DNA of 64,000 bases. Source: an uncultured Pseudomonadales bacterium. Lineage in GTDB: Bacteria > Pseudomonadota > Gammaproteobacteria > Pseudomonadales > UBA7434. The notes under the pieces are model-generated. The model saw only the letters and a program-made list of their open reading frames with translations. It searched no databases and was not told the origin of the DNA. Where the stretch lies: positions 128,229-192,228 of the forward strand of contig CALSRU010000001.1 in assembly GCA_943788835.1 (NCBI GenBank). The letters run 5' to 3'. Positions 1 through 64,000 of this stretch are shown here, one piece after another (within the stretch, counting starts at the first letter, position 1; every line of letters begins with the position of its first letter). The position numbers and the translations under genes were made by a program.

Positions 1-118
1 ATTGTAAGCGCCTAAGCTACGCTGCTGACACAGTGGCGATCAGCTAATCATTGAGCCTAAACCACACTGCTGGGTCTGAATTATAAACCTGATAAAGAGC
101 CTAGCCAACTACTTAAGG

Positions 119-1138
119 TTAAGGGTTGGTCACTTCATCCATTACAGACAAAGGGCGCTCAGCTTCAAGGATGATCCCATAACTGACCTTATCAAACACC
201 TTAAAGATCATCATCAAGCCAGCTCGCTCGCTCGGTAACTTCACGCTGCCACGCTTGACCGGATCACGCACCGTCTCACCGGCACGATCAATGCCTAATA
301 CGTCGCCAATCATCATACCCTCCCGGGCACCACGGTTAATTGTCACTACATCGTAGCGGCCAACATTAGCCACCCCAGACTCAACCGAAATAATATTGCC
401 GTTAATGTCATCCTCGGGAGATTTAGGGTAATAGACCGATGGCACATCTTCATTGGGCAGCGCCAAAAAGCGATCGCCAGTGCGAACTTCCTCTTTACTG
501 TAATTCAGCCCAATCGTAGCAACGTCCTCATTTTCAGCCTTAATTTGGCCCGCACCAATTTCTATGGCTTGCACACCCAATTTTTCGCCAGTTTTGGGGT
601 CATAGTAGGTCTTGCCCTCACGATAAATCCCAAAAAAGCGGCTTTGCTGATCAAAGTCGCCACGGCCGTAAACAGTATCGCCTGCGGCACTGACCAAACG
701 GTGGTCTGACCCAGCTACAACGTAGGGAGCGGCCTCAAGCAGGGCGAGATCAACAACACGGCTGCGCGATAGAAAGCTGCTCAGCACATCAGCAGGAATA
801 GCAGGGATGGCGGCACCTAACGGTGAAGTGCGAATACTTGGCGACAACTTCATCGGGCCCCGATTAACCACTAAGCGAGGCCGGCCATCGATGTAGATCA
901 TGGTTAAGATATCGCCCGGATAGATTAGATGCGGGTTGGCAACTTGCGGATTAACTTGCCAAATTTCCGGCCACATCCATGGGCTACTGAGATATAAGCC
1001 TGATATATCCCACAGGGTATCGCCTTGTACAACCGTATAAGTGCTGGGGTAATCAGACCGTAATTCGACTTGTGCATGCACTAACGGGACAGACCATGAA
1101 GCCAACAATACCAGCAACCTAAAGCAGATTTTTTTCAT
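119..1138 (-). CDS. LysM-domain exported protein
   Basis: A secreted protein of about 339 residues that probably binds peptidoglycan through an N-terminal LysM domain. The start at 1138 is preferred over an upstream in-frame codon at 1159 because AAAGGA lies about 8 bases before it and the product then opens with a normal signal peptide (MKKICF, a hydrophobic stretch, cut near VHA-Q). LysM follows at about residues 33-83, with the VVQGDTLWDIS and NPHLIYPGD signatures. The rest, about 250 residues, has no domain I can name. The gene is divergent from def, and the same LysM/def arrangement is known in Pseudomonas, where this protein is uncharacterised. A cell-wall role is inferred from LysM only. 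Confidence 0.9.
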   Translation of the reverse strand: MKKICFRLLVLLASWSVPLVHAQVELRSDYPSTYTVVQGDTLWDISGLYLSSPWMWPEIWQVNPQVANPHLIYPGDILTMIYIDGRPRLVVNRGPMKLSPSIRTSPLGAAIPAIPADVLSSFLSRSRVVDLALLEAAPYVVAGSDHRLVSAAGDTVYGRGDFDQQSRFFGIYREGKTYYDPKTGEKLGVQAIEIGAGQIKAENEDVATIGLNYSKEEVRTGDRFLALPNEDVPSVYYPKSPEDDINGNIISVESGVANVGRYDVVTINRGAREGMMIGDVLGIDRAGETVRDPVKRGSVKLPSERAGLMMIFKVFDKVSYGIILEAERPLSVMDEVTNP

Positions 1139-1159
1139 CGTAAAGTTCCTTTCGCGCAA

Positions 1160-1448
1160 TTTGTACTGGCTTGACGTGAATGCCGCAGCTTGGCCGTAGA
1201 TTATTTTTTCGTCAGCTGATACGAAGTTACCCCGAGCATCTGTATAATATAGCAGGCGACACTCTCACAAGCGGCAAATATTCCGCATAAATGTCGGTAA
1301 TTACTCGTTTTTTTGCTCGCGGTTATTTGAACGTGATGTAATTCGCGAGACAATTAATCACACATCACAGAATTGATTGCTAAGGCTCTTCAATTCATTT
1401 TTATAGACTGCCCAGCATCAAGCAGGCCCTCAATTAAAATGTATACGC
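1160..1448. promoter_or_regulatory. Divergent promoter region, lysM gene / def
   Basis: A 289-base non-coding gap between two divergent genes. A plus-strand TATAAT lies at 1243-1248, about 200 bases before def, without a good -35 box. Reading the minus strand, TTGTGA (1270-1265) sits 18 bases before TATACA, which overlaps the same AT patch, giving a plausible sigma70-type promoter for the LysM gene. These are visual matches only. Confidence 0.35.
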
Positions 1449-1952
1449 ATGGCTATTCTCGACATCCTCGAATTTCCTGACCCTCTGTTGCGCACCATCG
1501 CGCGACCCGTTGAGCAGGTGGACGACCCTATTCGCCAACTCGTGGCTGATATGCTCGAAACCATGTATCACGCCGAAGGTATAGGGCTAGCTGCAACGCA
1601 AGTGAACGTTCACAAACGTGTGGTGGTAATCGACACCTCAGAGGATCGCAACCAGCCGCAAGTTTTTATCAATCCGCGTATTAAAATACTCAATGACGCA
1701 ACTATGGAGTACCAAGAGGGCTGCTTGTCAGTACCGGGGTACTATGAAAAAGTGGAGCGCCCTAGCGCTATCAAAATTGCAGCGCTCGACACGCAGGGCG
1801 AAAAGTTTATCCTCGAACCCGATGGTGTTCTTGCTGTGTGTATTCAGCATGAAATTGATCACCTCAATGGCAAGCTTTTCGTCGATTATATATCCACGCT
1901 GAAGCGCAACCGTATTAAACAAAAATTGCAAAAAGAACGCCGCTTAGCGTAA
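1449..1952 (+). CDS. def: Peptide deformylase
   Basis: Removes the N-formyl group from the initiator methionine of new proteins in the cytoplasm, using a metal ion. The 167-residue length is normal. All three family motifs are present: GIGLAATQV (about residues 45-53), EGCLSVPG (about 90-97, supplying the metal-binding Cys) and QHEIDHLNG (about 133-141, with HExxH supplying two His ligands and the catalytic Glu). It is first in a def-fmt-rsmB run, the usual gammaproteobacterial order, linking deformylation with the formylation made by Fmt. Confidence in function is very high. Confidence 0.98.
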
Positions 1953-2038
1953 GCATTATTAACTAGTTGTTCGCTAACGCGGCGCATGCAAAGCCAAGTC
2001 AGTCCCCACTCAACCACCTAGAAGGTAACTAGCTACCT

Positions 2039-3007
2039 GTGCGCATTCTTTTCGCCGGCACGCCCGAATTTGCAGCGGCCCATTTACAGGCTCTACTGGA
2101 TTGCGACTCCCACGAACTGGTAGCCGTTTATACGCAGCCAGACCGTCGCGCCGGGCGTGGCAAACGCATGAGCATTTCACCAGTCAAAGCCCTGGCTCAA
2201 TCAGCAGGTCTCATCGTCGAACAACCCCTTTCACTAAAAGACAGCGCGGCACAACAACAATTGGCAAGCTATCAAGCCGATATTTTAGTCGTAGCGGCCT
2301 ACGGTTTATTACTACCCCCAGCCATTCTCAGCGCGCCGCCCCTAGGTTGTATTAATGTGCATGCCTCGCTGCTACCCAGCTGGCGAGGCGCTGCGCCTGT
2401 GGAACGAGCCATCCAAGCAGGCGATGACGTAACGGGCGTAACCATTATGCAGATGGATGAAGGCCTAGATACCGGAGACATGCTCTTGAAATCACGGTGC
2501 GTTATTACCGAGGATGAGACCGGAGATTCTCTGCGTCAAAAGCTAACTGATCTAGGTCGGCCTGCACTAATAAGCACACTTGAAAAAATGGCTTGCGGTA
2601 AAGTAGACGCAACGGTGCAAAATGATGCGCATGCCAGCTACGCTAAAAAACTCGACAAATCGGAAGCGCGTATTAATTGGCAGGCCTCGGCCGCACTAAT
2701 CGATCGAACCATTCGCGCCTTCACCTCAGCTATGCCTTGTTACGCAATACTGGAAGAGCAGCGGATTAAAATTATAGGTGCGCACATCAACACACCCATC
2801 GACGCCCTAAATAACGACACAGACAATGATACCCTCCAGGCAGGACGAATTCTTGACGTACAGAGCAGCGCTATCGTTGTGCAATGCGGCAGAGGCATAA
2901 TAGCCATTACGCAGGTGCAGTTAGCCGGTACCAAGCCTATGTCAATTGCCGCACTGCTCAATGGCCGGCCCACCTTTTTTAAACCCGGTCAGTGCTTTGC
3001 TGATTAA
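2039..3007 (+). CDS. fmt: Methionyl-tRNA formyltransferase
   Basis: Transfers a formyl group from 10-formyl-tetrahydrofolate to Met-tRNA(fMet) for translation initiation. The 322 residues match the family length. The N-terminal catalytic domain opens with MRILFAGTPEFAA, and the folate-enzyme core SLLPSWRGAAP appears near residues 109-119, followed by the GVTIMQMDEGLDTGD block. The C-terminal tRNA-binding domain ends in NGRPTFFKPGQCF. The start is GTG at 2039, placed by homology with the family N-terminus. It follows def by 86 bases and precedes rsmB, the standard cluster. Confidence 0.97.
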   Translation: MRILFAGTPEFAAAHLQALLDCDSHELVAVYTQPDRRAGRGKRMSISPVKALAQSAGLIVEQPLSLKDSAAQQQLASYQADILVVAAYGLLLPPAILSAPPLGCINVHASLLPSWRGAAPVERAIQAGDDVTGVTIMQMDEGLDTGDMLLKSRCVITEDETGDSLRQKLTDLGRPALISTLEKMACGKVDATVQNDAHASYAKKLDKSEARINWQASAALIDRTIRAFTSAMPCYAILEEQRIKIIGAHINTPIDALNNDTDNDTLQAGRILDVQSSAIVVQCGRGIIAITQVQLAGTKPMSIAALLNGRPTFFKPGQCFAD

Positions 3008-3128
3008 TATCAGCACCGCCACACCATGATGCCTGCTAAAGCTAACGACAAGGTGCCAACTGTTGTACCCTGTACAAACATGGCCCTATTTTTGTGGTTC
3101 TCCAACAGTGACATTGATCAAAAAACTT

Positions 3129-4526
3129 ATGCAAAATGTTAGGGCAGCAGCCGCAGTAGCGCTCACCAGTGTTCTCCGCGATGGTAGATCTTTCTCTGGC
3201 GAGCTCGACAGTAGCCATCTTGATAATCGCAACGAAACAACTACATCAGACAAACACCCCCTTGATTCACGTGATCTTGCACTTTACCGCGAGCTTTGTT
3301 TTGGCACGCTCAGGCATTACTTCTATTTAGATGCTGTCCTCAAACCTTTTTTGCGAAAACCGCTGGGTAAAAAGGACACAGATATACGCGCTTTATTGCT
3401 CATGGGCCTGTACCAAATCATATTTTTGCGCACGCCCGATCACGCCTCACTCAACGCCACAGTAGACGCCTGTAAAACATTAAAAAAGCCTTGGGCCAAA
3501 GGCTTAATCAACGCAGTGTTACGCAGCTACTTGCGGACAATAGATCCCCTGCAAAAAATAGCCGAGGCCAGCTTACCGACGATAAAAGATGCGGCCGCCC
3601 AGCAAAGTCACCCCACTTGGTTATATGAGAAGATTCAGCACGCCTGGCCCGACCAGTGGCAGAGCATCATTAACTACAATAATGCGCTACCGCCGATGGG
3701 TTTACGCATCAATTTGCAGCAATGTTCGAGGGATGATTACCAACAACTATTAATAGAGCGCGATATTGCTAGCCACTGCTGTGCGATAACCGATACGGGA
3801 ATCATCCTCGAAAAGCCGGCTGATGTGTCCGCGCTACCGCATTTCGATCAAGCTTGGTCAAGCGTACAAGACTCCGGCGCACAGCTTGCGACAAAGCTAC
3901 TCGATGCTCAACCCGGTGATTATGTGCTAGACGCCTGTGCCGCGCCAGGCGGTAAAGCCGCACACCTCCTGCAACACACGCCAAGCCTTCACTTGCTGGC
4001 AATGGATGTTAGCGCTACCCGGCTTGAGCGCGTTAAACAAACTGTTGAGCGCTGCCTTGCGGGAGCAAATGACAGCAACGATGTTTCTATTATCGCCGAA
4101 CAAGTGCAAACACGGTGCGGCGATGCGGCTGATCTCGACTCTTGGTGGCAGCGGCAACCATTAGACAAAATATTACTCGATGCCCCCTGCTCCGGCAGCG
4201 GTATCATCAGCCACCACCCTGACATTAAATTATTGCGCCGCGCAGCTGATCTCATTTCATTCAATACTCAACAGCTGCGCTTACTTCAGGGGTTGTGGCC
4301 AGCACTAGCTGACGGTGGCCAACTCCTTTATTGCACTTGTTCGATCATGCCAGAAGAAAATGCCAATATGATCAGCCGCTTTCTCGCGCAAACACCCTCA
4401 GCAATACTTGAACCTCTAAAGGTTAACTGGGGTGTCGACACAGGTGCGGGACACCAATTACTACCAAATACTGGCGAAAATGGCGGCTTTTTTTATGCCA
4501 AAATTAGGAAGCGTAAAGCGACTTAG
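3129..4526 (+). CDS. rsmB: 16S rRNA m5C967 methyltransferase RsmB
   Basis: Methylates cytosine 967 of 16S rRNA using S-adenosylmethionine. The open frame runs back to a TTG at 3063, but the family N-terminus (NVRAAAA-type) starts at ATG 3129, giving about 465 residues. No strong ribosome binding site distinguishes the two. An N-terminal NusB-like RNA-binding domain fills about residues 1-150. The catalytic domain shows DACAAPGGKA (about 267-276, SAM binding), DAPCSGSG (about 353-360) and YCTCSIMPEEN (about 401), the last supplying the catalytic Cys. It is third in def-fmt-rsmB, upstream of trkA as in Pseudomonas. Confidence 0.95.
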   Translation: MQNVRAAAAVALTSVLRDGRSFSGELDSSHLDNRNETTTSDKHPLDSRDLALYRELCFGTLRHYFYLDAVLKPFLRKPLGKKDTDIRALLLMGLYQIIFLRTPDHASLNATVDACKTLKKPWAKGLINAVLRSYLRTIDPLQKIAEASLPTIKDAAAQQSHPTWLYEKIQHAWPDQWQSIINYNNALPPMGLRINLQQCSRDDYQQLLIERDIASHCCAITDTGIILEKPADVSALPHFDQAWSSVQDSGAQLATKLLDAQPGDYVLDACAAPGGKAAHLLQHTPSLHLLAMDVSATRLERVKQTVERCLAGANDSNDVSIIAEQVQTRCGDAADLDSWWQRQPLDKILLDAPCSGSGIISHHPDIKLLRRAADLISFNTQQLRLLQGLWPALADGGQLLYCTCSIMPEENANMISRFLAQTPSAILEPLKVNWGVDTGAGHQLLPNTGENGGFFYAKIRKRKAT

Positions 4527-4642
4527 TAGCCTAATATAAGCCGCTCAACTGTGGCATCAGAGACGCATGCAATGCCGCAGTGAAAGTTGCAGAAAATAGC
4601 TGCTCAGCCAGCTGAAATCATCATCGGTATGTTGCTAGAACC

Positions 4643-6019
4643 ATGAAAATAATTATTTTGGGTGCAGGGCAAGTCGGCGGTGCATTAGCTGAAAGCCTTT
4701 CATCAGAAAAAATAGACATCACTATTGTCGATCACCATCCCAACAGGCTTCGCGAACTACGCGACAAGCTAGACATAGGGACGGTGCTAGGTCATGCCTC
4801 GCACCCCGAAATACTACACGCGGCTGGAGCCGAAGATGCTGATGTCCTTGTCGCTGTAACAGGCTCGGACGAATTAAATATGATGTCCTGTCAAATTGCT
4901 CATACGCTTTATCATACGCCGACCAAAATCTGTCGAGTCCGTGCTAAGAGCTACATGCAGCATCAGGAGCTATTCGGCAATGATGCTGTACCCGTCGATG
5001 TACTGATTTCGCCTGAGCAGCTCGTCACCGACCACATCATTGGCCTGCTCAATTACCCTGGTGCGCTGCAGGTATTAAACTTTGCCGACGGCCTGGTGAG
5101 GCTAGTGGCTATTCGTGCACAGGCTGGTGACAAATTTATTGGCGAAACACTCTACGACATTCGCAAGATGACACCCAAACACGATGCGAGGGTAGCGGCT
5201 ATTTTTCGCGGCAACCGCGCGGTAAAACCTCAGCGCGAAACCGAAATTGAACCGCTCGATGAAGTTTTTTATATTGCGGCCACCGAAAATATACGCCCCG
5301 TTATGCAAGAGCTTGGGCAACTAAGCCAGCCCTATAATCGCTTAATGATTGCCGGCGGCGGCAATATCGGCCTACGTTTAGCTCAGGCCGTAGAAGATAA
5401 GTATTCTGTTAAGCTGATAGAACAAAATGAGGAGCGCGCTGAACTCATTGCTGAGCAGCTCGACAAAACTATTGTCTTAAAGGGCAGCGCCTCAGATAAA
5501 GAGCTCTTATTAAGTGAAAACATAGAAACCATCGATGTTTTCATTGCACTCACTAATGATGACGAAGCCAACATCATGTCGTCGCTGCTAGCTAAGAAGC
5601 TCGGCGCCAGAAAAGTCATTGCGCTGATTGCCAACCCAGCTTATGTCGACCTGCTCCAGGGTCAAGATATTGATGTTGCCTTTGCACCTCAACAAATCAC
5701 CATTGGCAGCTTGCTAACACACGTTAGAAGAGGCGACATGGCAGCGGTGCATTCGTTGCGACGCGGCGCTGCAGAGGCACTGGAGATCGTTGCGCACGGC
5801 GACAGTCGCACATCATCGGTAGTTGGCCGGCGCATCGACGCACTGAGTCTTCCGGAGGGCGCTCGCTTTGGAGCTATTGTGCGAGGCAAGAAGGTTATTG
5901 TTGCACACAAAAATGTTGTTATCGAATCTAACGATCATGTAGTAGTTTTTCTTGCCGATAAAAATCAAATTCCTGCTCTTGAATCACTCTTTCATGTTGG
6001 CATTGGCTTTTTTGGATAA
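4643..6019 (+). CDS. trkA: Trk potassium uptake regulatory subunit TrkA
   Basis: Cytoplasmic NAD(H)-binding subunit that gates the TrkH potassium channel. The 458 residues contain two tandem RCK_N/RCK_C units, the normal TrkA build. The first Rossmann motif is GAGQVGG at residues 7-13. The second is GGGNIGLRLA near residue 238. Conserved LVAVTGSDELNMMSC and IALTNDDEANIMSS blocks follow each. The gene lies 9 bases upstream of trkH, so the two transporter subunits are almost certainly co-transcribed. Confidence 0.97.
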   Translation: MKIIILGAGQVGGALAESLSSEKIDITIVDHHPNRLRELRDKLDIGTVLGHASHPEILHAAGAEDADVLVAVTGSDELNMMSCQIAHTLYHTPTKICRVRAKSYMQHQELFGNDAVPVDVLISPEQLVTDHIIGLLNYPGALQVLNFADGLVRLVAIRAQAGDKFIGETLYDIRKMTPKHDARVAAIFRGNRAVKPQRETEIEPLDEVFYIAATENIRPVMQELGQLSQPYNRLMIAGGGNIGLRLAQAVEDKYSVKLIEQNEERAELIAEQLDKTIVLKGSASDKELLLSENIETIDVFIALTNDDEANIMSSLLAKKLGARKVIALIANPAYVDLLQGQDIDVAFAPQQITIGSLLTHVRRGDMAAVHSLRRGAAEALEIVAHGDSRTSSVVGRRIDALSLPEGARFGAIVRGKKVIVAHKNVVIESNDHVVVFLADKNQIPALESLFHVGIGFFG

Positions 6020-6028
6020 ATCTCTCGC

Positions 6029-7558
6029 ATGCACTTTAGCCTAATTAGAGCCCTCCTTGGGCTGCTGCTAATGATTTTCAGTGTGACTATGCTGATACCC
6101 ATTGCGTTTGCGCTTTATTTTGGCGAGCAAACGCTTTTTGCATTTTTAGCCTCATTCGTGATTACCGCTGCCACTGGCGCCGCTTTATGGCTGCCGCCTC
6201 ATATGTCGACTGGCCAGCTGCGCGCACGCGACGGCTTTTTAATTACTTCGCTTTTTTGGTTGGTGCTAAGCGCATTTGGGGCTTTGCCGTTACTGCTTTC
6301 CGAACAGCTAGCGATGTCAACCACCGACGCAATATTCGAAGCTGTTTCAGGGCTGACTACAACGGGCGCAACGGTTATTACTGGGCTTGAATATCTGCCC
6401 AAGTCTCTGCTTTACTATCGCCAACAACTACAATGGTTAGGTGGCATCGGTATTATTGTCATCGCCATCGCTATATTACCCATGCTAGGGATTGGGGGTA
6501 TGCAGCTGTACCGAGCCGAAACTCCAGGGCCAATGAAGGATAATAAGCTTACCCCTCGCATTACGGGTACCGCTAAAATATTATTTACCATTTATGTGCT
6601 AATGACGGTTGCCTGCGGTGTTTGTTATTGGCTTGCGGGAATGTCGCCGTTCGACGCACTAACCCATAGCTTTTCAACCATAGCAATCGGAGGCTTCAGC
6701 ACTTACGATGCCAGCATGGCGCACTTTGATAGCAACACCATACTGTGGATTGGCATTGTTTTCATGCTGCTAGCGGGGGTCAATTTTGGCCTACACTATT
6801 TTGTCTTTCGCGACCGCAACCCTCTGCTTTATTGGCGCGACCCAGAATTAAAGTTCTTTTATGCAACGATTTTTGTTTCCATTATCTGTGTGGTGCTCAT
6901 GTTGTTTTATGCGCGAAGTAATGTCCTGCCTGTTCAGGCTGGACCTACTGCAGAGCATTCTCCATCTGTACTGCTTATGGACAGCACTAGCGGCACGAAT
7001 GCAGACAGGTTTAATGTCATCAGTCACGGCGCTTTCCAAGTGGTATCGTTGGCCACCACTACTGGATTTGCCTCAACTGATTACACAGCATGGCCAGCCG
7101 TAGTGCCGGTCTACATGTTTTATCTTGCGTTTATGGGCGCGTGTGCAGGCTCAACCGGTGGCGGCATGAAAGCAATTCGAGTACTGCTCATTGCCAAGCA
7201 AGGCTATCGCGAGCTGCTACGCCTCATTCACCCCAACGCAGTGATCCCACTTAAGGTCGGTTCTCGGCCTGTATCCGAGCGGGTCGTAAGCGCAGTATGG
7301 AGTTTTTTTGCCATTTATATGATGGTGTTTTTCATTTTGTTTTTGGCTGTATTGGCAACCGGTATTGATTTTTTTACTGCCTTTTCTGCGGTCGGCGCGA
7401 CCATCAACAATCTTGGACCAGGCCTGGGCGAGGTCGCTTACAATTACGCCTCGCTGCCAAGCGTCACCAAATGGATCCTGTGCCTGTCAATGCTGCTAGG
7501 GCGATTAGAGGTATTTACCTTGTTGGTTTTGTTGACTCCGGCGTTTTGGCGCAAATAA
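6029..7558 (+). CDS. trkH: Trk potassium uptake protein TrkH
   Basis: Membrane K+-translocating subunit of the Trk system. At 509 residues it is a full-length polytopic protein with at least ten hydrophobic segments. The four selectivity-filter loops are visible: TTTGATVITG (about residue 111), STIAIGGFST (about 217), TTTGFASTDY (about 343) and NNLGPGLG near the C-terminus. A glycine-rich stretch (GACAGSTGGGMK) lies in the third repeat as in other TrkH. It follows trkA by 9 bases. This direct trkA-trkH pairing differs from Pseudomonas aeruginosa, where trkH is elsewhere. Confidence 0.96.
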   Translation: MHFSLIRALLGLLLMIFSVTMLIPIAFALYFGEQTLFAFLASFVITAATGAALWLPPHMSTGQLRARDGFLITSLFWLVLSAFGALPLLLSEQLAMSTTDAIFEAVSGLTTTGATVITGLEYLPKSLLYYRQQLQWLGGIGIIVIAIAILPMLGIGGMQLYRAETPGPMKDNKLTPRITGTAKILFTIYVLMTVACGVCYWLAGMSPFDALTHSFSTIAIGGFSTYDASMAHFDSNTILWIGIVFMLLAGVNFGLHYFVFRDRNPLLYWRDPELKFFYATIFVSIICVVLMLFYARSNVLPVQAGPTAEHSPSVLLMDSTSGTNADRFNVISHGAFQVVSLATTTGFASTDYTAWPAVVPVYMFYLAFMGACAGSTGGGMKAIRVLLIAKQGYRELLRLIHPNAVIPLKVGSRPVSERVVSAVWSFFAIYMMVFFILFLAVLATGIDFFTAFSAVGATINNLGPGLGEVAYNYASLPSVTKWILCLSMLLGRLEVFTLLVLLTPAFWRK

Positions 7559-7587
7559 TTGATCATCATAATCCGCGCAGTTCGCTG

Positions 7588-7593
7588 TATAAT
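7588..7593 (+). promoter_or_regulatory. Possible -10 box for glyQS
   Basis: A perfect TATAAT preceded directly by TG lies in the 148-base gap before glyQ, with no convincing -35 hexamer at 16-18 bases. Twenty-one bases earlier, CATAATCCGCGC (7567-7578) resembles the -10 plus GC-rich discriminator seen before atpI and mnmG. Either could be the promoter. I find no glycine-riboswitch-like structure here. Confidence 0.35.
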
Positions 7594-7706
7594 CGCCAGT
7601 CTTTTTGGCTAGTCGCCTAAGTGCACCCAATGGTTTAGGTGTCATGCAGTAATAAATCGCGTCTCAATATTCAATTTAATCAATAGGTTTACGTAAACTA
7701 AGCATT

Positions 7707-8678
7707 GTGAATACATCTAACTCAAATACCCTAAAGGCTCCAGAAACCTTTCAAGACTTGATCCTAGCGCTGCAAAAATACTGGGCCAGCTATGGCTGCG
7801 TTGTATTACAGCCGCTCGACCTTGAAGTCGGCGCGGGCACCTTCCACCCCGCAACATTTTTACGCGCCATTGGTCCAGAAACATGGAATGCAGCCTACGT
7901 GCAGCCCTGTCGACGACCTACTGACGGTCGTTATGGAGAAAACCCGAATCGTCTGCAGCATTACTATCAGTTCCAAGTGCTACTTAAGCCATCGCCAGAC
8001 AATATTCAGCAACTCTATCTCGACTCCTTAACTCAACTGGGCATTGACCCGCTGGTCAACGATATACGCTTTGTAGAAGACAACTGGGAATCACCCACGC
8101 TCGGAGCCTGGGGGCTGGGCTGGGAAGTTTGGTTGAATGGCATGGAGGTCACTCAATTTACTTATTTTCAACAGGTCGGTGGACTGGAATGTTACCCGGT
8201 ATCAGGCGAGATCACCTATGGTCTAGAGCGCATCGCAATGTATTTGCAGGGTGTTGATTCCATTTACGACTTGGTATGGGCTCGCGGCCCTGAGGGTGAT
8301 GTGACCTATGGTGATGTCTTTCACCAAAACGAAGTCGAGATGTCGACCTACAACTTTGAGCATGCCAATACTGAATTCTTGTTCAATTATTTTGATGAAT
8401 GCGAAGCACAAAGCAAGCAACTCATTGAGGCGGGGCTATCGCTCCCGGCTTATGAAATGGTGATGAAGGCCTCACATGCTTTTAACTTGCTTGACGCCCG
8501 GCATGCCATCTCAGTGACCGAGAGACAGCGATTCATTTTGCGTGTCCGTGCGCTAGCTCGTGCAGTCGCTGAAGCTTATCTTGCAACGAGGGCAGCGTTA
8601 GGCTTCCCGCTTGCACCGGCGAATCTTCGTGAGGAAGTAATGAGCAAGCTCGCAACGGCCACAGGAGCCGACACATGA
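7707..8678 (+). CDS. glyQ: Glycyl-tRNA synthetase alpha subunit
   Basis: Catalytic alpha subunit of the bacterial alpha2beta2 glycyl-tRNA synthetase, which charges tRNA(Gly). The 323 residues are slightly longer than E. coli GlyQ. Highly conserved stretches include [14 protein letters not shown] near the start, [18 protein letters not shown] and the class II motifs [21 protein letters not shown] (split here across residues about 63-84) and [17 protein letters not shown]. The start is GTG at 7707. Its TGA stop overlaps the glyS ATG in an ATGA junction, indicating translational coupling of the two subunits. Confidence 0.98.
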
Positions 8679-10786
8679 GCGCGCCCCATACTAAGACCGC
8701 CAATTTGTTGATTGAGCTGGGTACAGAAGAGCTACCGCCAACAGCTTTATTAAAACTATCACAAGCTTTTACCAAAGGCCTGCTAAGCGGACTTGCTGAG
8801 GCTCGCCTCTCTTTCGACGCTGAAGATGTTAAAAGCTTTGCAACCCCTCGTCGTCTTGCGGCATATGTGGGTGGGCTAACAACCTCTCAAAGTGATCAAG
8901 CTATTGAAAAGCTAGGCCCAGCAGTAAGTGCCGCCTACGATAAAACAGGCGCGCCCAGCAAGGCTGCATTAGGCTTTGCGCGCAGCAATGGCGTCGATTT
9001 TGAACAGCTAGAAACGGTTGCTACCGACAAGGGCGATCGGCTCTGCTTCAAAACCATTGAACGCGGTCAAGCCACCACCGCGCTATTACAAAATATTGTC
9101 GAATCGGCCTTAGCGCAACTGCCCATTGCCAAGCGGATGCGGTGGGGCTCTTCGCGCACCGAGTTTGTTCGACCAGCGCAATGGTTAGTCATGTTGTTAG
9201 ATGATGAGATCGTGGATGCCGCGGTATTAGGTATCGCTGCCGGGCGGGAAAGTTATGGCCACCGTTTCCACTCTTCAGGGCCAATCACAATTAACTCAGC
9301 CTCTATTTACGCTGAGACATTGCATAAGCATTCAGTCATCGCTGATTTTTTTGAGCGGCGTGAGTTAATAAAAGATCAAGTAAGCCAACTAGCTCAATCT
9401 TTAGGAGGTCAGGCCGTCATAGAAAGTGCACTGCTTGATGAAGTAACTGCATTAGTAGAATGGCCTGTTGCACTGGCTGGGGATTTCGACGCACAGTTTT
9501 TAGCTATCCCCCATGAAGCGCTTGTTTACTCAATGACGGAACATCAAAAATACTTCCATATTTTAAATGCTAATGCACAATTGTTGCCGCATTTTATTAC
9601 CGTTAGTAATATCGAAAGCAAAGCGCCTGAAAAAATTATTGCCGGTAACGAACGCGTTATTCGTCCACGCCTTGCCGATGCCGCCTTCTTTTTTGCAACT
9701 GATAAAAAAATATCACTGCAAACTTTGCGTGAGCGCTTAAAGCCCATTGTTTTTCAACAGCAGTTGGGCACAGTTTACGAAAAAACCGAACGGATAGCTT
9801 CACTCTCCGCAGCAATTGCGTCCTTGCTTAACGCTAATGCAGAGCAAGCCAGCTTAGCTGGACAATTTTGTAAGGCAGATCTGTCCTCAGATATGGTCCT
9901 AGAATTCGATAAAATGCAGGGTGTGGCCGGTGGTTATTATGCGCGACATGCCAACTTAGACGAGGTGGTGGCTGGGGCAATTGAGCAACACTACTTGCCC
10001 AAGTTTGCCAACGACAAGGTTCCTCATGGGGGCGTGGCTTGTGCCGTTGCACTGGCCGACCGTCTTGATACATTGACCGGCATATTTGGTATTGGCCAAC
10101 AGCCGTCCGGATCGAAGGACCCGTTTGCACTACGTCGCGCCTCTATCGGCATACTGCAAATCATTTTACAAAACGCGCTGACGCTCGACGTTCGGCAGCT
10201 CGCTGAATTAGCAGTCGAACAGCATGCATCCATTGCAGACAAGCCCGGCACAGTAACTAAAGTGGCCAATTATATTTTTGATCGCTTTGGCGCTTACTAT
10301 CAAGAACGAGAACTAGCCACTGAAATTTTTCAGTCAGTGCGCGGTATCGATACGTTTGATCCATTAGATTTTGACGCGCGTGTTCAGGCCGTTGCGCACT
10401 TTGTACAACAGCCTGAAAGCGAGAGTCTTGCTGCAGCCAATAAGCGGGTAAGCAATATTCTTGAAAAATCGATCGACAAAGTGAGTGGGTCAGCCGCGGT
10501 ACATTTTGATGAAGGCCTGCTTGAAGAAGGCGCAGAAAAGGCATTGGCTATGGCAGTAGCAGCAAAAGAATCAAGTTGCCGGCCTTTATTTGCCAAGCGC
10601 GATTACCGTGATGGCTTGCTCCAGTTAACGGAGTTGAAGGGCCCGGTTGATGAATTTTTTGATAATGTCATGGTAAATGCTGACAACGAGGCGCTTCGTA
10701 ATAATCGCTTGGCGCTACTGTCTCGGCTTCGTGCGCTGTTTTTGGGCGTTGCTGATATTTCAATACTAGCGCCAACAAAAAAGTAG
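8675..10786 (+). CDS. glyS: Glycyl-tRNA synthetase beta subunit
   Basis: Large tRNA-binding beta subunit of the tetrameric glycyl-tRNA synthetase. At 703 residues it is full length. It opens with [12 protein letters not shown] (residues about 11-22), the hallmark of the family, and has the [11 protein letters not shown] block, the HD-like central region ([36 protein letters not shown]) and a C-terminal anticodon-binding-like domain (FFDNVMVN..., NRLALLSRL). It overlaps glyQ by four bases. No separate promoter is visible. Confidence 0.98.
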
Positions 10787-10834
10787 TTGCGGGCTGGCAT
10801 AACATGGTCTAACTTTTTTGCTGAGGTGTATGTA

Positions 10835-12274
10835 ATGCAGCCTTTCTCGATGAAGTCTTTCTGTGCGGCGGTAGCATGTTGCGTTTGGTATACTCAGGCC
10901 GCAATCGCCAATACCGATGCTACAGCGGCCGTCCGCAGCCAACTATTTTCTCAGGTCGAAATTTCGCGAGCGGCCGCGATTGCCGTGAGTGCAGAGCTTT
11001 ATGCACCTAGGGCTTTTGCGCAAGGCAATAAACATCTTAGTGCCGCAGAAAAAAGCCTTGCCAAAGGGCGATCAATTGAGCGCATTACCCACAGCCTTGA
11101 TAAAGCGAATAAACAGCTGGAGTTAGCTCGGGTACGCGCCACCGCCGCACAGAGGCGATTCAGTATAACTATCCAAGCCCGCCAAGATGCTGTTGCTGTT
11201 GAATCGGCTCGCTTTGCCAATGAAACATGGCTAGATGCAGAAAAACATTTTAATAGCGCGATTGAAAAACATGAAGCGGGTAAAATCGAATCTGCCAGTA
11301 AGCGGGCGAACCAGGCGGAGCAAGATTATCGCGCCGCAGAGCTAGAGGCCATAAAAAAGCATTATCTTACCGAAACACGACGCTTAATTGCTGATGCCGA
11401 AAAACAAAAGGTAAGTCGATATGCGCCGCAAACATTGGCTGCAGCAGCACGTTTATTAAAGGCCGCCGAAAATGAACTCAACCAAAACCGATACGATACT
11501 GATCAAGCGCGATCGCTAGCTCGTCGAGCTAAAGTTGAGGCGGGCCATGCATTTTATTTAATGAATGAATTAAAGCCGGTACGCGACGGCAAATTAAGTG
11601 AAGAAGCTTTTGCCCTAAAAACGGAACAACCGCTGTTGGCTATTGCCGGCGCACTCGATATGAATATAGATCTTGATGCTGGCCCGGCCGGCCCCGCCAA
11701 GGCGATGGTAGAAGCCATCTTAATGCTGCGCGCCGACTCTGCCGAACTGAGTTTAATTAAGCAAGAAGCCATAGATATGGAAGCGGAAATGCGCCGACTA
11801 AACGAAAAGCTAGGTTTGCAATCGACTCGGCTTATGCGACAAGCCGAGATCAAACGAAAAATCACACTGCTCGAGTCGATGTTTTCATTTAAAGAGGCGC
11901 GCGTATACCGACAAGGCGGCAATCTATTGCTACGCATGGTTGGGCTAAATTTTCAGTCGGGTAAGGCGGTTATTCAGTCGCAGCAGTTTGCTCTTTTAAC
12001 GCAGTTGATTAAGGCATTAGAGCAATTTCCCGGGGCATCCATTACGCTGGAAGGGCATACCGATTCATTTGGCAGCGACGCAATCAACTTACAGCTTTCG
12101 CAAGATCGCGCTGATGCCGTAAAAGCCTATCTCAATGCTAATGTCGTTGAAGGCTTCTTTGGAGCTATCGACGCTGTTGGTTTTGGTGAAACCCGACCGG
12201 TAGCCAACAATGAAACGGCTTCTGGCAGAAAAATTAATAGGCGGATTGATTTACTCATTCGCCCACAGCTTTGA
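10835..12274 (+). CDS. OmpA-family envelope protein with DUF4398-like N-terminus
   Basis: An exported protein that probably anchors the outer membrane to peptidoglycan. The frame extends back to 10787, but the start at ATG 10835 has GAGG 8 bases upstream and gives a signal peptide ending near TQAAIA-N, leaving about 479 residues. The middle (about residues 30-250) is rich in Ala, Lys, Glu and Arg, reads as long helices/coiled coil and resembles DUF4398 proteins. A C-terminal OmpA domain (about 365-475) carries LEGHTDSFGSD, LSQDRADAVKAYL and GFGETRPVANN, ending in the RKINRRIDLLI signature. It follows glyS closely but probably has its own signal. Function beyond wall binding is unknown. Confidence 0.85.
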   Translation: MQPFSMKSFCAAVACCVWYTQAAIANTDATAAVRSQLFSQVEISRAAAIAVSAELYAPRAFAQGNKHLSAAEKSLAKGRSIERITHSLDKANKQLELARVRATAAQRRFSITIQARQDAVAVESARFANETWLDAEKHFNSAIEKHEAGKIESASKRANQAEQDYRAAELEAIKKHYLTETRRLIADAEKQKVSRYAPQTLAAAARLLKAAENELNQNRYDTDQARSLARRAKVEAGHAFYLMNELKPVRDGKLSEEAFALKTEQPLLAIAGALDMNIDLDAGPAGPAKAMVEAILMLRADSAELSLIKQEAIDMEAEMRRLNEKLGLQSTRLMRQAEIKRKITLLESMFSFKEARVYRQGGNLLLRMVGLNFQSGKAVIQSQQFALLTQLIKALEQFPGASITLEGHTDSFGSDAINLQLSQDRADAVKAYLNANVVEGFFGAIDAVGFGETRPVANNETASGRKINRRIDLLIRPQL

Positions 12275-12310
12275 CAACTCTCCAGCAAGGCGTACGGTGA
12301 GTAGGCGGCC

Positions 12311-13672
12311 TCAGCTAAGCGGTCTTTTGGGTATGGGGGCGTCACCTAAGGTCTGATCGAAATCACTTAGACCAAGTGACCCAAAATCAAAAAAGTCGCC
12401 ATTAAAAAGATCGGTGCCTGGTGCCAATAAATCTAAGTAGCGATCAAAATATAAAAGTTGTTTTAACAACAAGGTAAACGCACTAGGAAAGCGAATGCCA
12501 TGTCGAGTGGCTACGCTAAGCAACGCAGAAAGTTGCCGCTGGGCACTTTTCTCTAGTGAGCCCTCACTATCAAGCCTTACGCTGGCCAGGTTAACGTCAA
12601 GATCGAACACAGCGCCTAAATCTTCTGCTAAAAGCGCTCGATCTACTAAACGCTTAGTCATGCCAATACTCACCATGGCACCCGCAATAGCATCAAGGTC
12701 GGCCTCACTAATACCTCGGTATAGATCCAACACGGCAACCCAAATGGAGGCATCAATTTGTCCAACCATGCCAAAGTCAATAAAGGCGACACGGCCATTA
12801 GGTTCCACTAGCATATTGCCGCTGTGTAAATCACCGTGGAAAAAACTGCATTGGGTGAGCGACAAGAACCAAACGTGCAGGGCGTTGAGCAAGGCCTGTT
12901 GATTCAATGTTTTAATCGATGAATCACGGTTGGATAGCTGGGTAATCGGCTGCCCGTACACGCGATCCATCGTGAGCAGCCTTCGGGTTGAAGCAGCGGG
13001 AATCGGGCGCGGCGCAAAAACGCTCTCAATCTGATTGTCGGTTATAAACGCATTGAACGTAGCTAAATTATTAGCTTCTTTAATAAAGTCACATTCATCA
13101 ATCATGGACTGATGCAGCTCTTCAATAATATCGGTAATAGCAGATTTGGTGAGGACTGGGGAGACAATTTCTAAAGTGCGCGCAACCAAAAAGGCCGTAT
13201 TTAAATCCGTGTTGATAATCTGTTCAACCGCTGGCTTCTGGACCTTGAGTACTACCTCACGGCCATCAAGCAAAATGCCTGCGTGAACTTGAGCGATTGA
13301 TGCTGAGGCGATTGGCTCAGGGTTTACACTGCGAAAGGTCTGTTGAAGCGCGCCGCCAAGTTCGCTTTCAATAATGTTCGCAATAAGCTCAAAAGGTAAG
13401 TTAGGTGTTCGATCGAGACAATGTTGAAATTCGGCGACATAATCGGCGGGAAAAAAGCTTGGTGAGCTGGCAATAAATTGCCCTAACTTGATGTAGGTAG
13501 TGCCCAGTGATTCGAATAGCGTGCGTAACTCAAGCGGGGTAGGTGGCCGACGCTCAACTGCGCAGCGCACAAGCGCGGGCGACGCTTTGAAGACCGTAGT
13601 ATTAAACCGCAAGAAACCCTGCATAGTGTCCTGCACAAGTTTTGGCCAGTGGCGATCGGAGCGGGCGGACAT
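12311..13672 (-). CDS. ABC1/UbiB-family atypical kinase
   Basis: A protein-kinase-like protein of the ABC1 (AarF/UbiB/COQ8) family, many members of which support ubiquinone synthesis. The chosen start at 13672 gives about 453 residues; the frame extends 20 codons further to 13732 and neither start has a strong ribosome site. Family motifs are all visible: the KxGQ motif (YIKLGQFIASSP), the Ala-rich SIASIAQVHAG-type loop, VVLKVQKP with the conserved Lys, the catalytic FHGDLHSGNMLV and the metal-binding FIDFGMVG. It is not linked to ubi genes, so it may be a stand-alone member with another role. It converges with the OmpA-family gene. Confidence 0.85.
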   Translation of the reverse strand: MSARSDRHWPKLVQDTMQGFLRFNTTVFKASPALVRCAVERRPPTPLELRTLFESLGTTYIKLGQFIASSPSFFPADYVAEFQHCLDRTPNLPFELIANIIESELGGALQQTFRSVNPEPIASASIAQVHAGILLDGREVVLKVQKPAVEQIINTDLNTAFLVARTLEIVSPVLTKSAITDIIEELHQSMIDECDFIKEANNLATFNAFITDNQIESVFAPRPIPAASTRRLLTMDRVYGQPITQLSNRDSSIKTLNQQALLNALHVWFLSLTQCSFFHGDLHSGNMLVEPNGRVAFIDFGMVGQIDASIWVAVLDLYRGISEADLDAIAGAMVSIGMTKRLVDRALLAEDLGAVFDLDVNLASVRLDSEGSLEKSAQRQLSALLSVATRHGIRFPSAFTLLLKQLLYFDRYLDLLAPGTDLFNGDFFDFGSLGLSDFDQTLGDAPIPKRPLS

Positions 13673-13865
13673 AATTAGGTCACCAAAAAAAGCTAAACAC
13701 GATGAAATAAATGATTGGCTCAAGCAAACCATGAGCAGGAGACAGCCCCTTTGTTGAGGGACAGGCGCGAAAACTTAGACAACAAGCTCGGTTAGCAAGT
13801 GCGCACTAACAGCAAAGGCGCTGAAATACTTATTTCTTTGAGTAAGCAGGCAGGCTCGCTACTGT

Positions 13866-16640
<2,775 letters not shown>

Positions 16641-17741
16641 CTATATCACTTCGCTTACACACCCCTGTTTCACGTGAAACAGTTTTTTCTGCTTAGACTC
16701 AGGCCAATCAACGCCGGACAACTCCTCAGGAGAAATACACGTTAAAAATAGCTGCATATCCAAGTCGCCCAACAGCGCACACAGCCTCCGCTGATGCTCT
16801 GCATCCATTTCGGCCGGCAGGTCATCAACCAGCAAAATACAGCGCCGACCCGTCTGCTGTCTTAATAAACGCGTCTGAGCAAGCCGCAACGCACTCACTA
16901 CCAGCTTTTGTTGACCCCGCGAGAGTATTTGGCCCGCATCAGCTCCATGGATCGAAACAGTTAAATCAGCCCTATGAGGCCCGCTTTGGGTTAGGCCTCG
17001 CGCCCTATCTCGCGTCAAATTGCGATTAAGCACATCGGCATAGCTAAAGGTGCTATCCCAGCCGGGGCGATAAGCGAGCTCTATGCCATCCAGATCCAAC
17101 AGTTCACCCAGCATTCCATTAAAAACAGGAATAAAATCAGCCACGTAGGCCGACCTGGCTGAATGTATTGCAACACTAGCATCAATCAACTCACGGTCCC
17201 AAGGGGCTAGCTGCTGGACCGAGCCTTGCGCGCGGAGAATACTGTTGCGCTGCTTCAAAGCCTTTTGCGCGCGGCGCCACTGATCATAAAAAGAGTGTTC
17301 CACGTGAAACACACCCCAATCAAGAAATTGGCGCCGCTGTTTCGGTCCCCCATCTAACAACAAGTAAGACGCAGCATTGATCAGTTGCAACGGAAGCACT
17401 TCAGCAAGACGAACCACACTGCTCACCGCTTCGCCCCCAAGCTTAATCTTAAACCCCCCCCCTCTTGGTCGATGCACACCAACAGGAAGCTCAACTTGTT
17501 CGGGCCGAACTATACGGCCAAAAACCGTACAAGCCTCCGAATCACGCTGAATAACTGGTGAAAGCCCCGTACTACGAAATGATCGCGCCAAGCCTAGTAT
17601 ATATACCGATTCTAAAATCGACGTTTTACCCGCGCCATTCTCGCCAAAGATGATGTTGACGTCAGCCAAATCCTTTAAGTTGGCGCCCTGAACATTTCTA
17701 ACGTGGCTAATTTTTAGCTCTGACAGTTTCACGTGAAACAC
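16641..17741 (-). CDS. recF: DNA recombination/repair protein RecF
   Basis: SMC-like ATPase that with RecO and RecR loads RecA at single-strand gaps. The 366 residues match the family. Walker A is GENGAGKT (residues 33-40), the ABC-type signature is LSRGQQKLV and Walker B is CILLVDDLPAEMD. The start is GTG at 17741, with an alternative GTG at 17732; both fall inside a parS palindrome. Two further parS palindromes lie in the middle and at the 3' end, where they encode VFHVEH and LFHVKQ. The gene sits between dnaN and gyrB in the standard order. Confidence 0.97.
   Translation of the reverse strand: MFHVKLSELKISHVRNVQGANLKDLADVNIIFGENGAGKTSILESVYILGLARSFRSTGLSPVIQRDSEACTVFGRIVRPEQVELPVGVHRPRGGGFKIKLGGEAVSSVVRLAEVLPLQLINAASYLLLDGGPKQRRQFLDWGVFHVEHSFYDQWRRAQKALKQRNSILRAQGSVQQLAPWDRELIDASVAIHSARSAYVADFIPVFNGMLGELLDLDGIELAYRPGWDSTFSYADVLNRNLTRDRARGLTQSGPHRADLTVSIHGADAGQILSRGQQKLVVSALRLAQTRLLRQQTGRRCILLVDDLPAEMDAEHQRRLCALLGDLDMQLFLTCISPEELSGVDWPESKQKKLFHVKQGCVSEVI
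16666..16681. promoter_or_regulatory. parS centromere site (recF 3' end)
   Basis: TGTTTCACGTGAAACA, a perfect 16-base palindrome identical to the common bacterial parS sequence bound by ParB. It lies in the last codons of recF (read as FHVKQ), about 13 kb from parAB and 4-5 kb from the presumed oriC, where parS sites are expected. Confidence 0.93.
17296..17311. promoter_or_regulatory. parS centromere site (middle of recF)
   Basis: TGTTCCACGTGAAACA, a parS sequence differing from the perfect palindrome at one position, as many natural parS sites do. On the coding strand it is read VFHVEH inside RecF at about residues 144-149. Confidence 0.93.
17725..17740. promoter_or_regulatory. parS centromere site over the recF start codon
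   Basis: AGTTTCACGTGAAACA, with a perfect 14-base core (17726-17739). The recF GTG start codon and its in-frame alternative GTG are both within this site, so ParB bound here would sit on the recF initiation region in DNA. Confidence 0.9.
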
Positions 17742-17790
17742 TCAACACGGAGCCGGCAACCACAGACGACGTCAGGCATTTCAGATAGAC

Positions 17791-17846
17791 GGTCCGTCCC
17801 CGACCGAACGGACAGGACCTTTTTGCCGGTGCCTATACTGGCACCG
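17791..17846. repeat. Paired palindromes between dnaN and recF
   Basis: Two inverted repeats lie in the 139-base gap. GTCCGT (17792-17797) pairs with ACGGAC (17808-17813), and CGGTGCC (17827-17833) pairs with GGCACCG (17840-17846) around TATACT. Neither is followed by a T run on the minus strand, so they are not obvious intrinsic terminators for dnaN. They may form mRNA structures between dnaN and recF. Confidence 0.4.
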
Positions 17847-17880
17847 CCAAGAAAATGATTGGCTGGGTAAGGTTGAACTA

Positions 17881-18999
17881 CTAGAGCCTCATTGGCATGA
17901 CGACGTACATAGCGTTGTTACTAGGGTCACCATCCTGCACGAGCGCACTACTATTTGAATCCGACAACGTAATTGATATGGAATCGGCACCAAGCACGCC
18001 TAGCACGTCTATTAGATAGCTGACATTGAACCCCATTTCAAGGCTATCCCCTTGATAATCAACGGAAATTTCCTCGCTAGCCTCTTCCTGTTCCGGATTG
18101 TTAGCCTGCACGCCGACTGTTCCACTTTCGAGCATAAAACGCACACCGCGAAACTTTTCATTCGATAATATCGCAGTACGACTGAGCGCCGCCTTCAATT
18201 CCTGGCGATCTGCCAATACTTTTTTATCGCCACCTTTTGGCAGCACCCGCTTATAATCGGGGAACTTCCCATCTACCAGCTTGGATACAAAAACCAAGTC
18301 CCCGGCCGCAGCCCGAATATGGTTAGCGCTAAACTCCAAATCAATAGTCGCTGAATCATCATCATCGGTCAGCAAGCGGGCCAACTCAAGCACACCCTTA
18401 CGTGGAACAATAATTTGCTGTTGAGCCTGACTAGACGGCTTTGTTAAATGAACATCTGCGATCGCTAAGCGATGCCCATCAGTGGCAACCGCGCGCAAGT
18501 TTTGCTCTGTCAACTCCCAAAGCATGCCGTTCAAATAATAGCGAACATCTTGCTGAGCCATTGAAAAGGCAGTTTTATGGATTAACTCTCCAAACTCCTT
18601 TTGCGGCACCGTTACCGAAAAGCTACTTTTATCGCGTTGCACTGAAGGAAAATCAGCAGCCGGCAGCGAAGCCAAAGAAAAGCGACTCCGACCAGACTGT
18701 ACGATCACTTTATTATCATCCGCCGTAACTTTGATTTCGCTATCGTCGGGTAGTGATTTACAAATATCAACGATTTTCCGAGCTGGTATCGTAACTGCGC
18801 CCTTAGTCTGCGTGTCATTCTCTACTGCCAGCTGAGCAGTCAACTCCACCTCAAGATCGGTACCGGTAATCAACAGCTTTTGACCTTCAAGCTTAAATAG
18901 CATGTTAGACAAAATAGGCATCGTTTGCCGACGCTCAACTGCACCCGCGACAATGGTCAGTGGCCGTAATAACGCTTCGCGTTGAACAGAAAATTTCAT
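17881..18999 (-). CDS. dnaN: DNA polymerase III beta sliding clamp
   Basis: Ring-shaped processivity clamp of the replicative polymerase. The start at ATG 18999 gives 372 residues beginning MKFSVQREALLRPL, the normal family N-terminus; the frame extends 14 codons further to 19041 but without family similarity. Typical clamp motifs are present: ILSNMLFKLEG, FPSVQRD-type loops, TDGHRLA near residue 175 and a C-terminal MPMRL, which forms part of the peptide-binding pocket region. It follows dnaA on the minus strand, in the usual dnaA-dnaN-recF-gyrB order. Confidence 0.98.
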   Translation of the reverse strand: MKFSVQREALLRPLTIVAGAVERRQTMPILSNMLFKLEGQKLLITGTDLEVELTAQLAVENDTQTKGAVTIPARKIVDICKSLPDDSEIKVTADDNKVIVQSGRSRFSLASLPAADFPSVQRDKSSFSVTVPQKEFGELIHKTAFSMAQQDVRYYLNGMLWELTEQNLRAVATDGHRLAIADVHLTKPSSQAQQQIIVPRKGVLELARLLTDDDDSATIDLEFSANHIRAAAGDLVFVSKLVDGKFPDYKRVLPKGGDKKVLADRQELKAALSRTAILSNEKFRGVRFMLESGTVGVQANNPEQEEASEEISVDYQGDSLEMGFNVSYLIDVLGVLGADSISITLSDSNSSALVQDGDPSNNAMYVVMPMRL

Positions 19000-19126
19000 A
19001 GTGTGACAAGCCTCTTTAGCCGGCTGATAGCCGATTAACAATGATCAATAATGAAGGTTTTAAAACAACCGAGACACGCTAAACACGCGCTTAATTCATA
19101 CGTCGTAATTTAAACACGCCCTGCAT

Positions 19127-20834
19127 TCATGTCGCTAGTGTTCTCAGTAAATTCTTATAATCCTCACGAATATCAGAGGTTGTATCGCGCAATTCCTTCA
19201 CCTTTCGGCAAGCATGCAAAACCGTCGTATGGTCGCGCCCTCCAAATGCATCGCCAATTTCAGGAAGACTATGATTCGTTAATTCCTTCGCCAAAGCCAT
19301 CGCAACCTGGCGAGGTCTAGCCACTGATCGGTTCCGCCGCTTAGACATCAAGTCAGACACTTTAATTTTGTAATATTCTGCGGTGGTGCGCTGAATGTTA
19401 TCTATGCTGACCTGTTTATCCTGTAGGGCTAATAGATCCTTAAGCGACTCTTTAACCAGCTCGACACTAATTGGTTTTTTAGTGAAGTGTGCGCTCGCTA
19501 TCACTCTTTTTAGAGCGCCCTCTAATTCTCGCACGTTAGAGCGCACTCGCTGCGCAAGAAACAAGGCCGCATCTTGAGGGAGTTCAATTTTGGCTTGCTC
19601 AGCCTTCCTCATTAAAATAGCTGCGCGGGTCTCGAGTTCCGGTGGCTCAATTGCGACTGTTAAACCCCAACTAAAGCGCGACTTCAGCCTCTCCTCAACA
19701 CCGTCCATTTCTTTAGGGTAGCGATCACAGGTCAGTATCATTTGTTGGCCGCCCTCAAGCAACGCATTGAAAGTATGAAAAAACTCTTCTTGGGAGCGGT
19801 CTTTATTAGCAAAAAATTGAATATCATCAATCAGCAATGCATCTACCGACCGGTAAAACCGTTTAAAGTCATTAATCGCGTTGAGCTGCAACGCCTTGAC
19901 CATGTCGGCAACGAACCGTTCGGAGTGCAAGTAAACCACCTTCGCGTTGGGTTTTAAGCGCTTCAACTCATTGCCTACAGCATGCATCAGGTGGGTCTTA
20001 CCAAGACCCACCCCGCCATATAAGAACAGCGGGTTATACGAGCCGCCCGGATTTTCTACCACCTGGATTGCGGCCGCACGGGCCATCTGATTAGATTTAC
20101 CTTCGATAAAGTTATCGAACTGGTACGCCCCGATCAAATTGTGCTGATGCCCACGAGTCTGCTCCGCCGCAACAGCTCTCCGCTCATACGCTAACTCCAG
20201 CGAACTGGCTGGGTGCTGCCGGTGCAACTGTGTTTCCGGCGATCCAATCGACGTATCAAAACTAATGGAAGGCGCGTGATCCGTATGCCCATACTGCATA
20301 GGTACCCCCCCGCTCAGCTAGAACACTGCTTAGCGAAGAGCCAGCATCGGTATGCCCAGCCTGACCTGACAGTGCCGTTCGGGCTTGCGCTGCGGCCCCG
20401 GGCAACCGCTGCACATACGCACCCCTGTCGACATTTATATCTGCTGTATGCTCATGCCGAGCAGGCTCAGATTCAGCAACCCCAACCTTTGATTGCTGCG
20501 CCATCGATGACTCTTGCCGACCATCCTCTCGAGAGGCAGGAGCAAATAGCCCAGCTTCACGGCGATGCTCAATTACGCCGATACTGACATTGGGTGCGGC
20601 CTGATCACTGAACCGCTGGACCGCATCTTTGATGTTGGTTAAAAACTTATCTGCCACCCAGCCTTGAATGAAGCGATTGGGCGCCAACAAACGCATAGCC
20701 CGATGGTCGCCCTCAGGCTCACCCAACACCAGCGGCCTGATCCAAGTATTAAATTGTTGCGCCGGCAATTCTTCTTTTAAAAACTCCAAACAGTGGCTCC
20801 ACGTTTGGCGCCATTGGGAAATGGACAATCTCAC
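19127..20834 (-). CDS. dnaA: Replication initiator DnaA, apparently frameshifted in the linker
   Basis: Initiator ATPase that binds DnaA boxes and melts oriC. The N-terminal part starts at GTG 20834 (GAGGAG just upstream; an in-frame TTG two codons later has better spacing). It encodes domain I ([23 protein letters not shown]) and linker, then runs out of frame and stops at 20262. The C-terminal part is open from ATG 20299 to 19127 and carries [16 protein letters not shown], Walker [10 protein letters not shown], Walker [10 protein letters not shown] and the domain IV DNA-binding [11 protein letters not shown]. The frames overlap at a run of seven G (20305-20311); six G would fuse them into about 568 codons, long for DnaA because of an extended linker. 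DnaA is essential, so a sequencing indel or slippage is more likely than a true null. Confidence 0.9.
20305..20311 (-). repeat. G7 homopolymer at the dnaA frameshift
   Basis: Seven G on the coding (minus) strand lie in the disordered linker of DnaA, exactly where the reading frame changes. Losing one G or gaining two restores the frame. Such tracts are frequent sites of sequencing error, replication slippage and transcriptional slippage. Confidence 0.9.
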
Positions 20835-21147
20835 TTACTCCTCTGAAACACGCTCCACAAACAATAATGCCTCTGGCCCCACACCACAAACAGGCGCAGA
20901 CCGCACAGCAACGAACTCTCCTTACAACCCGACGGGTTTCGCATAGGGTCTAACAAACAGTCTCTAGGTAAAATATAACCGTTGATTATTCTAATTTTTT
21001 CGGCAGATTTAACTCATACCAACGCCTATCGAGCCTCAAAGACCTAAAGGTGCACAAACCCAGACAAACGGCATATTCAAGAACACGCCTATTCCGGATT
21101 TTTAGTCTTCAAGTTAGGGCGCCGATTATAGCGGCTTTTCTATGTGT

Positions 21148-21156
21148 TTATCCACA
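21148..21156 (+). promoter_or_regulatory. DnaA box, perfect
   Basis: TTATCCACA, identical to the consensus DnaA-binding 9-mer, at the left edge of the AT-rich tract in the presumed oriC. Confidence 0.85.
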
Positions 21157-21311
21157 TCCTTTATCACTTTTTTCAACACCACACACCAACACCAAAAAAA
21201 CACAATATCTTAATAATTTCAACAATTTAAATAAAAAAAAACGCCGAAAATATAATTTACGATCTCAAATAGGCATTAAATTGACAAGTAGTTATTAACA
21301 TGTACAAAATC

Positions 21312-21320
21312 TGTGGATAA
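21312..21320 (-). promoter_or_regulatory. DnaA box, perfect, inverted
   Basis: TGTGGATAA, the reverse complement of the consensus DnaA box, directly right of the AT-rich tract. It faces the box at 21148-21156. Confidence 0.85.
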
Positions 21321-21451
21321 CTAGCCTTCAAGGCCAAGAAAACCTCGTTTAGAGCAACCCGTCGCGCCAGTCTGTTGGGACTCACTAACAAACTAGCGTA
21401 AGCCCTATGGCGGATCGAATCCCAAACCGACACAACCTGATGCAATCAATA

Positions 21452-21460
21452 TTGTCCACA
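21452..21460 (+). promoter_or_regulatory. DnaA box, one mismatch
   Basis: TTGTCCACA, one base from the consensus and a commonly bound variant, 132 bases right of the inverted box. Confidence 0.65.
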
Positions 21461-21780
21461 AACCGTTTCATCAATCGACTACCCGCTAAAGAAACTTGCT
21501 GATGAGAAAACATGACCATTTTGAACTTGGCTTTTGCCAAGTTCATAGCAACCTGCAATATGCGAATACCAAACCTACTTTTGGCCGTGAAATTGGTTAT
21601 ATTCCAAAAACACCAAAAAGACCATGTAAACCAGCCTGCAGCCATTGAACAACGGCACTAAAGTGCGTAAAATCTCGCGCCCCTTAGCAGGGTGTTTCAA
21701 TCTGCGATCGTTGTACGGTTTTACTGCGCTTATTCAGCCTAAAACGTACGGCCTTGATGGCAATTGCAGCGTCGCGACAT

Positions 21781-21810
21781 TTGACATTTATAGGTGACAA
21801 TTCCTATAAG
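21781..21810 (+). promoter_or_regulatory. Promoter of rpmH
   Basis: TTGACA (21781-21786, perfect -35) and TATAAG (21805-21810, five of six) are separated by 18 bases. Transcription would begin near 21817, about 100 bases before rpmH. This is one of the best sigma70-type promoters in the window. Confidence 0.75.
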
Positions 21811-21914
21811 TGACGATTTCAAATTTTGATCGCAGCATCACTTTTGCTGCATTTATGCGGTTCAACGCTAGAGCTGATAGTTGTAGCACCAGTTTTCCAC
21901 TTGGATTAAAGCAA

Positions 21915-22049
21915 ATGAAAAGAACATTTCAACCGAGCAATCTCAAACGCAAACGCACTCATGGTTTTCGTGCACGCATGGCTACCAAAAATGGCCGTCA
22001 ATTAATCAATCGTCGTCGAGCTAAAGGACGCAAAAAACTGAGTGCTTGA
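21915..22049 (+). CDS. rpmH: 50S ribosomal protein L34
   Basis: Small basic protein of the large ribosomal subunit. It is 44 residues long, exactly the usual size, starts [18 protein letters not shown] and ends in the family tail [13 protein letters not shown]. The start at 21915 is fixed by homology; the open frame extends upstream to 21810 without meaning. It is divergent from dnaA across oriC and precedes rnpA, the near-universal order. Confidence 0.98.
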
Positions 22050-22234
22050 TCCGAGCCTTATCGGAACCCTGCAACTACCGACATTGCGTTGACAACAGAT
22101 CTGTAATCGTTGGCTAGCTTGGCAGATCCTGGCAAATAAAATCATTGCTCAGCAAGCGCGCTTCATTTTAATCGGCGCTACGCGGAATAAAATAGCAATC
22201 AAGCATCAAGCGATGTTAATCTCTTAGAGCCTAT

Positions 22235-22621
22235 TTGCCTGTGCGCGAGCTGGTCTATCGAAAATCCAACCGCCTCTTAACCCCCTCAACCGTTCAACAC
22301 GTGTTTGATGGCGTTGATTGCAAACAAGGCGGAAAATATTTTACTTTTCTTAGTCGCTCAAACACTGCGAATAATACTAGGCTTGGTATTATCATCGCCA
22401 AGCGTAATATCAAAACAGCCGTACAACGCAACCGCATCAAACGACGAATTCGGGAAACTTTTCGGCACACACTACCTGAACTACACACGCTAACGCACAG
22501 CTTTGATGTAATCGTTATTGCCAAATCCAATGCTGGGCTGCTAGTTAATAGTGAACTGACAAACGAGCTTTCTCAACAATGGTCAAAGCTGGTAAAAAAA
22601 CGCCTAACGATGGCAGCTTAG
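22235..22621 (+). CDS. rnpA: Ribonuclease P protein component
   Basis: Protein subunit of RNase P, which with the catalytic RNA trims tRNA 5' ends. It is about 128 residues, basic, and carries the signature [13 protein letters not shown] (about residues 68-80), preceded by [15 protein letters not shown]. No ATG is available at the N-terminus: TTG at 22235 or GTG at 22241 must start it, and neither has a strong ribosome site, which may keep synthesis low. The rpmH-rnpA gap of 185 bases is longer than in most relatives. Its 3' end overlaps yidD by 43 bases. Confidence 0.94.
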
Positions 22622-22893
22622 TACGAACGCTCCTTAAACCGCTGCTTGAACGTTCATTACTAGGGCTCATTCGTACATACCAGCTATTATTAAGCCCGCT
22701 GCTCGGTCCTCGCTGTCGCTTCTATCCGTCCTGCTCTGATTATGCTAAGCAAGCCATTACCTTGCACGGCCCGACCAAGGGAACCTGGCTGTCAATCAAA
22801 CGACTAAGTCATTGTCATCCAGGCCATCCAGGAGGCATTGATGAAGTGCCTAGCCTTCCAACGCACAGTCATTCAACACCCCACCGGAATTAA
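22579..22893 (+). CDS. yidD: Membrane protein insertion efficiency factor YidD
   Basis: Small membrane-associated protein that helps YidC-dependent insertion. At 104 residues it contains the family core [23 protein letters not shown] split over residues about 30-52, then [12 protein letters not shown] and the [11 protein letters not shown] motif with conserved Cys. It overlaps the rnpA 3' end out of frame by 43 bases and ends 7 bases before yidC, so all three are likely translated from one mRNA. The short extra tail after DEVP is not conserved. Confidence 0.93.
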
Positions 22894-22900
22894 ATAAGTA

Positions 22901-24694
22901 ATGTCACACACTATTAGTAAGTATGCTCTTTACGCCATCATCGCCGCATTAATCATCATGCTACTTAAGCAGTGGGCTGTTTTTTCTGACGACTATAAAG
23001 CCAGTGAAGAAGCGGCTAAGCTAGCCCAGTTTGCTAACACACAAGCTGTGTTGTCTGGTGAGGCTACTGCGCCTGGTAGCATCACTCCCGATTCAATGAG
23101 TATATTAAACCCTGTGCAAGAGCCAATTGCTTCAAGCGTAACTGCCAATGACACGCTATTAACTATTAATAGTGCAGCTGCTACCACTCAACCAAACATC
23201 GCACATAGCGGAGCACGAACTATCGTTGTGTACACCGACACCCTACGTGTCTCAATCGATAAACTTGGTGGCGATATTGTTGAGGTTGCAATGCTTAAAC
23301 ACCTCGAATCTCTTGATGAAAATGCTGAGCCACTGCGCCTACTTGAAAAAAACGGCTTGCGCACTTACACCGCAGAATCAGGCCTAATCCCTAACAAAGA
23401 TTCTAGCCCGCAATTGGCTAGGCCATTCTTCAGCAGTAGCAGTGACACGTACACCATGGAAGCCGGACAGCCGCTAGATGTTGTATTAGTGTTCAAAGAC
23501 ACCAGTGGCGTGGAGCTTAACAAAGTATTTTCATTTAACCCCAATGAATACAGTGTCGACGTAAATTACGCTATCAACAATCGGTCTAACGCTCCATGGC
23601 AAGCCCGCTTCTATGCACAAATTAGTCGCGACGAGAGTCCTGACCCTGGCACGGAGGACGCTGGATTTGGGATGCGCAGTTACCTCGGTGCAGCTACAAC
23701 TACCGCAGACTCTCCCTACGAGAAAATTACTTTTAAAGATATAGCTAAAAAACCGTATCGTAATGACCATACCGATGGTTGGGTTGCGATGATTCAACAT
23801 TATTTTGTCAGTGCATGGATTCCAGAACGCGGCACCTTGCAACACTATTTCACCAAAAAGACCAACAACGGCATTAATATTATTGGTCTTTACAGCGACC
23901 CCATTGTTGTTGAGGCTGGCCAAACTAAAAATATTGGTGCGCTGTTTTATGCTGGACCGAAAAACCAGTACCGTTTGGCCGAAATAGCTAATCATCTGGA
24001 TCTAACCATCGATTATGGTTGGTTGTGGATGCTGTCCCAACCTCTTTATGCTCTCCTGCACATGTTTGCCACAGGTGATCTCCACGCATTTGGCAAAGTC
24101 TTTCATGTTTTTGGCGGCTTCCATAATTGGGGTGTCGCAATCATTATGCTCACCGTTGTTGTGAAAGCATTATTCTTTCGCCTTTCGGCTGCAAGTTATC
24201 GATCCATGGCCAATATGCGTCGCGTGCAGCCTAAGCTTTTGGCACTGCGAGAACGTTATGCCAACGACAAACAAGCCCAGTCCAAAGCAATGATGGAGCT
24301 TTATCAAAAAGAAAAAATAAACCCTTTGGGTGGTTGTCTACCTATCCTTATACAAATGCCAGTCTTCATTGCCCTTTATTGGGCTTTAATGGAAAGCGTA
24401 GAGCTTAGACATGCTCCGTTTATGCTGTGGATTAAAGATTTATCGGTGATGGATCCTTTATATATTTTGCCGTTGCTTATGGGTGCCACCATGTGGTTCC
24501 AACAGCGCATGAATCCCGCCCCCCCAGACCCTATGCAAGCCAAAGTTATGGCTTGGATGCCAGTCATATTTACTTTCTTCTTTTTATGGTTCCCAGCCGG
24601 TCTAGTAATTTATTGGGTATCGAATAATATTTTGTCGATTTCTCAGCAATGGGTTATCACTCGGCAAATTGAAAAAGCCGCTGAAGCATCTTAG
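22901..24694 (+). CDS. yidC: Membrane protein insertase YidC
   Basis: Inner-membrane insertase and chaperone, working alone or with SecYEG; the ATP synthase c subunit encoded downstream is a classic type of substrate. The 597 residues include an N-terminal membrane anchor (about residues 8-25), a large periplasmic domain (about 60-370) and the conserved C-terminal five-helix core with GGFHNWGVAIIMLTVVVK, MMELYQKEKINPLGGCLP and FFFLWFPAGLVIYWVSNN. It is in the rnpA-yidD-yidC-mnmE run. Confidence 0.98.
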   Translation: MSHTISKYALYAIIAALIIMLLKQWAVFSDDYKASEEAAKLAQFANTQAVLSGEATAPGSITPDSMSILNPVQEPIASSVTANDTLLTINSAAATTQPNIAHSGARTIVVYTDTLRVSIDKLGGDIVEVAMLKHLESLDENAEPLRLLEKNGLRTYTAESGLIPNKDSSPQLARPFFSSSSDTYTMEAGQPLDVVLVFKDTSGVELNKVFSFNPNEYSVDVNYAINNRSNAPWQARFYAQISRDESPDPGTEDAGFGMRSYLGAATTTADSPYEKITFKDIAKKPYRNDHTDGWVAMIQHYFVSAWIPERGTLQHYFTKKTNNGINIIGLYSDPIVVEAGQTKNIGALFYAGPKNQYRLAEIANHLDLTIDYGWLWMLSQPLYALLHMFATGDLHAFGKVFHVFGGFHNWGVAIIMLTVVVKALFFRLSAASYRSMANMRRVQPKLLALRERYANDKQAQSKAMMELYQKEKINPLGGCLPILIQMPVFIALYWALMESVELRHAPFMLWIKDLSVMDPLYILPLLMGATMWFQQRMNPAPPDPMQAKVMAWMPVIFTFFFLWFPAGLVIYWVSNNILSISQQWVITRQIEKAAEAS

Positions 24695-24706
24695 CCAAGC
24701 GGCTTT
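24674..24706 (+). terminator. Inverted repeat across the yidC stop
   Basis: AAAGCCGCT (24674-24682) pairs with AGCGGCTTT (24698-24706), a 9-base perfect stem around a 15-base loop that contains the yidC stop codon. A weak T/A tail follows. It ends 11 bases before the mnmE start, so it could be a partial terminator or could shape yidC-mnmE translation. Confidence 0.45.
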
Positions 24707-24717
24707 AATTAAACGCT

Positions 24718-26094
24718 ATGAATACTGAAACGATAGCCGCTATAGCTACCGCAGCAGGAAGTGGCGGAATAGGCGTTATTCGTGTCTCTGGCCCTAAAGC
24801 TCGCGCTATTGGCGAGATAATGACGGGCTCCACGTTATTACCACGTCACGCATTATTTGCTGATTTTAAAAATGCTGTTGACAGCGTCATCGACCAAGGC
24901 ATAGCCATCTACTTCAGCGCTCCCCATTCGTTTACCGGCGAAGATGTTGTGGAGCTTCAGGGTCACGGCAACCGCTTTGTCTTAGATGATATTTTACAAC
25001 GGACATTGTCTCTTGGTGCGCGTTTAGCCAAGCCTGGCGAATTCTCTGAACGAGCCTTTCTGAACAATAAAATAGACCTGGCTCAGGCTGAAGCCATCGC
25101 CGATATTATTGAAAGCACCAATGCTTCAGCAGCACGCAATGCTGTTCAATCTTTGTCAGGTGAGTTTTCAAATAAAATACATGCGCTTCTTGAGGCCCTC
25201 ACTCAGTTGCGAATCTATATAGAAGCAACCATCGACTTTCCTGAAGAAGAGATAGATTTAAAAACAGATGCCTACGTACAAACTGCTCTGTCTAAAACCG
25301 TTGATCATTTACAGGCTGTATTACAACAAGCTAAACAAGGCAGTATTATTCGTGATGGCCTGTCATTAATTATTGTTGGTGAACCTAATACCGGAAAATC
25401 GAGTTTGCTCAACAAGCTCGCCGGTGATGATATTGCCATTGTAAGTGAGCAGGCTGGAACCACCCGGGATATGCTTCGTGAAACCATCATGATAGATGGG
25501 CTTCCTCTAAAGCTAATTGATACTGCCGGGTTGAGAATATCTTTAGATGAGATAGAACAAGAGGGTATTCGCAGGGCAGGACAAGAAGTTGAACGTGCCG
25601 ATATTATTTTTTATCTACAAGACTGCAATGTTAAGCATGTTGATTTACAACCTTCACGCCACTACGTTGCTGAGCAGCTTGCCCAATATAAAATTGCCCT
25701 CCCTAAAAACACGCTTCTCGTCGTGGTCAATAATAAAATCGACTTAAAACACAAAAGGCCAGAGGTGCTATCTGCATCGGGACTGGATCGTAATTATGCA
25801 GCGGTTGCTATATCGGCTAAAGAAGCACTTGGTTTAGATCTACTTGCAGAACAAATCAGACTGTTTTGTGGGTTGAGCAACCACACGGAAACGAGCTTTA
25901 CTGCGCGAAGACGACATCTTGATATTTTGGAGCGTTGTCACCAGCAATTATTGTTAGCCTTTGAACAACCCGCTGCGGAATTACTCGCAGAAGATTTACG
26001 CCTTACTCAACATTTGCTAGGAGAGATAACAGGGGTTTTTAGTTCAGATGAGTTGCTAGGCGAAATATTTTCTAGTTTTTGCATCGGTAAGTGA
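24718..26094 (+). CDS. mnmE: tRNA uridine-5-carboxymethylaminomethyl modification GTPase MnmE
   Basis: With MnmG it modifies the wobble uridine (U34) of several tRNAs. The 458 residues are standard. The N-terminal domain starts TIAAIATAAGSGGIGVIR. The G domain inserted in the helical region has G1 GEPNTGKSSL (about residues 221-230), the TTRD switch, G3 DTAG and G4 NKID. The protein ends in the catalytic FCIGK motif that carries the essential Cys. Its partner mnmG lies 676 bases downstream, across an AT-rich gap. Confidence 0.98.
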   Translation: MNTETIAAIATAAGSGGIGVIRVSGPKARAIGEIMTGSTLLPRHALFADFKNAVDSVIDQGIAIYFSAPHSFTGEDVVELQGHGNRFVLDDILQRTLSLGARLAKPGEFSERAFLNNKIDLAQAEAIADIIESTNASAARNAVQSLSGEFSNKIHALLEALTQLRIYIEATIDFPEEEIDLKTDAYVQTALSKTVDHLQAVLQQAKQGSIIRDGLSLIIVGEPNTGKSSLLNKLAGDDIAIVSEQAGTTRDMLRETIMIDGLPLKLIDTAGLRISLDEIEQEGIRRAGQEVERADIIFYLQDCNVKHVDLQPSRHYVAEQLAQYKIALPKNTLLVVVNNKIDLKHKRPEVLSASGLDRNYAAVAISAKEALGLDLLAEQIRLFCGLSNHTETSFTARRRHLDILERCHQQLLLAFEQPAAELLAEDLRLTQHLLGEITGVFSSDELLGEIFSSFCIGK

Positions 26095-26770
26095 TGTTGC
26101 TCTGCTGCGGTACAACACCTCCCTCTATTTATACTCGTCCTTTTATCTACAACAAACTTTTATTGGTGCTAGTACGGTGTCGATGCCCTTAACAAGCAAA
26201 CAGCTCTAGCACTATGGCAGTGTTGGTTGCGGTAGTACCTTCCACTTTGTAGTTGTCTGCTTTGAAGCCGTTTTAGAGTTACCTACACGTTATACCAAAA
26301 TACTCACAGCTCCCTCCCATGATTTAACAATAATGTCATATGAACGGGTAACTTGTGACAAACTTCTGGACAACAATTTGATAACTGGACGTAATTACAT
26401 CTGATAAATCAGACGCCTTTATCAAAGTGCTACTTACCCACCAACCATCCACCTATAAAAACAGCTTTTCGATTGGTTTATACCGAACTTATAGCTTAGA
26501 TAAGTTGTTGATTAATATAGTTTAAAAACAGCTATTCACCGAATTAGAGTTTACTAATAGTAATTAATTTAAACTTAAATGTTTTGTGATGAGATAAAGC
26601 TAAATTAATAAAATAATGATTGATAACCCCTATAAAATTAAATCTATTCTCTTTTGCGTTTTTATATTCCTTGATCTAACGCATATAGTTTAAGAAGATT
26701 CTCCGTGGTATAGTCCGCGCCCGCAATTAATTGACTGACTCGTTAGAGGTTAAGGCTAGCACTCAACGGT
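26095..26770. other. AT-rich intergenic region upstream of mnmG
   Basis: No gene is visible in 676 bases. The right half (about 26460-26700) is very AT-rich. Weak DnaA-box-like 9-mers are TTATCTACA (26143-26151, one mismatch), TTACCTACA (26279-26287) and TTACCCACC (26434-26442). TATAGT at 26709-26714, followed by a GC-rich CCGCGCCCGC, is a likely -10 with discriminator for mnmG. The gidA/mnmG upstream region is oriC in E. coli. Confidence 0.5.
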
Positions 26771-28687
26771 ATGATGAACTTCCCTAAAAAATTTGATGTG
26801 ATTGTTGTCGGTGGCGGCCATGCTGGCACCGAAGCAGCGCTTGCCGCAGCTCGGCGCGGCAGCCAAACATTGCTGCTGAGCCACAATATAGAAACATTGG
26901 GTCAAATGTCATGTAATCCTGCTATTGGCGGCATTGGGAAAAGTCATTTGGTTCGAGAGATTGACGCACTTGGCGGCGTTATGGCACTGGCAGCGGACCG
27001 AGCAGGTATTCAATTTCGAGTACTCAATGCTCGTAAAGGACCTGCTGTTAGGGCAACTCGTGCCCAAGCCGACCGAGTGCTTTACCGGGCGGCAATTCGT
27101 GAAACGCTAGAAAATCAAAAAAACCTTTTTATATTTCAAGCGGGTGTTGACGATTTAATCGTTGAAGATCAAGCAGGTAGCCAACAAGTTACCGGTGTTT
27201 GCACTCAGATTGGATTATGTTTTTATGCTCCTGCCGTGGTGCTTGCTGCTGGCACATTCTTAGGTGGAAAAATCCATGTAGGTCTTGATACCCATGCCGG
27301 CGGGCGCGCAGGTGATCCGCCCTCAATAGCACTTGCCGAGCGGTTAAGGGACCTGCCATTTAATGTTTCACGCTTAAAAACTGGAACACCTCCGCGCATT
27401 GATGCCAAGACCATTGATTTTTCTCAACTTGAAGAGCAGCCAGGTGATACGCCTTTGCCAGTGATGTCATTTTTAGGAAAGGCCGCTGATCACCCTAAAC
27501 AAGTCAGTTGTCATATAGCGCAAACAAATAGCGAAACCCATGCCATTATTCGCGAAGGTCTTGATAGATCACCGATGTATACGGGAGTCATTGAAGGTAT
27601 AGGACCTCGATATTGCCCTTCAATTGAAGATAAGATCCACCGTTTTGCCGATAAAAACTCACATCAAATTTTTGTTGAACCAGAAGGGCTAACTACCCAC
27701 GAAATTTATCCTAACGGCATATCAACGAGTTTGCCTTTTGATATTCAATTACGGTTTGTACGGTCGATTAAAGGGTTTGAGCAAGCGCATTTAACTCGTG
27801 CAGGCTATGCAATAGAGTACGACTTTTTTGATCCGAGAGATTTAAAACCGACGCTTGAAACGCGCTTTATTAAGGGCTTGTATTTTTGTGGCCAAATTAA
27901 CGGAACTACAGGCTACGAGGAGGCAGCTGCCCAAGGGTTGCTGGCGGGTGCGAATGCATCACTTCAGGTAAGCGGCGAGGCTAGTTGGGTGCTGCGCCGC
28001 GACGAGTCATATATTGGAGTTATGGTTGATGACCTTATTACGCTGGGAACTAAAGAGCCTTATCGTATGTTTACTAGCCGTGCCGAGTATCGCTTAACTT
28101 TACGTGAAGATAATGCCGACCTAAGGCTTACTGAGCGGGGTCGCGATATAGGATTAGTAGACGATCACCGCTGGTCGTTTTTTGAGCAAAAGCGTGAGGC
28201 GCTTACTCAAGAGCAGCAGCGTTTTAAAACAACCTGTATTCAGCCTACCTCTGACGCAGCTGAAGTACTGGCCGAAAAGCTCGGTAAACCGTTGAATAGA
28301 GAATATAGTCTGGCCGATTTGATCAAGCGGCCTGAGCTATCATTAAGCGACTTGTATGCTGCAACCGGTGATCGCCCAGTCGACATGCAGGTTGGAGAGC
28401 AGCTCGAAATAGCAGCTAAATATTCGGGTTATATCGATCGACAAAAAGAAGATATCAATAAATTACGCGACAACGAAGAAACTGCATTACCTGAAGGCTT
28501 TGATTTTTCGAGGGTTAACGGCCTTTCAAATGAGGTTAAAGAAAAGCTTCAAAGGGCTAACCCTGAAACACTGGGAAGAGCGGCACGAGTACCCGGCGTC
28601 ACTCCAGCGGCTATATCACTGTTATTGATATACCTTAAAAAAACCGGCCTGTTAACTCGATCTACGGCTAAAGTTGCTGCTCAATAA
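26771..28687 (+). CDS. mnmG: tRNA uridine-5-carboxymethylaminomethyl modification enzyme MnmG
   Basis: FAD enzyme (GidA) that with MnmE installs the cmnm5 group on tRNA wobble U34. The 638 residues are near the E. coli length. The N-terminal dinucleotide-binding motif is [17 protein letters not shown] (about residues 12-28). The conserved [30 protein letters not shown] and [18 protein letters not shown] blocks are all present, and the C-terminal helical MnmE/tRNA-binding domain is intact. Two adjacent ATG codons (26771, 26774) are possible starts. It heads mnmG-rsmG-parA-parB. Confidence 0.98.
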
Positions 28688-28764
28688 TAATGATTACCGA
28701 CGATTTTCTAATTAAGCAAAAGGACGGGTGTGTTGACGGCATTGACCTTTGTAGTCATTAGTCG

Positions 28765-29394
28765 ATGGTTCATAGTGCGTCTAAAACAGTTTTGTTATCG
28801 GGGTGCGAAAAGCTCCTTGTAAGATTAACCTTAAAAGATAGTGATCGCTTACTTCAATATTTGAGCTTAATGCAAAAATGGAACCGAACGCACAACCTTA
28901 CAGCTTTGCCTAACCTTGATGAGATGATTATTAAGCACTTGCTTGATAGTTTGAGTATTGAATCATTTTTGCCCAGCGGTAGCGTCTTGGATATTGGCAG
29001 TGGTGCAGGTTTGCCGGGAATCCCTCTAGCAGTTGTCCGGCCCAATCAACAATTCACCTTAGTTGATGCAAGCTTTAAACGAGTGGCTTTTCTGCGCGAG
29101 GTTAAGCGTCGTTTAAAACTAACTAATATTGACGTTATTCATGCCAGAGTGGAGCAGTTGCCAAGCCAAGCGTTTGATGCAATTACAAGCCGAGCGTTTT
29201 CGTCATTACCTGAAATGCTGGATGTAACTAAGCACTTACTATCAAGTAAAGGTCTGTGGATGGCTATGAAGGGGCAGAATCCAGTTTCAGAATTGTCGAA
29301 CTTGAAGGGCGAATTCTTAGTTGAGGCTGTTGATGTATTGGATGTTCCTGGTTTAGAAGCTGAGCGACATTTAGTGCGAATAAGCAAGCGTTAG
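28765..29394 (+). CDS. rsmG: 16S rRNA m7G527 methyltransferase RsmG
   Basis: SAM-dependent enzyme (GidB) methylating G527 of 16S rRNA; its loss gives low-level streptomycin resistance in several bacteria. The 209 residues show the family pattern: LMQKWNRTHNLTAL and the motif I stretch VLDIGSGAGLPGIPLAV (about residues 74-90), then TLVDASFKRVAFLREV and ITSRAFSSL. The start at 28765 is the first ATG after mnmG, without a clear ribosome site. It lies 77 bases after mnmG. Confidence 0.97.
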   Translation: MVHSASKTVLLSGCEKLLVRLTLKDSDRLLQYLSLMQKWNRTHNLTALPNLDEMIIKHLLDSLSIESFLPSGSVLDIGSGAGLPGIPLAVVRPNQQFTLVDASFKRVAFLREVKRRLKLTNIDVIHARVEQLPSQAFDAITSRAFSSLPEMLDVTKHLLSSKGLWMAMKGQNPVSELSNLKGEFLVEAVDVLDVPGLEAERHLVRISKR

Positions 29395-29696
29395 GGTAAA
29401 AAATCATACCCTCAGCCTACATAGCCCAACTTTTATTGTGGTCTTAGCTTTAGATAGAAACCTGCTTAGGATTGTGTTGCCTTGAAAATATAACCTTGCT
29501 GGAATTGGGGTTATGGGCGAACTTTACCTGGCAGTGTATGATGCGGTCTCGTCAGACATCATGGCATAGGTAAATGCTGAGCATGGTCTTTAGATGCTTG
29601 CTCTTAGTTTGCGCCCGGGTTATTCCTATGGAGCAGCTTTTCACTCAGCAAAACCGTTAACCGCCAACTCAAGGCAATCGAATCAGGCTTGTTATT
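29395..29696. other. rsmG-parA intergenic region
   Basis: No gene is visible in 302 bases. A short GGGTA...TACCC repeat at the rsmG stop lacks a T run. I found no parS-like palindrome here and no convincing promoter, although TATGAT at about 29537-29542 followed by GC could be a -10 for parA. Confidence 0.4.
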
Positions 29697-30521
29697 TTGT
29701 CCCGAATATTTGCAATTACGAATCAAAAAGGCGGTGTAGGTAAAACGACTACATCGGTTAATTTGGCCGCATCATTGGCCGCTACTAAGCGCCGGGTGTT
29801 ATTAGTCGATTTAGACCCTCAAGGTAATGCCACCATGGGGAGCGGGGTCAACAAACACACCTGTGAGATTAATCTCTACGAAGTTCTGGTGTCAAAAGCC
29901 TCTGCTAGAGAAGCATTGCAGCGCAATACTTGTGGAGGCTTTGACATACTGCCCTCCAACAGCAATCTCACAGCAGCTGAAGTTGAACTGCTTTCGGTAG
30001 ACAATAAAGAGCGAGTGCTAACGCACGCGCTCGATCCATTGCGCATTGAATATGACTTTATTTTGATTGATTGTCCGCCCTCTCTCAATATGCTCACACT
30101 GAATGCGCTAGTTGCTGCTGATGGAGTGATTATCCCTATTCAGTGTGAATACTATGCGCTTGAAGGACTGTCGGCGCTTATGAACACCATTGCTAAAGTT
30201 GCTGAAAGCATTAACCCAGATATCAAAATAGAGGGCTTATTGCGTACTATGTATGACCCCCGCAACAGTTTGACTAATGATGTCTCTAACCAGCTCCTCC
30301 AACACTTTGGTGAGCGGGTATATCGAACTGTGATTCCTCGTAATGTGCGTTTAGCAGAAGCACCGAGTCACGGTGAGCCCGCCCTGATTTACGATGCGCA
30401 GTCTAAAGGGGCTCAGGCTTATCTCGCTTTGGCAGGTGAATTGTTGCGCAAAGAAGAAGCTAAAAAACCTGTTAGTAGAAGAAAGCCGCAGCAGGTAACG
30501 CAATCTTCATGGGCTGATTAG
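29697..30521 (+). CDS. parA: Chromosome partitioning ATPase ParA (Soj)
   Basis: Walker-type ATPase that forms a dynamic gradient on the nucleoid and moves ParB-parS complexes. The 274 residues include the deviant Walker A KGGVGKTT (residues 11-18), LLVDLDPQGNAT and LIDCPPSLNMLTLNAL, all typical of chromosomal ParA. The frame opens with TTG at 29697, giving the normal start S-R-I-F-A-I-T-N. The C-terminus is rich in Lys and Arg. It is 76 bases upstream of parB, and three parS sites lie within 13 kb. Confidence 0.97.
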   Translation: MSRIFAITNQKGGVGKTTTSVNLAASLAATKRRVLLVDLDPQGNATMGSGVNKHTCEINLYEVLVSKASAREALQRNTCGGFDILPSNSNLTAAEVELLSVDNKERVLTHALDPLRIEYDFILIDCPPSLNMLTLNALVAADGVIIPIQCEYYALEGLSALMNTIAKVAESINPDIKIEGLLRTMYDPRNSLTNDVSNQLLQHFGERVYRTVIPRNVRLAEAPSHGEPALIYDAQSKGAQAYLALAGELLRKEEAKKPVSRRKPQQVTQSSWAD

Positions 30522-30597
30522 CCAATACACGCCTAGCAATTATTCGGGCTGCATAGCAGCCTTTCTCTTAAGTATTTATTGGTATTACGGAAAGTTT

Positions 30598-31593
30598 ATG
30601 GCAGGCAAAAAAAAAGGTTTGGGTAAAGGCTTAGATGCTCTGTTAGGTGGCATCAATACACAAATGAATGATGCCGCAGATAGCCCAATCTCACCAACCC
30701 AGTCTGCAACCGGTGCTAGCACTGCACAAACACCAGACGATTCTCAAATAGCTCAGCAAGGCGCTTTGGATAGCCCCATGTCTCTAGCCGATGCCAACCG
30801 AGTAGTACAAGTGCCGGTTGAGCACTGTCAGCGTGGTAAATACCAGCCGCGCCGCGCTATTGATAACGAAGCCCTAGAAGAGCTGGCCAGCTCTATTGTA
30901 AGTCAGGGTGTTATGCAGCCTATTATTTTGCGCGAGCTAGCAGCGCCTCAGCTAAGTGGAGCTAAGTATGAGATTGTAGCTGGCGAGCGCCGTTGGCGCG
31001 CCTCCCAGTTAGCTGGACTTCAGGCTGTGCCAGCTATTGTAAGAGATTTAGATGATGAAGCTGCCAGCGCAATGGCGTTGATCGAAAACTTGCAGCGTGA
31101 GGATCTTAATCCTATGGATCAAGCGCATGCGCTTGCCCGGCTTCAAGAACAATTTGAGTTTACTCACCAGCAAATAGCCGATTTAGTCGGCAAGTCCCGC
31201 GCAGCCGTCTCTAATTTTTTACGCCTGCTAGGGCTGCAAGTTAAGGTGCAGCAGCTCCTTGAAAATGGTGATTTAGAGATGGGTCATGCGCGCGCGTTGC
31301 TGGCTGTGGATCAAGATACCCAACAAAAACTTGCACGAGAAGTGGTGAACCAAAGCTTGACGGTCCGCCAGACTGAGGCCTTGGTCAAAAAACAGCTCAA
31401 TCCCAAGAAGTTGCCTGCTGCAAATGCAGTTCCTGCTGGTCGTGATGCCAATATTGACCGCCTTCAAAACGACCTGTCTGAAAAGTTGGGTGTCCCGGTT
31501 TTGGTTAAGCACGCTAGTAGTGGTCAGGGCCAATTGATATTGAAGTACCACAACCTTGATGAATTAGATGGTATTTTGGAACATATTAAGTAG
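30598..31593 (+). CDS. parB: Chromosome partitioning protein ParB (Spo0J)
   Basis: CTP-dependent DNA clamp that loads at parS and spreads to form the partition complex. The 331 residues open with the Lys/Gly-rich MAGKKKGLGKGLDALLGG, a ParA-stimulating peptide type. The CTP-binding core has QPRRAID and the GERRWRASQLAG motif (about residues 126-137). The helix-turn-helix that reads parS is QQIADLVGKSRAAVSNFLRL (about 197-216). A C-terminal dimerisation domain follows a Pro/Gln linker. Its targets are the parS sites inside recF. Confidence 0.98.
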   Translation: MAGKKKGLGKGLDALLGGINTQMNDAADSPISPTQSATGASTAQTPDDSQIAQQGALDSPMSLADANRVVQVPVEHCQRGKYQPRRAIDNEALEELASSIVSQGVMQPIILRELAAPQLSGAKYEIVAGERRWRASQLAGLQAVPAIVRDLDDEAASAMALIENLQREDLNPMDQAHALARLQEQFEFTHQQIADLVGKSRAAVSNFLRLLGLQVKVQQLLENGDLEMGHARALLAVDQDTQQKLAREVVNQSLTVRQTEALVKKQLNPKKLPAANAVPAGRDANIDRLQNDLSEKLGVPVLVKHASSGQGQLILKYHNLDELDGILEHIK

Positions 31594-31623
31594 GTTGGGA
31601 GCTGAGATTAAACCGCCCAACCT
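31592..31623 (+). terminator. Inverted repeat at the parB stop
   Basis: AGGTTGGG (31592-31599) pairs with CCCAACCT (31616-31623), an 8-base stem around 16 bases. It overlaps the parB stop codon. No T run follows, so it is at best a weak terminator separating parAB from the atp operon. Confidence 0.35.
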
Positions 31624-31714
31624 CGCTTTGCGTAAACTGCAGCGGCCTCGAGGTTTACAGGTTTATGTTTAGTGGCTGAAAAACGTTAAAAGGCACATTC
31701 ACCGCCTTCTAACC

Positions 31715-31743
31715 TTGCACCTAAATCTGCCATTCCTTATAAT
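31715..31743 (+). promoter_or_regulatory. Promoter of the atp operon
   Basis: TTGCAC (31715-31720) and a perfect TATAAT (31738-31743) are 17 bases apart, followed by the GC-rich discriminator CCGCGCCGCC. It lies about 50 bases before atpI. GC-rich discriminators are associated with growth-rate and stringent control, which fits ATP synthase genes. Confidence 0.8.
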
Positions 31744-31796
31744 CCGCGCCGCCTCTTACAGGGTGTTGCTACTTTTACACTCTGGCGCCAGTCAAA

Positions 31797-32222
31797 ATGA
31801 GACTAAAAGTCTTGATCAAGCGTTTCCCGGTGATCTTTACCGTCGTTATCCAGCTATCGTGCGTAGTGTTCCTATCTATCGTCGCTGGGTTTAGCACTGA
31901 TCAGGCTTTCTTATCGCTCGTCTCGATTTGGGCGGGAGGTGCGGTAGCTATTTTGGCGTTGATATTTGGTGTTTGGCGGGGTCTGTGGCGGCGCCAAGAT
32001 GATTTGCTCGCCGAGCGAGTGCTTTTGCAGCTTTACGCGGCCGAGCTTAGTAAGCTGCTTTTGAGTTTGCTGCTACTGGGTTTGATTTTTAAATATGCTA
32101 GCGCGCTCCGCGCGGGCTGGGTTGTAGCGAGCTTCACACTAGCCTCTTTGGTGGGTGCAATAGCGATAGCGGGTTTTGATTCAAGTGGGCAGGCGGCTGG
32201 CGAGCAGCCTAACAAAATTTAA
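31797..32222 (+). CDS. atpI: ATP synthase subunit I (AtpI)
   Basis: Small membrane protein encoded first in many atp operons and thought to help c-ring assembly; it is not part of the final enzyme. The 141 residues contain four hydrophobic segments (about residues 15-35, 40-62, 80-100 and 104-124), the normal AtpI pattern. Sequence conservation in this family is low, so identification rests on topology, size and position. It lies between the atp promoter and atpB. Confidence 0.88.
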   Translation: MRLKVLIKRFPVIFTVVIQLSCVVFLSIVAGFSTDQAFLSLVSIWAGGAVAILALIFGVWRGLWRRQDDLLAERVLLQLYAAELSKLLLSLLLLGLIFKYASALRAGWVVASFTLASLVGAIAIAGFDSSGQAAGEQPNKI

Positions 32223-32306
32223 AGCATGGCTGTGTTAGCAGCATTGTTTAGGGGCGCGAAACTGGGCGCCGTCCGATCAATAGTTAAATAGCAGAGAATG
32301 TCATAG

Positions 32307-33176
<870 letters not shown>

Positions 33177-33237
33177 TGTTGCAATGAGAGTAAGCGTTTA
33201 ATACTTTAATTTTGTTTAGTGAACACTTTACCTTTAA

Positions 33238-33477
<240 letters not shown>

Positions 33478-33497
33478 TTTGGTTTTAGGCCAGCCAG

Positions 33498-33511
33498 CGC
33501 GCCATTGCGCG
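33498..33511 (+). other. Hairpin between atpE and atpF
   Basis: CGCGC and GCGCG pair around CATT directly after atpE, without a following T run. A structure here may protect or expose the abundant c-subunit message, which is needed in more copies than its neighbours. Confidence 0.4.
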
Positions 33512-33586
33512 TGAGAACCTCCGGAGCACTTCGGTCTTGGTATGTCGGTTGGCAATCAGGCACACATTTTAAAATAGGGTATTAAA

Positions 33587-34057
33587 GTGAATATAAATCT
33601 CACCATCCTCGCGCAGCTGATCAGCTTCACGATCTTTGTGTGGTTTTGCAGGAAGTATGTGTGGCCGCCTTTGATAGGCGCTATGCAGGAGCGCGAACAG
33701 CAGATCGCGGACGGGCTTAATGCAGCTGAAAAGGCCGGTCAGGATCTTGACCAGGCCAAGTTGGAAGTTGCTGAGCAGCTGGACCAAGCAAAGCAGCAGG
33801 CTGCACAGATTATTGATCAAGCCAATAAGCGCGCCGCGCAGATTGTTGATGAAGCCAAAGAGCAGGCGATCGCCGAAGGTAGCCGGCTCAAAGAGGCAGC
33901 GCAGTCGGACATTGCTCAGGAAGTTAACCGAGCCAAAGAAGGTTTGCGCTCGCAGGTTGCTTCGCTAGCTTTAGCGGGTGCCGAGAAGGTGCTGCAGGCA
34001 TCTGTTGATGAAAATGCGCATCAAGATATAGTTGATGGCCTCGCTGCCAATCTGTAG
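33587..34057 (+). CDS. atpF: ATP synthase subunit b
   Basis: Peripheral-stalk subunit linking Fo to F1. The 156 residues match E. coli. One N-terminal hydrophobic helix (about residues 5-25, ILAQLISFTIFVWFCRKYVWPP) is followed by a long charged Ala/Gln/Glu-rich helix that forms the coiled-coil dimer. The start is GTG at 33587, placed by family alignment. It lies 109 bases after atpE and 47 before atpH. Confidence 0.97.
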   Translation: MNINLTILAQLISFTIFVWFCRKYVWPPLIGAMQEREQQIADGLNAAEKAGQDLDQAKLEVAEQLDQAKQQAAQIIDQANKRAAQIVDEAKEQAIAEGSRLKEAAQSDIAQEVNRAKEGLRSQVASLALAGAEKVLQASVDENAHQDIVDGLAANL

Positions 34058-34104
34058 TGAATTGGCCGCGCATGCAACAAAGAACTAACTCGGAATAAGA
34101 CACG

Positions 34105-34638
34105 ATGGCAGAATTACGCACCCTTGCGCGCCCTTACGCTAAAGCCGCTTTCGCTGTGGCCGACGAAGCGGGTGAGCTGCAGCAGTGGGCCACACAGTTA
34201 AATTTGTTGAGCTCATTGGCTCAACAAAACAAGATTGCTGCGATGATTGGTTCGCCAGCCATCGCTTCCGCGGACCAAGCGACGCAATTAGCGGAGGTAG
34301 CGGGCGATCTGTCATCAGTGGTGAGTAACTTTTTACAAGTCCTTGCTGGACATAAGCGTTTAGCTTTACTGCCATCGGTTGCCAGTTTATTCGCCGATTA
34401 CAAGGCTGAGAGAGAGCGGCGCATTGGCGTTAGTATCACTTCTGCCTTTGAAGTTGCTAGTGAAACTAGCGATCGTCTTAGCAGTGCGTTGAAGAATAAG
34501 CTAGAACGTGATGTCGACGTTGAAGTTTCGGTTGATAAGGACCTCATTGGCGGCGTTATTGTTCGTGCTGGTGATATCGTTATTGATGCTTCAATTCGAG
34601 GCCGTTTGGCAAAACTCGCTGAAGCAATGGTGGTTTAG
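34105..34638 (+). CDS. atpH: ATP synthase subunit delta
   Basis: Joins the peripheral stalk to the top of F1. The 177 residues are standard. The N-terminus ELRTLARPYAKAAFAVA is characteristic, and the C-terminal DLIGGVIVRAGDIVIDASIRGRL carries the conserved family signature (about residues 148-170). It lies between atpF and atpA, the invariant order. Confidence 0.97.
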   Translation: MAELRTLARPYAKAAFAVADEAGELQQWATQLNLLSSLAQQNKIAAMIGSPAIASADQATQLAEVAGDLSSVVSNFLQVLAGHKRLALLPSVASLFADYKAERERRIGVSITSAFEVASETSDRLSSALKNKLERDVDVEVSVDKDLIGGVIVRAGDIVIDASIRGRLAKLAEAMVV

Positions 34639-34789
34639 CGGGCAATAAAACAACACCCGAGTTTGTGGTTAGTTGCCGATTAACCGCAAACAAGAGTTGA
34701 TTAGGCTCTACCCAATTCAAGATCTACCTGTAAAAGCTCTATAAACCGAATTACTGAACTGAATTAGTAGGATTGAGGAAACGACAGAA

Positions 34790-36334
34790 ATGCAACAGCT
34801 AAACCCCTCAGAAATTAGTGAAATTATTAAGCAGCGTATCGATAGTTTAGATATTTCTAGCGAAGCGCAAAACGAAGGCACGGTCGTGTCAGTCTCGGAC
34901 GGTATTATCCGTATCCACGGTCTTGCTGATGCGATGTACGGTGAAATGATTGAGTTTGAAGGCGGTCTTTATGGTCTGGCACTCAACCTTGAGCGTGACT
35001 CGGTTGGAGCAGTAATCCTTGGCGATTATATGCCGATTAAAGAAGGACAGTCTTGCCGCTGTACGGGTCGCATCCTGGAAGTGCCTATTGGGCCAGAGTT
35101 GCAAGGTCGAGTTGTTGACGCGCTGGGTACTCCGATTGATGGCAAAGGCCCTGTTGATTGCAAACTAACTGATGCCGTAGAAAAGGTAGCGCCAGGTGTT
35201 ATCGATCGCGTATCGGTTGATCAGCCAGTTCAAATTGGCCTAAAAGCCATTGACGCGATGGTGCCGATTGGTCGTGGTCAGCGCGAGCTTATCATCGGCG
35301 ATCGCCAGGTTGGCAAAACGGCTATTGCGGTTGATGCCATCATCAATCAAAAGGGTACCGGTGTTAAATGTATCTATGTGGCTATTGGTCAAAAAGCTGC
35401 TTCGGTTAATGCCGTCGTCCGCAAACTCGAAGAACACGGTGCGATGGAGCATACGATCGTAGTGGCTGCTACCGCTTCTGATCCAGCAGCGATGCAATTT
35501 TTGGCACCATTTGCTGGATGTACGATGGGTGAATATTATCGCGATCGCGGTGAAGACGCCTTGATCATTTATGATGATCTAACCAAGCAGGCTTGGGCTT
35601 ACCGTCAAATCTCTTTGTTATTGCGCCGTCCGCCGGGTCGAGAAGCTTATCCGGGTGACGTTTTCTATTTGCACTCTCGCTTACTTGAGCGAGCAGCGCG
35701 CGTTAACACCGATTATGTAGAAACCTTCACTAAAGGAGCCGTTAAAGGCCAGACCGGTTCTCTAACTGCGTTGCCAGTTATTGAAACGCAGGCAGGTGAT
35801 GTGTCGGCTTTTGTTCCTACTAATGTTATTTCGATTACTGATGGTCAGATATTCTTAGAGTCTGACCTGTTTAATGCAGGCGTTCGTCCTGCTATGAATG
35901 CGGGTATTTCTGTGTCACGCGTAGGTGGTGCTGCGCAGACGAAGGTGATGAAAAAGCTCTCTGGTGGTATTCGTACCGCCTTAGCACAGTACCGCGAGCT
36001 CGCAGCATTCTCACAATTTGCATCGGATCTCGATGATGCGACTAAAGCACAGCTTGATCATGGTGAGCGTGTTACTGAGTTAATGAAGCAAAAGCAGTAT
36101 TCCCCTCAAAGTATTGCGGAAATGGGTTTGCTTATTTATGCGGCCGACAATGGCTATTTAAATGATATTCCTGTTGAAAAAATTGGCGATTTTGAAGGTT
36201 CATTATTATCTTATGTTCATGCTGAGCATGGTGATTTAATGGCCAATATTGTTTCTACCGGCGATTGGAACAGTGAGCTGGAAACTTCTTTTAAAGGGTT
36301 GTTAGATAGCTTTAAAAGTACGCAAACTTGGTAG
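34790..36334 (+). CDS. atpA: ATP synthase subunit alpha
   Basis: Non-catalytic nucleotide-binding subunit of F1 that completes the active sites on beta. The 514 residues include the P-loop GDRQVGKT (about residues 170-177), the [13 protein letters not shown] lead-in, and the family signature [17 protein letters not shown]. It starts at ATG 34790 with GAGG 12 bases upstream. Confidence 0.99.
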
Positions 36335-36401
36335 TGCGCGCGCCGCACTTTTAACAATTAAGCGATCACCCGAGTAGAGAGCAAGCACCCAAGAGCAGAT
36401 T

Positions 36402-37265
36402 ATGGCAAGCGGAAAAGAGATACGCACGCAGATTTCCAGCATTAAAAGCACGCAAAAGATTACGAGTGCTATGGAAATGGTTGCGGCTAGCAAAATGCGC
36501 AGAGCTCAAGAGCGCATGCAGCGCGGCAAGCCCTATGCGAACAAAATTAAGTCCGTTATTGGGCACATAGCAAATGCAAACTCTGAATACCAGCATATGT
36601 TTATGGAGCAGCGTGAGGTAAAGCGCGTAGGCTTTATCATCGTTTCGACGGACCGAGGGTTATGTGGCGGCCTCAACATTAACTTGTTTAAAAAAGCCAT
36701 TATCAATATGAAGCAATGGCAAGATCAAAATATAGAAGTTGATCTGTGTTTGCTTGGCGCCAAAGGTGCCGGTTTCTTTAATAGTTTTGGTGGTAACGTC
36801 GTTGCTGCAGCGCGTGATCTTGGTGAAGAGCCTGTACTAGTTGACTTGATCGGCGGCATTAAAACGATGCTAAGTGCCTATGAAGATGAAAAAATTGATC
36901 AATTATTTTTAGTTAGCAATGAATTTGTGAACACAATGACACAGCAGCCAGATGTTGAGCAGTTGTTGCCTATTAAACCGGCGAGTCGAACTGACCAAAA
37001 GCATCATTGGGATTATATTTATGAGCCGGATGCCAAGGCTCTATTGGAGGGGTTGTTTGTTCGCTATGTCGAGTCTTTAGTTTATCAAGCGGTCGTTGAA
37101 AATGGCGCTTGCGAACAGGCTGCTCGTATGATTGCTATGAAAAGTGCGACGGATAATGCAGGCGATCTCATCGATGACTTGCAACTGGTTTACAACAAGG
37201 CAAGGCAGTCAGCAATTACCCAAGAACTCTCAGAGATTGTTAGTGGTGCCGCAGCTATTAGCTAG
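36402..37265 (+). CDS. atpG: ATP synthase subunit gamma
   Basis: Central rotating shaft of F1. The 287 residues begin [20 protein letters not shown] with [17 protein letters not shown] immediately after, the conserved N-terminal helix. The C-terminal helix has [15 protein letters not shown] and [16 protein letters not shown], the family signature. It is between atpA and atpD. Confidence 0.98.
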
Positions 37266-37365
37266 GTGTCACTATTAATTAATTTTTTACGGGCGGCTAT
37301 TAAGCTTCATTGCTAACGGCGCAAAGAATTTATTCCGAACTTCACAGAATATCTTACAGAATTAA

Positions 37366-38775
<1,410 letters not shown>

Positions 38776-38829
38776 GCTGTTGGATTTAAGTTTTTGCATC
38801 ATCTATATAAGAGTAAAGAGTAAGTATCT

Positions 38830-39249
38830 ATGACTACCATGCAATGCGAAATAGTCAGCGCTGAGGAACAGATCTTCAGCGGCGCCATTGAGACAGTGAT
38901 CGCTACTGGTTTACTTGGTGACCTTGGTGTGTCGCACGGGCATGCACCTTTACTAACAGGCTTAAAGCCTGGACCTGTTAGGGTTATCACCGAAAATGAT
39001 GAAGCAATTTACTATGTATCGGGCGGTTTTCTTGAGGTGCAGCCCGATGTCATTACTATTCTTGCTGATACTGCTATTCGCGCTGACGATCTAGATGAGG
39101 CGGCTGCATTGGAAGCTCAAAAAGTAGCCGAGCAGGAAGTTTCAAATCAAAATTCGGAGCTTGATTACACTCGAGCAGCGGCAGACTTAGCGGCGGCAGT
39201 GGCGCAACTTCGTACGATTCAGCAAATACGCTCGAAATTGGGTAAATAG
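38830..39249 (+). CDS. atpC: ATP synthase subunit epsilon
   Basis: Rotor-foot subunit and inhibitor of ATP hydrolysis. The 139 residues open with the beta-sandwich domain (MQCEIVSAEEQIFSG, GDLGVSHGHAPLLT, VSGGFLEVQPD) and end with a two-helix domain starting near residue 85. It is the last gene of the operon and is followed by a strong intrinsic terminator. Confidence 0.98.
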   Translation: MTTMQCEIVSAEEQIFSGAIETVIATGLLGDLGVSHGHAPLLTGLKPGPVRVITENDEAIYYVSGGFLEVQPDVITILADTAIRADDLDEAAALEAQKVAEQEVSNQNSELDYTRAAADLAAAVAQLRTIQQIRSKLGK

Positions 39250-39276
39250 CTGTATTTAGTCAGGTTTATTAGTTTC

Positions 39277-39306
39277 AAAAAGGGTGGCATCTGCTACCCT
39301 TTTTTT
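39277..39306 (+). terminator. Intrinsic terminator of the atp operon
   Basis: AAAAAGGGTGGC and GCTACCCTTTTTT form a hairpin (one G-T pair) with a tight loop, directly followed by a run of T. It lies 28 bases after the atpC stop and is the clearest rho-independent terminator in the window. Confidence 0.88.
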
Positions 39307-39395
39307 ATGGGCGTTATTAAGGTGACTAGGTTTCCACGCTGCGCCTAGCTGAATATCGTATATCCAGACCATACTGAGCCGCAGGTTATAAAAAA

Positions 39396-40781
39396 ATGAC
39401 ACGTTCTCTAAGTGATGTTGCTAAGGTTGATGTGGTGGTGCTTGCCGCCGGAAAGGGCACTCGTATGTATTCGAGCACGCCTAAGGTACTGCATACCATT
39501 GGCGGCAAGCCTATGGCCCAGCACGTTATTGATGCGGCCAAACGACTGGGTGATGTGGCACTGCATGTGGTGGTGGGGCATCAGGCCGATTCAGTCAGCA
39601 GCGCACTGCAGGGTGCCGACAGTTTTGTCGAGCAGCGCGAGCAGTTAGGTACCGGCCATGCGGTTGCACAGGTTTTGCCGACGCTGCGTGAAGATGCCAT
39701 TACTCTGATTCTTTATGGTGATGTCCCGCTGATACAAACCCAAACACTGGAGCGCTTAGTTGCCGGTTGCACGGCGCAGAGCATGACCCTACTAACAGTA
39801 ACGCTCGATAATCCACAGGGCTATGGCCGTATTTGTCGCAATACCGACAATGAGGTCATATCCATCGTCGAACAGAAAGATGCTGACCCCCAGCAGTTGC
39901 TCATCAATGAGGTTAATACAGGCATTATGTGCATCCAGCAATCGTGCTTAGCGGCTTGGCTGCCTTTACTTTCCAATACCAACGCACAGAATGAATATTA
40001 TCTTACCGACGTAGTCGCTATGGCGGTAGCTCAGGGCATTGGCGTGACAAGTGTTGATGCACCCAGTCCTGAAGAGGTTGAAGGGGTGAATAATAAGCTT
40101 CAACTTGGCGCGTTAGAGCGGTGTTATCAGCGCCGCTTGGCCGACGCTTTAATGCTGGCCGGTACTACTCTAGCTGATCCAGCACGTGTTGATATTCGCG
40201 GCGAACTTAGTGTTGGGCAGGACGTTTTCATTGACGTTAATACCGTTTTTTCAGGCAACGTTACACTGGGTGACAATGTCAGTATTGGGCCAAATTGTGT
40301 TGTTAGCAACAGCAGTATTGGTGACAACACAGAGCTGTTGGCGAATTGTGTGGTTGATCAAGCCACACTTGCTAACGACTGTATTATTGGTCCGTTCGCG
40401 CGATTGAGACCAGGTTCAACATTCGCTGAAAAATCCAAGGTAGGAAATTTTGTTGAAGTCAAAAACTCTAGCTTCGGAGAAGGTAGTAAAGCTAATCATT
40501 TAGCATATGTTGGCGATGCGCAAGTCGGTGCTGGGTCAAATATTGGCGCTGGCACCATCACATGTAACTACGATGGGGCGAACAAACATAAAACTCGATT
40601 AGGAAAAAATGTTTTTATCGGCTCTAACAGCACATTAGTTGCGCCGTTAGATATAGCTGATAACGGCTTTGTGGCAGCAGGGTCTACGATTGTCAAAACA
40701 GTTGTGGCTGATTCGTTAGCTGTAGCGCGTGGTCGGCAAAAAAATATAGAGGGGTGGGCTCGGCCCAGTAAAAAAAGTTAG
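39396..40781 (+). CDS. glmU: Bifunctional GlmU (GlcN-1-P acetyltransferase / UDP-GlcNAc pyrophosphorylase)
   Basis: Makes UDP-GlcNAc for peptidoglycan and LPS in two steps. The 461 residues hold an N-terminal uridylyltransferase with LAAGKGTRM (residues 16-24) and EQLGTGHAV, and a C-terminal left-handed beta-helix of hexapeptide repeats (about residues 250-455) with NFVEVKNSSFGEGSKANHL and the acetyltransferase IGAGTITCNYDG. It lies between the atp terminator and glmS, the partner upstream enzyme. Confidence 0.98.
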   Translation: MTRSLSDVAKVDVVVLAAGKGTRMYSSTPKVLHTIGGKPMAQHVIDAAKRLGDVALHVVVGHQADSVSSALQGADSFVEQREQLGTGHAVAQVLPTLREDAITLILYGDVPLIQTQTLERLVAGCTAQSMTLLTVTLDNPQGYGRICRNTDNEVISIVEQKDADPQQLLINEVNTGIMCIQQSCLAAWLPLLSNTNAQNEYYLTDVVAMAVAQGIGVTSVDAPSPEEVEGVNNKLQLGALERCYQRRLADALMLAGTTLADPARVDIRGELSVGQDVFIDVNTVFSGNVTLGDNVSIGPNCVVSNSSIGDNTELLANCVVDQATLANDCIIGPFARLRPGSTFAEKSKVGNFVEVKNSSFGEGSKANHLAYVGDAQVGAGSNIGAGTITCNYDGANKHKTRLGKNVFIGSNSTLVAPLDIADNGFVAAGSTIVKTVVADSLAVARGRQKNIEGWARPSKKS

Positions 40782-40838
40782 GTATAGGGCGAGCAACCTT
40801 TAGTAACGAATATTAATTGTTAAGGTATAGGGTCATTT

Positions 40839-42671
40839 ATGTGCGGAATAGTAGGAGCAGTAGCTCAGCGTGATGTGGTTGAGATATTGGTAGAAGGTCT
40901 AAAGCGATTAGAATATCGCGGCTATGACTCTGCAGGAGTATCGGTTACGGCAAGTACTGGAAAAACTAGCCGTATTCGCTGTGTTGGCAAAGTTCAGTCG
41001 TTGATGAATGAAGTCGCACAGCAGGGTGCGCAAGGCGGCACAGGCATTGCGCATACTCGTTGGGCCACCCATGGGGAACCTAATCAAGAGAATGCGCACC
41101 CCCATACCTCGAATGACCGTATTACCATCGTTCATAACGGCATTATCGAAAATCACGTCGCGCTGCGTAAGGCGCTTATTCAGCGCGGTTATACTTTCAC
41201 CTCCGCCACCGATAGTGAAGTGATTTGTCACCTCGTGCATGAACAGTTGGCCCTTAACGATAGCTTGTTGCAAGCAGTTCGCGCCGCGGTAGCTCAGCTC
41301 GACGGTGCTTATGGCACTGTCGTCATGGATAACCAAGAACCAGATCGGCTGATTGTAGCTCGCTCAGGTAGCCCGTTAGTGATTGGCTATGGTGTTGGCG
41401 AGCATTTTGTTGCATCAGATCAGCTAGCTTTATTGCCCGTAACCCGCCGCTTTTCGTTTCTTGAAGAAGGTGATGTGGCAGAAATTACTCGCAAAGCCGT
41501 GCATGTTTATGATGTGCATGGCGACAAGGTTGAGCGAGAAATTACGGAGTCCCAAGTTACGCATGATGCCGGAGACAAGGGTAAGTTTCGACATTACATG
41601 CTTAAAGAAATATACGAGCAGCCGGTTGCTATACAAAATACCCTTGACGGCCGAATCGCTAATGGAAAAGTACTTGATGCAGCATTTGGTGAGAACGCAG
41701 CTCAGCTTTTACCTAAAGTTGAGCACGTACAAATTATTGCTTGTGGTACCAGCTATCATGCCGGAATGGTGAGCCGCTACTGGTTCGAAGAATTAGCGGA
41801 CGTTTCATGTAACGTGGAGATTGCTTCGGAGTACCGCTATAGAAAATCGTTTGTTAGGCCTAATAGCCTCTTAGTTACTATTTCTCAATCAGGTGAAACA
41901 GCCGATACGTTGGCGGCTTTACGTCTCGCCAAAGAACAGGGCTATATGGCTAGCCTTACCATCTGTAACGTGCCTGGAAGTTCACTGGTACGTGAATCAG
42001 AGATGGCTTATATGATGCAGGCTGGTGTTGAAATTGGCGTGGCTTCTACAAAGGCTTTTACAGTGCAGCTAGCAGGTTTGTTGATGTTAGCCGCAGCGGT
42101 GGGACACCATAAAGGCTTGAATTCGGTGAGTGAGGCGGCAATCGTTAGCGCTTTACAAAGTTTGCCCGCAAAAATTGACCAAACGTTAGGGATGGATTCA
42201 GCGATTGAAACATTGGCCGAAGATTTTGCCGACAAGCATCACAGCTTGTTTTTGGGGCGCGGCGATCAATACCCTATTGCTATGGAGGGAGCGCTGAAAC
42301 TCAAGGAAATCTCGTATATTCACGCAGAGGCTTATGCTGCAGGTGAACTCAAGCACGGTCCGCTGGCATTAATTGACGCCGATATGCCGGTCATCGTAGT
42401 GGCACCTAATAATGAATTGGTTGAGAAGCTTAAATCCAATGTTGAGGAAGTACGCGCACGCGGTGGATTGATGTATGTGTTTGCCGACAAAGATGCGGCA
42501 TTTGTTTCAGATAATGCAATGAAGGTGTTACATGTGCCCGCTTGCGATCCGCTAATAGCGCCAATCATTTATACGATTCCGTTACAGCTGCTTTCTTATC
42601 ATGTGGCAATGATTAAAGGTACCGATGTTGATCAGCCACGCAATTTGGCTAAGTCTGTTACCGTCGAGTAA
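40839..42671 (+). CDS. glmS: Glutamine--fructose-6-phosphate aminotransferase
   Basis: Makes glucosamine-6-phosphate, the first step of amino-sugar synthesis. The 610 residues start MCGIVGAV, so the catalytic Cys becomes the N-terminus after Met removal. The glutaminase domain has GYDSAG and THGEPN. Two SIS sugar-isomerase domains follow ([14 protein letters not shown]; then [20 protein letters not shown], again about residue 480), ending in LAKSVTVE. It is 57 bases after glmU and supplies GlmM/GlmU with substrate. Confidence 0.99.
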
Positions 42672-42701
42672 CACTCAGCAGTGAGTTTAAAAGAGAATGT
42701 T

Positions 42702-42821
42702 ATGGAAGGTTTAGCTGTAGTGGGGTTTGTGTTTGGGTTGATAGCGTTTGTGAGGGTAGAGAAGCTTATTAAGACATTAAAAGAAAAAGAGATACTCGAA
42801 ACCAGCTACAAAAAAGAATAA
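42702..42821 (+). CDS. Small single-span membrane protein, 39 residues
   Basis: A very short gene 30 bases after glmS. It starts at ATG 42702 with a purine-rich AAAAGAGA upstream and encodes a hydrophobic segment (about residues 3-17, GLAVVGFVFGLIAFV) followed by a strongly charged tail rich in Lys and Glu (KLIKTLKEKEILE). The pattern of a membrane anchor plus an amphipathic helix is common among small bacterial membrane proteins, but I cannot name a family. It may be co-transcribed with glmS. No function is claimed. Confidence 0.6.
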   Translation: MEGLAVVGFVFGLIAFVRVEKLIKTLKEKEILETSYKKE

Positions 42822-42972
42822 TGCCGTGCTGTGTATCGCTGAGTGATGGTTGCATGTAGCTACAGGAAGGTTTTTCAGGTAACTTTTAATTTATGAGTAG
42901 TTAGCTTGAATAGGCAAATACAATAAACACTTAGCGCACAAATGGTCAGGGTATGGATGGACAAGCGCTCAA

Positions 42973-44346
42973 CTAAGCAAGGGCCAACTCATCCTCTTCT
43001 TCTGCCACGACCGTTCGACTGCGTGTTTTTCCTGGTATACCAATATGAAGCAATTTGGTTACTTCAGCTCTAGGCAAGGCCTCACTGAGATAAAAACCCT
43101 GAATTGAATCGCAGCCTAGCTCTTGCAGCAGTTCAACATGTTCTACTTTCTCAACGCCCTCAGCAATAACGCGCATTTCGAGTGCGTGTGCCACATCAAT
43201 AATAGCTTTGGTAATGGCTACATCAACGCTGCTTCCTATTAGACCTTTAATAAACATTTGATCTATTTTTAAAATATCGACGGGTAGATTTTTTAACAAC
43301 TTGAAGGTTGAATAGCCTGTACCAAAATCGTCAATAGCGATTTCAATACCTATAGCTCGCAAGCCGGCCAATGTGTCTGACGTTTTGTCGAGCGTATCAA
43401 TGAGCAGTGATTCGGTCAGTTCAATGACCAGTTGTTGCGGAGGAAAACCGGTGCGCTTAAGAATGCGCTTGATGACTACCAGCATATCGTTACGAATAAG
43501 TTGTTTGGCCGATAGATTAACGGCTATCTTCGCATTAGGTACGCCGTCTTCTATCCAGCGGGCACCGTGACGGCATGCTGTCTCTAATACCATTTCGCCA
43601 ATGCTCGAGATAAGACCCGCGCTTTCGGCAATAGGAATAAATTCGGCTGGCGGCACCATACCCAGTTCATCGTGCTCCCAGCGAACTAATGCCTCGAGCG
43701 CATTGATTTGGCCGGTGGCTAGATCCATCTTCGGTTGGTAGTGTACAGTAAGGTCTTTACGAGCAATGGCATGCCGTAATTCAATCTCTATATTGAGTCG
43801 GCGTAGTAAGGCACCGTTGGAATGCCCGCGAGTAAAAAATTTAATTCCGTCGCCGCCAATTTCTTTGGCACCATGTAATGCAGTGAGTGCTTGGTGCAGC
43901 AAAATTTGTTCGTTATCGGCTTTGCTGGGATAGACGCTTACTCCCATACTAGCAGTAGCGACTAACTCTTGGTCGTCGATGTATGCTGGCTTGCGAATTA
44001 CGTTGAGCAGTCGGTTGCCCAGTTGGCGTAGCTGAGATGAATTGCTAACATTTTCGGCGAGTACCGCAAACTCATCAGAGCCTACATGTACTAAAACATG
44101 ATCGCCATTCAAAGCATGCGCAAGGCGCTCATGAATAACGTCGATCAGCTGCTGCCCGACTTCAGGGCCAAGTGTGGTGGTAATAGTGTTGAAGCGATCG
44201 AGATCTATAAATAGCAGTGCCAGAGCTTGCTTGCGCAGCCTAGCTTTTGCAACCGCCAACTGTAATCGCTGTCGAATATCAACGCGGCCCGCTAGCAGTG
44301 AGGCGTTTTCAAAGACGGAAGCGTTTATCAGGGATCTTGCACTCAA
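42973..44346 (-). CDS. EAL-domain c-di-GMP phosphodiesterase with degenerate GGDEF
   Basis: A cytoplasmic protein of 457 residues with no sensor or membrane domain. The N-terminal GGDEF fold (about residues 20-175) has LLFIDLDRFN, but its signature is GSDEF (89-93) with Val in place of the usual upstream Arg, so cyclase activity is doubtful; such domains often bind GTP and regulate. The EAL domain (about 182-430) keeps ALVRW after EAL (218-220), NLSAKQ, ELTES, DDFGTGYS, LKIDQMF, AEGVEKVEH and QGFYLSEAL, so phosphodiesterase activity is likely. It faces away from uvrD. Confidence 0.9.
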   Translation of the reverse strand: MSARSLINASVFENASLLAGRVDIRQRLQLAVAKARLRKQALALLFIDLDRFNTITTTLGPEVGQQLIDVIHERLAHALNGDHVLVHVGSDEFAVLAENVSNSSQLRQLGNRLLNVIRKPAYIDDQELVATASMGVSVYPSKADNEQILLHQALTALHGAKEIGGDGIKFFTRGHSNGALLRRLNIEIELRHAIARKDLTVHYQPKMDLATGQINALEALVRWEHDELGMVPPAEFIPIAESAGLISSIGEMVLETACRHGARWIEDGVPNAKIAVNLSAKQLIRNDMLVVIKRILKRTGFPPQQLVIELTESLLIDTLDKTSDTLAGLRAIGIEIAIDDFGTGYSTFKLLKNLPVDILKIDQMFIKGLIGSSVDVAITKAIIDVAHALEMRVIAEGVEKVEHVELLQELGCDSIQGFYLSEALPRAEVTKLLHIGIPGKTRSRTVVAEEEDELALA

Positions 44347-44699
44347 GCGGTGACGCCTCTTAAATAATATTACTAGCTCGGTTCGTTTTTATTGGCTGTT
44401 GTTTATGCTTTGGCCAGCGCTATAACACGAAACGGTATTAAACCTAAGGGAGGCATGATTACGCAAGGAAAAACCCCAATAAAAACAACAATTACCAACA
44501 TCCTCTTAAAAAAGTTTGCAAGTTCGTTGGTCGTTCATTAATCTATCTTATCTAGGCCGATTCGATTAATTCCACGCTGCGTATTTAAGCGATGATGGAT
44601 ATATTGTTCCTATCGAGATCGGCTCTAATCGATAAATACTGCTGGCCCTCGGGCTTTAGAGCATATTCATTAGCCCATCTATTTGCGAAAAGTTAATCA
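44347..44699. other. Divergent intergenic region before uvrD
   Basis: No gene is visible in 353 bases. The region must carry promoters for uvrD (plus) and the EAL protein (minus). I looked for a CTGT-N8-ACAG LexA box, expected before uvrD in some species, and did not find one. Confidence 0.4.
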
Positions 44700-46853
44700 A
44701 TGGACGTATCAACCATATTAGATCCGCTCAATACCGCGCAGCGTGAAGCCGTTACCAACGATAGTCGAAGTTTGTTAGTACTTGCTGGCGCTGGAAGCGG
44801 TAAGACAAGGGCATTAGTGCATCGCATAGCCTGGCTTTTACAGGTGCAACATGTGCCTGCTTCGGGTGTTTTGGCCGTGACTTTTACTAACAAAGCCGCT
44901 AAGGAAATGCGTGCACGGATAGGCGAATTACTTCAGATGTCGCCTCAAGGTATGTGGGTGGGCACGTTTCATGGCATTGCTCATCGTCTGTTAAAAAGCC
45001 ATTGGCAAGATGCAGGGCTACCCCAAAATTTTCAAATTATTGATAGCGACGACCAGCTGCGCATGGTTAAGCGTTTGCTCAAAGAACATCAGCTTGATGA
45101 AACTCGTTGGTCACCTAAGTCTATCCAGTGGTATATCAACGGACATAAAGATGAAGGGCGGCGAGCGACCCATGTTGACCATCATGATGACCCGCATGAG
45201 AAAGTGCTGCAAAAAATGTATGTTGCTTATGAGCAGGCATGCGAGCGCGCCGGCCAGGTTGATTTTGGCGAGTTGCTTCTGCGATCCCACGAATTATGGT
45301 TAAAGCAGCCGGTGTTGTTGCAGCATTACCAGCAGCGCTTTGCCCATATTTTAGTGGACGAATTTCAGGATACTAATACTATCCAATATGCATGGCTTCG
45401 AGTTTTAGCGGGAGATCATTGCGCAATTACTGCGGTGGGTGATGATGATCAATCAATCTACGGTTGGCGTGGTGCTCGCATTGAAAACATTCAAAGCTTT
45501 GAAACCGATTTTGGTAATGCGCAAACGATTAAGCTTGAGCAAAACTATCGCTCAACTTCTACGATTCTTGATTCAGCTAATGCGGTTATCGCTAATAACA
45601 GCGGCCGTCTGGGTAAAAGCTTGTGGACTGAAGGTGATGTTGGCGAGCCCTTATCACTTTATGCTGGATATAACGAGCAAGATGAAGCGCGTTTTGTGGT
45701 AGAGCGTATTGAAGAGCACTATCGAGACAGCACACTTTACGTTGAGCAGGCGATTTTGTACCGCTCCAATGCTCAGTCGAGGGTGCTTGAAGAAGAACTT
45801 ATTCGTGCAGGGATCCCTTACCGAATTTATGGGGGGCAGCGATTTTATGACCGACTAGAAATTAAGAACGCCGTTGCTTATATGCGACTTGCCCAGTATC
45901 GCCAGGACGATGCGGCTTTCGAGCGGGTTATTAACACACCAACCCGCGGTATTGGTGGCGTCACGGTTGAGGCAGTTAGGGCACGCGCCCGCCTCGATAA
46001 CAGCGCTTTATGGGATGCTGCCTCCGCGCTTGTAAGTGAACAATCACTTACCCATAGGGCTACAAATTCCCTGCAGAAATTTATAGACTTAGTTGACGAC
46101 CTCGGCGCGGCAGTCAGTACTATGGGGCTTGCCGATCTTGCAGGCCAAGTGCTTGAGGCAACCGATTTGATGGTGTTTCATGGCAAAGAAGCGGGCGAAA
46201 AAGGTCGGGCGCGCGTTGAAAACCTGCAGGAACTGATTAATGCCACACGTCAATTCGAACCTGAAGACGAGGCCATGGCACTGCGAGAGTTTTTGGATAC
46301 AGCCGCCTTAGATGCCGGTGATCAACAAGCGGATGCGCATGCCGATGCGGTTCAACTGATGACGCTGCACTCCGCCAAAGGTCTTGAGTTTCCTACGGTG
46401 TTTTTGGTAGGCGTTGAAGAAAACCTGTTTCCCCATAAGATGTCGGCAGAAGATCCTGATCAGCTGCAGGAAGAGCGTCGCTTGTGTTACGTAGGCATTA
46501 CTCGAGCGATGCAAAAACTCTATTTGAGTTATGCCGAATCACGGCGCTGGTATGGCCAAGAAACGTTCAATGCCGTTTCGCGCTTTGTGCGAGAAATACC
46601 GACGCATTGTATTGAGGAGGTTCGTATTAATGCTAGCGTTAGTCGGCCTTTGAATATTTCTAATGGGTTACAATTGGGCCAAAATGATAGTGGCCTACAG
46701 CTTGGTCAGCGAGTCATGCATTCTGTGTTTGGTGAAGGTGTTGTGCTTAATCTTGAGGGGCAGGGTTCTAACTCGCGGGTGCAAGTTAATTTTGACGATG
46801 AAGGCAGCAAGTGGTTGGTTGCTGCCTATGCAAACCTTGAAGCTATGGGCTGA
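44700..46853 (+). CDS. uvrD: DNA helicase II (UvrD)
   Basis: 3'-to-5' superfamily 1 helicase for nucleotide excision and mismatch repair. The 717 residues are the expected length. Motifs in order: AGAGSGKTRAL (about residues 29-39), TFTNKAAKEM, LVDEFQDTN, AVGDDDQSIYGWRGA, EQNYRST, LMTLHSAKGLEFPTVF and RRLCYVGITRAM. The C-terminus with LGQRVMHSVFGEG and a Tudor-like tail (GSNSRVQVNFDDEGSKWLV) is the RNA-polymerase/UvrB-interacting type. It could be annotated PcrA/Rep, but the tail favours UvrD. Confidence 0.96.
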   Translation: MDVSTILDPLNTAQREAVTNDSRSLLVLAGAGSGKTRALVHRIAWLLQVQHVPASGVLAVTFTNKAAKEMRARIGELLQMSPQGMWVGTFHGIAHRLLKSHWQDAGLPQNFQIIDSDDQLRMVKRLLKEHQLDETRWSPKSIQWYINGHKDEGRRATHVDHHDDPHEKVLQKMYVAYEQACERAGQVDFGELLLRSHELWLKQPVLLQHYQQRFAHILVDEFQDTNTIQYAWLRVLAGDHCAITAVGDDDQSIYGWRGARIENIQSFETDFGNAQTIKLEQNYRSTSTILDSANAVIANNSGRLGKSLWTEGDVGEPLSLYAGYNEQDEARFVVERIEEHYRDSTLYVEQAILYRSNAQSRVLEEELIRAGIPYRIYGGQRFYDRLEIKNAVAYMRLAQYRQDDAAFERVINTPTRGIGGVTVEAVRARARLDNSALWDAASALVSEQSLTHRATNSLQKFIDLVDDLGAAVSTMGLADLAGQVLEATDLMVFHGKEAGEKGRARVENLQELINATRQFEPEDEAMALREFLDTAALDAGDQQADAHADAVQLMTLHSAKGLEFPTVFLVGVEENLFPHKMSAEDPDQLQEERRLCYVGITRAMQKLYLSYAESRRWYGQETFNAVSRFVREIPTHCIEEVRINASVSRPLNISNGLQLGQNDSGLQLGQRVMHSVFGEGVVLNLEGQGSNSRVQVNFDDEGSKWLVAAYANLEAMG

Positions 46854-46916
46854 TCATGAGAGGCGCTTAGCATTTTGTTGGGCTAGCCTTAGCCGGATAC
46901 ACTTAACGGAAAAAAT

Positions 46917-48029
46917 ATGTTCACTGTAAAAAGACTTTTTATAATTTTGTTTCCTTTCTTACTTGTGGCTTGCGGCGATGACGGCGTTAGTGAGAGCGAG
47001 TCATCGGTCGCGGCGACTAAAAATACTGTAGTTAATTGGAAGTTGGTGACGACTTGGCCAAAGAATTTTCCAGGGCTTGGTACTGCGCCTGAAAATTTTG
47101 CCAGGTTAGTAGATCGGATGAGCGATGGACGCTTAAAAATAAAAGTTTACGGTGCCGGAGAAGTAGTGCCAGCTCTCGAGACTTTTAGTGCAGTATCCAG
47201 TGGTACTGTGCAAATGGGGCATGGTGCCGCGTATTATTGGAAGGGTAAGGCACCGGCCGCGGTATTTTTTACAGCGGTGCCCTTTGGCCTTAATGCCCAA
47301 GAAATGAATGGTTGGCTTCATTATGGTGGGGGCCTTGAATTATGGCGTGAGGTTTACGCGCCTTTCAATCTATTGCCATTCGCAGGAGGCAGCACTGGTG
47401 TTCAAATGGCTGGTTGGTTTAATCGAGAGATTAACTCGCTGGATGATTTTAAAGGCCTAAAGATGCGTATTCCGGGTCTTGGCGGTGAAGTATTTACTCG
47501 CGCTGGGGGTACGTCAGTCAGCATGCCTGGAGGCGAAATTTTTACTTCATTACAAACAGGTGTCATTGATGCTGCTGAGTGGGTTGCGCCCTATAACGAC
47601 CTAGCTTTTGGCTTTCATAATGTTGTTAAGTACTATTACTATCCTGGCTGGCATGAGCCGGGCGCTATGTTGGAGTTCATTGTGAACCAACAGGCTTACG
47701 ATGGCTTGCCCGATGATTTACAAGCTATTGTTGAGGGCGCAGCGCGAGCCATCAATCAGGATATGCTTGATGAATACACCGCACGCAACAATGCAGCGCT
47801 GGTCGACTTACGCCAAAAAGGTGTTCAAATTAAGCCGTTGCCGGATGATGTAGTGCAGGCACTGCGGTCCATCTCAGCCGAAGTTATTCAAGAAAACGTC
47901 GAGCAAGATGCTATGTTTAGCAAGGTGTTCGACTCTTTTGATAGTTTCCGCAAGAATGTTGTCGACTACCACAAAATTAGCGAGGAGGCTTACTATAAAA
48001 TCCGCGAGGGTAATTCGCTTGTAGATTAA
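46917..48029 (+). CDS. TRAP transporter solute-binding lipoprotein (DctP/TakP type)
   Basis: Periplasmic binding protein for a TRAP uptake system, probably for an organic acid. The 370 residues start with a lipoprotein signal ending LLVACG (Cys at about residue 19), so it should be membrane-tethered. The domain has KLVTTWPKNFPGLG, the TakP-like pattern, a conserved Arg in LKMRIPGLGGEVF (about 181-193) and the QTGVIDAAEWVAPYND block. TakP relatives bind 2-oxo acids or lactate with metal, but the ligand is not certain here. Membrane subunits lie 0.7-2.7 kb downstream on the opposite strand. Confidence 0.9.
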   Translation: MFTVKRLFIILFPFLLVACGDDGVSESESSVAATKNTVVNWKLVTTWPKNFPGLGTAPENFARLVDRMSDGRLKIKVYGAGEVVPALETFSAVSSGTVQMGHGAAYYWKGKAPAAVFFTAVPFGLNAQEMNGWLHYGGGLELWREVYAPFNLLPFAGGSTGVQMAGWFNREINSLDDFKGLKMRIPGLGGEVFTRAGGTSVSMPGGEIFTSLQTGVIDAAEWVAPYNDLAFGFHNVVKYYYYPGWHEPGAMLEFIVNQQAYDGLPDDLQAIVEGAARAINQDMLDEYTARNNAALVDLRQKGVQIKPLPDDVVQALRSISAEVIQENVEQDAMFSKVFDSFDSFRKNVVDYHKISEEAYYKIREGNSLVD

Positions 48030-48162
48030 CTCGCCAGATTGCTCCGTTATTGTGCTCCAGCAGAGCCTACTCTTACTCGTTGTATGGTTTTTATAATAAT
48101 GAAAAATGTAGTTACGGTAGGGGCATAAACTAGGCTGTGATTACGCCATTTTTAGGTAAGTA

Positions 48163-48555
48163 CTAGGCAATTTTGCGTGTACGGCCACGCTCATCGATAG
48201 CAACAAAAGCAAAGACGCCTTCGGTAACTTTTTTCTGTTCGCCGTGCAACATTGGCGAATCGATCCATACTTCAACAAACACTTCGATAGAGCTGCGCCC
48301 AATATTTACCACTTCGGTATAAAAGCTTACCAATGCGCCTACTTTAACAGGCACCAAAAAGTTCATATTCCCCGCGGCTACTGTGGCCACTCGGCCTTGC
48401 GCTACTTTGCGGGCGGTAACGCCGCAGGCAAGGTCCATTTGAGACATCAACCAGCCAGCATAAATGTCGCCTAGTGGATTAGTATCACTAATGTTTGCTA
48501 ACACCTGTAAAATAAGTGCCCCAGTAGGCTGAGGGGTTTTATCGATTTCATTCAT
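48163..48555 (-). CDS. YciA-like hotdog acyl-CoA thioesterase
   Basis: Small thioesterase of about 130 residues, predicted to hydrolyse acyl-CoA. The hotdog fold is shown by the order GALILQVLANISDTNPLGD, YAGWLMSQMDLACG with the catalytic Asp, and NFLVPVKVGALVSFYTEVV. Family members such as E. coli YciA act on short- and medium-chain acyl-CoA. It lies between convergent TRAP genes, on the strand of the permeases, but 132 bases upstream of dctM, so a shared role is uncertain. Confidence 0.88.
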   Translation of the reverse strand: MNEIDKTPQPTGALILQVLANISDTNPLGDIYAGWLMSQMDLACGVTARKVAQGRVATVAAGNMNFLVPVKVGALVSFYTEVVNIGRSSIEVFVEVWIDSPMLHGEQKKVTEGVFAFVAIDERGRTRKIA

Positions 48556-48687
48556 TGTGCTTACCTAAAGGTGAAAGATGCCTAAGTATATTCGGTTTTA
48601 GTTTACCTGACCGATTAAATTACGGTTTATTAGCAGCAACTTTTATCACAGCCGATGTACCGTAAGTTCATTATGTACAGGCAGCGC

Positions 48688-50058
48688 TCAAGGATAAACT
48701 ATCCCTGGTAACCACGTTACTAAGGCAGGAAACAGGATGAGCAGCCCTAGTAAAAATAGTTGGATGACAATAAAAGGAATTACGCCACGATAAATCGTTG
48801 TGGTTTCGATGGAGGCTGGTGCCACTCCGCGTAAATAAAATAGCGCAAAACCGAAAGGAGGTGTTAAAAATGAGGTTTGTAAATTAACAGCAATCATAAT
48901 ACCTAGCCAAATTGGGTCAAAGCCCATGACAAGCAGTATCGGCGCAACGATTGGAACAACTACGAACGTAATTTCAATAAAATCTAGAATAAAGCCAAGT
49001 AAAAAAATGACCAGCATTACAACCAGTAAAGCGCTGATTCTTCCGCCTGGTATATTTTCAAAAAGAGCATGAACAAGCTCATCACCACCGTAGGCGCGAA
49101 AAACCAGCGAAAAAACAGCTGCACCAATAAGAATCATAAAGACCATTGACGTGATCTTTAGTGTACTTCTAACGACTATTGTAAGTTTTTCAAGGCTGAG
49201 CTGCCGCTTCATTAAAGCAAGTAACATTGCGCCTAATGCACCAACGCCGGCGGCTTCACTTGGCGTTGCTGCACCTACCAAGATTGAACCCAGCACTAAG
49301 CAAATCAATGCAACAGGAGGCACCAATCCAGTAAATATTTTCACTGCGCCAATCTTGCGTTGACTTCGCTCAATAGCAGGCGCTACCGAATGATTGAGGT
49401 GTGAATAGATGATTAAAAACAGAAGATACAGTAACACTAAAAGAATACCGGGTAGCAAAGCGCCAACAAATAAATCTCCCACGGAAACAGTTTTCGGGCT
49501 AAATATACCTTGGCTTAGTTGCGCTTGCTGGTATGCACTAGAAAGAATATCGCCCAACAAAACCAGCGCTATAGATGGTGGAATAATTTGTCCTAAAGTA
49601 CCGGTAGCGCAGATGGTGCCTGTCGCCAATGCTGGGTCATAATTTTGTTTGAGCATGGTCGGTAGTGACATAAGCCCCATCGTTACAACCGTTGCCCCCA
49701 CAATTCCGGTGCTAGCGGCCAATAACATGCCGACGATGACAACCGAGTAGCCAAGCCCGCCTCGGATGCTGCCAAAGGCGCTGGCCATGTTTTCTAATAA
49801 TTCTTCAGCGATACGAGATTTTTCGAGCATCACGCCCATAAAAACAAATAGAGGCACCGCGATGAGCGTCGTGTTAGACATTGTCCCGAAAATTCGGCTC
49901 GGTAATGCGCCTAATAACGCAGTATCAAAAATACCGAACAGCATGCCTCCAAAAGCAAACATGAGTGCGGTGCCGGCAAGCGTAAAGGCAACCGGATAGC
50001 CTAGCAGTAAAACTAGGCATACTACGGCGAACATAATGAGCGGAATAAATTCAAGCAT
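48688..50058 (-). CDS. TRAP transporter large permease (DctM)
   Basis: Main 12-helix-type subunit of a Na+-driven TRAP transporter. The start at ATG 50058 (MLEFIPLIMFAVV) gives about 456 residues, family length; the frame extends to 50121 into the end of the small subunit gene. The typical stretches GYPVAFTLAG, AVPLFVFMGVMLEKS, GGLGYSVVIVGMLLAASTGIVGATV, ATGTICATGTLGQIIPPSI and NLQTSFLTPPFGFALFYLRGVAP are all present. It lies 10 bases after dctQ. Confidence 0.95.
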   Translation of the reverse strand: MLEFIPLIMFAVVCLVLLLGYPVAFTLAGTALMFAFGGMLFGIFDTALLGALPSRIFGTMSNTTLIAVPLFVFMGVMLEKSRIAEELLENMASAFGSIRGGLGYSVVIVGMLLAASTGIVGATVVTMGLMSLPTMLKQNYDPALATGTICATGTLGQIIPPSIALVLLGDILSSAYQQAQLSQGIFSPKTVSVGDLFVGALLPGILLVLLYLLFLIIYSHLNHSVAPAIERSQRKIGAVKIFTGLVPPVALICLVLGSILVGAATPSEAAGVGALGAMLLALMKRQLSLEKLTIVVRSTLKITSMVFMILIGAAVFSLVFRAYGGDELVHALFENIPGGRISALLVVMLVIFLLGFILDFIEITFVVVPIVAPILLVMGFDPIWLGIMIAVNLQTSFLTPPFGFALFYLRGVAPASIETTTIYRGVIPFIVIQLFLLGLLILFPALVTWLPGIVYP

Positions 50059-50068
50059 AGTAAAAACG

Positions 50069-50629
50069 CTAAATGGCTGCGGCCGGATCGTGATCATCCG
50101 AAGCGGGTAATGGTTGGCCACTCAGGACTAAAAAGCTTCGCAGGGCTTCGGCAAGTCCTTGCAGTATGAGCATAGATGCAAAGACGGGAATCAACGTTTT
50201 AAGAAGATAGACTTCATGCAAGCCATCGGAGTTGGAAGATGACTCTTTAACTGACCAAGCTTGCAGGACATAACCAAGGCTCTCCCAAATAATATAGCTA
50301 CACATGGGTAATAAAAAACACAAAAAGCCTAGTAAGTTTACCTTGGCTTTTTTTACAGGTGAAAAATCCCGATAGAAAATATCAACCCTAACATGCTCAT
50401 CACACTGTAGTGTATAAGCGGCTCCAAGCAAGAAAATAGTAGCATGTAGATAAGTAACTGATTCTTGCCATGCAATCGAACCGCTATCAAATCCATACCG
50501 AAAAAAAACGACAAGGCTTTGGATAATAACCATGACCATTAATAGCCAGGCAACCCAATAACCGCTGAGAAGAGTAAAGCGATCGATAATACCTACTAAT
50601 TGTGCGATACGAGCATGTTGGTTGCGCAT
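50069..50629 (-). CDS. TRAP transporter small permease (DctQ)
   Basis: Four-helix subunit that partners DctM. The start at ATG 50629 gives about 186 residues; the frame reaches back to 50698 with a basic, non-conserved extension, and no ribosome site decides between them. Four hydrophobic segments are visible, with the family region QESVTYLHATIFLLGAAYTLQCDEHVRVDIFY (positions about 57-88). It lies just upstream of dctM. Ligand unknown. Confidence 0.9.
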   Translation of the reverse strand: MRNQHARIAQLVGIIDRFTLLSGYWVAWLLMVMVIIQSLVVFFRYGFDSGSIAWQESVTYLHATIFLLGAAYTLQCDEHVRVDIFYRDFSPVKKAKVNLLGFLCFLLPMCSYIIWESLGYVLQAWSVKESSSNSDGLHEVYLLKTLIPVFASMLILQGLAEALRSFLVLSGQPLPASDDHDPAAAI

Positions 50630-50930
50630 GTGCCATCGTCTTGGTGAGGTGCCGCGTAAGCGGCCGGGTCTATGGGAGGCGCAGCGCTGACGGAGCATTT
50701 TTATTGGAGTACCTATTGTAGCGCTTGCAGCTAGGTTTTGGGCAAGCTCAAAGCTGTGATTAGTGCTAACATAGTGCGCTATTGTTGGGCGGACGGTTTA
50801 GCGTCATTTTTTGTTGGATCTGTTTATTGATAATAAACGGCAACCCCTTGAATCTTCACAAAAGACGCTAACGGATTACATATTCGCGTAGAAGCACACT
50901 TTGTGCAGGTTTTTAAAGTAAGAGACGGCT

Positions 50931-51152
50931 ATGCAGAAGAAAAAACCACTGAAGTTTACACTATTACTTTTAGTCAGTACGGCACTCATTGGTTGTGAGA
51001 AGGGTTTAGATATTAGCAATGCCGAGCTAGTTAAAAAGAGCGCCGAGTGCATGACTGATGAGAATAAAACGCCTGGTATGGCCGTCGTGTGTGGTAATTA
51101 TCAAAAAGAATGCGCCCGACGCGGCAAAGCAACGGGCAATTATATTTGCTGA
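50931..51152 (+). CDS. Small Cys-rich lipoprotein
   Basis: A 73-residue exported protein of unknown function. It has Lys residues and a hydrophobic helix, then a lipobox ALIGC (Cys22). After lipid attachment only about 51 residues remain, with four Cys (40, 54, 61, 73), which could form two disulfides in the periplasm. A purine-rich site precedes ATG 50931. It lies alone between dctQ and the M48 protease. I do not recognise a family. Confidence 0.75.
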   Translation: MQKKKPLKFTLLLLVSTALIGCEKGLDISNAELVKKSAECMTDENKTPGMAVVCGNYQKECARRGKATGNYIC

Positions 51153-51176
51153 ACAATTACACGGTTTTAGCCTAGC

Positions 51177-52481
51177 CTAATTCGCTGGGCAGCTTACTTT
51201 CAGGGCTGCTAGCTTTCTTTGTATTTCTTGATTTTGACCACCTCCTGCACGATAAGCCTGCTGGTAATAACCCATAGCTTGGCTGCAGCCAAAACCTTTT
51301 CGTTCAGCGATCTCTCCTAGTGTTACGTAAGCGGCTTGTGTCGGTGCAAGTTTTAGGCTGGCTTGCAGGTCGCGCTCTGCCTCGCTAAAGGATTTGAGCT
51401 CATTTCTGAGGAGGCCTCGGCGTAATAACGGGCTGAAGTAATTTGGGTCGAGCTTTATGGATTTATTGTAAGCTTGCAGCGCATCTTGAGCTCTATTGAG
51501 CCGATTTAGCGCGATGCCCTTAAGTTCGAAAAAGCGGCTTTCATTGGGCTCCATGGTGATGGCCTGCTGGGCATAGTTAAGAGCTTGCCGATAACTTTTG
51601 TTGGCAATAGCCTTGCCGGCCTCGTCAGCCTTTTTATAGGCTGGTTGACGATCTATCAATTGTGCAATTTCTTGTTGGTAGCGCAGCTGATTTAATAGCC
51701 CTCCTGCCGGGAGTTGTTCAGCACTTGCGCGATTGGCATCAACACGGGCCTGCGATGGTGGGTGAGATGCGAACAGTGTACTGAACACACTGGCTTTATT
51801 ACCGTTTGAGAGGCGTACAAAGGTTTCCTGCAGGCTAATTGCAGCGCGTGGGTCGTAGCCAGCCTCGCGCATGTACCGCATCCCATACCGGTCGGACTCC
51901 AGCTCTCTAGAACGACTATACCGCGTTTGACCGTAAAGACTAGTGAGTGCAACCCCTTGCTGCAACACCGGATGGTTATAGTCAGAATTAGCAAGTAAAA
52001 CGGTCGCTAGAACTTGTCCCCCAGCAATGATGGTGCTTACTTCTTGACTTTGTGCGCTGTGCCGCGCATCGGCATGAACGATTTCATGAGCGAGCACGGC
52101 CGCTAGCTCCGCTTCGTTATCAAGCTCAGTGAGTAGCCCGCGATTTATGGCGATTTTGCCGCCAGGCAAGGCCCAGGCATTAGGCGTCGAGTCGTTGAGC
52201 ACAACGAACTCGTAGGGTAGGTGGGGGCGTGCGCTGAACGGAATGAGTTTTTTCCCAACCGAGCGCACATAAAGCGTCAGGTCTGGGTCAATTGTATAAT
52301 AGCCGCCGCCTGCCTGTTGCTGAAATCCATAGTAACGCTCGCCCGTTTGCAGCTCCCACGCCTCACTCATCCAAGATAATTCTTTTTTGCCGGTAACGGG
52401 GTTAACCGCGCATGCCTGTATCAATAGAAGGAGCGCCAAGAGGCAGCCTGCGATGAAATGACGCAAAATAAATTTTTTCAT
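51177..52481 (-). CDS. M48-family metalloprotease lipoprotein with TPR repeats (BepA-like)
   Basis: A periplasmic zinc protease likely involved in outer-membrane protein quality control. The start at ATG 52481 has GGAG 7 bases upstream; the frame extends 5 codons further to a TTG. It has a lipoprotein-type signal ending LIQAC, then the M48 domain with zinc motif HEIVHADARH (about residues 135-144) and third ligand in ELESDRYGMRY, then at least three TPR-like repeats from about residue 290. E. coli BepA has the same domain order but a plain signal peptide, so the name is by architecture. Confidence 0.88.
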   Translation of the reverse strand: MKKFILRHFIAGCLLALLLLIQACAVNPVTGKKELSWMSEAWELQTGERYYGFQQQAGGGYYTIDPDLTLYVRSVGKKLIPFSARPHLPYEFVVLNDSTPNAWALPGGKIAINRGLLTELDNEAELAAVLAHEIVHADARHSAQSQEVSTIIAGGQVLATVLLANSDYNHPVLQQGVALTSLYGQTRYSRSRELESDRYGMRYMREAGYDPRAAISLQETFVRLSNGNKASVFSTLFASHPPSQARVDANRASAEQLPAGGLLNQLRYQQEIAQLIDRQPAYKKADEAGKAIANKSYRQALNYAQQAITMEPNESRFFELKGIALNRLNRAQDALQAYNKSIKLDPNYFSPLLRRGLLRNELKSFSEAERDLQASLKLAPTQAAYVTLGEIAERKGFGCSQAMGYYQQAYRAGGGQNQEIQRKLAALKVSCPAN

Positions 52482-52854
52482 ACTCGGACTCCGCAAGTCT
52501 TAGGCATAAGCTGATATTATTCTGACAATCAAAGCACTGCTAAGCATCGCCTTTGGTCGAGGTGCAAAACCAACAGATGCACTCGGGTTGTTTGTTTGGG
52601 ATTCTCTACGGTGACAGTGTAACGCATCTATTTAGAGGGCTACTAACGCCACAAGTTTCATGGTTATTTGTAGTGTGCTGAAAGAGCGCGCTTATTGGAA
52701 TTATGTTTCGCTCATTGCTATTTGGTAAACTTTACACGTGAACAAGCCATTATATTGCCGCAGGCCTTTATTTAAGTACGCTGGCCAACAAGGCATGTTT
52801 GGCACTTTGAACAGTAGCTCTAAAGTAAATTGATATGATTAGAAGGTTATGTGT
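52482..52854. other. Divergent intergenic region, M48 protease / yaaA
   Basis: No gene is visible. A CACGTG with partial palindromic flanks lies at about 52735-52740, but it matches parS poorly. AGAAGG at 52841-52846 is the ribosome site of yaaA. No clear promoter could be assigned. Confidence 0.4.
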
Positions 52855-53628
52855 ATGTTAATAGTTATTTCCCCGGCCAAAACACTCGACTTTTCTGCCC
52901 CTAGCGCTGTATCTAAGGCAACTAAGCCGATGCTGCTCAATGAATCTGCAGATCTGGTTAATGAATTGCGCGACTACAGCCCCGATGATCTCGTCTCACT
53001 GATGGGTATTAGCCACAAATTAGGCGAGCTTAACAACCAACGTTATCTCAATTGGTCGATGCCTTTTACTAAAGATAATGCCAAGCAGGCGCTACTAGCT
53101 TTTCGTGGTGATGTTTATACTGGCTTAGACGCTGATAGCTTTAGCCACGACGACTTTGGTTTTGCCCAGCAACACTTGCGAATATTGAGTGGTTTGTATG
53201 GTGTTTTAAGGCCGCTGGATCTCATACAGCCTTATCGACTTGAAATGGGCACCAGACTGAAGAATCAACGTGGTGCAAACCTTTATGATTTCTGGGGTGA
53301 CAAACTTACACAGATTATTAATAAACAGTTAAAGGCACTAGATTCAAGTTGTTTGCTTAATTTGGCATCTAACGAATACTTCAAATCGATTAATAGTAAA
53401 GCTGTTTCAGCTCCAATCGTTACACCAGTATTTAAAGATTATAAAAATGGCGATTATAAAATCATTAGTTTTTTTGCTAAAAAAGCGCGTGGATTAATGA
53501 GCGCCTATATTATAAAAAATCAAATTACAGATCCGGCCCTTTTAAAGAAGTTCAGTGTTGGCGGATATAAATATGACAAGGCAGCATCTACCCCCACTGA
53601 GTGGGTATTTACACGCAAGGCGGCTTAG
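52855..53628 (+). CDS. yaaA: Peroxide stress protein YaaA
   Basis: DNA-binding protein of the DUF328 family that lowers intracellular iron damage under peroxide stress in E. coli. The start at 52855 (257 residues, MLIVISPAKTLDF) has AGAAGG 8 bases upstream; an ATG two codons earlier has poor spacing. Conserved blocks ISPAKTLDF, FRGDVYTGLDA, LRILSGLYGVLRPLDLIQPYRLEMG (positions about 108-132) and SFFAKKARG are all present. It heads a tight run with the DUF938 gene (19-base gap) and yqgE. Confidence 0.96.
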   Translation: MLIVISPAKTLDFSAPSAVSKATKPMLLNESADLVNELRDYSPDDLVSLMGISHKLGELNNQRYLNWSMPFTKDNAKQALLAFRGDVYTGLDADSFSHDDFGFAQQHLRILSGLYGVLRPLDLIQPYRLEMGTRLKNQRGANLYDFWGDKLTQIINKQLKALDSSCLLNLASNEYFKSINSKAVSAPIVTPVFKDYKNGDYKIISFFAKKARGLMSAYIIKNQITDPALLKKFSVGGYKYDKAASTPTEWVFTRKAA

Positions 53629-53647
53629 CATTTTATGTTAGGGCAAT

Positions 53648-54364
53648 GTGCAAACAGATTTGACAATGCAAGCTAACCCTAGCCTGCCTTACTCGCCGGC
53701 TTGCGAAAGAAATCGCGAGCCTATTTTGCAAGCCTTGTTATCTTATTTAATTGTGGATGAAACTCTGCCTCAGCGACTAGAGCGCAATCGCTCTGTTTTG
53801 GAGATAAGCAGTGGAACGGGCCAGCATGCAGCTTATTTTACTCAGTTCTTTTCTCAGTCTGTAAACTTTCCGTTGCTACAATCGCTTCGCTGGCAGCCTA
53901 GCGATGTCCATGAACAGCTCACGGGTATTAATTTATGGCGAGAAAAGGCAAACAACGCAAATTTTTTAACGCCAATTGAGCTTGATTTACGGTCTGCTCA
54001 GTGGGAACCTGACCGGTATGATTTTGCTTACACCGCTAATTCTTTGCATATTTTTTCTTGGCCGCTAGTACTTGAGTTTTGTCGCGGCGTAGTTATCACC
54101 TTGCGCCCGGGTGGATTGCTATTTATTTACGGCCCGTTTACTTATGATGGCCAATTTACCAGTGATAGTAATGAATCATTCGATTCTAATTTACGTCATC
54201 GAGATGAGCGAAGCGGTCTCCGTGACTTTACAGCGCTGACGGAGGCGTTGTGTAGTGCCGCAAGTTTGCGGGGTGCTACAATGGAATTCCAAGCTGATAT
54301 ATCTATGCCGGCCAATAATCAGTTATTGGTATTTAAAAAAGCGAGCACCAAGAGTGCGTATTAG
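53648..54364 (+). CDS. DUF938 SAM-dependent methyltransferase
   Basis: A methyltransferase-fold protein of 232-238 residues whose substrate is unknown. The start is GTG 53648 or ATG 53666. The N-terminal PYSPACERNREPIL and the motif I-like VLEISSGTGQHAAYF (about residues 46-60) are typical of DUF938, as are the RWQPSDV and GGLLFIYGPF stretches. It lies between yaaA and yqgE, with only 3 bases to the latter, so it is probably co-transcribed with both. The yaaA link does not show its function. Confidence 0.85.
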   Translation: MQTDLTMQANPSLPYSPACERNREPILQALLSYLIVDETLPQRLERNRSVLEISSGTGQHAAYFTQFFSQSVNFPLLQSLRWQPSDVHEQLTGINLWREKANNANFLTPIELDLRSAQWEPDRYDFAYTANSLHIFSWPLVLEFCRGVVITLRPGGLLFIYGPFTYDGQFTSDSNESFDSNLRHRDERSGLRDFTALTEALCSAASLRGATMEFQADISMPANNQLLVFKKASTKSAY

Positions 54365-54367
54365 AAA

Positions 54368-54970
54368 ATGCCAACCATGATTCCATCAGTTAGCGCTTCA
54401 CTACGTAACCAGTTTTTGATAGCGACGCATTGTTTAGAGACGGGCATCTTTAAGTCGAGTGTCACCTATATTTGTGAACATAATGAAGATGGTGCTATGG
54501 GTATCATTATCAATAGACCGTCCAGCTTGAGCTTGCAAGATATTCTGACCGACGTTTGCGAAAGTCATTCTGCTACGCTGAACCCCATACGGAACTCCTC
54601 GCCGGTGATGGTAGGTGGGCCGGTCGGTTTAGAGCGCGGTTTCGTGCTCCATCAATTAACCGACGATGAAGATGCTTCTTGTTGGGGTTCTAGCTTGCAT
54701 GTCACAAGCCGCATCGTTTTAACGGGTTCTAAAGATATCCTGCTCGCTATAAATGAAGGGCGCGGGCCGCACAATTACCTCGTCTTTTTAGGCTATGCAG
54801 GTTGGGAGGCCGGTCAGCTTGAGCAAGAACTCGCCGATAATGCCTGGATTAACACGCCTGCCAATCCAACTATATTGTTCGACACCCCTTTTCATCAGCG
54901 CGCTAATGCCGCCGCTAACTTGCTCGGCATTGATTTAGCATCGCTGGCTACCATGACTGGGACGGCCTAG
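54368..54970 (+). CDS. YqgE/AlgH family protein
   Basis: A 200-residue member of the UPF0301 family, called AlgH in Pseudomonas. It has the family pattern FLIATHCLETGIFKSSVTYIC and GAMGIIINRPSSLSL, with GGPVGLERGFVLHQ and FLGYAGWEAGQLEQEL further on. Biochemical role is not settled. It normally sits directly before ruvX; here a 4.4-kb stretch with three genes separates the two. Confidence 0.95.
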   Translation: MPTMIPSVSASLRNQFLIATHCLETGIFKSSVTYICEHNEDGAMGIIINRPSSLSLQDILTDVCESHSATLNPIRNSSPVMVGGPVGLERGFVLHQLTDDEDASCWGSSLHVTSRIVLTGSKDILLAINEGRGPHNYLVFLGYAGWEAGQLEQELADNAWINTPANPTILFDTPFHQRANAAANLLGIDLASLATMTGTA

Positions 54971-55278
54971 CCATTTGGACTATGGTTGTTGACTGTTTGT
55001 CTAATGACTGTGTCTCGTCGCCCCCTCTCTGTGCGTCTTATTTATTTTCCTAGATTTCCCAAGCCTTTTTACGAGCATCTTTCTTAAAAGTTTTCACTTA
55101 TTTCAGCGCTCAACGCATAACTGCCCACTTTAAACTGTGATCCATGCACGTTTTTGCCATTTTTTTAAAGATTGAAGGCCTATAGGCAAGTTTTCCCAAT
55201 AAACCCACTACACTTCAACTAGAGAGGCAATAAATGAATGCCTCCGTTAAACCGTGGAACTATTAGTCAGAGCATCTT
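54971..55278. other. Gap upstream of the barrel/GGDEF-EAL cluster
   Basis: No gene is visible in 308 bases. It should hold the promoter of the three downstream genes, but I see no clear -35/-10 pair and only a weak ribosome site before 55279. Confidence 0.4.
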
Positions 55279-56343
55279 ATGAAGAAACCTATTTTTCTGT
55301 CGCGCACACAAGCTTTTAGTCGCAGCGCGCTGCCAACCAGAGCCTTTGGCCTTGGCATTCTCGCGATTGGAGCGAGCTTACTATCCATGCAAACTGCTGC
55401 TGAGCGTCCTGTGGATTCGTCAGCTAGCTGGATGACCGATAATACTCGTGTTGCTCTTGACATGGCGGCGCGCCAAATTCACCCAGCCGGCGGCTCTGAT
55501 CAAAACATATTTTTCGTTGGGCTCGACTACCATCGTGTGGTTACCGGCAACAAGCGAGACTTGGCTACTATTGTTTTCCAGCCGACGTTTGCCAAACTGA
55601 ATCATATTGCTAAGCCGCCACCCTATTTTTCAGATGGCAACGGTAAGGACCTACAGTGGCGATACGCTTACATTAACTATACAGGGCTATCTAAGGGTGC
55701 TTTTAACATAAAAGCCGGCCATATCGAGCTGCCCTTTGGTGCCGAAAGTAATGAGCGACTTAATGGCGGCGCGCTTCGGCAGCTAGTCTCTGATATTCAA
55801 AAGAAATTGGACTGGGGCGCAAGTCTTAACGGCGTCGTTGATTCTTTCGAGTATGAAGTAGCAGTAACGCGTGGCAGTAACAACGATTGGGATACAAAAA
55901 ACCCAACCGAAATCTTTAGTGGTAGGCTTGGTTACTATGGAAAGCAAAAATATGATTTTGGCGTGTCCTTTATCTATGGTGATTATCGTGTCGGTAAGGC
56001 AGTAAATGAGACGCTCAACCACCGCGTTGGCCTAGATTACCGCTACTACTTTCGCAACTATACCTGGCTTGCAGAGATTTCTATCGGCGAAAATGGCGAG
56101 AGTCAAACGCAATATGGCATGACCGAGCTGTCTTGGAAAACACCGTCTGAGGATTTATTTTTGTATGGCAGAGTTAGACATCAGCGCAAGACTTTAGTTT
56201 TCCCGTCGGCTGAGTCTACTATGTTCGCAGGTCTTCGCTGGACACCATTTAGAAATGCCGACGTAGAGCTGCAGTACACGAAAGACCTTGATAGCGCAAA
56301 AGCGCAAGAAAAAGTTGAGGCGCAATTAAGATTCAGGCTCTAG
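55279..56343 (+). CDS. Putative outer-membrane beta-barrel protein
   Basis: An exported 354-residue protein. A long signal peptide (about residues 1-42) ends near MQTAAA-type sequence. The mature part alternates hydrophobic and aromatic residues (RYAYINYTGL, FNIKAGHIELPFG, DYRYYFRNYTW, DLFLYGRVRHQ, EAQLRFRL), the pattern of a porin-like barrel. The chain ends in a strand with a penultimate Arg and final Leu rather than the usual terminal Phe. I cannot name the family; phosphate-selective porins and OprO-like proteins have a similar LPFG motif after a barrel strand. It begins a likely three-gene unit. Confidence 0.7.
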   Translation: MKKPIFLSRTQAFSRSALPTRAFGLGILAIGASLLSMQTAAERPVDSSASWMTDNTRVALDMAARQIHPAGGSDQNIFFVGLDYHRVVTGNKRDLATIVFQPTFAKLNHIAKPPPYFSDGNGKDLQWRYAYINYTGLSKGAFNIKAGHIELPFGAESNERLNGGALRQLVSDIQKKLDWGASLNGVVDSFEYEVAVTRGSNNDWDTKNPTEIFSGRLGYYGKQKYDFGVSFIYGDYRVGKAVNETLNHRVGLDYRYYFRNYTWLAEISIGENGESQTQYGMTELSWKTPSEDLFLYGRVRHQRKTLVFPSAESTMFAGLRWTPFRNADVELQYTKDLDSAKAQEKVEAQLRFRL

Positions 56344-56395
56344 TGCCCCAAGAAAAGCGACACAATATTTTTTATAGCATATCGGAGTTTATAGC

Positions 56396-56998
56396 ATGTT
56401 AATGCTCAGAAAAAATCAAATCAATCGAGGGTTGGCTCTCGCCTTCCTTCTGATGTCAGCACCTTTATTTGCACAGCCATTTTGTTCGCTGCGCGATCCC
56501 GTCTCTATCATTGATAAAATGGTACCGCAGAGCGACTCTTTTCGCTCAAGCGTTGTTAACATCAACAACAAAATGCGCAACGAGCTCATTGCTGAAACCG
56601 GCATAACGATGCATCGCCAAGAGCTTGGCTATCACACTCTCTATTACGTCGATGACGGTGACGAAAGTGAAACTATTATTCACGTCAGGCCTGAAGCAAC
56701 ACGATGGGGAATTACAGAAATTGCATGGTCTATCTCAAGCGATGGAAGCATTCTTGGCTATGAATTTCAACGCTGCCGAGCAAGTTCTTGTGATAATTTG
56801 AGTAGCGCAAGCCTCTTCGCCAATGTGCCTGTTTTAGATGGCGATTCATTGGCAGGCTTGCTGGGTGATGATCATAAGAAGTTATCTCCCCAGGGTCTTG
56901 AGCAGTTAACTTTCCCTGCAGGAAGCGATGCGCTGGTTGTTTCCCTTATCCGCTCGGGTATAAAAGCCGCTGCATTGATTAAGCATACCAATAGTTAG
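56396..56998 (+). CDS. Secreted protein of unknown function
   Basis: A 200-residue protein with a signal peptide cut near LFAQ-P (about residue 27). The mature part has three Cys after the signal, two close together (RCRASSC, about residues 126-132). One central section (RWGITEIAWSISSDGSILGYE) reads like the beta-hairpin of FMN-binding (NqrC/RnfG-type) domains, but the covalent Ser/Thr attachment motif is not evident, so this is only a hint. It lies 52 bases after the barrel gene and 16 before the GGDEF-EAL gene. Confidence 0.6.
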   Translation: MLMLRKNQINRGLALAFLLMSAPLFAQPFCSLRDPVSIIDKMVPQSDSFRSSVVNINNKMRNELIAETGITMHRQELGYHTLYYVDDGDESETIIHVRPEATRWGITEIAWSISSDGSILGYEFQRCRASSCDNLSSASLFANVPVLDGDSLAGLLGDDHKKLSPQGLEQLTFPAGSDALVVSLIRSGIKAAALIKHTNS

Positions 56999-57014
56999 TC
57001 AGTTTAGACTCACG

Positions 57015-59147
57015 ATGCGAATCTCTCATGTGCTTTTGGCCCCTATTTGTCTGGCCAGTGTTGTTATTATGATCAGCCTATACGCTGTTTATTATGGTAA
57101 TCAGGTGGGCAAAGATCTAGAGTATGAAAATCAAACGCTAAACGATAATGAGTTGCTGTTTAATGCGCTGGCGGCTGAATATTCAACCCTGCTGGTTTTT
57201 GCAGATCTAATTATCGGCTCTGATCAGGGGTTTTTGATTGAGCGTTATCAAGATCAATCTGCAGCTTTGCGAGAACAAATAAAAACTACATTGCTGGCAG
57301 ATAATTGGTGTTGTTCACACGCAAATACCGTTAATTTACATTCTGCGTTAATCACGATGGAGAGTGTCATTGCTACGGCTGTTTCGTCTGATTTACAAAC
57401 GAACACTGCTTTGCAAATGCAATATCTTGATCGTTTAGATAGCGCAGCCATTGTTGGCTTGCAAAGCCTTGATCGCATACAGGAAGAAATAGAAGAGTTG
57501 TTAGGTGCGCAGGGTTTGTTGTTAGCAGAGAGCCGCACCGCCTACCGTGTTGGGCTCGTCGGCCTTGCGTTAATCGACCTGATTGCGATTATAGGTTCGT
57601 GGATATGGGTTTCTACTCATGTAAGCCGCCCGGTCAAAACCTTAGTAAGCGCTTCAAATCAAGCTTTTATTAGCGGCCACTTTCATAACGCAAGCAATAC
57701 CGGCCCGGTAGAATTAAAAACTCTTAGTAATGCTTTTGAGCGTCTGACCAACCATCTTGGCGATCAGCTTGAGGCTGAGCGAAATAAAGTTAAGCAGCAG
57801 GAGTTGGAAGCGCGGGAAGAGCTGTGGAAGTTGGCGCACACCGACGTGCTTACCCAAGGTCCAAATCGATCCCAGTTCAATGACGCCTTTCGAAAACTTA
57901 TTGCTAAATGCAATGAAGATAAAGAGACGTTTGACATTTTTATTGTTGATATTAATGAATTCAAGTTGATTAATGACACGTTAGGGCACATGGCGGGCGA
58001 TGAGCTGTTAGTTGCAGTCAATCGAGTATTAGAGAGCGCTGTGGGTGATAATGGCTTGAGCGCTCGATTAGGAGGTGATGAATTCGGTTTGTTAATGCAT
58101 CCGGCTATGCAAGATCCGGCTTTAGAAATTTTCATTAAAAAGGTTATTGACAGCTGTAGTGCGCTCACTTTTTCCAATGAAGTGCAGCATGGCGTAGACG
58201 TTAGTATCGGCGTGGCAACATTTCCCCGCGACGCTAAAGATATGGGGTCTTTATTTAAAGCTGCCGATACGGCCATGTACCGCGCCAAAAAAGATAGCGT
58301 AGCGGGCAGCTGCTGGTCGCATTACCTGCCCCAAATGGACACCGAGCGACAGCGGCGAGTTTGGTTGCGCAGTTTAGTAGCTGCCGGCATCGAGAACAAA
58401 GAATTTGAACTATATTGCCAGCCGATTATAGATGCATCCACCGGTAAAGTGGTTAGCGGTGAATGTTTATTGCGATGGCCAACTGGCCCAGAGCATGTGA
58501 CGATACCTGAAATCATTAATATTGCAGAGGCGAGCGGGCTCATTCTAGAGCTCACCGTTGAGATTTTAGAGCAGGCTTGCTCGTTTATTGCATCATTGGA
58601 GGAACATGGATTATCTACGAGCGTGGCTGTTAACATATCTGCTGTTCAATTTAGATATCAAAATATAGTTGGAATACTAAAGGGCGCCATTGAAAGTTCA
58701 AAAATAAGTGCTGATCGCCTCATAATCGAGATCACAGAATCTGTTTTTGTTGATAGTTTCGCACGAGTAAAACAAACGTTTAGTGAGCTTCAGGATTTAG
58801 GTATTGATATTGCCATTGATGATTTTGGCACTGGCTATTCAAGTCTTAATTATCTCAACCAGCTTAATGCTGATTGGCTCAAAATAGACCAATCGTTCAT
58901 TAACAACATCGATAAGCCTGAAGGCGAAAGATTTGTTTATGCTTTCACTGAGCTTAGTCGTGCCGTAGGTACTAAGATGGTCGCAGAGGGTGTAGAAACG
59001 TTAAAGCAGCTACAGGTTCTTCAAAAACTGAACGTTGAACGAATACAAGGCTACTACATTTCAAAGCCTATTCCTAAGGCTGAATTTATTAAGTTCGCTC
59101 TTAATGCTCGGCAAGAACGGGCGGGCAGCGTCACAATGCTGCGCTAA
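57015..59147 (+). CDS. Membrane GGDEF-EAL c-di-GMP enzyme
   Basis: A 710-residue inner-membrane receptor. TM1 lies at about residues 7-27, a periplasmic sensor region of about 145 residues follows, TM2 is at about 178-199, then a HAMP-like linker and coiled coil. The GGDEF domain has the full signature GGDEF (353-357) but no RxxD inhibitory site before it. The EAL motif is ECL (483-485), with the other catalytic residues in NISAVQ, EITES, DDFGTGYS, LKIDQS and AEGVET intact, so both activities are possible. It is third in the unit with the barrel and secreted proteins. Confidence 0.92.
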   Translation: MRISHVLLAPICLASVVIMISLYAVYYGNQVGKDLEYENQTLNDNELLFNALAAEYSTLLVFADLIIGSDQGFLIERYQDQSAALREQIKTTLLADNWCCSHANTVNLHSALITMESVIATAVSSDLQTNTALQMQYLDRLDSAAIVGLQSLDRIQEEIEELLGAQGLLLAESRTAYRVGLVGLALIDLIAIIGSWIWVSTHVSRPVKTLVSASNQAFISGHFHNASNTGPVELKTLSNAFERLTNHLGDQLEAERNKVKQQELEAREELWKLAHTDVLTQGPNRSQFNDAFRKLIAKCNEDKETFDIFIVDINEFKLINDTLGHMAGDELLVAVNRVLESAVGDNGLSARLGGDEFGLLMHPAMQDPALEIFIKKVIDSCSALTFSNEVQHGVDVSIGVATFPRDAKDMGSLFKAADTAMYRAKKDSVAGSCWSHYLPQMDTERQRRVWLRSLVAAGIENKEFELYCQPIIDASTGKVVSGECLLRWPTGPEHVTIPEIINIAEASGLILELTVEILEQACSFIASLEEHGLSTSVAVNISAVQFRYQNIVGILKGAIESSKISADRLIIEITESVFVDSFARVKQTFSELQDLGIDIAIDDFGTGYSSLNYLNQLNADWLKIDQSFINNIDKPEGERFVYAFTELSRAVGTKMVAEGVETLKQLQVLQKLNVERIQGYYISKPIPKAEFIKFALNARQERAGSVTMLR

Positions 59148-59424
59148 TTTAATCGCCGCTCTTCGGTAATCTACAATAAAATCCTACGGGTATTAATCGT
59201 TCCTTTTCTTTGTTACTTAATTTGCTATTTATAACGGCGCTTTTACTATTATCATGCAAGCTGCTGACAGCTTTAAGCATGGAGTTATAATCTTTCATAT
59301 AGTGATTTAATTGCAACAGAGCCGTTAGCCTTTATGGAGCGAAAGATATTGTTGATAAAGTTGCTGCGGAGTTGATAGCTGATCAGTGAATGGACAATGA
59401 ACTATTGTCACGAGCAAGGGTTGA

Positions 59425-59862
59425 ATGAATAAAAGCGGCTTATTATTGGGTTTCGATTTTGGTTTACGTCAGATAGGCGTCTCGGTTGGCCAAACGGTAA
59501 CGGCCTCAGCTAGACCTCTGTGTATTCTAGATGCAAAGTCAGGTCAGCCGAGCTGGCAGCAGGTCACTTCACTTATAGAAGAATGGAGGCCCGATTACTT
59601 AGTGGTGGGCCTACCCTTGCATATGGATGGTAGTGAGGGGGCTAGTGCGCAGTCAGCGCGTAAGTTCGCTGCGCGTCTTCATGGACGGTTTGGTTGCAGG
59701 GTCGAATTGCAGGACGAGCGACTGTCTTCACGTGAGGCGCGTTCACAATTGAACGACATGCAGACAACGAATGGGAATAGTGCGAGAGTGGCACACAATA
59801 AAATTGATGCGGTGGCGGCTGCACTGATTTTGCAAAGCTGGCTAGACAGCGGCAACGGTTGA
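59425..59862 (+). CDS. ruvX: Holliday junction resolvase-like RuvX (YqgF)
   Basis: RNase H-fold nuclease required for 16S rRNA 5' maturation, once proposed as a Holliday junction resolvase. The 145 residues include LLGFDFGLRQIGVSVG (about residues 6-21) with the first catalytic Asp, VVGLPLHMDGSEG and ELQDERLSSREARSQL, and the C-terminal KIDAVAAALILQSWL. It starts at ATG 59425 with AAGGG upstream. It normally follows yqgE and here is followed by a convergent pilU. Confidence 0.96.
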   Translation: MNKSGLLLGFDFGLRQIGVSVGQTVTASARPLCILDAKSGQPSWQQVTSLIEEWRPDYLVVGLPLHMDGSEGASAQSARKFAARLHGRFGCRVELQDERLSSREARSQLNDMQTTNGNSARVAHNKIDAVAAALILQSWLDSGNG

Positions 59863-59937
59863 TGCTTTTTTGTGTTTCATTTGTAATGCCGCGTTCGGGA
59901 TTTTTTACGCGGCTTCTATTGGCTCACTATCGGTTTA

Positions 59938-61083
59938 TTATCGAAAGATTTTTGATTGCTCAACTGCATCACTCTCCATTTGTAAGCCAGTTGCGGGTGC
60001 TGCGTTGGGTGCTCGGCCTTCATTTTTATCTAGCTTGATCATTAAACGTAGGTCGTTAGAAGAATCAGCATGGGCAATAGCGTCTTCATAAGTAATTTCT
60101 CCACGTCCATAAAGCGTATGTAACGCTTGATCAAAGGTCTGCATGCCTTGTTCATTTGATCGCTTCATTAATTCCTTTAGTTTTTGAACTTCGCCTTTTC
60201 GTATTAAGTCAGAGGCAAGAGGAGTGTTGAGCAGGACTTCTACCACTGCGCGCCTGCCACTGCCATCTGGGGTTGGCACCAATTGTTGAGCAATCATCCC
60301 TCGCATATTTAACGATAAGTCCATCCACAACTGCGTATGACGCTCAGGTGGAAAGAAATGAATGATACGGTCGAGCGCTTGGTTGGCATTGTTAGCATGT
60401 AGTGTGCATAAGCAAAGGTGGCCAGTTTCAGCAAAAGTAATGGCGTGTTCCATCGTCTCTTTGGTGCGCACCTCACCGATCATAATGACATCAGGAGCCT
60501 GGCGGAGCATATTCTTAAGTGCCACTTCGAAGCTAATAGTGTCAATGCCGACTTCGCGCTGAGTAACCATGCAGCCGGCATGTGGGTGTATAAATTCAAT
60601 AGGGTCCTCGACGCAGATAATATGCCCATGACTATTGTGGTTTCGGTGGCCAATCATTGATGCGAGAGAAGTGGATTTACCTGTGCCGGTAGCACCCACA
60701 AAAATTACTAAGCCGCGCTTGGTCATAGCCAGGTCTTTGACTACGTCAGGTAGGCCAAGTTCATCGACCTTAGGAATAGATGTCTCGATACGACGGATAA
60801 CCATTCCAACTAAGTTGCGCTGGTAAAAGGCACTAGCTCTAAAACGACCAACACCGCGGGCGCTAATGGCAAAATTCAATTCTTTGGTGCTTAAAAATTC
60901 GTTGCGCTGATCTTCGTTCATAATACTCAGCACCAATTCACGTGTCATCTCTGGCGACAGCGTGGTGTTGTTGAGTGGAATCATTTTGCCGTTTAGCTTC
61001 ATGCTAGGCGGTAATCCCGCACTAATAAAAAGATCAGAAGCACCTTTTTCAACAACGTTGATAAGTAGAGTTTGAATATCCAT
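59938..61083 (-). CDS. pilU: Type IV pilus retraction ATPase PilU
   Basis: Hexameric secretion-type ATPase that works with PilT in pilus retraction. The 381 residues have Walker A GATGTGKST (about residues 131-139), the Asp box VEDPIEFIHPH, Walker B MIGEVRTKETMEH and the His box TGHLCLCTLHANNANQALDRI. The extended C-terminus and its position just after pilT distinguish it from PilT. The gap from pilT is 47 bases, so co-transcription is likely. Confidence 0.96.
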   Translation of the reverse strand: MDIQTLLINVVEKGASDLFISAGLPPSMKLNGKMIPLNNTTLSPEMTRELVLSIMNEDQRNEFLSTKELNFAISARGVGRFRASAFYQRNLVGMVIRRIETSIPKVDELGLPDVVKDLAMTKRGLVIFVGATGTGKSTSLASMIGHRNHNSHGHIICVEDPIEFIHPHAGCMVTQREVGIDTISFEVALKNMLRQAPDVIMIGEVRTKETMEHAITFAETGHLCLCTLHANNANQALDRIIHFFPPERHTQLWMDLSLNMRGMIAQQLVPTPDGSGRRAVVEVLLNTPLASDLIRKGEVQKLKELMKRSNEQGMQTFDQALHTLYGRGEITYEDAIAHADSSNDLRLMIKLDKNEGRAPNAAPATGLQMESDAVEQSKIFR

Positions 61084-61130
61084 AATTTATCTCGTTTGCG
61101 TAGCTCGCAGGGGAGCAATTTTTCCGAACG

Positions 61131-62165
61131 CTAAAAGTTTTCTGGCATCTTTGCTTTTTCTCGTGCTGCATCGCGCGAGATGCTCCTTGCCGACACTAAG
61201 TTAGCGAGACATTGATCCATTGTTTGCATACCAGCATTACTGCCTGTTTGTATGGCCGAATACATTTGCGCAACTTTGTCTTCGCGAATCAGATTACGAA
61301 TGGCCGGTGTGCCAATCATAATTTCATGTGCTGCGATGCGGCCTCCATTGGCGCGCTTAATAAGAGTTTGTGATATTACCGCTTGTAAGCTCTCAGAGAG
61401 CATGGAGCGAACCATCGATTTTTCAGCGGCCGGAAATACATCGATAATCCGGTCAATCGTTTTAGCCGCTGAGGTGGTATGCAGCGTGCCAAAAACTAAA
61501 TGACCTGTTTCAGCTGCCGTTAATGCAAGCCGGATGGTTTCTAAGTCTCGGAGCTCACCCACTAAGATGATGTCGGGGTCTTCACGGAGGGCAGAGCGCA
61601 AAGCATCACCAAAGCCATGAGTGTCACGATGAACCTCTCGTTGGTTAACCAGGCACTTTTTACTTTCATGAACAAACTCAATTGGATCCTCAATGGTTAG
61701 AATATGGTCGTAACGATTTTCGTTGATGAAATCGATCATTGCCGCGAGCGTTGTTGACTTACCTGAACCGGTGGGCCCAGTAACCAGCACTAAGCCCCGT
61801 GGTACGGCTGCAATATCGCGAAATGTTTGGCCTAGGCCTAAGTCTGACATCGTCAGAACTTTAGACGGGATGGTACGAAAGACCGCGCCTGCGCCTCGAT
61901 TTTGATTAAAGGCATTAACCCTGAAGCGGGCAACGCCCGGCACTTCAAATGAGAAGTCGTGCTCTAGATGCTCCTCGAAATCGCGGCGCTGACTGTCATT
62001 CATTATTTCGTAAATAAGGCCGTGCACATCTTTGTGCTCCAGTGGAGGGAGGTTGATACGTCGCACGTCGCCATCAACGCGTATCATTGGAGGCAAGCCC
62101 GCAGACAAATGCAAATCAGATGCATTTTGTTTGGCACTAAAAGCGAGCAGTTCTGTAATATCCAT
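61131..62165 (-). CDS. pilT: Type IV pilus retraction ATPase PilT
   Basis: Main retraction motor for twitching motility and DNA uptake by type IV pili. The 344 residues are the PilT standard. It has Walker A GPTGSGKSTTLAAM (about residues 130-143), IEDPIEFVHESK, AIRLALTAAETGHLVFGTLHT and the PilT hallmark C-terminal region IMIGTPAIRNLIREDK. It is divergent from yggS-proC, the same layout as in Pseudomonas. No assembly genes (pilB, pilC, pilM-Q) are in the window. Confidence 0.97.
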   Translation of the reverse strand: MDITELLAFSAKQNASDLHLSAGLPPMIRVDGDVRRINLPPLEHKDVHGLIYEIMNDSQRRDFEEHLEHDFSFEVPGVARFRVNAFNQNRGAGAVFRTIPSKVLTMSDLGLGQTFRDIAAVPRGLVLVTGPTGSGKSTTLAAMIDFINENRYDHILTIEDPIEFVHESKKCLVNQREVHRDTHGFGDALRSALREDPDIILVGELRDLETIRLALTAAETGHLVFGTLHTTSAAKTIDRIIDVFPAAEKSMVRSMLSESLQAVISQTLIKRANGGRIAAHEIMIGTPAIRNLIREDKVAQMYSAIQTGSNAGMQTMDQCLANLVSARSISRDAAREKAKMPENF

Positions 62166-62282
62166 ACCGTATCTCTAAGCGTGTGGTTAATGAACAAAAG
62201 CCGTTAATAATGATAACCTGCGGCATGAAGTTATGACGATAAAAGTGAGCAAGAACAATCCATTAAGGCCAACTGTTTAATA

Positions 62283-62987
62283 ATGATAGACATTGCAACA
62301 AATATTGCTGCGTTGACGGCGAAAATACAGCAAGTGAGTGCTCAAAGTGCGACGTGCGACCGTGAAATAACACTAATAGCTGTGAGTAAAAAGCAACCGG
62401 CAGAAGCGATCACTGCAGCTCACGCTGCGGGTCACAATCATTTCGGTGAAAACTATGTGCAAGAGGCCGTAGTGAAAATGGCCGAACTTAAGCAAAAGTC
62501 GCTGATTTGGCATTATTTAGGACCTATTCAGTCCAACAAGACAAAGCCTATTGCCGAGCATTTTGACTGGGTTCACAGCGTCGACCGGCTGAAGGTCGCA
62601 CAAAGATTGAGCAGTCAGCGCCCTGCCTTATTGCCCCCGCTGAACATTTGTTTGCAGGTCAATATCGACCAAGATCCAGCAAAATCCGGAATGACGGCGG
62701 CCGATTGTATGACGATTGGTCTAGATGTGGCGCGTCTGCCCAATTTGCGTATGCGGGGGCTGATGGTCTTACCATCACAGGACCAGAGCGATGAGTCCTT
62801 GCGAGCGAGTTTTAGGCATGGGGCTAATTTATTTAAAGAGCTCGGTGACTATTTACGGCAGCATGCGTTGGGTGATGATTTTGATTGCTTGTCGATGGGC
62901 ATGTCAGGCGATTTTGAATTAGCGATTGATGAGGGTTCTAATATGGTTCGGGTGGGGACTGCTATTTTTGGTCCCCGCAGTTCATAA
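62283..62987 (+). CDS. yggS: PLP homeostasis protein YggS
   Basis: PLP-binding alanine-racemase-fold protein of the PLPBP family that controls vitamin B6 and amino-acid balance. The 234 residues show LIAVSKKQPAEAI (about residues 29-41) with the PLP Lys, HFGENYVQEA, WHYLGPIQSNK and LSMGMSGDFELAIDEGSNMVRVG near the C-terminus. It lies 90 bases before proC and is probably co-transcribed with it; the pair is widespread. Confidence 0.97.
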   Translation: MIDIATNIAALTAKIQQVSAQSATCDREITLIAVSKKQPAEAITAAHAAGHNHFGENYVQEAVVKMAELKQKSLIWHYLGPIQSNKTKPIAEHFDWVHSVDRLKVAQRLSSQRPALLPPLNICLQVNIDQDPAKSGMTAADCMTIGLDVARLPNLRMRGLMVLPSQDQSDESLRASFRHGANLFKELGDYLRQHALGDDFDCLSMGMSGDFELAIDEGSNMVRVGTAIFGPRSS

Positions 62988-63076
62988 TACACCACCAACT
63001 TAGAGCTTAGTGCTAAAGCTTCATCATTAAGGTTGCTTATTATTGCAACTACGCAACGTGTGAACAGGAGTATGTT

Positions 63077-63931
63077 TTGACCCAAATAGATTTTTCTTCG
63101 CAGGCAGCACAATCATCCACCGTTCGATTGGGTTTTATTGGCGCCGGCAACATGGCACGTAGCTTAATCGGTGGATTATTAAAACAAGGTTTTGATGCGC
63201 AGCATATTATTGCGAGTGACCCGTCCGCACAATGCCTGCAAATGGTACGTGACCTAGGCGCGCAAACAGCTGAGAATAATGCGGCGCTGGTTGCCAGCGT
63301 TGACGTCGTCGTATTGGCGGTTAAGCCTCAGGTGATGGCTGATGTGCTACAACCATTAGCCCCTTTAATTTCGCAACATAAGGTTCTGCTAGTTTCTATA
63401 GCGGCCGGCATAAATTGTGCGTCGTTATCTGCTTGGTCGAGCCCCACGGCGCCTATTGTTCGTTGTATGCCTAACACTCCAGCACTATTGCAGTGTGGCG
63501 CTACCGGATTGTATGCGAATGCTAGAGTGTCTTCACAACAACGAGATTTGGCGCAGTCAATATTGGAGGCTGTTGGTCTGGCAATATGGGTTGATAGTGA
63601 AGATCAGCTTGATGCCGTAACAGCATTATCTGGCAGTGGGCCTGCTTATTTCTTTTTACTGATGGAGCGGATGCAGGCTAATGGTGAGCAGTTAGGCTTG
63701 TCGGCGCCGATAGCCAAGGCGCTCACGTTGCAAACGGCATTGGGCGCTGCAAAAATGGCATTAGATGCTGAGGTTGATACAGCCACACTGCGCTCACAAG
63801 TTACGTCACCCAATGGTACCACCGAGGCAGCTATTAAAAGTTTTCAAAGCAACGATTTTTCAAAACTCGTCGAGCAGGCGTTGAATGCTGCGCATCAGCG
63901 CTCGATCGACCTAGCTAAAGAGCTGGGTTAA
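63077..63931 (+). CDS. proC: Pyrroline-5-carboxylate reductase
   Basis: Last step of proline synthesis, reducing pyrroline-5-carboxylate with NAD(P)H. The 284 residues open with a TTG start at 63077, supported by AGGAG 6 bases upstream (ATG 63072 leads at once to a stop). The Rossmann motif is LGFIGAGNMARSLIGGL (about residues 18-34). VLAVKPQVM, VRCMPNTPALL and the family signature region with ALSGSGPAYFFLLMERM, then VTSPNGTTEAAI, are intact. The right window edge is 69 bases after the stop. Confidence 0.97.
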   Translation: MTQIDFSSQAAQSSTVRLGFIGAGNMARSLIGGLLKQGFDAQHIIASDPSAQCLQMVRDLGAQTAENNAALVASVDVVVLAVKPQVMADVLQPLAPLISQHKVLLVSIAAGINCASLSAWSSPTAPIVRCMPNTPALLQCGATGLYANARVSSQQRDLAQSILEAVGLAIWVDSEDQLDAVTALSGSGPAYFFLLMERMQANGEQLGLSAPIAKALTLQTALGAAKMALDAEVDTATLRSQVTSPNGTTEAAIKSFQSNDFSKLVEQALNAAHQRSIDLAKELG

Positions 63932-64000
63932 AGAACGAGCTAGCCTCATTAACGCTTGTCATTAAAACTTTAATCACATTTCACATTGGAATTAAATTCG

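Follow-up and report, generated by a model that had tools for sequence, protein, structure and literature searches.

parS palindromes within recF of Gammaproteobacteria and a genus-specific copy at the recF start codon

The recF gene of an uncultured Pseudomonadales bacterium carries three palindromes of the chromosomal parS type, one of them lying across the point at which the gene begins. This raises the question of whether a chromosome can hold its centromere inside protein-coding sequence, or whether the palindromes simply follow from the amino acids that RecF carries at these positions, and whether the arrangement is peculiar to this organism. We addressed these points starting from a stretch of 64,000 nucleotides that contains the gene (hereafter the window).

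Scanning the window returned three exact parS cores (GTTYCACGTGRAAC) inside recF, each belonging to the chromosomal parS type, a 16-bp palindrome (TGTTYCACGTGRAACA) with this core. They lie at the 3' end, the middle and the start of the gene with the readings FHVKQ, VFHVEH and FHVKL, as the preliminary description had proposed, and the sites that it called near-perfect have exact cores. A fourth match, at 48236, has three mismatches and is at chance level; shuffled windows gave 0.20 expected matches at up to three mismatches, and none of 100 shuffles reached four. Across the whole genome (2,756,602 bp, 99% complete, 17 contigs) the three recF sites are the only exact cores, with about 0.04 expected by chance per genome. 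Allowing up to two mismatches in the genome search yielded no further exact or one-mismatch core, every other match having two mismatches.

The surroundings of recF agree with the earlier statement that the sites are close to oriC (Table 1). The gene is flanked by dnaN on one side and gyrB on the other, which places the sites approximately 1.4-2.5 kb from the 3' end of dnaA, and the cumulative GC skew of the window turns at about 24-26 kb. The dnaA gene itself is split into two overlapping frames (window 20262-20345) near a run of seven G; as a close relative (G003) is one base shorter at this run, the split is probably a sequencing or assembly error, the alternative being a real frameshift. 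Cognate ParA and ParB are both encoded in the window, with parB approximately 13 kb from the sites. At the sequence level, this ParB has the CTP-binding motif together with the parS-reading residues R173 and G201, which every parS-reading ParB protein is reported to share (PMC7383237).

Table 1. Features of the recF and par regions in window coordinates. Letters of the parS sites are those of the plus strand, whereas recF itself lies on the minus strand; codons are given in the recF frame.
Feature	Position	Strand	Remarks
gyrB	13866..16289	-	domain search
recF	16641..17741	-	PF02463; TIGR00611, 342.6 bits
parS site 1, recF 3' position	16666..16681		TGTTTCACGTGAAACA; CTG-TTT-CAC-GTG-AAA-CAG, RecF reading LFHVKQ
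parS site 2, recF middle position	17296..17311		TGTTCCACGTGAAACA; GTG-TTT-CAC-GTG-GAA-CAC, RecF reading VFHVEH after DWG
parS site 3, recF initiation region	17725..17740		AGTTTCACGTGAAACA; GTG-TTT-CAC-GTG-AAA-CTG, reading (start)FHVKL
recF start candidate 2, GTG	17730..17732	-	right half of the central CACGTG; in alignment falls on the start usual in RecF (MSLxR...VRN)
recF start candidate 1, GTG	17739..17741	-	NTG in 12/12 genus genomes; TG shared with the site 3 16-mer; in-frame TGA directly upstream
dnaN	17881..19041	-	domain search
dnaA	19127..20834	-	two overlapping frames, 20834-20262 and 20299-19127; domain search, sequence
parA (ATPase)	29697..30521	+	PF13614
parB	30598..31593	+	sole HTH_ParB match in the genome; GERRxR box, GKSR (R173), GHARAL (G201), Caulobacter numbering

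We infer that the chromosomal ParABS system uses the three palindromes as its parS sites and that, counted by exact sites, they make up the whole centromere of this genome, a reading to which we assign a probability of about 0.9; the word whole applies to exact cores, since exact-match searches miss sites that are degenerate but functional. In this protein family ParB-CTP is reported to load at parS, to close as a clamp and then to move by sliding (PMC7053999, PMC8367383). Applied to this locus, ParB-CTP would load at each of the recF sites, and the closed clamps would slide across recF and the neighbouring genes and would offer the origin region to ParA. The SMC condensin is also recruited by parS-bound ParB in B. 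subtilis and other systems, and by analogy the main task of the sites could be ParB-mediated loading of the chromosome condensin, with ParA-dependent segregation coming second. This seems rather unlikely, and it is compatible with the centromere reading rather than opposed to it.

The sites here are ordinary parS, and their presence in recF is already known from Pseudomonas aeruginosa, in which parS1 and parS2 lie within the gene (PMC5521831, PMC3909081) and one site of the parS1-4 cluster is enough for segregation (PMC4368675). The present genome likewise has parS in recF near oriC (two sites in P. aeruginosa), with sites at RecF DWG-[V/L/M]FHV[E/K] and at the C-terminal FHV[E/K]xG that form a P. 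aeruginosa-type recF pair. It differs from P. aeruginosa, where parS3, parS4 and others lie outside recF, in having all its exact sites within the gene, with no other exact core in the genome. It differs further in the third site, which covers the recF start, a position at which none is reported in P. aeruginosa. In every Pseudomonas locus that we examined, recF has parS at the homologous middle position, the homologous 3' position or both; the same position is presumed for P. aeruginosa, as that species is absent from these loci.

Other systems share the components and the neighbourhood to differing degrees. The parS of Xanthomonas citri is of the same palindrome type and lies in the same dnaN-gyrB neighbourhood, but at least one reported site is at the 3' end of dnaN rather than in recF (PMC3937727). 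The recF-gyrB region of Caulobacter is a hot spot only for experimental parS insertion (PMC5815017). The ParABS systems of Caulobacter crescentus and Bacillus subtilis have in common with the present one the ParB residues R173 and G201, the GERRxR box and GTTYCACGTGRAAC-type sites near oriC. To our knowledge, parS is not known from recF in either organism. The literature searched contains no description of order-wide or class-wide recF positions, of codon freezing or of a start-codon site; outside that search stands the 2007 survey of Livny, Yamaichi and Waldor, which reportedly catalogues parS across bacteria and places the sites mostly close to the origin.

The third site does overlap the initiation codon of recF, as had been claimed, whichever of the two candidate GTG codons is used; neither has a Shine-Dalgarno match that is both strong and well spaced, so such matches do not decide between them. 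The family, as sampled, consists of one genus, and the start and middle sites are present in all 12 of its genomes, being kept even where RecF is as little as 52% identical to that of the window. The 3' site is kept in five, and the remaining seven read VFQVLK, VFELER, VYDVEK and similar at that position. Every exact parS in these 12 genomes lies inside recF or just behind it, one genome (G006) having two additional sites in the gap behind the gene. Throughout the genus the start palindrome is preceded by A, G or T and never by C, giving ATG, GTG or TTG. In 8 of the 12, the sole start codons at the conserved N-terminus lie within parS or at its edge, because no in-frame start occurs upstream of parS before a stop.

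No start site at this spacing was seen in recF of any sampled genome outside the genus. The pair pattern matched two outside genomes alone: in G266 the matched sequence is not the start-middle pair reading FHVKL, and in G408 it proved to be a tandem array and not a recF pair. Judged by the genomes sampled, the start-codon parS is a genus-specific addition, the new one among the sites described here, and the overlap is in this sense as unusual as the preliminary description held. Extra parS sites upstream of recF were observed in other gammaproteobacteria, at position 1994 of locus L217 (approximately 50 bp before the start), 112 of L218, and 49 and 119 of L219; sites near the start codon, though not on it, therefore arise elsewhere.

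As the preliminary description had raised for recF transcription, the start-codon site might also be regulatory, with bound ParB or an mRNA hairpin controlling recF and so tying repair, or the downstream gyrB, to segregation. The eight genomes whose only in-frame start codons at the conserved N-terminus fall within parS or at its edge would fit this idea, as would the absence of C before the palindrome in all 12, the 5-bp stem with a 4-nt loop that can form there, and the lowering of transcripts from the recF-gyrB region by excess ParB in P. aeruginosa (PMC5521831). However, the reading frame alone explains the arrangement, and at native ParB levels the intragenic parS1 and parS2 of P. aeruginosa leave expression unchanged and affect the neighbouring genes solely under ParB excess (PMC5521831). 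The dnaN-recF gap contains no sigma-70-like promoter, and occlusion of a promoter at the recF start was rejected, there being no promoter-like site at that point. The RNA hairpin that could cover the start codon does not clearly exceed shuffled sequences in stability (z -1.0 to -1.5) and is not convincing. Among three terminator-like matches, a number near the shuffle mean, are two of the parS palindromes themselves (16665-16682 and 17295-17312). Control of recF by ParB through the start-codon overlap is thus possible but unsupported, and we regard a regulatory role as decidedly doubtful. We consider it highly improbable that in this genus the start-codon site makes ParB loading incompatible with translation or transcription of recF, so that recF, with gyrB behind it, would answer to ParB occupancy and hence to origin segregation.

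The clustering of the sites inside a single gene had also been put forward as unusual. It is instead the common state in the order, frequent across Gammaproteobacteria and, as noted, published for P. aeruginosa. Our order sample spanned about 45 families, and the counts cover the genomes listed with recF. Among the 33 such genomes other than those of the genus, 28 carry both the middle and the 3' site in recF in the same frame, four carry parS at one of the two positions only and one at neither, so that 32 have at least one; in about 28 of the listed genomes every exact parS lies at these recF positions. The shared reading is [M/L/V]-F-H-V-[E/K]-[H/Q/P/R], and site 1 of the window is homologous to the C-terminal [M/L/V]FHV[E/K][H/Q]G parS of Pseudomonadales. 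Within 80 named Pseudomonadales loci, the middle site was found in about 70 and the 3' site in 76-79 (76 by alignment, more by direct reading). One order member, G046 (contig C1 1167451-1498359), has eight exact parS, of which one is at the recF 3' position and the other seven are spread over approximately 215 kb, starting approximately 115 kb away.

The middle site extends across Gammaproteobacteria. When W-G-x-F-H-V-E was sought in any codons in 185 class genomes, sampled at roughly one per family, 84 matched; 81 of these use exactly TTY-CAC-GTG-GAA and, as we read the list, the F is preceded by an NTG codon in all 84. Genomes missed by the strict pattern provided 23 recF genes, with parS at the middle position in 13 and at the 3' position in 14. 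In the phylum sample all 16 matches are within Gammaproteobacteria, in recF and with both sites, and the RecF motif was found in no sampled genome outside the class. The recF position proves to be an ancient and widely shared location of the gammaproteobacterial centromere.

We then compared the codons at these positions with those expected from the rest of each recF gene's own usage, taking representatives that read FHV[E/K]. Codons compatible with parS were observed in 36 of 38 representatives at the middle position (2.4 expected), in 39 of 41 at the 3' position (2.8 expected) and, for the start site within the genus, in 12 of 12 (0.7 expected), although the accompanying P values are too extreme because related genomes were treated as independent and their shared descent ignored. 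The sites are conserved as DNA beyond what coding needs, and the suggestion that parS is held here under protein-coding constraint is borne out: the sites are in frame, the relatives' codons are frozen on parS-compatible triplets, and it is the palindrome itself, rather than the residues alone, that close relatives keep.

The amino acids themselves vary with the presence of parS. Middle sites with parS all have FHV[E/K] and after it a residue with a C-initial codon (H, Q, P or R), and the residue before the motif is almost always V, L or M (NTG codons). Where parS is absent, the recF positions read FHF, FHA, FHM, FHN, FHT, FQV, FEL, FYL and similar. E. coli RecF has CFHNEP and MFTVEK at the two positions, and its family is without chromosomal par genes (PMC3909081). 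Eight Pseudomonas loci read FHVEP in the middle without parS, suggesting that these residues have some value of their own. On these sequence comparisons, the middle and 3' parS positions have fixed the codons of recF and even its amino acids.

Genomes without recF provide a complementary view. In four genomes with no RecF by TIGR00611 (G373, G302, G367 and G348), dnaN and gyrB are adjacent on a single contig and the gap between them contains one or two parS; a fifth (G304) has parS just before gyrB. Sites in the short dnaN-gyrB gap of recF-less genomes are at L193 2782-2833, L194 3972-4015, L195 3970-4009 and L198 4455-4468. The site is therefore kept between dnaN and gyrB with or without recF. 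In another gammaproteobacterium, G408 (L220 and L222, contig C48), a tandem array of a 43-bp parS unit, with 14.3 copies according to TRF and 12 exact cores, lies directly upstream of gyrB (L222 1244-1858) and is flanked on its other side by an oxidoreductase-like ORF, not by recF. A further genome without detectable RecF, G398, has three exact parS (L196 6084, 6273 and 7198) that lie in or next to mnmG and rsmG and shortly ahead of parA; here the sites have thus shifted to the side of the origin region where the par genes are.

That the palindromes are a mere by-product of conserved RecF residues (FHVE, FHVK) written in common codons, and have no role for ParB, has next to no likelihood: FHV[E/K] does occur often at both RecF positions, and FHVEP is retained in some Pseudomonas where parS is missing, but own-gene codon usage predicts only two to three parS-compatible representatives where nearly all are seen, the residues change where parS is absent, parS outlasts the loss of recF, and the start-site FHVK of the genus, although an addition to RecF, is perfectly parS-coded in every genome. 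An origin by chance or codon bias is ruled out by own-gene codon usage, the relatives and the recF-less genomes.

Returning to the centromere reading, recF would be the carrier, with the dnaN-gyrB slot beside oriC the long-standing home of gammaproteobacterial parS. The palindrome is tolerated within RecF because one frame spells NTG-TTY-CAC-GTG-RAA-CNN, that is [M/L/V or start]-F-H-V-[E/K]-[H/Q/P/R/L], residues that would be acceptable at two spots of the protein. We infer the order of gain and loss as follows: selection on the DNA would have fixed the codons and restricted the residues at these two spots, and in the genus a third site would have arisen at the 5' end of recF in the same frame, its NTG serving as the start codon. 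The start-codon position follows from the frame, as parS so read always begins with NTG, which is usable as M, L, V or a start.

These observations describe a predicted centromere kept for a very long time within coding sequence. The DNA-binding need of ParB, not the function of RecF, appears to explain two conserved short RecF motifs in Gammaproteobacteria, and conservation of RecF at these positions should not be taken as a sign of protein function. Sequenced genomes supply the natural experiments: parS lost and recF kept, with the residues drifting; recF lost, with parS persisting in the dnaN-gyrB interval; and a start codon that has acquired a new site. For uncultured gammaproteobacteria, recF offers a simple place in which to seek the centromere.
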